Origin: Planctomycetaceae bacterium
Lineage (GTDB): Bacteria > Planctomycetota > Planctomycetia > Pirellulales > Pirellulaceae
NCBI GenBank assembly: GCA_024225195.1
Contig: JAAEMV010000811.1
Span: 1-34,143 of the forward strand
Reading direction: 5' to 3'
Length of the DNA: 34,143 nt
The notes beneath the pieces are model-generated. The model saw only the letters and a program-made list of their open reading frames with translations, did not search any database and had not been told where the DNA came from. Below, piece after piece: positions 1 to 34,143 of the stretch; position 1 is the first letter of the stretch, and every line of letters starts with the position of its first letter. The position numbers were made by a program, and so were the translations under genes.

Positions 1-288
1 AAGAAAGAAGCTGCCGAAGTTTCGGGAACTGCTGGTGGACCCAATATTGCTCAAGCAGACCTTAAAGGTGGACTTGGCGGTGGCGGATTACTAATTCACT
101 CGCCTGATGCTTCGGCTACTGAAGCAGCCGCGCCTGCGGAAGCAGGTGCTCCAGCGACTGAAGAAGCCGCACCTGCTGAGGACGCAGCACCTGCCGAAGA
201 AGCAGCTCCTGCTGCTGAGGAAACGCCAGCCGCTGAAGAGGCACCTGCGGAAACTCCGGCTGAAGAAGAGAAATCGGAAGAAGGCTAA
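1..288 (+). CDS. C-terminal end of an Ala/Pro/Glu-rich protein (partial)
   Basis: The window opens inside this reading frame, which runs from base 1 to a TAA at 286-288 (95 residues visible). The visible part begins with a short polar stretch, then a Gly-rich patch (GGLGGGG, residues 25-31) and ends in about 55 residues of irregular Ala-Pro-Glu repeats such as EEAAP and AEEA. Such acidic low-complexity tails are common at the C termini of planctomycete proteins, including ribosomal and Sec components, and give no function by themselves. A strong terminator follows about 60 bases later, so this is the last gene of its unit. I do not recognise the protein. A SecG-like or ribosomal-protein tail is only a guess; the upstream sequence would settle it. 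Confidence 0.75.
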   Translation, partial: KKEAAEVSGTAGGPNIAQADLKGGLGGGGLLIHSPDASATEAAAPAEAGAPATEEAAPAEDAAPAEEAAPAAEETPAAEEAPAETPAEEEKSEEG

Positions 289-347
289 ACACTTAATTTG
301 GAATCGACTCAACGCAAGTCCTCTCCCAATAAGTTGCGGAAACGACA

Positions 348-383
348 AACGCTCACCTGCGAAGGTGGGCGTTTTTTTTTTTC
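348..383 (+). terminator. Rho-independent terminator after the first gene
   Basis: An 11-base stem AACGCTCACCT / AGGTGGGCGTT (one G-T pair) with a GCGA tetraloop is followed directly by a long run of T. It ends the transcript of the Ala/Pro/Glu-rich protein. Confidence 0.9.
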
Positions 384-744
384 TTCTTTGTTCCAATAAT
401 TCTGGCGAGCCCAAACACTTTCACTCTAGTAAAATCCGTTTTCTGTATCCCTGCGGCTCAAGGAAGCTACTTCGAAAGCATCTCCACCGTGAGGTACTCT
501 TCCCAAATGCGGCATTCTCGCAGCGGAATGTACATACCCCTTCGATGCCCTTCCTAAAACTCGCTGATTTCCCTCTATTTCTGCGTGCGAACCTCCGGTC
601 GATTATCGATTTCACTCTGAAACTTTCAGCCTCAAACACGCAGATAGTAAAATCAGAGAACCCCTGTCAGCAAACGCTCTCTAAGATAGAATTGAGAATA
701 ATCAGTGCGGGCAATGCCCGCTGAAAGTCCTCAGTTCTTTCAAA
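384..744. other. Intergenic region upstream of purL
   Basis: This stretch lies between the first terminator and purL. Open frames exist in it but none has a ribosome binding site or recognisable composition, so I see no gene. The only signal I can support is a possible promoter at 664-692. Confidence 0.6.
664..692 (+). promoter_or_regulatory. Possible promoter of purL-purQ
   Basis: CTGTCA (664-669), a 17-base spacer and TAGAAT (687-692) resemble a sigma-70 promoter, with four and five matches to the consensus hexamers. Transcription would begin near 699, leaving a leader of about 45 bases. I see no PurR-like operator or riboswitch in that leader. Confidence 0.4.
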
Positions 745-3700
745 ATGGTCGATAGCGTGACGAATACCACAACTTCATCCGATGAATCCCAGACAAATCA
801 AAACCAGGGAACGACCACGCTGTGGCAGGTCGATATATTTCCGGTCGCCGGCCAACCGAACCGTCTCTCCGCTGAGGTACTCGACAACGCGAGGGATCTG
901 CGGGTCGATGAGTCCCTCGAAGTGATAGCCGCCCACGGGTTTCTCATTCAGGGCTCGCTAACTCACGAGGACTTGGCTCGTTTGACATCTGAATTGCTCG
1001 TCGAACCGGTTGTCGAGCGTTGTGAGTTCGCACTGGTTGGATCTGAGTCGCTATCACAACCGATGGGCAAACTAACGAATCTACTCCACGTGCTTCCGCT
1101 TCCCGGTGTCACCGACCCTCAAGCGGAAAGCGCTCTGATGGCGATGAGGCACCTTGGGTTTCCTGTCGATGTCGTTCGCACCTTCAAGAAATTCTGGACA
1201 TCCGCTCTGTCCGAAACTGACCAAAACCTGCTGCACGGGAAAATTTTGTGCAACGATTCAATTGAGATGATTGTCGTCGGCAAACTCGAACTCGATGAAC
1301 TACAACTCGGTCAAGCTTACGAGTTCTCAAAGCGAGACATTCCGCTGACTGATCTTCCCGATGAAGCGCTTATGAAAATCAGTCAGGACTGGACACTCAG
1401 TCTTTCGCTGATCGAGATGCACACCATTCGAGATCATTTTGAAGCACTTGGCCGGGCTCCTACCGATATCGAACTTGAGTCCATTGCCCAAACTTGGAGT
1501 GAACATTGCAGCCACAAAACACTGGCTGGACGTATCTCTTATCGAGACGAGAATGGGGAACGTCAATTCGAGAACATGCTCAAAGAAACCATTTTTTCTG
1601 CCACGATGCAGATTCGCTCAGACTTAGGTGAGAGTGACTGGTGCGTCAGCGTATTCAAGGACAATGCGGGCATCGTTGAATTTGACGACAATTATAACAT
1701 CGCGTTCAAAGTAGAAACCCACAATCGCCCTTCTGCCCTCGAACCGTACGGCGGCGCGAATACCGGAATCGGTGGTGTCATCCGCGACACCCTCGGTACA
1801 GGATTAGGTGCCAAACCAATTTGCAACACAGACGTTTTTTGCTTTGCGTCTCCGGATACACCTTACGAAGAACTTCCTCCCGGGGTGATGCATCCCCGCC
1901 GAATCATGAAAGGTGTCGTCTCCGGCGTGCGTGATTATGGCAACCGAATGGGAATTCCGACGGTCAACGGCGCTGTATTCTTTGACGAACGTTACGTGGG
2001 CAATCCACTGGTCTTTTGCGGCAATGTCGGTCTGATACCAAAAGAGAAATCCTTTAAAGAAGTCCAACCCAACGACTTGATTGTCTCCATTGGTGGCAAA
2101 ACCGGACGGGATGGTATCCACGGCGCAACCTTTAGTTCTGCTGAATTGACCGAATCCAGCGACATCACGTCGGGTGGAGCCGTACAAATTGGAAACGCAA
2201 TTACCGAGAAAATGCTCATGGACGTGCTGCTGATCGCTCGCGATCGGGAGCTCTATTCTTCCGTTACCGATTGCGGAGCAGGTGGCTACTCCAGTGCTGT
2301 TGGGGAGATGGGAGAAGAACTTGGTGCTGAAGTTTGGCTCGATCGAGTTCCTCTTAAATACGACGGTTTATCCTACACAGAAATTTGGATTTCTGAAGCT
2401 CAAGAACGGATGGTCTTCGCTATCCCCGAATCCAACTGGGAGCAGTTCGAAGCACTTTGCGCTTCCGAATCGGTAGAAGCAACGGTGATCGGACAATTCA
2501 AGCCGACCGGACAATTAGTGCTGAAGTATGGTGACGAAATCGTTGGCGATGTTTCGATGAGCATGCTTCATGACGGTCGACCTCCGATTATCCGCGAGGC
2601 GACTTATTCACCTGCTCCATCTAGCAATCTTCCGTCCTTTGAATTCAAAGCTACCGATGAGTGGACAGCGGATCTTTGCAAAATTCTCGCGTCTCCCAAC
2701 GTGGCCAGCAAACACTGGATTATTCGACAGTACGACCACGAAGTTCAAGGCGGTAGCGTTATTAAACCGCTGGTTGGCATTCAAAATGACGGTCCTGGTG
2801 ATGCCGCCGTTGTTCGCCCCGTGCTCGATTCAAGACGAGGATTGGCTGTTTCCTGTGGTATGAACCCACTGTACGGCGACCTCGATACATACCACATGGC
2901 CACCAGTGCGATCGACGAAGCGATCCGAAATTGCGTTTCCGTTGGTGCCGACCCGACTCGTATCGCAATCCTCGACAACTTCTGCTGGGGCTACACCGAT
3001 CGACCCGAGACGCTCGGCTCACTCGTCCGCGCCGCGATCGCCTGTCAAGATCTTTCGGTAGTTCTGCAAACTCCGTTCATCAGCGGCAAAGACAGTCTTC
3101 ACAACGAATTTAGCTACACCGACGACAAAGGCAGTCGGCAAACCATCTCAATTCCATCGACTCTTTTGATTAGCGCCATGGGGCAAGTCCCCGACGTTGC
3201 CAACTGCCTCACCATGGATCTGAAAACGGCAGGCAACTTACTGTTTCAAATCGGTGTCACCGGCGACCACCTCGGTGGTTCACACTGGAACCTCGTGAAC
3301 GAACTGTCGGGAGGCAAAGTTCCCACCGTTGATCCGGAGCGATCAAAACAAACCTTCATCCATCTGCACGATGCTATCCGAAAAGGTTTAGTGCGGAGTT
3401 GCCACGACATGAGCGAGGGTGGACTTGCGGTGGCCGTCGCAGAAATGGCCTTCGCCGGTGGACTCGGCGCCGAAATCACCACCAACGAAGTCGGAATCGA
3501 AATTCTTCCAAGCGATCCAGATTCAAATATTGAGCTTAGCTATGCTACCGCAGCGTTGCTCTTCTCTGAATCCAATACCCGGTTTGTGGTTGAAATCACG
3601 CCGGAGAATGTTGAGCAATTTAAATCCACCATGGGAGACATCGATGTCCAACCGCTTGGATCAGTGATTTCGGATCCACTGCTTACCATTGAAGTTGGCG

Positions 3701-3771
3701 ACAATACTGTTATCCAAAGCGATTTAGTAACACTTAAGAATGCCTGGCTAGGAACACTCGACTGGAAATAA
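745..3771 (+). CDS. purL: Phosphoribosylformylglycinamidine synthase, PurL subunit (long form)
   Basis: PurL is the ATP-dependent synthetase part of FGAM synthase. It converts FGAR to FGAM in purine synthesis using ammonia delivered by the glutaminase PurQ. The 1008-residue protein is longer than the small bacterial PurL (about 740) and shorter than the fused enzyme (about 1300). Residues about 1-200 are extra and hold two PurS-like units, at about 27-97 and 111-183. The conserved WSEHCSHKT segment is at 251-259. Later parts show the expected motifs, including KVETHNRPSA, GGANTGIGGVIRDTLGTG, DCGAGGYSSAVGEMGEELGA and SCHDMSEGGLAVAVAEMAFA. No glutaminase domain is present; purQ follows 72 bases later. 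No Shine-Dalgarno site is visible at this ATG, but no better start lies nearby. Confidence 0.95.
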   Translation: MVDSVTNTTTSSDESQTNQNQGTTTLWQVDIFPVAGQPNRLSAEVLDNARDLRVDESLEVIAAHGFLIQGSLTHEDLARLTSELLVEPVVERCEFALVGSESLSQPMGKLTNLLHVLPLPGVTDPQAESALMAMRHLGFPVDVVRTFKKFWTSALSETDQNLLHGKILCNDSIEMIVVGKLELDELQLGQAYEFSKRDIPLTDLPDEALMKISQDWTLSLSLIEMHTIRDHFEALGRAPTDIELESIAQTWSEHCSHKTLAGRISYRDENGERQFENMLKETIFSATMQIRSDLGESDWCVSVFKDNAGIVEFDDNYNIAFKVETHNRPSALEPYGGANTGIGGVIRDTLGTGLGAKPICNTDVFCFASPDTPYEELPPGVMHPRRIMKGVVSGVRDYGNRMGIPTVNGAVFFDERYVGNPLVFCGNVGLIPKEKSFKEVQPNDLIVSIGGKTGRDGIHGATFSSAELTESSDITSGGAVQIGNAITEKMLMDVLLIARDRELYSSVTDCGAGGYSSAVGEMGEELGAEVWLDRVPLKYDGLSYTEIWISEAQERMVFAIPESNWEQFEALCASESVEATVIGQFKPTGQLVLKYGDEIVGDVSMSMLHDGRPPIIREATYSPAPSSNLPSFEFKATDEWTADLCKILASPNVASKHWIIRQYDHEVQGGSVIKPLVGIQNDGPGDAAVVRPVLDSRRGLAVSCGMNPLYGDLDTYHMATSAIDEAIRNCVSVGADPTRIAILDNFCWGYTDRPETLGSLVRAAIACQDLSVVLQTPFISGKDSLHNEFSYTDDKGSRQTISIPSTLLISAMGQVPDVANCLTMDLKTAGNLLFQIGVTGDHLGGSHWNLVNELSGGKVPTVDPERSKQTFIHLHDAIRKGLVRSCHDMSEGGLAVAVAEMAFAGGLGAEITTNEVGIEILPSDPDSNIELSYATAALLFSESNTRFVVEITPENVEQFKSTMGDIDVQPLGSVISDPLLTIEVGDNTVIQSDLVTLKNAWLGTLDWK

Positions 3772-3843
3772 CCGGACCGACGTTACCCCGCCCATCATTC
3801 ATTTTTTTCAAACGATAATTATTTAACCCTTTGCGATTTCGCC

Positions 3844-4623
3844 ATGCCTCAACCGAACGTACTTATCCTGCGAGCTCCCGGAACTAATTGCGATCAAGAA
3901 ACTGGTTACGCTTTTAATTTGGCGGGAGGGAACTCCAGTTTCGTCCACATTAACCAATTGATTGAATCCCCGGAAATGGTCAGAGATTATCAAATCCTCT
4001 GTCTTCCAGGTGGGTTTAGCTACGGCGACGACATCGCTGCAGGCAGAATTCTCGCCAGCCAAATGCAGTCCCGCCTTGCCGACGTGCTCGCGGAATTCCA
4101 TGCGTCAGGAAAATTAATTCTTGGAATCTGTAATGGCTTTCAAATACTGATCAAATCTGGTTTTCTGCTCCCCTCAGACGACCAAGGCTTGCCAGCAACG
4201 CTCACATGGAACGATAGCGGCAGGTTTGTAGATTCCTGGGTTAACCTTAAAACTGACAATGAGAAGTGCGTTTTCCTCAAAGACATCGAACAAATGTACC
4301 TGCCAATCGCGCATGCCGAAGGAAAATTTGTTCCACGCAACGAACAAGTTCTCAGTCAATTAAAAGGTAATCATCAACTAGCCTTGAGTTATTGCCTCGC
4401 CAATGGAAGTGATGACGACGTGGTCTATCCTCACAACCCCAATGGTTCGACCGCTAATGTTGCAGGCGTATGCGACACAACTGGCCGGATTTTTGGACTG
4501 ATGCCACACCCCGAAAGGTTCATCGACCCGACGCATCATCCACGATGGACTCGCGAGGGAAACACAGCGGCGGGCGATGGATTGGCACTTTTCCAAAACG
4601 CAGTCAGTTTCTTTAACGACTAA
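3844..4623 (+). CDS. purQ: Phosphoribosylformylglycinamidine synthase, glutaminase subunit PurQ
   Basis: PurQ hydrolyses glutamine and passes ammonia to PurL. The 259-residue protein is a class I glutamine amidotransferase domain. It begins PNVLILRAPGTNCDQET, has the oxyanion-loop segment LPGGFSYGDD (54-63), the nucleophile Cys96 in GICNGFQ, and the His222/Glu224 pair in MPHPERF. It is somewhat longer than Bacillus-type PurQ (about 227 residues). It lies 72 bases after purL on the same strand with no terminator between, so the two are probably co-transcribed. No separate purS is visible; the PurS role seems to be carried by the PurL N terminus. A convergent minus-strand gene ends only 61 bases downstream. 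Confidence 0.96.
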   Translation: MPQPNVLILRAPGTNCDQETGYAFNLAGGNSSFVHINQLIESPEMVRDYQILCLPGGFSYGDDIAAGRILASQMQSRLADVLAEFHASGKLILGICNGFQILIKSGFLLPSDDQGLPATLTWNDSGRFVDSWVNLKTDNEKCVFLKDIEQMYLPIAHAEGKFVPRNEQVLSQLKGNHQLALSYCLANGSDDDVVYPHNPNGSTANVAGVCDTTGRIFGLMPHPERFIDPTHHPRWTREGNTAAGDGLALFQNAVSFFND

Positions 4624-4684
4624 AAATAGATTGCGGCCAGCTCTAATCGCAACCGGCCTCTCCACCAACCTCTTAACCAGTCAC

Positions 4685-5857
4685 TCATCGCGAGTTCTTG
4701 ATTCGACCCGCAATCCGATTGGCATGAAACGCCAACCACCGCGTGTCAGTGTAGACCGCATGACCGCAACACTCGCGAGCCCGCGAATCCACACTTGCGT
4801 AATCGACCAGCGTTGCATGCCCCTGTTGGGAAACACGTAACGCCTTTTTAAGATTTGCGAGTCGGTCACTGTTTCGAAAATTGTGTTCAAACAACCGGCT
4901 TAACCAGCGATTCGCTCGATATGCACTTCGACTCCAATACGCGGGCGGGAAATCCGACCCGGCAATAAACGCCAATTGGATAAAATCCCCGTCTTCACCT
5001 TTCATCGCGCGGATCCACTGTTTCGAATTTGCCGGCCACCGGCCCCTGAAAAGCTGATTTGGGTCTTGCGGTTTATGATTCACGAAATGCTGCAACCGGC
5101 CTTCCTGTGATTTTGGCCAACCATACCGGAGAGGTGTTCCGAAGGTGATGATTTCAACAGGAGAAAACACTTCCGACCGCTCTGAATATTCGGCGAGTCG
5201 TCTCTGCAATCGACGCCAACGAGCAATATCAATGCGTCCGGTGGAATCATGGAAGAAAGACGTTGTGTGGAAGAACCGTGAAAGTAACCGGCGATTTCCT
5301 GCAGCTGAAGCCTGAAGTAACTGGGTCGCAATTGCGAACACGTTTCCCGCGTGACTGTGGCCCCAAAGCATCAATCGCTCGTTTGCTTCGTGGCTGTCAA
5401 GAAGCAGATGGCACAGCTTGACCGCCGCATCGGCCCGCCCAAGGTGATGATTTTCACCGGTCCAATCGAGCCGATCAACCGATATCGATTCTCTCGGGTC
5501 GGTTCCGTTCATCCCCTTTTGAAATGCGGAAGCGAACCTTTCATCGTAATTGCCGCGATCTCTCGAAAGCGTGTCCACTAGCTGTTTGTAGCCCTGCTTC
5601 AGCTTCCTGCTCAACCAAGGGACACCTCGTTCCCAATGACTGTACCAACCAAGTGAATCGGTTCCAACCATGGTTCCGTGTACAAGAATAATCCGCTCTA
5701 TACCCGAGTTTGAAAATTGCTGACGTGCTGCCGATAAACTTTCCGCAGTATCAACTGCATTCGAAAAGTCTGCGAGTTTTGGCGTCAGCAATTCGTAATA
5801 CTCAGCCGAGGGTTTCCTCGCGTAGTCGTGATGTACAAATTGATTCTTGATTTCCAT
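4685..5857 (-). CDS. Alpha/beta-hydrolase-fold protein, substrate unknown
   Basis: The 390-residue protein has the marks of an alpha/beta hydrolase. There is an oxyanion-type HG in IILVHGTMVG (56-65) after a predicted strand, and a nucleophile elbow GHSHAG (166-171) that places Ser168 as the likely nucleophile. A likely catalytic His lies near the C terminus, in CGHAVYT (His366) or QGHATLVDY (His347). No signal peptide or membrane segment is seen, so it is probably cytoplasmic. Lipase, esterase or peptidase activity cannot be told apart from the sequence. It lies downstream of glgB on the same strand, with a possible terminator between, so a link to glycogen is not implied. The ATG at 5857 is kept because the frame has no better start; its ribosome site is weak. 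Confidence 0.8.
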   Translation of the reverse strand: MEIKNQFVHHDYARKPSAEYYELLTPKLADFSNAVDTAESLSAARQQFSNSGIERIILVHGTMVGTDSLGWYSHWERGVPWLSRKLKQGYKQLVDTLSRDRGNYDERFASAFQKGMNGTDPRESISVDRLDWTGENHHLGRADAAVKLCHLLLDSHEANERLMLWGHSHAGNVFAIATQLLQASAAGNRRLLSRFFHTTSFFHDSTGRIDIARWRRLQRRLAEYSERSEVFSPVEIITFGTPLRYGWPKSQEGRLQHFVNHKPQDPNQLFRGRWPANSKQWIRAMKGEDGDFIQLAFIAGSDFPPAYWSRSAYRANRWLSRLFEHNFRNSDRLANLKKALRVSQQGHATLVDYASVDSRARECCGHAVYTDTRWLAFHANRIAGRIKNSR

Positions 5858-5904
5858 GCTCGGCCCACTGTTAAGCCCGCTTGATTAACCACACACAATA
5901 CTCC

Positions 5905-5930
5905 AAAAAAAAGGCGCCCTAGCTTGGGCA
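5905..5930 (-). terminator. Possible terminator after glgB
   Basis: Read on the minus strand, a short hairpin (GCCC, loop AAGCTA, GGGC, extended by one G-T pair) is followed within three bases by eight T. The stem is short, so termination may be partial and allow read-through into the hydrolase gene. Confidence 0.5.
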
Positions 5931-5949
5931 ACTCCGACAGGAAACCCTG

Positions 5950-8181
5950 TTATTCGCCTACCTTTTTCAGCACAATCGATCCGAGAGGCGGGACCGACAG
6001 GTTCACAGAATAAGGCCGTCCCTGGGCTTCAATACACTCTGCGTACAATCCCATCCCATTACCAACGTTCGATCCGCCATAATACGACGAATCACTATTG
6101 AAAATTTCAAGGTACCGACCTCGCTCAGGCACGCCCAATCGATAATTGCGATGCACGGCAGGCGTGAAGTTATTGCATACAACAACAAAATCACTGCTAT
6201 CCTTCGCTCTCCGAAGGTATCCAACCACACTCGCTTCTCGATTCAAGCCATCAATCCACTCGAATCCGCCCGATTCAAAATCCTGCTCATGCAAGGAGCT
6301 TTCTTCCCTGTACATTCGGTTCAAGTCACCAACTAATTTCTGCAACCCCGCGTGCATGTCGTGCTCACACAAACTCCAATCGAGCGTTCCATCGCAATTC
6401 CACTCACTCCATTGGCCAATTTCATTTCCCATGAAGATTAGTTTTTTACCGGGATGCGTCCACATGTACGAATAAAGCAATCTAAGATTCGCAAATTTCT
6501 GCCAGTGATCACCCGGCATTTGGTCAATCAATGCTCCTTTTCCATGGACCACCTCGTCATGTGAAAATGGCAGCATGAAATTTTCTGTGAAAGCATACAT
6601 CAAACTGAAGGTGAGTTCGTCGTGATGGTATTTTCGGTGAACTGGGTCCTTATGAAAATAGTGAAGCGAGTCATTCATCCAACCCATGTTCCACTTTAGG
6701 CTGAAACCGAGACCACCCGCGTACGTCGGGCGGGACACTCCCCCCCAAGACGTCGACTCCTCTGCGATCGTTAAGACTCCGGGGAACGCTTGGTGCACTT
6801 GATCATTCATCTTCTTGATGAATTCAATCGCACCAAGGTTCTCGCGTCCACCGTATTTATTGGGTATCCATTCTCCATCTTCACGACTGTAATCGAGGTA
6901 CAACATCGATGCGACGGCATCCACCCGCAGTCCATCAATGTGATATTTTTTGAGCCAAAACAGAGCATTGGCCACGAGGAAATTTCGAACTTCGTTTCGA
7001 TCGTAATTGAATATTAACGTATTCCAATCCGGATGCTCTCCCTGCCTTGGATCGGCGTGTTCATACAACGCGGTTCCGTCGAACCGCGCTAGCCCATGAG
7101 CGTCTTTTGGAAAATGAGCTGGGACCCAGTCGATGATCACGCCAATCTCATTCTGATGGCAATAATCCACGAAATACATGAAGTCTTCTGGAGTACCGTA
7201 ACGACTTGTGCAGGCAAAATACCCGACTGTTTGGTAGCCCCAACTTCCAGTGTAAGGATGCTCCGAAATCGGCATTAATTCGATGTGAGTAAAATTCAGT
7301 TGCTTGCAGTAATCGACAATTTGGTGGGCGATATCACGGTAATTCATCCAACCATTCGGCTTGGCAGGGTCCGTACGCCAGCTTCCCAGGTGAAATTCGT
7401 AAACTGAAATTGCGTGATCTTGGCTGTCGATCGACTCACGCTTCGCGATCCAGTCACCGTCGTTCCACTGGTAGTCGTCTAGATTTGCAACAACCGACGC
7501 GGTTCTTGGCGGCAATTCGCTGGCAAAACCAAATGGATCTGTTTTTTCGCACTCCAGCCCATTGCAATCCATCACACGATATTTGTATTTCTCGCCGATG
7601 GCCAAATTTGGAATAAACAACTCCCAAACACCACTTGGAATTCGTTTTCTCATCTGGTGCCGGCAACCGTCCCAGCCATTGAAATCGCCTACGACGCTGA
7701 TCGCCTGTGCATCCGGAGCCCAAACCGCAAAATTTACGCCTGCGACGCCGTCTGCCTCGCGAAGATGTGAACCAAGCTTCTCATAAATTTGAAACTGGTT
7801 ACCTTCATTAAACAGATACAAATCCTCGTCACTCAAGAGCGGAGGAAATGCGTAAGGATCATACTCCGTCATAACGACGCCGTCCTGAAGATATCGATAT
7901 TTATATTTACCCGCTGCCGTTCCGAAAATCTCGGAATCGCACTCTGTTTCAAACACACCTAATTCGTTGACCCGTATCATCGGTTGTGAAATTTCTTCAC
8001 CGCAGTCTAGTAACCAAACGCACTCAGCTTTTGGAAAATAAGCCCGGACCAGTGCTGTTCCTTCCGCCCCCGAATCATTCGAGAGATGCGGCCCCAATAG
8101 CTTATGAGGCTGGCTTTCTTTTCCTAAAATAAGCAGATGGAATTTAGAACTACCCTCAACCGTCAACGCTTCTCGACTCAT
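5950..8181 (-). CDS. glgB: 1,4-alpha-glucan branching enzyme
   Basis: GlgB makes the alpha-1,6 branches of glycogen by cutting an alpha-1,4 chain and re-joining it. From the chosen ATG the protein has 743 residues, the usual length of the long bacterial form. An N1-type beta domain (about 10-125) is followed by a CBM48 domain (about 145-235; NFAVWAPDAQAISVVGDFNGW). The GH13 barrel carries nucleophile Asp421 in DGLRVDAVASML, acid/base Glu474 in TIAEEST and Asp542 in FSHDEVVHGKG. A C-terminal beta domain ends in PPLGSIVLKK. An open frame extends 22 codons upstream, but the ATG at 8181 has an AGGAT site five bases before it and starts where the N1 domain does. No other glycogen genes are in the window. 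Confidence 0.95.
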   Translation of the reverse strand: MSREALTVEGSSKFHLLILGKESQPHKLLGPHLSNDSGAEGTALVRAYFPKAECVWLLDCGEEISQPMIRVNELGVFETECDSEIFGTAAGKYKYRYLQDGVVMTEYDPYAFPPLLSDEDLYLFNEGNQFQIYEKLGSHLREADGVAGVNFAVWAPDAQAISVVGDFNGWDGCRHQMRKRIPSGVWELFIPNLAIGEKYKYRVMDCNGLECEKTDPFGFASELPPRTASVVANLDDYQWNDGDWIAKRESIDSQDHAISVYEFHLGSWRTDPAKPNGWMNYRDIAHQIVDYCKQLNFTHIELMPISEHPYTGSWGYQTVGYFACTSRYGTPEDFMYFVDYCHQNEIGVIIDWVPAHFPKDAHGLARFDGTALYEHADPRQGEHPDWNTLIFNYDRNEVRNFLVANALFWLKKYHIDGLRVDAVASMLYLDYSREDGEWIPNKYGGRENLGAIEFIKKMNDQVHQAFPGVLTIAEESTSWGGVSRPTYAGGLGFSLKWNMGWMNDSLHYFHKDPVHRKYHHDELTFSLMYAFTENFMLPFSHDEVVHGKGALIDQMPGDHWQKFANLRLLYSYMWTHPGKKLIFMGNEIGQWSEWNCDGTLDWSLCEHDMHAGLQKLVGDLNRMYREESSLHEQDFESGGFEWIDGLNREASVVGYLRRAKDSSDFVVVCNNFTPAVHRNYRLGVPERGRYLEIFNSDSSYYGGSNVGNGMGLYAECIEAQGRPYSVNLSVPPLGSIVLKKVGE

Positions 8182-8339
8182 TTTATCCTGCAATCCATGA
8201 TTGGAAACCGTGTATTGCAAACATCGCCCCCGGAACGCTAAATACAAAAGCCCTGAATTGAATTACGCGGCACGAGTAGAAAAGTTTACCTTAGTGGCAA
8301 AAAGTATACAGTGGAACCAGTTAGGATTTAACATCGAAA

Positions 8340-9077
8340 TCAACCTGCGGCATAACCGAACGCCTGTCCTTGCCCAATCGGTTTAATTCGATCAGAAAGA
8401 AATTCAGCGACTCGGTTTGACTCTTTTCTCGAGCCTTTTTTTGCGTACTTCCGACGATGCTTAAGATTCAATTTCAGATGGTTACCCGCCGCCTGGGGGG
8501 CTTGGGCGGCGTGAACCCGATCGGTAACCAACAAAGCCGACGATGAACCCTCCGTTCGAACCGCCGGTTCACCATTTGCGGGACGATGACCGCCGCCGAT
8601 CGCATCGTTGGTCACGCTATTCCCTCCTTGTTCCACCTGGTCATACTCATTTGCCACCTGAGTTCGAACCTGTGGTGGGTCGAATTGCCAAATCCGACAG
8701 TTAATTTGATGAATCGCCATTGCCTGATCGATTCGTTTCCAGAGGTCATGGTTTTTTATCAGCGTGAGCGTACCGAATTTTTCCCACTGCCAGTTATTTT
8801 TACGCCATTGGGAAATCCCCCGCCGAATTCCGCGACCGACGTACTTACTCGACGTTATCAACGTAACGTGGGACTGCTGCTCAAGTGCTTCGAGACCTCG
8901 AACCACAGAAAGAAGTTGTAACCGCTCCCCCCGTATACCCGATTCGGTATCTGCTTCTTCGAATCGGGTTGCGGTGCCAATCTGTTCCAGAACGAATCGC
9001 CAGCGGCCGCCGGGCGATGGTTGGGATACGTATTTGGCCTCGGTAAATAACAAATAATGGGGAGCGGTTCTATTCAT
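8340..9077 (-). CDS. RNase HI-like protein lacking most catalytic carboxylates
   Basis: Residues about 5-135 of this 245-residue protein follow the RNase HI fold closely. GERLQLLSVVRGLEAL, ITSSKYVGRGI and KNHDLWKRIDQAMAIHQI align with the E. coli segments NRMELMAAIVALEAL, STDSQYVRQGI and KNVDLWQRLDAALGQHQI. However, the metal-binding residues are changed: Asp10 to Glu13, Glu48 to Gln54 and Asp70 to Ser76. The loop with His124 is not conserved; only Asp146 may stand for Asp134. Cleavage of RNA-DNA hybrids is therefore unlikely. A C-terminal extension of about 100 residues, low in complexity and then basic (HRRKYAKKGSRKESNR, about 207-222), is not part of RNase HI. A binding or scaffold role is possible but not shown. 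It lies 158 bases upstream of glgB on the same strand. Confidence 0.75.
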   Translation of the reverse strand: MNRTAPHYLLFTEAKYVSQPSPGGRWRFVLEQIGTATRFEEADTESGIRGERLQLLSVVRGLEALEQQSHVTLITSSKYVGRGIRRGISQWRKNNWQWEKFGTLTLIKNHDLWKRIDQAMAIHQINCRIWQFDPPQVRTQVANEYDQVEQGGNSVTNDAIGGGHRPANGEPAVRTEGSSSALLVTDRVHAAQAPQAAGNHLKLNLKHRRKYAKKGSRKESNRVAEFLSDRIKPIGQGQAFGYAAG

Positions 9078-9834
9078 TGGACTACAACCTGATTAATGGA
9101 GTTCAGGCGACTGTTTGACCTGCCCGTGCAGGATCAATAATCAGCCGAAAGGTATGGAACGACCTTCCGTTGTCCTTAAGTTTGCCATCCTTTGGCGTAG
9201 ATTAATTCGAATGTGGAGCGTTGGTTCAAATTAACCTACACGAGAAAAAACTGTTTCCGTCAAATAGCCTTTTCTCGATAGAGGGGTCATCGGCAAGGTT
9301 TGCCTTAAAAGAAAAGTCTATTTGGGGCAAAATGTTTCAATGACCGACAAGGTCTACTGCGGGACCCTCCCAACCGATACGAACTGAACTCTCTTTGAGA
9401 AATTGAATGGGTTGGGGGAACACTACTTACAATTCTTTTTCATGCACAAGTTCAAAAGACACATCCCCCAGTGAAATTGCTCGCCGAGATATATTTTATT
9501 TACAGTCCAGCATTTAGATTCCCTGCCTTTGCCGTACTGCCACCGAACTGGCCGTACCATGACGACAACTCAACCGGCAAAGATATCAATTCACACCGCA
9601 AATTCGCTTTCCAACCCTGCAAAATTAAGCGACAATCTAATCGTTCGTTTCGTTGCAGGGCACTCTTTTATAATCTAGTAATGAATCCAATCTTGGTGAC
9701 GCAACCAAGCAAACGTGTTTACGCTTCGATCGAGCAGCCTCCGAGGAGTTACCCAGGCCGACCTGCCACTGGCAAATCACCGGATCTCCGATCAACAAAA
9801 TAGCATAGTTTCAAAAGTTCACTGGAATCACATC
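9078..9834. other. Long intergenic region with inverted repeats
   Basis: This 757-base gap separates the divergent RNase H-like gene and the sulfatase gene. No frame in it looks coding; a GTG-started frame at 9471-9803 has no ribosome site and no recognisable composition. Structures visible are a hairpin with arms CTCCCAACC (9367-9375) and GGTTGGGGG (9410-9418), one pair being a wobble, and an inverted repeat at 9615-9660 next to a TATAAT. Both may belong to leaders or operators. Confidence 0.6.
9615..9674 (+). promoter_or_regulatory. Inverted repeat next to a TATAAT box upstream of the sulfatase gene
   Basis: The arms CCCTGCAA (9615-9622) and TTGCAGGG (9653-9660) are perfect inverted copies, and a perfect TATAAT follows at 9669-9674. 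No good -35 hexamer is found at the normal distance, so an activator-dependent promoter or a chance match are both possible. It lies about 160 bases before the sulfatase start. Confidence 0.3.
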
Positions 9835-11778
9835 ATGAGATTACGTCCCGTTATTTTCTTGTTGACAATATTGATAACGATTCCAAACGCAGTTGCGGTG
9901 GCCGACCACCCCGGATCGAGCCGAACGGAGGCCAAACCTCCGAATATCGTGTTTATCATGTCCGACGAACTTGCTTATTTTGAGTTATCCCACATGGGAA
10001 ACCCATACATTCGCACGCCCAATATTGATCAGATGGCTGCGGAGGGAATCCGATTCACTCAGGCACTCGCTGCCGCTCCCGTTTGCGCGCCGTTGCGCGG
10101 TGCCTTAATGACAGGAAAACATATGGGACATGCCTCGGTTCGGGCAAATGGTGGCGGTACACCGCTGCGCGCGGACGAGGAAACAATCGCTTCGATCCTA
10201 AAACAGAAGAGCTTTGCGACAGGAGGTTTTGGAAAGTGGGGCGCCGGTGGCCGCGATTCCACGGGAGTTCCAGAAAAACATGGATTCGATCTTTTCTTCG
10301 GTTATTACGATCAGGTTCATGCTCATTCGTTCTACCCACCCTACCTGATCCGCAACAGCGAAGAGGTAAAACTGGACGGAAACATTGGTGGTCGGCAGGG
10401 AAAAACTTACTCTCATTACGCCATCATGGGTCAAGCACTAGACTTCATCAGAGCCAATCACGAGAAACCATTTTTCTGCTATCTTCCAATCACGCCTCCG
10501 CACGGGATGTACGACATTCCTGCCGACGATCCGGCCTGGAAACTATACGAAAACGACGCCTGGATCAAAGACGCGAAGATTTCGCAGGATACCAAAAACT
10601 ATGCCGCAATGGTTTCAATGATCGACTACAACCTGAAACAGGTGATGGATCTTTTAAAGGAACTCAAACTGGAAGAGAATACGATTGTATTTTTCACTGG
10701 CGACAACGGAGGGCAAGATCGATTTCGATCCAAGAAACATCCACGTGGTTTTTTCGGACCCAATGTTAATCCTTTGAACAAGATTGAGTTCCGGGGAGGA
10801 AAAGGGAATCTCTATGAGGGAGGTTTGCGAATTCCTTTCATCGTCCGTTGGCCTGGAAAAATCGCACCTGGGCAAACAAGCGATCTTCTCTTCAACCAAG
10901 TCGACATCCTACCTACGCTCGCTGAACTGACGGGAACACGAGCACCTTCTGATATCGACGGGCTTTCAATTCTTCCCGAGTTAATTGGAGAACAACAGGC
11001 TGGACGGGCACAGGAACAGCACCGTTACTTATACTGGGAATTCGGCTCACAAACCGCTGTTCGCATGAAAAACTGGAAAGGCATCCAGCCGAAAAAAGAC
11101 GGTCAATGGGAACTCTACGATCTTAACCTAGATCTCAGCGAAGCCCGCAACGTTGCTCAGCAACACCCTGAAATTGTTAAGCAGATGAAACAATTCGCTC
11201 AACAATCACACGAACCGGTCAGGGAGGGAACTTACACCACCAAAGTCCGGCACGAACGAGATCGCCAAGCGAAGTTTGGTACCTCGCGGAGGACTCCTCC
11301 ACCCAAGAAGAATAGAAAGATGATTCAAATCAAGCATCCCAACTTAATCGCCCCCGAGAATATAAAGGTATTAAAGGCAAGTAGCGAAAACAAATCGAAC
11401 GACAAGTTGGCAAGCTACGCCATCGATGGCAAACCCAATACCATCTGGCACACCCAGTTTTCTAACGGACTAAAATCGCACCCACATGAAATAATTCTTG
11501 ATCTTGGAAAGCCGATGCTAATTGAAGGGTTCCGATACTTAGCCCGGCAAGAGGGCGGTTGGAATGGAGCCTTTGCCGACACCGAATTTACGGTTAGCAA
11601 TTCACCCGAAGTGTTTGCATCGAACCCACTAAAAATCACCTTCAAGAAAACCAATTTGGTGCAATCAGCCGATCTTAAAACGCCAATCTCAGGTCGCTAC
11701 GTGAAAATTAAGATTATTTCTGAAGTCAACAACGGACCTTGGGCGTCCGCAGCAGAATTGGGAATTATCGCTAAATAA
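9835..11778 (+). CDS. Secreted sulfatase with C-terminal F5/8-type (discoidin-like) domain
   Basis: A formylglycine-dependent sulfatase that would remove sulfate esters, probably from algal polysaccharide. From the chosen ATG it has 647 residues and opens with a signal peptide (1-23). The sulfatase core starts at PPNIVFIMSDE (35-45). The modified cysteine is Cys84 in CAPLRGALMTG; the fourth place of the usual CxPSR is Leu but Cys, Pro and Arg remain. Other landmarks are GKWGAGG (Lys134), FFTGDNGG (Asp290, Asn291) and GGKGNLYEGGLRIPF (Lys323). The first metal-binding pair is Asp44-Glu45 instead of the usual Asp-Asp. Residues about 510-647 resemble an F5/8 type C or CBM32-like domain. The frame continues 40 codons upstream, but only the ATG at 9835 places the signal peptide first. 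No maturase is in the window. Confidence 0.9.
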   Translation: MRLRPVIFLLTILITIPNAVAVADHPGSSRTEAKPPNIVFIMSDELAYFELSHMGNPYIRTPNIDQMAAEGIRFTQALAAAPVCAPLRGALMTGKHMGHASVRANGGGTPLRADEETIASILKQKSFATGGFGKWGAGGRDSTGVPEKHGFDLFFGYYDQVHAHSFYPPYLIRNSEEVKLDGNIGGRQGKTYSHYAIMGQALDFIRANHEKPFFCYLPITPPHGMYDIPADDPAWKLYENDAWIKDAKISQDTKNYAAMVSMIDYNLKQVMDLLKELKLEENTIVFFTGDNGGQDRFRSKKHPRGFFGPNVNPLNKIEFRGGKGNLYEGGLRIPFIVRWPGKIAPGQTSDLLFNQVDILPTLAELTGTRAPSDIDGLSILPELIGEQQAGRAQEQHRYLYWEFGSQTAVRMKNWKGIQPKKDGQWELYDLNLDLSEARNVAQQHPEIVKQMKQFAQQSHEPVREGTYTTKVRHERDRQAKFGTSRRTPPPKKNRKMIQIKHPNLIAPENIKVLKASSENKSNDKLASYAIDGKPNTIWHTQFSNGLKSHPHEIILDLGKPMLIEGFRYLARQEGGWNGAFADTEFTVSNSPEVFASNPLKITFKKTNLVQSADLKTPISGRYVKIKIISEVNNGPWASAAELGIIAK

Positions 11779-12089
11779 TCCCGATATTTAACTAGGTCAC
11801 TTACAAATAGGTACGCCAAAGTCAAGGTTTTCGCGATCCGGATATCTTATTTAAACTCTTCCGCATTTACCTATTAATCCGAGCACAGGTTCTTTTTTTG
11901 AATTTGTTTGCGTAAACGGGTATTGCTTTAAAAAATGCCCTTTCTAACCTAGGAACCTGAAGGTTTCCCCAGTTGCCGTTTGGTAACTCAACACAGCTTT
12001 CAGATGTATTCGAAGTGAGTAGGATTTCACTGAGAAAATCGAGTTCGCAAGGATTATTCAGTACCCCTAAGATTTACCTCGGAGATTTT
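11779..12089. other. Intergenic region, no gene seen
   Basis: This stretch of 311 bases between the sulfatase and the ASH-like gene has no convincing frame and no clear terminator. TTGCTT (11923-11928) and TAACCT (11945-11950), 16 bases apart, are a weak promoter candidate for the next gene. A small hairpin with arms GGAACCT and AGGTTTCC lies near 11951-11968. Confidence 0.5.
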
Positions 12090-12797
12090 ATGAAAACCCT
12101 TTTATCACTTACCGCAATGATGCTCGCGGTGCTGTGCTTCAACTTAAGCCAGTCCAACGGCCAAGACTATAATTTGAGCGAAAACACCCTAGATTTTGGT
12201 GGTGTTCCAGTTGGTTCGTTTGAGTCTGACGTTACTACGATTACCAACAACGCCAACACCCAGATTAACATCACCGGTTACTCATTCAACAATGATCCTG
12301 ACAACGTCTTTTCCATTGAAGGAACTGACATTGTAGGTGCAGGCATTAGCGGCGGTGGCAGCACCTTAGATATCAACATTAGATTCAGCCCGTTAGCAGA
12401 CAATTATTATGAGGCTGAACTAGAGATCAATATCCTAACGATTGACGGACCTTTCACCGAAACGATTACGTTAATCGGTAATGGCACAAACTACGATGAT
12501 CCATGTGAGTTAGTTGATGATATTCGGCGGTTCTACAAAGAATGCCTGGCAGACGGAACACTCGACGGGACCGGTTCCGGCAAACGTGCTCGCCGTCGGG
12601 AACGTGCCCTCAATTGCAGATTACGAGCGATCTCATATTTGTGCCGACACGGCTATTACTGCTACGCATCGTGGGTCACTCGTTCTGCAATCAAAAGAAC
12701 AGATGGATTTGGTTGCCCAAGAGATTTTGTCGAAGGTTCAAATTTAGAGGCCCTCAACAATGATCTCCTACTCTTACAGGTGATGCTGCAAAATTAA
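12090..12797 (+). CDS. Secreted ASH-like (choice-of-anchor D type) protein with Cys-rich C-terminal region
   Basis: The 235-residue protein has a signal peptide (about 1-24, cleavage likely after SNG). A beta-rich domain at about 28-132 starts LDFGGVPVGSFESDVTTITN and ends ETITLIGNGTN. That pattern is typical of the ASH/choice-of-anchor D immunoglobulin-like fold. The remaining 100 residues are different: basic, with six cysteines (139, 152, 176, 185, 191, 209) and a run KRARRRER. That even number suits disulfides outside the cytoplasm. I do not recognise the C-terminal part and cannot give a function. The start is supported by GGAG at 12081-12084, five bases before the ATG. The frame extends 39 codons upstream without a better site. 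A terminator closes the gene, so it is probably monocistronic. Confidence 0.8.
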   Translation: MKTLLSLTAMMLAVLCFNLSQSNGQDYNLSENTLDFGGVPVGSFESDVTTITNNANTQINITGYSFNNDPDNVFSIEGTDIVGAGISGGGSTLDINIRFSPLADNYYEAELEINILTIDGPFTETITLIGNGTNYDDPCELVDDIRRFYKECLADGTLDGTGSGKRARRRERALNCRLRAISYLCRHGYYCYASWVTRSAIKRTDGFGCPRDFVEGSNLEALNNDLLLLQVMLQN

Positions 12798-12828
12798 CCT
12801 GCAGTTGCAAATCAAAGTTACCGCTTCA

Positions 12829-12855
12829 CCCGGCTCGATCGAGCCGGGTTTTTTT
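12829..12855 (+). terminator. Palindromic terminator after the ASH-like gene
   Basis: A perfect 20-base palindrome (arm CCCGGCTCGA) is followed at once by seven T. It is a strong intrinsic terminator and isolates the next gene from read-through. Confidence 0.92.
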
Positions 12856-13174
12856 ATGCGCACACGAAACACATAAACCGTCAAATGAGCGGTACTTCTG
12901 ATCGCGTCTAGGACTGCCGATCAACGAACTTATTCAATAAAAACGGTTGTAAGGATTGTATTTCAAGATAGACAAAATAAACAACCTGCAGCAATTTCTA
13001 GTTGGATCAAGACCAAAGCTACCTCGATAACTAAGAAGTGCAGTTCAACAGATGGATTTTGGTTTCATCCAGTGAAAATCTCAAAGACATATCTCCTAAA
13101 CCTTGTTCTGCCTGATTGAATAACAAGCCACTCTCAGTTCGCTTCGGCGACCTTAACCTATCGTTTGGTAGCTA
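12856..13174. other. Leader region of the giant surface protein, no gene seen
   Basis: About 320 bases with no coding frame I can support. An inverted repeat CTTGTT (13102-13107) / AACAAG (13122-13127) lies shortly before the start codon at 13175. No convincing -10/-35 pair or ribosome site was found. Confidence 0.5.
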
Positions 13175-16100
13175 ATGCTCGGCAAAATTAAAAAAACAAT
13201 TTTAATTTTCGACCCTAGAAAACGGGCTACCGCGATTGGTAAACAGATCGATCTGACTTCAGACACCGCTCATTTTCGGAATATGTGTCAACTTGAAGAC
13301 CGCATTCTCTACAGTGCCTCTCCCATTGGAGTCTCTGCTGAGCTTCCCGTGGAGCAAGTGGTTTCAGATTCGGTAACTTACCACGATTTTGCCCAGGCCG
13401 ATCCAATCGCGGACGGCGATCAGATATCATCCGCTGATTTCCTACCACCGCCACCCTTTGAAAGCACCCATGAACTATTCGTTATTGATTCCCGAGTTGA
13501 AAACTTAAGTGAGCTTCTCAACGAGCAGCTCTCAGACGAGTCTCTAAATGCATCGATTATTGAAATCAGTAGCGAAACCGATGGCGTCCTTCAACTCACG
13601 GACATTTTAAAGTCCTACACCGACTTAACTGCAATCCATCTGTTTTCACATGGCGAGTCTGGAGCAATTCAACTTGGTAACACACAACTATCGGCCGAAA
13701 CTTTTGATTCATATAGCGCTCAAATCGAAACCTGGGGCAAAGCGTTAAATGAAGAGGGAGATATCCTGATCTACGGCTGCGAAGTCGCTGCAGGACCTGA
13801 GGGCCAATGGCTTATCAATGAACTGGCGACGTCCACTGCCGCAGACATCTCAGCAAGCACCGATATTACCGGACATTCAGACCTTGGCGGTGATTGGATC
13901 CTCGAATCAACAATTGGATCGAAACCCGAGCTCCCTAACTGGCTATCCGCAGTTGATCAAAACTGGCACTCTACCCTCGGAGTTGTCGCAAACCCGGACT
14001 CTTTTAGCACAAATGAAAATGACGCACTCTCAGTTGACAGTACGACCGGTGTTTTAGCCAACGATGTTCTAGAAAACACTGGCACAACAATTGTTCAATC
14101 GCCGGAGCTTCACTTCGACGCAAGTTCGGATGCGACGGCAAATCAAACATGGGAAAACACATCAGGGATTCCTAATTTTGATTTTTCGCTTCCTCCGACC
14201 GCCACCAACAACCCCGTGATTGATGGACCGCCGGACATTACCTCAGCCTATCTTTTCGATGGAACAGGAACAGCCGAACTGACATCGACCTTCGCTGACC
14301 TCGCATCGGACCCGACGACGGAGGCAGTTTCATTTGAAACGTGGTTTCGACCAACGAATGATATCATTTCCGATGCCTATCTATTTGAAATTGGTAGTGT
14401 TGATTCTGGAACCAACTTATCAATTTTCAAGGACAACACGGATGGCACCACGAAATTGGCATTTACCGTCAATGGTACTGCCTCGATAGCAGTCGTAGCT
14501 GACATCAGCTCGGAAGTTTTGTCTGGGGCTTTCATTCAGGCCATCACCACCTTTAATCCATTGACGGGAACCGCGGAACTTTTCGTCAATGGAACCTTAG
14601 TGGGTAGTGAAACCAACAGCTCGATAACCGATTGGTCGGATTCGATCGACTCACCAGCTCTGGGAGGTTCATCAGGAAATTCCAAAATCATTTCAGGACA
14701 GGCTATTTTCGGCAGTTTTCGGGGTGAAATCTCAAGCTTCAGCTTTTACCAATCACTTTTATCTAACGCCGAAATCGAGCAAGACTACGCCTCCTCCACC
14801 AGCTTCCTCTCAGTGGCCAATTACGATGCCATTTCACAACTCAATGGCACCATCTTAATGGAAACAGATGGGAGTTTCATTTATGACCCAGGTGACAACT
14901 TTGATTACCTGACGGGCGCCGAAACCGCCACCGACACTTTCAACTACACCGTGACCGACAATGTTGGGAACACAGAAACCGAAACCGTCCAGATCCAAAT
15001 TTTTGGACAAAACGATACTCCAGACAACGTCACATTTTCGAATACCGCCATCAACGAAAACACAGACACCACTGGGGGCTACGCAGTAACGAACCTATTC
15101 ACCAGCGATGCTGATATTAACGATACCTTTACCTACTCAATTGTTGGTGGAGCGGATTCCGGAAAATTCACCATCGCCGGATCAGAACTAAAACTCACTG
15201 ACGGTCTAATCGACTTTGAAACTCAAGCGTCCTACTCTGTCCAAATCGAAACCAAGGACGCTGAAAACGCCACATTTCAAAAATCATATATTTTAAACGT
15301 CAATAATCTGGACGACACTGCACCGGTTATCACGTCGGCCACCAATATTGCCGTCGATGAGAACGCCCCTGCTAACCAAGTCGTCTACATCGCAACTGCG
15401 GATGACTCGGCAGACGTTTCTAACGGAGTCACCTTTGCAATCTCGGGGACCGATGCAGCCGCCTTCAGCATTGATCAAAACACCGGTGACGTCTCGATTC
15501 TCACATCACCCGATGCGGAGTTAAAAAACTCCTACGAATTTGAAATAACAGCAACCGATGCCGCAGGAAACTCATCCACTCCACACTCCGTTCTGCTTAG
15601 CATCAACAATCTCGATGACACTGCACCAACCATCACCTCACCAATCAACGTTGACGTCAATGAGAACGTTCCTGTCGGACTGATCATCTACACCGCCACC
15701 GCAGATGATTCGGCAGATGTCTCCAGTGGATTCACCTTCGCTATCTCTGGAGCCGATGCAAGCAATTTCGGGATTGATCAAAACACGGGTGAAGTCAGAA
15801 TTTTGATTTCGCCTGATGCCGACGTAAAAAACTCTTACCAGTTCGACATTACTGCCACTGACGCTGATGGCAATGCGTCCGCCCAACATACTGTCTTCCT
15901 TAGCATCAACAATCTTGACGACACAGCACCGACAGTCACTTCCGCCACCAACGCAACTGTCGATGAAAATATTCCAGCCAGTCAAATCATCTACACCGCC
16001 ACCGCAGATGATTCGGCAGATGTCACTAGCGGATTCACCTACGCAATCTCTGGCACCGACGCTGACAGTTTCACTATTGATCAGAATACTGGTGAGGTCA

Positions 16101-19100
16101 CCATCCTGACTTCACCTGATGCCGACGTAAAAAACTCTTACCAATTCGACATCATCGCCACTGACGCTGATGGAAACGCCTCCGACCCGCATACGGTTTC
16201 CCTCGAAATTAACAACCTCGACGACACTGCACCGACAATCACTTCTGCAACCAACGCAACTGTCGACGAGAATATTCCAGCCAATCAAATTATCTACACC
16301 GCCATCGCAGATGATTCGGCAGATATCTCCGGCGGATTCACCTTTACTATCGCTGGAGCCGATGCAAGCAGCTTCAGCATTGATCCAACAACGGGTGACG
16401 TCTCGATCCTTGCTTCGCCCGATGCGGAACTAAAAAACTCATACCAATTTGACATTACGGCAACCGATGCTGCGGGGAACTCGTCAATTCCACATTCAGT
16501 TTTACTCGCCATTAACAATCTCGATGACACCGCGCCAGTCATCACTTCAGCAACGAATGTTGCCTTCGACGAAAACAGCCCCGTCAACCAAGTCGTCTAT
16601 ACCGCAATCGCAGATGATACCGCAGATGTATCCAACGGGGTCACCTTCGCAATCTCAGGAACCGATGCCGACAGCTTCAGCATTGATTCAACCACAGGCG
16701 ACGTCTCGATCCTTGCTTCGCCGGACGCCGATTTAAAGAACTCATACCAATTTGAAATCGTGGCAACCGATGCCGCCGGGAACTCGTCAACTCCACACTC
16801 AGTTTTCCTCGCCATCAACAACCTCGATGATACAGCACCGGTGATCACCTCGGCTACAAACATCGCCGTCGATGAAAACATCCCCATCAATCAAGTCGTC
16901 TATACCGCATCTGCAGATGACTCAGCGGACATATCGAACGGGATCACCTTCGCACTTTCAGGTACCGATGCCGACAGCTTCAGCATCGACGAGAACACCG
17001 GACAGGTTGCGATTCTTATTTCTCCCGATGCCGAAAGTAAAGCCAGTTACGCTTTCACAGTCGTCGCTACCGACAGCGAGGGCAATACATCAGACCCCCA
17101 CGATGTGACTTTAATCGTCAACGACATTAACGAGTCGCCTACAGCAATCACTCCCGGCGCGGCCAACATTCTCTCCGGCACAGACACGACCGACGGAATA
17201 AAAGTCGCAGACTTGGAAACCTCCGACCCCGATGCAACTGACTCATTTAGCTACAGCATTGTAAACGACCTCGACAGTGTTCACTTCAAAATCATCGGAG
17301 CCGCACTCCATTTTGATGCCGGCGTTGTCAACGGTTTCCTCAAATCCAGTTACGACATTCGAATTCAAGTCACCGATTCGGGCGGAATTACCTTTGAGTC
17401 GACTTTTGTTTTAAACGTTACCCTAACGAATCAACCGCCTACCGAAATCACACCTGGCACGATTTCTATCAACGAAAACATTGACACAACTGGCGGCTAT
17501 GATCTCGGTCTCATTTCTGCACTGGACCCGGATGTGTTTGAAACATTCACGTATTCAATCACGCCCGGCTTGGACGCATCCAATTTCACACTTGGAGGAA
17601 CACAAGCAAACCAGCTCATTTTCGACGATGGCGAAATTGACTACGAATCCAAATCCGATTACGCAGTAACAATTAAGGTCATAGACAGCCAAGGCAACGA
17701 ACTCGAATCAGTCCTGACAGTTAAGGTGGTTGATCAAAACGAGGCACCTTCCTTAATTTCACTATCAAGCTCACGAATTCCTGAAAACTCAGATGCGGTC
17801 AACGGATTTGCGATTGGTGACCTGCAGACCACCGACGAGGATTCCGGGGACACTCACAGCTATGAAATTACAGGCGGCGTAGACAAAAGCAACTTTAGCC
17901 TGGGTGGGATCAATGGGACGACGCTAATTCTTAGCGACCCACTCGTCGATTTCGAAAACAAGTCGACATATCAGGTAGAAATCACGGCTACCGATTCAGG
18001 CGGCGAGGAAATCAAAGAAACGCTGATCATCCAAGTCGATGATCTAAACGACGCACCTTCAGGAATCAACCCTGGAAATTTTTCGATCCTTGAAAATCAA
18101 GGAACAGACGCTGGGTTCAGCCTAGGCACCTTGACCACGATCGATCAGGACTCGAACGATGCCTTCACCTATTCAATCGTTGGTGGATTAGACAAGAACT
18201 CATTCGAAATTGGCGGGATTTTAAACGATCAACTAATAATTACCGAAGCCAACATCAATTATGAAGCCAAGGATTCGTATTCCGTCATCATTCGAAGCAC
18301 AGACGCCTCACTCGAACACTACGACTCACTTATCACTGTCTCAGTCGTCGATCAAAATGAAGTACCCACCGAAATAATACAAACAGAATTTTCGATTCTC
18401 GAAAACACACAAGCTTCGAATGGAATTTCGATCGGCAATCTGAACACAGCAGATCCCGATTCCGATGAATCCTTTACCTATAGTGTTATCGCGGGATTTG
18501 ATTCGAGTCAGTTCACCTTCACCGGATCGACGCTCTACTTTACTCACGATTCGATAGATTTCGAGCAAAAAGAAACCTATCTCACGTCCATCCTCGTACA
18601 AGACAGTGGTGGCAATCAATTGCAGGAACTTATCACTGTCAATGTTATTGATGTGAACGAATCCCCCAGCGACCTCCTCAACACTGAATTTCAAATCGCC
18701 GATAACACCGACACCACTACCGGACGAATTCTAGGCACTTTGAATGCGATTGACCCCGATGCAGGCGAAACATTTTCTTATGAAATTCTCGACGGCGATA
18801 ACTCATCGCTTTTCAGCATTGGCGGAGCAAACAACGACGAACTTATTTTGACAGCTAAGACGCTTGACTCGGCAATCCAACCACTTCTTTCAGTTGACGT
18901 CAAAGTGACGGACAGTGGCGGCAATACTCATACGGAGACGATCGCCGTCAACATCATCAGTTTCAACAGTGCATTATTACCTTCAACCTTTGACATCAAC
19001 CCGCCTGCCTCAACTGAAGAGGCAACGGTTGTTACCAGTGAAGATGAATCCTCGATCAGCGAGTCTGAAATAACTCCGGACGAGATGATTGCAGAAACAA

Positions 19101-19663
19101 TTGCCGAAACCGTTGACATACCAGCGATTGCAGCGACGCCAGTTCAAATGGACGTTGGTATGATCCAAGCAATTAATTCAATCACTCGCTTCGACCGAGG
19201 TCCACAATTCAGCGAACTAGTTCCGGACAATTACATTTTTGAAAAATCAGCTACCCTGACTTCCACGATCGAGAACGCGTCCGAACAAGTCGTTAAAACT
19301 CGCTTCTCAACAGCAGACATCGCAGCCAGCCAATTTGAATCAATTTTTTCAGGCTCAGCACTGAGGTCTCTAAACGCCTTACAACTCGAAGTCAGCAAAG
19401 ACTCGCTGTTTAGTAAATCCATTCTTGGAACTACAACCATTGCCAGCGCCTCGCTGACCGCCGGCTATGTAATTTGGTTGCTCCGAAGTGGTGTCTTGTT
19501 CAGCAGTATGGTTACATCACTCCCCGCGTGGAGAACTTTCGATCCACTCCCTGTGCTTGGTTACCTCAACGAAGTCGACAATGAACAACTAGAAGACGAT
19601 TCCTTAGAAACCCTCGTCATTAATTCGAACCGTACTTCGAAGGCTGGAACTCATGAAATTTAA
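13175..19663 (+). CDS. Giant cell-surface protein: DUF4347, LamG-like and cadherin-like repeats
   Basis: A 2162-residue exported protein, probably for adhesion or surface contact. The planctomycete extracellular signature CQLEDRILYSASP lies at 38-50. A DUF4347 domain follows (about 100-265; HLFSHGESGAIQLG, ILIYGCEVAAGPEG). A concanavalin/LamG-like domain (about 356-540) is nested inside a tandem-95-type repeat (about 272-612). One cadherin-like unit (about 616-711) is followed by six near-identical 101-residue units, each starting LDDTAP. Six more divergent units end near residue 1930. An acidic linker and a hydrophobic segment at about 2082-2112 (LTAGYVIWLL, SSLPAW-type context DPLPVL) suggest C-terminal membrane anchoring. 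Asp-rich motifs such as TATDAAGN fit calcium binding. The gene overlaps the following histidine kinase by 11 bases. No ribosome site is evident at the start. Confidence 0.9.
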   Translation: MLGKIKKTILIFDPRKRATAIGKQIDLTSDTAHFRNMCQLEDRILYSASPIGVSAELPVEQVVSDSVTYHDFAQADPIADGDQISSADFLPPPPFESTHELFVIDSRVENLSELLNEQLSDESLNASIIEISSETDGVLQLTDILKSYTDLTAIHLFSHGESGAIQLGNTQLSAETFDSYSAQIETWGKALNEEGDILIYGCEVAAGPEGQWLINELATSTAADISASTDITGHSDLGGDWILESTIGSKPELPNWLSAVDQNWHSTLGVVANPDSFSTNENDALSVDSTTGVLANDVLENTGTTIVQSPELHFDASSDATANQTWENTSGIPNFDFSLPPTATNNPVIDGPPDITSAYLFDGTGTAELTSTFADLASDPTTEAVSFETWFRPTNDIISDAYLFEIGSVDSGTNLSIFKDNTDGTTKLAFTVNGTASIAVVADISSEVLSGAFIQAITTFNPLTGTAELFVNGTLVGSETNSSITDWSDSIDSPALGGSSGNSKIISGQAIFGSFRGEISSFSFYQSLLSNAEIEQDYASSTSFLSVANYDAISQLNGTILMETDGSFIYDPGDNFDYLTGAETATDTFNYTVTDNVGNTETETVQIQIFGQNDTPDNVTFSNTAINENTDTTGGYAVTNLFTSDADINDTFTYSIVGGADSGKFTIAGSELKLTDGLIDFETQASYSVQIETKDAENATFQKSYILNVNNLDDTAPVITSATNIAVDENAPANQVVYIATADDSADVSNGVTFAISGTDAAAFSIDQNTGDVSILTSPDAELKNSYEFEITATDAAGNSSTPHSVLLSINNLDDTAPTITSPINVDVNENVPVGLIIYTATADDSADVSSGFTFAISGADASNFGIDQNTGEVRILISPDADVKNSYQFDITATDADGNASAQHTVFLSINNLDDTAPTVTSATNATVDENIPASQIIYTATADDSADVTSGFTYAISGTDADSFTIDQNTGEVTILTSPDADVKNSYQFDIIATDADGNASDPHTVSLEINNLDDTAPTITSATNATVDENIPANQIIYTAIADDSADISGGFTFTIAGADASSFSIDPTTGDVSILASPDAELKNSYQFDITATDAAGNSSIPHSVLLAINNLDDTAPVITSATNVAFDENSPVNQVVYTAIADDTADVSNGVTFAISGTDADSFSIDSTTGDVSILASPDADLKNSYQFEIVATDAAGNSSTPHSVFLAINNLDDTAPVITSATNIAVDENIPINQVVYTASADDSADISNGITFALSGTDADSFSIDENTGQVAILISPDAESKASYAFTVVATDSEGNTSDPHDVTLIVNDINESPTAITPGAANILSGTDTTDGIKVADLETSDPDATDSFSYSIVNDLDSVHFKIIGAALHFDAGVVNGFLKSSYDIRIQVTDSGGITFESTFVLNVTLTNQPPTEITPGTISINENIDTTGGYDLGLISALDPDVFETFTYSITPGLDASNFTLGGTQANQLIFDDGEIDYESKSDYAVTIKVIDSQGNELESVLTVKVVDQNEAPSLISLSSSRIPENSDAVNGFAIGDLQTTDEDSGDTHSYEITGGVDKSNFSLGGINGTTLILSDPLVDFENKSTYQVEITATDSGGEEIKETLIIQVDDLNDAPSGINPGNFSILENQGTDAGFSLGTLTTIDQDSNDAFTYSIVGGLDKNSFEIGGILNDQLIITEANINYEAKDSYSVIIRSTDASLEHYDSLITVSVVDQNEVPTEIIQTEFSILENTQASNGISIGNLNTADPDSDESFTYSVIAGFDSSQFTFTGSTLYFTHDSIDFEQKETYLTSILVQDSGGNQLQELITVNVIDVNESPSDLLNTEFQIADNTDTTTGRILGTLNAIDPDAGETFSYEILDGDNSSLFSIGGANNDELILTAKTLDSAIQPLLSVDVKVTDSGGNTHTETIAVNIISFNSALLPSTFDINPPASTEEATVVTSEDESSISESEITPDEMIAETIAETVDIPAIAATPVQMDVGMIQAINSITRFDRGPQFSELVPDNYIFEKSATLTSTIENASEQVVKTRFSTADIAASQFESIFSGSALRSLNALQLEVSKDSLFSKSILGTTTIASASLTAGYVIWLLRSGVLFSSMVTSLPAWRTFDPLPVLGYLNEVDNEQLEDDSLETLVINSNRTSKAGTHEI
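15308..17125 (+). repeat. Six tandem 303-bp cadherin-like repeats
   Basis: Six in-frame units of exactly 303 bases start at 15308, 15611, 15914, 16217, 16520 and 16823. Each encodes 101 residues beginning LDDTAP and containing ADD(S/T)AD, ISG(T/A)DA or close variants, and SPDA. Long stretches are the same at DNA level (for example GCAGATGATTCGGCAGAT in units 2, 3 and 4), pointing to fairly recent duplication. Copy number may vary between strains, and assemblies may collapse it. Confidence 0.93.
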
Positions 19664-22535
19664 ACTATCTACCCGATTTCGCGTCGCAGTTGGTCAAGTT
19701 GGCCTCCTGACGAGTCTCCTTCTTCTGGCCGTATTATTAGGGTTAGTTCCCGATCGACAGTCGGAAATCCGGCACGGCCGCGCCGTCCTTGCAGAAGCCA
19801 TCGTCATTAAGGCAACTCCCTATTTCACACCCGCCGAGTCACAAAACCTACAATCCGTCATTAAAGTTTTCGTCGAACGAAACGATGCTTTACTGTCCGC
19901 CGCTGTCAAACGGCAAGACAAAACAACCCTTCTCAATGTCGGAGAGCATCGAGACAACTGGACTCCGATGAATACGGAGTATTCCTCAAACACCCAAGTC
20001 CGAGTGCCCATTTATTCAGGTGACGAACGATGGGGTCAATTAGAACTAAGATTCAAACCAGCCGATGAATTTTTAGGGTTTAACTTTTCACAAGCTCAAA
20101 TCGTTCCCTTAACGCTATTTCTAGCCTGCAGTAGTTTTTTTGTATTTTACCTCTACCTCGGAAAAATGCTCAAAGCACTCGATCCAACCAGCGCCATTCC
20201 GCCACGCGTTCGCTCTGCCTTCGACACGCTCGCTGAAGGCCTGATGGTGGTCGACCTGAGTGGGCAGATCGTGTTAGTCAACGAGGCTTTTGCTGATTTA
20301 GTTGGAGAGGAATTCAACGACTTGATTGGTAAGAAAGCATCTGACTTTGCCTGGGAAGCTGCCGACGGTTCAGCCATCTCTAAACAAAACTTGCCATGGT
20401 CCCAATGTCTCAAAACGGGAGAAGCACAGCGCAACATTGAACTCCAGCTTTTGGATCACCGAAATGAAAAAAGAACCTTTAGCGCTAACTGCACGGCAGT
20501 TATGTCTTCGGGGACGAAACATGGGGGGGTCCTGATTGGCTTGGACGATGTTACCCAGCTCGAAGAAAAGAAAAAAGAACTTGGTGTCGCAAAAGACGCG
20601 GCCGAAGCTGCAAACCAAGCGAAAAGTGATTTCCTCGCCAACATGAGCCATGAGATCCGCACACCCATGAACGCAATTCTTGGCTTTACTGATGTCTTGC
20701 GTCGCGGGTACGGTAAACAGAATGATCCCAAAAAATATCTCAACACAATTCACTCGAGTGGAAAACATCTCCTCGATCTAATCAATGACATCCTCGACCT
20801 CTCAAAAGTGGAAGCTGGTAAAGTCGAAATTGAAAACATCCCTTGCCAACCCATTCAAATTATCCGAGATGTTTTCCAAGTACTTTCAGGGAAAGCCGCC
20901 GAAAAATCAATCCAATTAGATTTTAATTCGGCAACGCCAATTCCCGAGACGATCATCAGCGATCCGCAAAGAATCCGGCAGATCCTGACAAACTTAGTCG
21001 GCAATGCGATAAAATTCACCTCCGAGGGAGGCGTTCGCGTCACGGTAAGCCTCCTTGATTCCGAACCTAGTCGATTGCAAATCCAAGTGCGTGATTCAGG
21101 AATTGGAATCTCAAAAACCCAACTGGATAACATTTTTGATCCATTCGCCCAAGCGGACACCTCGGTTACACGTCAGTTTGGTGGAACCGGTCTCGGCCTA
21201 ACAATTAGTAAAAATTTCGCCGAACTGATGAACGGTGATATTTCGGCTAAAAGTGAAAAAGGAGAGGGCAGTACATTTACGTTCACTACCGCCACCGGAG
21301 ATATCTCTCAAACGACGCTAATCCAACCCTCTGGCCTCGAGGGGACTGAAACCGAGCAAGCTAATGATTCCATGGCTTGGCAATTCAAGGGCGAGCGGGT
21401 GCTCGTCGTGGATGATGGCAAAGAAAACCGCGATCTTGTCCGACTGCTCCTCGAGGAGGTCAACCTACAAGTCACCACTGCTGAGGACGGCCAGATCGGC
21501 TTCGACAAAGCAATTCAAAACCCGTTCGACCTGATCTTTATGGATATGCAGATGCCGGTCATGGACGGCTACACTGCGACTCGCATGCTTCGAACTCATG
21601 AAGTGACTACGCCAATTTATGCGTTGACGGCACATGCAATGCAAGGATTTGAAAAAGGATGTCGCGAGGCTGGCTGCACAGGATACCTCACTAAACCGAT
21701 TGACATCGACAAACTGCTGGACACCGTCGGTCAAGAACTCAACGGACAACGAGTGAAATCAGACAAAGAGACTCCACAACACCTAAGTGCAAATTCAGAT
21801 CAAATTGACAGCAGGATTGTTTCAACATTACCTCAGGGTATTCCGGAATTCGATTCCATTGTCAAGTCATTTGCCATACGTCTCAACGAGGAACTTGAAA
21901 AACTCGACATTGCCATTGAAAACAGAGACTTCAAACAGATTGAACACACGGCGCACTGGTTAAAAGGTTCCGGCGGTACCGTCGGTTTCAATCAGTTTAC
22001 CGATCCAGCTAAACGGCTTGAGTATTATTCAAAACAGCAGGACACCGATGAAATGACGCTGGCTTTTGAAGAAATTATAGAGATCTCAAAGAAGATACAG
22101 CCCGATCCGAACGGGGATTCTGATCTGCGGCCCTCAACGGGCTTAGCAGAGTCCACCAAGGAGTCACCTGAACCAGCGCAACAGCAAAGCATGCAATCAG
22201 CATCCAAACAGTTCCTGCCAGATGCCCATGCTCAAATCAAATTGATGCTTGATGCCTGGCAGCAAAAGAACTACGGCAAACTAAATCGTTTAGCAATTGA
22301 ATTTGCTACCGAAACCGAATCGCTTGGCATTCCACTCCTCCCGGGCTACTCGCGTTCGATTGCTCGGTTCGCAGAGCAGAACAATAATGAGGAAATTCAC
22401 GCAACCTTTCTCCACTTTTGCAAATGGGCGGAAAAAGTGGAAACCGGCGAACTCGAACAACTCCTGAATGCTGGAACGTTTCCTGTTGTGCCGCTACCGA
22501 CCACCGGTTCACCAACCGCCAACCTGTTGCACTAA
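19653..22535 (+). CDS. Membrane hybrid histidine kinase with PAS, receiver and Hpt domains
   Basis: The 960-residue protein is a multistep phosphorelay sensor. Transmembrane segments at about 11-32 and 149-171 enclose an extracytoplasmic sensor region (33-148) of unknown fold. A PAS domain (about 186-300) and a short coiled linker lead to HisKA, with phospho-acceptor His333 in MSHEIRTPMN. The ATPase has its N box at Asn451 (NAIKFT), DSGIGI (481-486) and GTGLGL (511-516). The receiver domain has Asp631 in MDMQMPVMDGY. An Hpt domain carries His768 in HTAHWLKGSGG. A second, Hpt-like C-terminal region (about 856-932) has Ile882 where the His would be. The ATG lies within the last codons of the giant surface protein, so the two are very probably translationally coupled. 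No DNA-binding output domain is present. Confidence 0.95.
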   Translation: MKFKLSTRFRVAVGQVGLLTSLLLLAVLLGLVPDRQSEIRHGRAVLAEAIVIKATPYFTPAESQNLQSVIKVFVERNDALLSAAVKRQDKTTLLNVGEHRDNWTPMNTEYSSNTQVRVPIYSGDERWGQLELRFKPADEFLGFNFSQAQIVPLTLFLACSSFFVFYLYLGKMLKALDPTSAIPPRVRSAFDTLAEGLMVVDLSGQIVLVNEAFADLVGEEFNDLIGKKASDFAWEAADGSAISKQNLPWSQCLKTGEAQRNIELQLLDHRNEKRTFSANCTAVMSSGTKHGGVLIGLDDVTQLEEKKKELGVAKDAAEAANQAKSDFLANMSHEIRTPMNAILGFTDVLRRGYGKQNDPKKYLNTIHSSGKHLLDLINDILDLSKVEAGKVEIENIPCQPIQIIRDVFQVLSGKAAEKSIQLDFNSATPIPETIISDPQRIRQILTNLVGNAIKFTSEGGVRVTVSLLDSEPSRLQIQVRDSGIGISKTQLDNIFDPFAQADTSVTRQFGGTGLGLTISKNFAELMNGDISAKSEKGEGSTFTFTTATGDISQTTLIQPSGLEGTETEQANDSMAWQFKGERVLVVDDGKENRDLVRLLLEEVNLQVTTAEDGQIGFDKAIQNPFDLIFMDMQMPVMDGYTATRMLRTHEVTTPIYALTAHAMQGFEKGCREAGCTGYLTKPIDIDKLLDTVGQELNGQRVKSDKETPQHLSANSDQIDSRIVSTLPQGIPEFDSIVKSFAIRLNEELEKLDIAIENRDFKQIEHTAHWLKGSGGTVGFNQFTDPAKRLEYYSKQQDTDEMTLAFEEIIEISKKIQPDPNGDSDLRPSTGLAESTKESPEPAQQQSMQSASKQFLPDAHAQIKLMLDAWQQKNYGKLNRLAIEFATETESLGIPLLPGYSRSIARFAEQNNNEEIHATFLHFCKWAEKVETGELEQLLNAGTFPVVPLPTTGSPTANLLH

Positions 22536-22601
22536 CGACGCGGAAGGCTCCGTGGACTACCACGGTCAGGCCATTTTATGCATTCGGGCAACTTGAAATT
22601 G

Positions 22602-22622
22602 AATCGCCCTCAACGGGCGATT
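22602..22622. terminator. Hairpin between convergent kinase and dus genes
   Basis: An eight-base perfect stem AATCGCCC / GGGCGATT with loop TCAAC lies between two convergent genes. The T-run on either strand is short, so this is a probable but weak bidirectional terminator. A second hairpin (CCGTGG, loop ACTA, CCACGG) is at 22550-22565. Confidence 0.45.
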
Positions 22623-22650
22623 TGGCAACCCCCTGAAACAGCAAACGCAG

Positions 22651-23715
22651 CTAAGCGCAACTACCCTGAGCCTTGTGCATTCGACCGTCCGGATGGCAAC
22701 CGGGAAGATCAGAATCATAGAACTTAGCCAGGACTGATTCCCAATCTTCGCGGGAACGAATTTTCACAAAAGCTGACCTCACCGAATCGTGTTCGGGATG
22801 GAGAATCGAATATTTAATTCCGAACTTCCTCATCAACTGTCCCACACGACTCTCACCGTACAGTGATTCTGCTAATCGATAATGTTCCAACATTACCTCT
22901 CGCTGTTCACGAAGCGATGGAGGCTCAGGCAACTGCAAACCGGCGGCCAACGCGCGAGCCTGTTGAAAAATCCATGGATTTCCAATCGCCCCCCGAGCGA
23001 CAGTTACTCCGTCGACGCCAGTTTCCTCGATCATGTCGAGACAATCCTGAGCAGTAAACAAATCGCCGCTGCCTAAAATTACTTTATCACCAGCGTGCTG
23101 TTTTAATTCCTTCAAAAACTCCCATTTACTCGGGCCGACATAGCGCTGAGTGACCGTCCGGCCATGCACGGTGATTGCCGCAACTCCCAACTCAAATGCT
23201 CCATCGAGAATTTCAAAAAAGTTATCTCGACTTTCGGTCGAGTCATCAATCCCCCGCCGCATCTTTACCGTCACTGGGATGTCCGAAGGAACGTTATCGC
23301 GCGTCTGTTTAACAATCTCTAAAGCAACTTTTGGTTGACTAAGATGAAATCCACCTCGGCAGCGGCCAAGAACTTTTTTGACTGGGCAGCCAAAATTAAT
23401 ATCGATCACATCAAAACCGGCTTCGACCAGTTTCATTGCACCCAAAGCAAACTGCTCGGGTTCGGCACCCATTAGTTGCCCGCCAACCGGGTGCTCTTCT
23501 TCAGAAATATGCAAAAAGTGACTGGTCCGCTTTCGCTCTTTCAAATTAACAAGAAATTCATCCAGCATGACTTCGCAAATTGAATACGGCGCGCCAAGCC
23601 GCCGGGCGATCACTCGCATCGGCCAATCGCTGTATCCTGACAAGGCAGCCTGCACGATTGGGAATCCAATTTCGACAGACCCAAGCTTCAGTGGTTTTAG
23701 ACTTACAGATTCCAT
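22651..23715 (-). CDS. dus: tRNA-dihydrouridine synthase
   Basis: This FMN- and NADPH-dependent enzyme reduces particular uridines in tRNA. The 354-residue protein is a TIM barrel starting PIVQAALSGYSDWPMR (19-34). It has the catalytic cysteine in INFGCPVKKV (Cys110), then VTVKMRRG and ITVHGRTVTQRY, and the phosphate-binding ARGAIGNPWIF near the end of the barrel. A helical C-terminal domain follows. The segment GRCRGGFHL replaces the more usual glycine- and alanine-rich loop, so I do not assign it to DusA, DusB or DusC. An open frame extends to a TTG at 23793, but the added residues (Lys- and Phe-rich) do not fit the barrel start, so the ATG at 23715 is chosen, although its ribosome site is weak. 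Confidence 0.9.
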   Translation of the reverse strand: MESVSLKPLKLGSVEIGFPIVQAALSGYSDWPMRVIARRLGAPYSICEVMLDEFLVNLKERKRTSHFLHISEEEHPVGGQLMGAEPEQFALGAMKLVEAGFDVIDINFGCPVKKVLGRCRGGFHLSQPKVALEIVKQTRDNVPSDIPVTVKMRRGIDDSTESRDNFFEILDGAFELGVAAITVHGRTVTQRYVGPSKWEFLKELKQHAGDKVILGSGDLFTAQDCLDMIEETGVDGVTVARGAIGNPWIFQQARALAAGLQLPEPPSLREQREVMLEHYRLAESLYGESRVGQLMRKFGIKYSILHPEHDSVRSAFVKIRSREDWESVLAKFYDSDLPGCHPDGRMHKAQGSCA

Positions 23716-24026
23716 AGAATTGGCTGAAAATAAGTGTTTTTTGTGATTGAGTACTGGTTTCGCAAAAAAGAATGTGACTTTTTTGTCAAGCAAAACCCAA
23801 ATCCGGATTAAGAAAATAAACAGGATTAGTTAATCTTTGGATATCTTACGTCGATTTGCCATTCTGAGATAGAGTTATCCTTATACGAATTGGGCGAGTT
23901 CTTTTTTTGTTGCCAACATCCGAACATTTAACCAATTCCCGGTGGTAAGCATCCCCCACAACCGCCGATCAATTTACGACTTAAATCTGCGATCTTGTTC
24001 AACCGATACTTCGGAGCGTCTTTGCT
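23716..24026. other. Intergenic region between divergent dus and DUF2726 genes
   Basis: This AT-rich stretch of 311 bases should hold promoters for both genes. On the minus strand a perfect TTGACA is present near 23787, but no good -10 box follows at 16-18 bases. I see no gene or strong hairpin here. Confidence 0.5.
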
Positions 24027-24527
24027 ATGGAAGCAGTATTACAAAGCCTCATCGATTGGTGGCCATTCTGGCTCGGGTTGGCGATTCTCGCGGCCTTGAT
24101 CCTCTTGATGCAAATCTGGGCGCTTCCCCGAAACTTGCCCTACCTTGCCCGCGGTCAACTCGTAACCAAAAGCGAACTGAAATTCTACAAATCACTTTCA
24201 AAAGCAGTGCAGGACGATTTTCAAATATTCGCCATGGTTAGGATTGCCGACTTATTACGTGTCGAAAAAAATAACAAACACCGTCGCAAATGGCTCAACA
24301 AAATCCTGGCCAAACATATTGATTTTGTGCTGTGCGACCCGGGCACTCTCAAACCGTTGGTTTGTATTGAACTCGATGACATCTCACACCAGAGACCCGA
24401 GCGGATCGAAAGAGATAAATTCGTCAACCAGGCTTTTAAATCCGCCCAACTTCCGTTGCTTAGGATTCCAACGCAACCAGAATATCGGTCTCGGGAAATC
24501 CGTGAACTAATCGAAAACGTTCGTTAG
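24027..24527 (+). CDS. Membrane-anchored DUF2726 domain protein
   Basis: The 166-residue protein has one hydrophobic segment (about 12-32; FWLGLAILAALILLMQIW) near its N terminus. A cytoplasmic DUF2726-type domain follows (about 48-160). The domain shows the family features: a start like KSELKFYKSL, then IDFVLCDPGTLKPLVCIELDD (the Asp and the Glu-Leu-Asp resemble the active-site arrangement of PD-(D/E)XK nucleases), RDKFVNQAF and LPLLRIP. The role of DUF2726 proteins is not established; a nuclease-like activity is inference from fold similarity only. GGAG at 24012-24015 lies 11 bases before the ATG, slightly far. The Nudix gene follows after 187 bases. Confidence 0.8.
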   Translation: MEAVLQSLIDWWPFWLGLAILAALILLMQIWALPRNLPYLARGQLVTKSELKFYKSLSKAVQDDFQIFAMVRIADLLRVEKNNKHRRKWLNKILAKHIDFVLCDPGTLKPLVCIELDDISHQRPERIERDKFVNQAFKSAQLPLLRIPTQPEYRSREIRELIENVR

Positions 24528-24714
24528 GCTTAAACTCAACAAGCAACGCTGATTGATATAAATTGGGAGCCATCCTTTGATTCGGTCGCGCAGGCGGCAT
24601 GCCCCAAAAGTTTCATTACCAACCCCTCCCTTACCCTTTGCGCAGCTTTAGCTAGACTTTTAACTCGATCTCAATCCACCGTCTCCAATTTTAAAACACC
24701 GTGCAGTTTAAGTA

Positions 24715-25122
24715 ATGAGCGATTTTCCCAAACGTGCTGCTGTTGCCGTTATTGTTGATGGGCCTAAGTTTCTGACGATCCTCCGGTCACAGTCAGTGCG
24801 TGCACCGGGGCAAATTTGTTTTCCAGGCGGCGGAATTGAAGTGGCAGAATCGCCCCAAGCAGCCACCGTTCGGGAGATGCGTGAAGAACTCGGACTCGAT
24901 GTCACCGCCCAAAAAGAAATATGGAAGAGTGTATCACCCCGAGGTCTTGAAATTCACTGGTGGAAAACAGTAATTGAAGCTGGGCAAACAATCGTTCCGA
25001 ATCCTGACGAAGTCGAGTCCTTCAGTTGGCTGACGGCCAGAGAAATAGTGGCCTGCTCAAATTTACTAGAAAGCAACCGCTGCTTTTTCGAAGCCCTCGA
25101 GAACGGCGTATTTTCAATCTAG
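24715..25122 (+). CDS. Nudix hydrolase
   Basis: Nudix enzymes hydrolyse nucleoside diphosphates linked to other groups. This 135-residue protein is a single Nudix domain with a complete Nudix box at 39-61: Gly39, Glu45, then REMREELGL (53-61). This fits the GX5EX7REUXEEXGU pattern at every fixed place. The divalent metal would be bound by Glu54, Glu57 and Glu58. The substrate cannot be named: MutT-like cleaning of oxidised nucleotides and other sugar-nucleotide or coenzyme substrates are all possible. No signal peptide. No ribosome site is visible at the ATG. Confidence 0.92.
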   Translation: MSDFPKRAAVAVIVDGPKFLTILRSQSVRAPGQICFPGGGIEVAESPQAATVREMREELGLDVTAQKEIWKSVSPRGLEIHWWKTVIEAGQTIVPNPDEVESFSWLTAREIVACSNLLESNRCFFEALENGVFSI

Positions 25123-25677
25123 CGTCTCTCTTGCTCATTCGGTGCGGTAAACACGGCCTAAAAAGATGCTAGAGCTTCTCAGCGTAGAACTCAACCTATT
25201 TATCTTTGAATCAACGTGCCGGAACTGGTTCGCCAGTTCATTACAAAACAACCTTGCAGTGCTCGAACTGTTTGAGCTTCTTTATGGAAAGTGACGGCAG
25301 AAAGACAACCCTCGATGCTTGTTCAAAATAGATCACTCACTCTGTTAGCTTGAAGGGGCTTGAAGAAGATCCACAGAAAGAAGCTAACTAAGGTTTGAGA
25401 ATCACCATCAACTCAAAGACTAAAAGAGAAGAGAAAACGCCTAAAAGTACATCGCACACAAACGGAAGATTGACTTGGCCAGTGTCATTTCACGCTTTGC
25501 CACCAAAGAAAACGCTTTTGACCGAATTCTTGATCTGTCGGTTTGGGAATTGATGTCTGGACGTTTTCTTGTTGATTGAAACGGCTCAAGGAGTTTGGCT
25601 CTCCCCTGCTCCCAATTTCAATCAACCACTTTTCTTATACAGACCCAGCCTGCATTGGTTTCTTTCACAGGAAATAA
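25123..25677. other. Gene-free, inverted-repeat-rich stretch (candidate structured RNA)
   Basis: No convincing coding frame. Between 25222 and 25626 there are several strong inverted repeats: GAACTGG / CCAGTTC closed by a TTCG tetraloop (25222-25239); GCTCGAA / TTTGAGC (25261-25277) followed by TTCTTT; GTTAGCTT / AAGCTAAC (25344-25351 and 25381-25388); AAGAAAACG / CGTTTTCTT (25506-25514 and 25562-25570), immediately followed by GTTGATTGAAA / TTTCAATCAAC (25571-25581 and 25616-25626). The last two helices abut and could stack. I could not match the region to tmRNA, RNase P RNA, SRP RNA or a tRNA. The strand of any transcript is unknown. Confidence 0.45.
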
Positions 25678-25950
25678 GTCCTTCTAAAACTGGCAACAGA
25701 GTCTGAGGCAGATCGATTAAGCGTGACACCCGAACTACGAAAGTTAGCCTTCGATTCGCAATCGCTTTCCGACGATTCCGATGATAAGCAATGGGCCAAT
25801 GGACGCTTCAGAGGTTTTCCGATTAATTGCCGACCAGAGCAAACCGAAGCTCTCGAATGATTCAATTCACTGTTGGCAGAGGAGCGTGGCACCCGCGCAG
25901 GCAAAAGAAGCCATGAATTGGTCAAAATTTGGTGTCAATCGACTTTCTAG
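25678..25950 (+). pseudogene. Possible remnant of a coding region with an internal TGA
   Basis: One frame is open for 60 codons from 25678, is broken by a TGA at 25858-25860 and continues in the same frame for 29 codons to a TAG at 25948-25950. The translation looks protein-like on both sides of the stop: LATESEADRLSVTPELRK early, FRGFPINCRPEQTEALE before the stop and LLAEERGTRAGKRSHELVK after it. There is no ATG and no ribosome site; a stop (TAA) precedes it at 25675-25677. I do not recognise a family. It may be a decayed gene or a chance frame. Confidence 0.3.
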
Positions 25951-25963
25951 GCAGCATTTACGA

Positions 25964-25992
25964 TTGTAAAAGCCTGAATGAACCGATATAGT
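25964..25992 (+). promoter_or_regulatory. Probable promoter of rpsB
   Basis: TTGTAA (25964-25969), a spacer of 17 and TATAGT (25987-25992) match the sigma-70 pattern at four and five places. Transcription would start near 25999, giving a leader of about 127 bases before rpsB. The -35 lies just after the stop of the possible broken frame. Confidence 0.5.
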
Positions 25993-26005
25993 TTTCGTTC
26001 CTAGA

Positions 26006-26096
26006 GCGTGGAATTTGTCCACGCCTAACGTTTTCAACCCTTTTTGATCCCATCGGTGCTGCTCCTGCCATAAGGACAGTAAAGGCAATTTTTGCC
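26006..26096 (+). promoter_or_regulatory. Structured rpsB leader
   Basis: Two hairpins lie in the predicted leader: GCGTGGA / TCCACGC with a five-base loop (26006-26024) and GGCAA / TTGCC with a three-base loop (26084-26096). The first would be almost at the 5' end of the transcript. Ribosomal protein S2 controls its own operon through the mRNA leader in other bacteria, so a similar role is possible here but not shown. Confidence 0.35.
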
Positions 26097-26125
26097 GAGA
26101 AAACCGGTAGTGATGGAGTAAATTC

Positions 26126-26908
26126 ATGGCAAATGCGCTAGTTCAAGATCTTATCGACGCGGGTGTTCACTTCGGCCACAGAGCCAGTCGCTGGAACCCG
26201 AAAATGTCGCCGTATATTTACGGTCGCAAAAACCAAATCCACATCATGGACATTCGCGAGACGGTACGCGGGCTTTTGCGAGCCAAAAAGTACGTTTCCC
26301 AGGTTGCTAGTGGTGGAAGTCTCGTTTTGTTCGTTGGTACAAAGCGACAAGCCTCGGCCGCAGTTCAGCGTGAAGCCGAACGCTGTGGCATGCCTTACGT
26401 CAGCGAACGTTGGCTCGGTGGCGCGTTAACTAACTTCCGCACAATTCGCAGTCGAATGGGTCGACTCGAAGAACTCGAAGAAATTCGCGGCGGCGACAAA
26501 ATCGAAGGATACTCAAAGAAGGCTCAGTCGTCTTTGAATCGTGAGTTCCGAAAGATTCACCGCAACTTGAACGGAATTCGCACGATGAATCGCAAGCCGG
26601 AATGCTTGATCATCGTCGACCCGAACAAAGAAAAGAACGCAGTTCTTGAAGCTAAAAAGCTTGGAATCACGACCGTTTCTTTAATCGACACTAACTGCAA
26701 TCCTGATCTGATCGATTTGCCAATCCCCGGCAACGATGACGGTATTCGCTCAATTGAATTAATCATGAGCCACATGGCCGACGCGGTTCTTGCAGGTCGG
26801 AAAGCAATCGTTGCGAAAAACGAAGGCAAAGAATCTGGTGCCAAAGCCGACGCTGCCCCAAAAGCAGATGCTGTGCCGGACAAAGATGCCGAAGAAACTG
26901 CAGTTTAA
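26126..26908 (+). CDS. rpsB: 30S ribosomal protein S2
   Basis: S2 is a late-assembling protein of the small ribosomal subunit, needed for binding of S1. The 260-residue protein shows the full S2 pattern: [25 protein letters not shown] (start of the protein), [24 protein letters not shown], and [25 protein letters not shown]. The C-terminal 30 residues are an Ala/Lys/Asp-rich tail that varies in the family. GGAG (26115-26118) stands seven bases before the ATG. It is the first gene of the rpsB-tsf-pyrH-frr cluster. Confidence 0.98.
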
Positions 26909-26934
26909 TCCTGACTGCTTAATTTTGAATAAAC

Positions 26935-26967
26935 AACCGGCAGGGCTCTGGACGAGCCCCGCCGGTT
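26935..26967 (+). terminator. Intercistronic hairpin between rpsB and tsf
   Basis: A stem of 13 pairs with one A-C mismatch (AACCGGC-A-GGGCTC against GAGCCC-C-GCCGGTT, loop TGGAC) follows rpsB by 26 bases. Only a weak T-rich tail follows, so it may be a partial terminator or an mRNA-stabilising structure rather than a full stop. Confidence 0.55.
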
Positions 26968-27139
26968 CTTCGAATCCGATAAAGATCAAGAGACGATTTT
27001 CGTTTTGCTGCGAGGTTGCAGCCAAGGAGAATCAATCATATCCCCTTACGACACCGGTAAAACGCAAACCGGGATGCACGCGAGTCCGACCGATTCGTTG
27101 CAACTGTCGCGACATTTGATACCAAGAGAAGGAAAAACA

Positions 27140-28129
27140 ATGAGCGTAACCATTTCAGCCAAAGACGTCAGCGAATTGAGAAAAGCGACGGGCGCCGGGA
27201 TGATGGACTGCAAGGAAGCACTAAAAGAATCCGGTGGCGATGTCGAGGGTGCCCTCGACTTCCTCCGAAAAAAGGGACAGAAAGTAGCGGCCAAGCGAGC
27301 CGACCGTGACGCCAATGAAGGTGTCGTTGTCGCACTCACAAACGAGTCCGGCGACACTGGCATCATCCTCGCACTTAGCTGCGAAACCGACTTCGTCGCC
27401 AAAAACGATGATTTCATTGCGTTTGCCAATAGCCTCGGACAACTGGCTCTTGAAAACTTGCCAGAAACAAAAGAGGAGCTACTCGCACTTCCTTACGAAG
27501 GTACACCGCTGGCCGAAAAACTTGTCGAGCAAACCGGAAAGATTGGTGAGAAGATCGAGATTTCGGGCTACGGAAAAATGAGCGGCGAGAGCATCGCCAC
27601 TTACATCCACGCCGGCAGCAAAATTGGCGTCGCCGTCTCCTTCAAGTCCGGTGGCAATGACGATGCCGCGAAATTCTTCCGAAGTATCGCAATGCATATC
27701 GCAGCGATGAATCCTGTCATTCTTTCGCCGGAAGAGTTTGACGCAGATTTCGTTGCCAAAGAAACTGAGGTCATTCAGGCTCAAATCAAAGCCGAAAACG
27801 AACTCAATGAATCCGAGAATCTTGGCAAACCAATGAAGAACGTGCCGCTCTTCGGAAGTAAGCTTCAATTGACTCCAGAGGTCATGGCGAAAGCTGAAGC
27901 CGACATCAAAGCACAGTTGGAAGCCGAAGGAAAACCCGAGAAGATCTGGGACAAAATCGTACCGGGGAAACTCGAGCGTTTCGTTGCCGACAATACGCTG
28001 CTCGACCAAGAACGCTGCCTATTAAGTCAGTTCTTTGCACTGGACGATAGCAAGACAGTGAAGTCGGCCATTAGTGACTTCGCAGATGCTGCAGAAATCG
28101 TTGAGTTCAAGCGACTGTCGGTTGGTTAA
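27140..28129 (+). CDS. tsf: Elongation factor Ts
   Basis: EF-Ts exchanges GDP for GTP on EF-Tu. From the chosen ATG the protein has 329 residues. The N-terminal UBA-like module reads VSELRKATGAGMMDCKEAL, and the core motif CETDFVAKNDDF is present. Two core subdomains follow, and the C-terminal part contains KPEKIWDKIVPGKLERF and the end of the dimerisation region. The protein is longer than the E. coli form (283). The frame is open for 45 codons upstream, but AAGGA (27129-27133) lies seven bases before this ATG and the family starts here. A hairpin GCTGC / GCAGC at 27007-27022 lies in the intergenic leader. Confidence 0.97.
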   Translation: MSVTISAKDVSELRKATGAGMMDCKEALKESGGDVEGALDFLRKKGQKVAAKRADRDANEGVVVALTNESGDTGIILALSCETDFVAKNDDFIAFANSLGQLALENLPETKEELLALPYEGTPLAEKLVEQTGKIGEKIEISGYGKMSGESIATYIHAGSKIGVAVSFKSGGNDDAAKFFRSIAMHIAAMNPVILSPEEFDADFVAKETEVIQAQIKAENELNESENLGKPMKNVPLFGSKLQLTPEVMAKAEADIKAQLEAEGKPEKIWDKIVPGKLERFVADNTLLDQERCLLSQFFALDDSKTVKSAISDFADAAEIVEFKRLSVG

Positions 28130-28175
28130 AGCAACCCAGATAATTAAATATTCGACAATTTAATCGTTGTCGTAG

Positions 28176-28203
28176 AAGCCCTGCTGTTTGCAGGGCTTTT
28201 TTT
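28176..28203 (+). terminator. Rho-independent terminator after tsf
   Basis: A nine-pair stem AAGCCCTGC / GCAGGGCTT with loop TGTTT is followed by a run of seven T. It separates rpsB-tsf from pyrH, which must then have its own promoter or depend on read-through. Confidence 0.93.
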
Positions 28204-28336
28204 GTATTCTAATCAAGCTTGGCAGTGCAACCTACAATCGATGCAGCGAACCAATTCGCTAAACGAACGATGCTCCTAGGTCCGCATCTGTCCGCTATAT
28301 TTTAGAGACCGAATATCTGAACCCCACAACAATCGA

Positions 28337-29077
28337 ATGACGCAAACGGCAAAATACAAACGAATCATCTTGAAACTGTCAGGCGAGAGCTTCAGCCCCT
28401 CTGGAGAACGGGGGATTAGCATGGAAGAGGTTGTGCACATCTCGCAACAAATCAGCGAAGCACAACAGCTTGGGTGCCAGATTGCGGTCGTTATCGGCGG
28501 CGGCAACATCCTTCGAGGTAGCCAATTCAAAGCGAAAAATGAAGTCGTCCACGAAGCGACCGCACACTACATGGGCATGATGGCCACAATCATTAACGGC
28601 CTCGCCCTCCAGGATGCACTGGAATCCGTCGGCTGCCAGACGCGATTGATGAGCGCAATAAAGATGGACGGCGTTTGCGAGCCCTACATTCGCCGTCGAG
28701 CCCACCGGCATCTTGAGAAAGGACGAATTGTCATTTTAGGTGCAGGCACCGGAGGCCCTTTCGTAACCACTGACACCGCCGCTGCGTTGCGCAGCATGGA
28801 ACTCGAAGCAGACATCCTCATGAAAGCCACACGCGTTGATGGTGTCTACAGTGAGGATCCTGAAAAGAACCCCCACGCCGTACTTTACTCCGAACTTGAA
28901 TTCCAAACGTGCATTGAAAAGAATCTTCGCGTCATGGACTCCACTGCAATCTCTCATTGCATGGAGCACAACATGCCTTTGATGGTTTTTAACTTTCGCA
29001 AAGACGGAAACATCATCAAAGCGGTTCTTGGTGAAAAAGTCGGAACCATCGTCAGCAACAATCCAATTGCAGACTAA
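28337..29077 (+). CDS. pyrH: UMP kinase (uridylate kinase)
   Basis: PyrH phosphorylates UMP to UDP in pyrimidine nucleotide synthesis; the bacterial enzyme is hexameric and is controlled by GTP and UTP. The 246-residue protein belongs to the amino acid kinase family. It has [10 protein letters not shown] (start of the first strand and loop), [28 protein letters not shown], and [22 protein letters not shown] followed by VDGVYSEDP. The end [11 protein letters not shown] is typical. No Shine-Dalgarno site precedes the ATG. A TATATT at 28296-28301 could be a -10 box but has no good partner. Confidence 0.97.
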
Positions 29078-29122
29078 TCATAAAACCAATCGAAACGTCA
29101 GCCATTTATATAAATTCCCTTG

Positions 29123-29152
29123 TCGACACTAATGGGAAATTACGCGTATAAT
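29123..29152 (+). promoter_or_regulatory. Sigma-70-type promoter of frr
   Basis: TCGACA (29123-29128), an 18-base spacer and a perfect TATAAT (29147-29152) lie in the pyrH-frr gap. Transcription would start near 29159 with a leader of about 100 bases. A hairpin CAGTAA / TTACTG (29234-29247) in that leader stands just before the Shine-Dalgarno site. Confidence 0.65.
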
Positions 29153-29260
29153 CAAGGCAGCCTGTCGGCAAATCCCTGGATCAATTTGTGCCGGGGACTG
29201 TCGATCGTCTTGAATAAACAAATTAATATAGAACAGTAATTTTACTGAACGGAGAACCCT

Positions 29261-29821
29261 ATGCCTGCCGCCGCAATCATCGAAGATGCCGAACAGAGGA
29301 TGGATAAAGCAATTGAGGTTTTGAAAAAGAGCCTCAGTGGAATTCGCACCGGGCGAGCTAACCCTGGACTTGTCGATTCCCTCCGAGTAGATGTTTATGG
29401 ATCTCCCACGCCGATTAAGCAGGTGGCTCAAGTCGGTGCTCCCGAACCAACACAAATCGTCATTCGCCCCTACGACACCGGGATCATCAAAGAAATTGAA
29501 AAGGCAATTGTTGCCAGCGACCTTGGCTTCAATCCCCAAAACGACGGTCGCGTCGTCCGAATTAACATTCCGCCGCTCTCGACTGACGTGAGAAAAAAGA
29601 TGGTCAGTCGGATCAAAGAATTGACAGAAGAGGCGAAAATTTCAATTCGTAACGTCCGTCGTGACGGCAATAAAGCGGCTGACGTGGCCGAAAAGGATAA
29701 GACTCTTTCTGAAGACCAGAGAGATGACGTAAAGGATCAGGTTCAAGAACTGACCAAGAAGTTTGAAATTCAAGCTCAGGAGATTGCGAAAGCAAGAGAA
29801 TCCGAGGTCATGGAAGATTAA
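29261..29821 (+). CDS. frr: Ribosome recycling factor
   Basis: RRF splits the post-termination ribosome together with EF-G. The 186-residue protein has the standard length (about 185). It shows the family pattern throughout: LSGIRTGRANPGLVD, YGSPTPIKQVAQV, IVIRPYD, NDGRVVRINIPPLSTDVRKKM and ISIRNVRRDGNKAAD. It is a good match over its whole length. GGAG (29251-29254) is six bases before the ATG. It ends the cluster, with a terminator following. Confidence 0.98.
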   Translation: MPAAAIIEDAEQRMDKAIEVLKKSLSGIRTGRANPGLVDSLRVDVYGSPTPIKQVAQVGAPEPTQIVIRPYDTGIIKEIEKAIVASDLGFNPQNDGRVVRINIPPLSTDVRKKMVSRIKELTEEAKISIRNVRRDGNKAADVAEKDKTLSEDQRDDVKDQVQELTKKFEIQAQEIAKARESEVMED

Positions 29822-29844
29822 CCTCTCCTAATCCAGCACCCATG

Positions 29845-29882
29845 AAAAAGGGCTCTGACCATCCGGTCTGAGCCCTTTTTTT
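29845..29882 (+). terminator. Rho-independent terminator after frr
   Basis: A 16-base arm starting AAAAAGGGCTC pairs with GGTCTGAGCCC plus the T-run (loop ATCC, one T-T mismatch). The seven or so T that follow make a strong terminator; the A-run makes it work in the other direction too. Confidence 0.92.
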
Positions 29883-30178
29883 GTGAATTAATCGTTGTGA
29901 AACAGCTCTCCTTCAACCGATGTGCTATCGCTCTTCGCCCCGCACCGACTGAAATCTCGACAAAAACCGCGGTCCTCAGCGGCCACCGTCAGTTGAATTT
30001 GCCAAAAAAGTAAAACTATACCGGTCGGTAAAACATTGCCATTTAACCAAGCATTCACGATAAAAACCAACCTATTGAATTAACCGCCCACAACGCTCCG
30101 AATGCTGAACATATCTAAGAACATTTTCCGCAGAAGCGCGTTTCGCACTTCGATGTGACCTACTGGTTGGAGTACCCC
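29883..30178. other. Intergenic leader of the Cys-rich secreted protein
   Basis: No coding frame supported. TTGCCA (30036-30041) and GATAAA (30059-30064), 17 bases apart, are a possible promoter for the next gene with a leader of about 110 bases. Confidence 0.4.
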
Positions 30179-30913
30179 ATGAGAATTCAAACTACATTCC
30201 TTGCAACACTCTTAACCGCAGTTGCTGTTTTGACAATGGACTGTTCGGCCCAAACTTACTCAGTCCAGCAATTGCCAGTCAACCAACAAGCCGAAGCAAG
30301 CCTGAACAACGGTTCTCGGTTCCGATTCATCGCCGCCCAGCAGAATCAAAACTCAGTCCGAACCGCTAATCCCGCCATTCAAATAGCCCCAGTGAGAAAC
30401 TCACTGGCACGCAACGCGATGCCCGCTGTCACACGACCGCGGACAAACAACCTAACGGTCGCAACCTTTGAAACCAACAATTCAAACGGCATTGGACTTT
30501 CTCGTGGTTTCATCGAAGGCAACTCGATCCTTCAACCGTCCCCAGCAAGTAGCATTCAATACCAAATGGTTGCTGAATCTCCGTCATCAACGCGAACCAA
30601 CATTTTTGGAATTGACGAAGATCAATGCTGCGACGAGTGGGAAAATTTCACTGCCTGCGGCGGCCTGAAAACAAATCCAGGCCACTATGGAATTCCATGG
30701 TTAACCGGCAAAGACAACTGTGAAGCCGCAGCGGGTTGTGGATGCGGCATCAAGCGAAAAGGCTTCGGATGCGGCACTTCAGCCTGCGACTCGACAGCCG
30801 TAAGATGCACCAAGCTCAAAGGTTTTAAAGGCTGGTTCAAAAAGTCAGACTGCCAATGCGAGTCTTGTCATCCAGCTCAGTCAACCGCCGTAGAGTACGT
30901 GGAAGAAAATTAG
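30179..30913 (+). CDS. Secreted protein with Cys-rich C-terminal domain, function unknown
   Basis: The 244-residue protein has a signal peptide (1-24), most likely cut after DCSA; the Cys at 22 is preceded by Asp, so a lipobox is unlikely. A Gln/Asn-rich, probably disordered part (25-145) leads to a C-terminal domain (about 148-232) with twelve cysteines. The domain starts QCCDEWENFTACGGL and then NPGHYGIPWLTGKDNC, and includes GCGCG and DCQCESC. Similar Cys-rich tails occur, to my memory, in planctomycete secreted proteins of unknown function, perhaps in the cell wall where disulfides are frequent. GGAG (30169-30172) six bases before the ATG fixes the start; a GTG eight codons upstream is less likely. 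Confidence 0.8.
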   Translation: MRIQTTFLATLLTAVAVLTMDCSAQTYSVQQLPVNQQAEASLNNGSRFRFIAAQQNQNSVRTANPAIQIAPVRNSLARNAMPAVTRPRTNNLTVATFETNNSNGIGLSRGFIEGNSILQPSPASSIQYQMVAESPSSTRTNIFGIDEDQCCDEWENFTACGGLKTNPGHYGIPWLTGKDNCEAAAGCGCGIKRKGFGCGTSACDSTAVRCTKLKGFKGWFKKSDCQCESCHPAQSTAVEYVEEN

Positions 30914-30944
30914 ACTGACAGAGCTTTACTTCAGCGAACAAAAT

Positions 30945-30975
30945 GGAGAGCTCACTTTTGAGCCTCCCGCTTTTC
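30945..30975 (+). terminator. Possible terminator after the Cys-rich protein
   Basis: Arms GGAG-A-GCTC and GAGC-CTCC (30945-30967, one bulged A, loop ACTTTT) are followed by CGCTTTTC. It has the general form of an intrinsic terminator with a short T-run. Confidence 0.45.
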
Positions 30976-31362
30976 TGAACTTTGTCGCTGACTCATGCTG
31001 TCGAACCCCGCAGCAAACGGACGGCCGGAGCCGCAGCTAATGCTCCGGCCGCATCCATTTCTCCTTGCAGCTCTTCTTGCAGCAATAAGCTCTCTTAAAA
31101 GCTCTCTCTGAATTGCTTGCCTTGGAATTCAAGGGACTAATAATCGGGTCGGGGTAGGCATCTGCTTTTGTTCGGCACCAGCGAACCAATGTTCCTTCTC
31201 GCTGGAAAATTCATCCCGAGACAATGGCTATTCAGATTCTCTGTATTTCGAATTCGAATCGCGTTTGGATGATTTCAGGAAACAAAAGAGGAGAAACAAA
31301 GAAATCAAACGACACTCCAAATAAACAAACCCGATCATTTCTACGTTCGACATCTGCCCCGC
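30976..31362. other. Intergenic region between convergent genes, with a GC-rich hairpin
   Basis: No gene seen. A perfect ten-base inverted repeat CGGCCGGAGC / GCTCCGGCCG (31022-31031 and 31042-31051) with a ten-base loop is the main structure. No T-run follows on the plus strand. It may end the minus-strand lipoprotein transcript or protect the 3' end of the other. Several AGCTCT repeats lie at 31070-31110. Confidence 0.5.
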
Positions 31363-32127
31363 CTAGAATGCTCCAGTTGACCCGGGACGGGATTCTTTCA
31401 ATGACCACCCCTGTGGAGCTACCCCGCCCTGCGGAGGCGCAGTCGTTGACTGGAATCCTTGCTGGCCGGTCTGAGGAATGACTGGGTTCACCATAAAATT
31501 TTGCCGAGCGGCGGGAGCTCCAACACTGTTGGGCACGGATAGTTTTCCAGAAAACTGATTCCCCGAATTTGGCGGTAACGTAGCGATTCGTGGAGTTCCC
31601 ACAAACCCGCTTGGGGCAACTACTGCCGAGGCATCATTCACAGGCAACCTCGAAACGTCACGACTGTCATCTATTTGCGTCGACGCATAATCTACCGCCT
31701 TGGTGTAAGTACTCTGAACAACAGGGACAGCTGCAGCAACAGCTCCGCGATTGGTGGTTGCTGGATTAACAACAGTTCCCGTCGTTTCAACGAATCCTGT
31801 ACTGGAGGCAGCCATTCCGTTGATTGGTTGCCCGGGATTAACTGGAACCGCCCCTTGGCGAGCCCAAGCCGCAGCGGTTTGATTACCTATCGCTTGATTA
31901 TTCGGCATCGGTGCCCGCTGGTTTGGATTCACGATCACGGACGACCCGGTTACCGAATTTGCCTGTGGATTGGCCGACATTGAGGGGATGTTCAAACTAT
32001 ATGCCTGCGGAGGTTGCACAGTTGTTTGACCCGCAAACCAATTATTTGCTTGATTACCCGAAGTTTGACAACCCGTAGCCATAATTAGACTGCAGGCTAA
32101 CAACAGAAAATAGTGAATACGAACCAT
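31363..32127 (-). CDS. Lipoprotein rich in Pro, Asn, Gln, function unknown
   Basis: The 254-residue protein starts with a lipoprotein-like signal (MVRIHYFLLLACSLIMATGC), placing the lipidated Cys at 20. The rest is low-complexity, rich in Pro, Asn, Gln, Val and Ala, with motifs such as VVNPA, SSVIVNPNQ and PQGGVAPQGW. It has no domain I recognise and is probably largely disordered. It could be a surface or periplasmic linker. An AAGGA site lies eight bases before the ATG at 32127; the frame continues to a TTG at 32154, which is less likely. It is transcribed divergently from the amidohydrolase. Confidence 0.75.
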   Translation of the reverse strand: MVRIHYFLLLACSLIMATGCQTSGNQANNWFAGQTTVQPPQAYSLNIPSMSANPQANSVTGSSVIVNPNQRAPMPNNQAIGNQTAAAWARQGAVPVNPGQPINGMAASSTGFVETTGTVVNPATTNRGAVAAAVPVVQSTYTKAVDYASTQIDDSRDVSRLPVNDASAVVAPSGFVGTPRIATLPPNSGNQFSGKLSVPNSVGAPAARQNFMVNPVIPQTGQQGFQSTTAPPQGGVAPQGWSLKESRPGSTGAF

Positions 32128-32394
32128 CGAGGTTGTCCTTAAAAACACTGCCAACTTTGGATAAAAAATCTTTTTTAGCTCAAGTTCTCAAACTTTGAAT
32201 TACTCAAGGCGGCGTACGATAGCAACTTGCGATGCCTTCGCAAGATCAGTTCCCCGCGCCTCCTGCCATGCAATCACCTGCAACGATCTAAATTCGCGGC
32301 TGAGATGCCAATTGTGCAATGGTGTTCGTGGCAATTTTGGGTCAAAATATGGATTCTTCTCTTGATGATAGCCCAACCTCAATACGGAAGCTCG
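32128..32394. other. Divergent intergenic region
   Basis: The gap of 267 bases between the lipoprotein and the amidohydrolase. A minus-strand frame of 60 codons from a TTG (32200-32382) exists but has no ribosome site and I do not count it as a gene. An AT-rich palindrome (AAAAAATCTTTTTT) lies at about 32163-32177. Confidence 0.4.
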
Positions 32395-34143
32395 ATGATA
32401 CTACCCCTCCAGAACAGGCCTCTCTTTTGGCTTTTCTCACCTCACAAAACGCTAGCATTTTGCTTCATCTGTTTCGCGAGTGCCCTGTTCTCTGCAACGC
32501 TATCCGGCCAACAGCAAACCGCAGAACTGGTTTTGGTTGGCGGAAATATTTATACGGTCGATGCATCACGCCCTCATGCTGAAGCGATTGCCGTGGACGC
32601 TGGTCGCATTGTTGCCGTTGGATCTGACCAGGCGATCGCAGCTTACGTCGGCTCAGAAACACAAGTTATCGATCTCAAAGGCAAATTCGCAATGCCTGGA
32701 TTTATCGAAGGCCATGCTCACTTCATGGGCCTTGGTGAATCCAAGATGATGCTAAACCTACATCAGGCAAAAACATGGAATGAGATTGTACTTCAGGTTG
32801 AAAACGCGACCCGCACAACGCCGCCCGGCGAGTGGATCATCGGTCGTGGCTGGCATCAGTCTAAATGGGATCACGTCCCTTCCCCCAACGTGGATGGCTA
32901 CCCAACTAATTTCGAAATGAATTTGGCAACTCCGGACCACCCCGTTTTATTGACCCACGCCAGCGGCCACATGAGTTTCGCTAATGAATACGCCATGAGG
33001 CTCGCGGGAGTCGATACAGATACAGCCAATCCAAAAGGAGGAGAAATTGTCAAAGACGAAAACGGCAAGCCAATCGGAATTTTTCGTGAGACGGCCCAGG
33101 CTTTAATTCAAAAGGTAAAAACCCGCACTGACAGCCAAAGGCCTCCAGCGGAGAAACAGGCATATTCGCAGCGGGCAGCTGAACTCGCTTCGGTGGAATG
33201 CCTAAAGAAAGGAATCACCAGCTTCCAGGATGCTGGCTCCAGCCTTGCCACGGTGAGAACACTTCGCCAGTTAGCCGATCAAGGCCAACTTGGAGTGCGT
33301 CTGTGGGTCATGATTCGAGATGACAATGATCGGCTTCGAGGACAACTGGCAAACTTTAAAATGATTGGATATGCAGATCAGTTTTTGACTTGCCGGGCAT
33401 TGAAGCGTTCTATCGATGGTGCCTTAGGCGCTCACGGCGCATGGCTACTCGCTCCCTATCAAGACCTTCCCACCAGCTCAGGTTTGAACACCGCGTCCAT
33501 TGAGTCGGTTACCGAGACCGCTAAACTTGCAATCAAAAATGACTTCCAAGTTTGTGTCCATGCAATTGGTGATCGGGCCAACCGAGAAGTGCTGGATATT
33601 TACGAAAAGATGTTTCGGGATTTCCCGAGTCAATTTCCACGTAGATGGCGGATCGAGCACGCCCAACACCTGCATCCTGACGACATTCCCCGGTTTGGAA
33701 AACTGGGTGTAATTGCTTCGATGCAGGGAATTCACTGTACATCTGACGCTATCTTCGTCCCGCAACGATTAGGGATGCGACGCAGCGAGCAAGGCGCCTA
33801 TGTCTGGAAATCATTAATTGATTCTGGAGCCATCGTTACCAACGGAACCGACGCCCCCGTTGAGGACGTTGACCCAATTGCTTCGTTTTACGCCTCAGTT
33901 ACGCGTCGTTTGACCGACAAGGTCACATTTTTTCCGGAACAAGTGCTGACTAGAGAACAGGCCATTCGGTCTTACACGATCGACAATGCCTACGCTGCTT
34001 TTGAAGAAAATATCAAGGGCTCTCTAGTCCCCGGAAAGCTGGCGGATATCGTGGTACTCAGTAATGATCCCATTCAATGCGATGAAGAAGAAATCAAAAA
34101 TACTCGCGTGGAGATGACCATCATTGATGGCAGAATTGCATTC
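32395..34143 (+). CDS. Exported YtcJ-like amidohydrolase (metal-dependent hydrolase), partial
   Basis: The frame is open to the end of the window (583 codons visible, end missing). The first 38 residues look like a long signal peptide: basic n-region, hydrophobic TLAFCFICFASALFSA, then SGQ. The amidohydrolase-family start VLVGGNIYTVD is followed by the metal-binding GFIEGHAHF (His107, His109). Further likely ligands are in CVHAIGDRANREV and RIEHAQHLHPDD, with the catalytic Asp in TNGTDAPVEDVDP. This layout is that of the amidohydrolase-3 (YtcJ) group. The substrate is not known; it probably cleaves an amide or related bond outside the cytoplasm. GGAAG (32386-32390) stands four bases before the ATG; an ATG 30 bases upstream (32365) is also possible. 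Confidence 0.88.
   Translation, partial: MILPLQNRPLFWLFSPHKTLAFCFICFASALFSATLSGQQQTAELVLVGGNIYTVDASRPHAEAIAVDAGRIVAVGSDQAIAAYVGSETQVIDLKGKFAMPGFIEGHAHFMGLGESKMMLNLHQAKTWNEIVLQVENATRTTPPGEWIIGRGWHQSKWDHVPSPNVDGYPTNFEMNLATPDHPVLLTHASGHMSFANEYAMRLAGVDTDTANPKGGEIVKDENGKPIGIFRETAQALIQKVKTRTDSQRPPAEKQAYSQRAAELASVECLKKGITSFQDAGSSLATVRTLRQLADQGQLGVRLWVMIRDDNDRLRGQLANFKMIGYADQFLTCRALKRSIDGALGAHGAWLLAPYQDLPTSSGLNTASIESVTETAKLAIKNDFQVCVHAIGDRANREVLDIYEKMFRDFPSQFPRRWRIEHAQHLHPDDIPRFGKLGVIASMQGIHCTSDAIFVPQRLGMRRSEQGAYVWKSLIDSGAIVTNGTDAPVEDVDPIASFYASVTRRLTDKVTFFPEQVLTREQAIRSYTIDNAYAAFEENIKGSLVPGKLADIVVLSNDPIQCDEEEIKNTRVEMTIIDGRIAF

Follow-up and report, generated by a model that had tools for sequence, protein, structure and literature searches.

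Does the DNA between the Nudix gene and rpsB in this planctomycete encode a structured RNA, and if so, where exactly does that RNA lie? The window, i.e. the complete stretch of 34,143 nucleotides analysed here, harbors a Nudix gene (24715-25122, profile match to PF00293) and, 1003 bases further on and on the forward strand, rpsB for ribosomal protein S2 (26126-26908; PF00318, E 4.6e-88). Downstream of rpsB follow a long frame, which from its sequence we take to be of the tsf type, a pyrH-like gene (28337-29074, AA_kinase profile match) located 3' of that frame, and, 3' of the pyrH-like gene, frr (29261-29818, RRF profile match). Two genes upstream of rpsB a DUF2726 protein is encoded (24027-24527; PF10881, E 8.2e-32). 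The closest named relative by rpsB is the Mariniblastus MAG L077 (100% over 260 residues), and Mariniblastus is placed in the Pirellulaceae, Pirellulales, Planctomycetota. The initial annotation had proposed a structured RNA at 25222-25626, between the Nudix gene and rpsB. Our analysis points to a different location: we consider it probable that this flagged stretch is spacer and that an adjacent leader RNA lies between a predicted promoter and rpsB, with free S2 most likely repressing via a three-way junction.

The flagged stretch forms part of the spacer that separates the Nudix gene from the predicted rpsB promoter and is gene-free as described, with no open reading frame of at least 80 aa inside. 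Five inverted repeats had been reported; four perfect ones are indeed present, whereas the fifth candidate (25275-25286/25374-25385) is imperfect (92%). The perfect repeats comprise seven pairs closed by a TTCG loop (25222-25228/25233-25239, as annotated), eight pairs (25344-25351/25381-25388), nine pairs (25506-25514/25562-25570) and eleven pairs (25571-25581/25616-25626), and the nine- and eleven-pair stems do abut, with their junction at 25570/25571. Perfect arms with a loop of up to 60 bases were counted and compared with 1000 dinucleotide shuffles and 675 slices of the same window. The four repeats with arms of at least 7 are reached by 149 shuffles and 26 slices, the three with arms of at least 8 by 18 and 2, the two with arms of at least 9 by 9 and 9, and the longest arm of 11 by 12 and 21, respectively. 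To call such repeats unlikely by chance several times over is too strong, because this enrichment is mild and the repeats were picked post hoc from 34 kb.

Also, folding and database comparisons give the flagged stretch no distinction. Folding energy across 25200-25660 is not unusual relative to shuffled sequence (z -1.03 on the plus and -0.99 on the minus strand). No Rfam family reaches its gathering score in the window, a low-threshold search of 25100-26150 returned four matches far under their gathering scores, and neither a tRNA nor a tmRNA is found in the window. Searched against its own genome, the flagged stretch matches nothing except itself. A BLASTN search with 25100-26130 as query against 60 genomes, the window's own included, matched eight (again with its own), all from one genus. 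Among the 59 relatives the flagged stretch is covered in the sister genome G016 only, and a second genome, G018, matches its 5' edge at 66%. Identity to G016 amounts to 78.5% apart from gaps, with 125 gap positions; the eleven-pair stem is unchanged there with a longer loop, the TTCG hairpin retains seven of seven pairs (one as a wobble), and the nine- and eight-pair stems are broken (7/9 and 6/8 pairs kept). Two of the four perfect stems are thus broken when window and sister are compared. Measured from the Nudix match to rpsB, the distance in seven close relatives lies between 384 and 1146 bases (G016 1146, G017 1116, G007 708, G018 649, G019 447, G003 403, G022 384; in G003 and G022 the Nudix match breaks off before the end), versus 1003 in the window. 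As far as sequence comparison can tell, the flagged stretch changes as dispensable spacer does and looks like ordinary fast-changing intergenic DNA. We rejected it as a structured RNA on its fold z, its sparse relatives, the mild repeat enrichment and the broken stems. The wider idea, that an RNA new to science or restricted to the lineage precedes rpsB, finds no support in this interval and does find it some 400 bases downstream, between the predicted promoter and the start codon of rpsB.

In the six other BLASTN relatives the match is confined to the 205-320 bases that directly precede rpsB (82-89%), apart from the additional edge match of G018. This conserved block contains a sigma-70-like promoter pattern on the forward strand, TTGTAA and TATAGT separated by a 17-base spacer (25964-25992), which is the sole promoter-like site found in 25000-26200, a region where about one chance match is expected (0.8 per shuffle). 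For comparison a sample of 28 genomes from the same genus, that of Mariniblastus, was used, 25 of which have a readable rpsB upstream region (G004 and G011 lack an rpsB match, and in G010 rpsB lies at a contig end). The pattern TTGN3-N16..18-TANANT occurs once each in 24 of these 25 upstream regions, G005 being without it, versus 6.2% of 10000 shuffled 260-mers. Between the end of the flagged stretch and the predicted rpsB promoter lie 338 bases; being 5' of that promoter, the stretch is unlikely to be part of the rpsB leader.

A predicted leader RNA structure (type M) is located at about 26006-26118 on the forward strand, comprising a 5' hairpin and a three-way junction P1/P2/P3 that ends at the rpsB Shine-Dalgarno sequence. 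The 5' hairpin P0 (GCGTGGAATTTGTCCACGC, 26006-26024) sits near the predicted transcript 5' end; such a hairpin, differing in sequence, is predicted in 25 genus sequences (segment mean fold z -2.13, range -5.05 to -0.06). Between P0 and P1 runs an unpaired pyrimidine-rich stretch, TTTTCAACCCTTT (26025-26046), a possible S1 site, and TTTAACCCTTT-like stretches resembling it are seen in several genus leaders. The P1 5' strand (26047-26057) consists of ATC (26047-26049) and ATCGGT (26052-26057), and its 3' strand (26103-26114) of ACCGGT (26103-26108) and GAT (26112-26114), which adjoins the Shine-Dalgarno GGAG (26115-26118), recognised by sequence seven bases before the ATG. The P2 hairpin, CTG-C-TCCT[GCCATA]AGGA-CAG (26059-26079), has a genus-conserved apical part CCTGNNNNAAG with the consensus CCU-GNNNNA-AGG and a lower stem that covaries; the P3 hairpin (GGCAATTTTTGCC, 26084-26096) is variable. 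Folded as a single sequence, the window shifts the register of P1, in that CCATC pairs with GATGG and takes two Shine-Dalgarno bases.

The motif is found directly before rpsB in all 25 readable genus upstream regions, and its structure covaries as the structures of ribosomal protein leaders do, with P3 and the outer part of P1 as weak parts. The pattern YCTGNNNN..AAG occurs within 170 bases before rpsB in 25/25 genus versus 3/30 non-genus upstream regions, a contrast that is descriptive because the pattern was drawn from these same sequences. Positions 26047-26120 are identical in the sister genome G016, in which the flagged stretch reaches the 78.5% given above, and the core folds at a mean z of -2.22, with 22 of the 25 genus sequences below -1. 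Covariation was assessed by an alignment-free partner-swap test, in which the 5' segment of each genome was paired in turn with the 3' segment of the same genome and with those of the others, using 18 of the 25 genomes after seven near duplicates had been dropped. P1 duplexes average -10.9 kcal/mol with their own partner versus -8.2 when swapped (permutation sd 0.58), and the lower stem of P2 -3.7 versus -1.4 (permutation sd 0.42); 0 of 20000 permutations reached either value. In several genomes the own P1 partner is not the best one (rank 10 in G005, 11 in G009 and 8 in G015, out of 17). Alignment A3, which was fitted to the structure, has 26 rows, of which 24 are distinct and one is spurious; its paired cells amount to 76.7% versus 65.4% in shuffles and at most 46.4% when the structure is slid, and the covariation score is 0.325 versus 0.171 in shuffles. 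The 12 pairs changed on both sides do not exceed what shuffling gives, as 183 of 500 shuffles have at least this number, and the weak parts are P3 with 54% and the outermost P1 pairs with 56% of cells paired.

The distribution of the leader was examined with an RNA search model, R1, built on a first MAFFT alignment (A2) that misplaced the P1 3' strand, with the structure taken from the window row. In the window's genome R1 gives a single match (26037-26128). It matches 25/25 genus loci, by construction since the model was built from those 25 sequences, and 0/30 non-genus loci. Of 80 named loci eight are matched; two of these, L088 (E 1.1e-4) and L090 (E 0.009), are matched upstream of rpsB, lie outside the training set and share no 20-mer with any upstream region examined. 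The single-sequence folds of L088 and L090 lack the modelled P1; by eye, the complements TTTAG/CTAAA and CCACG/CGTGG are present. Under stricter filters, 23 of 241 family genomes have a match, namely G170 and, out of the 28 genus genomes, 22 with one match each, always at the rpsB position; in the remaining six genus genomes the match is weak, the locus sits at a contig end or rpsB itself gives no match. The G170 match (L178:1200-1280, E 0.0025) is probably due to chance, as the frame after it is un-S2-like by eye.

Other Pirellulales carry two further rpsB leader forms, A and F, one of them with a covarying pseudoknot. A rough pattern sorting of the 80 named loci gave 11 M, 9 F (some doubtful), 21 A and 39 unsorted, and three of the 11 M (L099, L108, L109) look like type F. 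Type A (L103:1876-2000 and 18 further loci) was analysed in the unfitted alignment A5, which holds 18 of the 21 sorted A loci (all except L112, L128 and L135) plus L149. It features a hairpin with a loop that forms a pseudoknot with GRCCG and, 3' of the pseudoknot and before the ribosome binding site, an ACGCCGG/CCGGUGU pairing. In these 19 loci, from which the tested structure was itself drawn, 91.5% of cells are paired versus 79.1% shuffled and at most 41.8% slid, the covariation score is 0.383 versus 0.154, and 58 cells are changed on both sides versus 19.4. The type A element GCCGGTGT recurs in 16S, in the segment that follows h37, in the four genus 16S genes examined (16S locus L180), possibly by mimicry or by chance. 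Type F (L102:847-896 and others), recognised by inspection and from the unfitted alignment A6 of ten loci, reads GCGA-AGG-hairpin-CCUGU-P3-AUCGC and occurs in Pirellulaceae including Rhodopirellula baltica (L109). Rfam searches of two sets of 18 other-Pirellulales loci found no RNA-leader match (none in one set, two tRNAs in the other), and up to E 10 one type F upstream region gave nothing but a 9.7-bit chance match. By inspection the AAGG and CCTG blocks of type F stand in the opposite order to those of the window's leader. A tentative and rather doubtful scenario would have the Pirellulales repeatedly replacing their S2 leader architecture, with M as CCUG-loop-AAGG, F as AAGG-hairpin-CCUG forming the core of its three-way junction, as if the binding site had been circularly permuted, and A pseudoknotted; the permutation idea is weakened by the hairpins of L083-L085, which by eye read CCTC-loop-AAGG.

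How does the window's leader relate to known systems? The E. coli rpsB leader t44 (RF00127) resembles it in being structured and immediately upstream of rpsB-tsf, and autorepression by S2 is known in E. coli (PMC10931766). The two differ in that the E. coli ribosome binding site is reported to lie outside the operator (PMC10931766), whereas P1 in the window closes at the Shine-Dalgarno. The t44 model does not reach its gathering score anywhere in the window, and in 25100-26150 it yields nothing even with E values up to 10 allowed; as positive control it matches the E. coli rpsB locus with 83.5 bits. Meyer et al. 2009 (PMC2704228) described an rpsB motif with a pseudoknot between J2-3 and a 3' extension after P1; this pseudoknot is not seen in the window's leader: inspection of the window showed J2-3 TAAA (26080-26083) and no TTTA in 26115-26128. 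Conversely, no counterpart of the window's P2 with CCTGNNNNAAG is described for that motif in the section consulted, and Planctomycetes are not named in the paper's main text. We regard the window's leader as distinct from t44 and claim membership neither in t44 nor in the PMC2704228 motif, because the t44 model gives no match and inspection of the window shows no J2-3 pseudoknot. The ribosomal leaders of Eckert and Weinberg 2020 (PMC7247131) are the same kind of element backed by the same sort of evidence; none of the 20 leaders in its table has S2 as ligand, and the string 'planctom' is absent from its main text. The Rhodopirellula-1 motif (PMC2864571) is presented as a candidate element, probably cis-regulatory, whose status as an RNA is graded ambiguous and whose taxa include Planctomycetes; it could be identical with one of the present leaders or a separate element. 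Among the papers searched, largely open-access main texts, none was found that describes an rpsB leader from planctomycetes.

Position, conservation and the covariation of P1 and P2 are shown by comparison among genomes; what we infer is transcription of rpsB-tsf from the predicted promoter, binding of S2 and translational repression. The leader is most likely an autogenous S2 leader controlling rpsB-tsf translation. In such a scenario the rpsB-tsf mRNA would begin at the predicted sigma-70-type promoter and would present, in this order, P0, the unpaired pyrimidine-rich stretch and the P1/P2/P3 junction; free S2 would bind the junction and stabilise P1, stabilised P1 would hinder ribosome binding at rpsB, and hindered initiation would lead to less S2 and less of the genes behind rpsB. 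With P1 closing right at the Shine-Dalgarno, any factor that makes the junction more stable should impede initiation at rpsB. S2 is the expected ligand because in E. coli it represses its own rpsB-tsf mRNA (PMC10931766, PMC2704228).

A real structured 5' UTR that binds something other than S2 (S1, EF-Ts or another ligand), or that enhances stability or translation without any ligand, is distinctly less probable. The position upstream of rpsB is the sole pointer to S2, the four genus 16S genes show no likeness of the leader to the S2-bound 16S helices, the stretch between P0 and P1 is pyrimidine-rich and unpaired, and S2 repression in E. coli is reported to need S1 as companion (PMC10931766). 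Mimicry of 16S was discarded as evidence, given that in these four 16S genes no CCTG-loop-AAGG hairpin occurs near the S2-contact helices and that the pattern match, AAGGGTTTGATCCTG, lies at the 16S 5' end. What speaks for S2 is that leaders of r-protein genes mostly bind a product of their own operon (PMC7247131).

Two further explanations are very improbable. Conservation before rpsB could reflect promoter or operator DNA only, with incidental pairing: the predicted promoter is strongly kept, and a palindrome, TTTACGATTGTAAA (25957-25970), a possible operator, overlaps its -35 and is kept in close relatives. P1 and P2, however, covary, and the promoter is 50-120 bases upstream of them. Equally improbable is that the flagged stretch itself encodes a small RNA, or that it belongs to the Nudix transcript as a structured 3' UTR. 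Its eleven-pair stem, albeit with a longer loop, and its TTCG hairpin persist in the sister genome, G018 holds a related hairpin with one mismatch, and a terminator-like site lies at 25261-25277; yet 1.6 such sites are expected by chance, the fold z is about -1, two stems are broken in the sister, other close relatives give no match and a pattern scan found no promoter-like site within the stretch. The autogenous S2 leader remains the reading we prefer.

The locus illustrates that hairpin-spotting by eye can settle on spacer while a conserved RNA adjoins. S2 leaders are established in proteobacteria, and how the E. coli one is recognised is still unclear (PMC10931766). A leader with a different fold in Planctomycetota, and with it two more forms from within the Pirellulales, would mean that one recognition problem has been solved independently several times. 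The forms M, A and F would show turnover of r-protein regulation, and, if the repeated-replacement scenario is true, the order would offer a natural set of RNAs, unrelated or rewired, that a single protein recognises.
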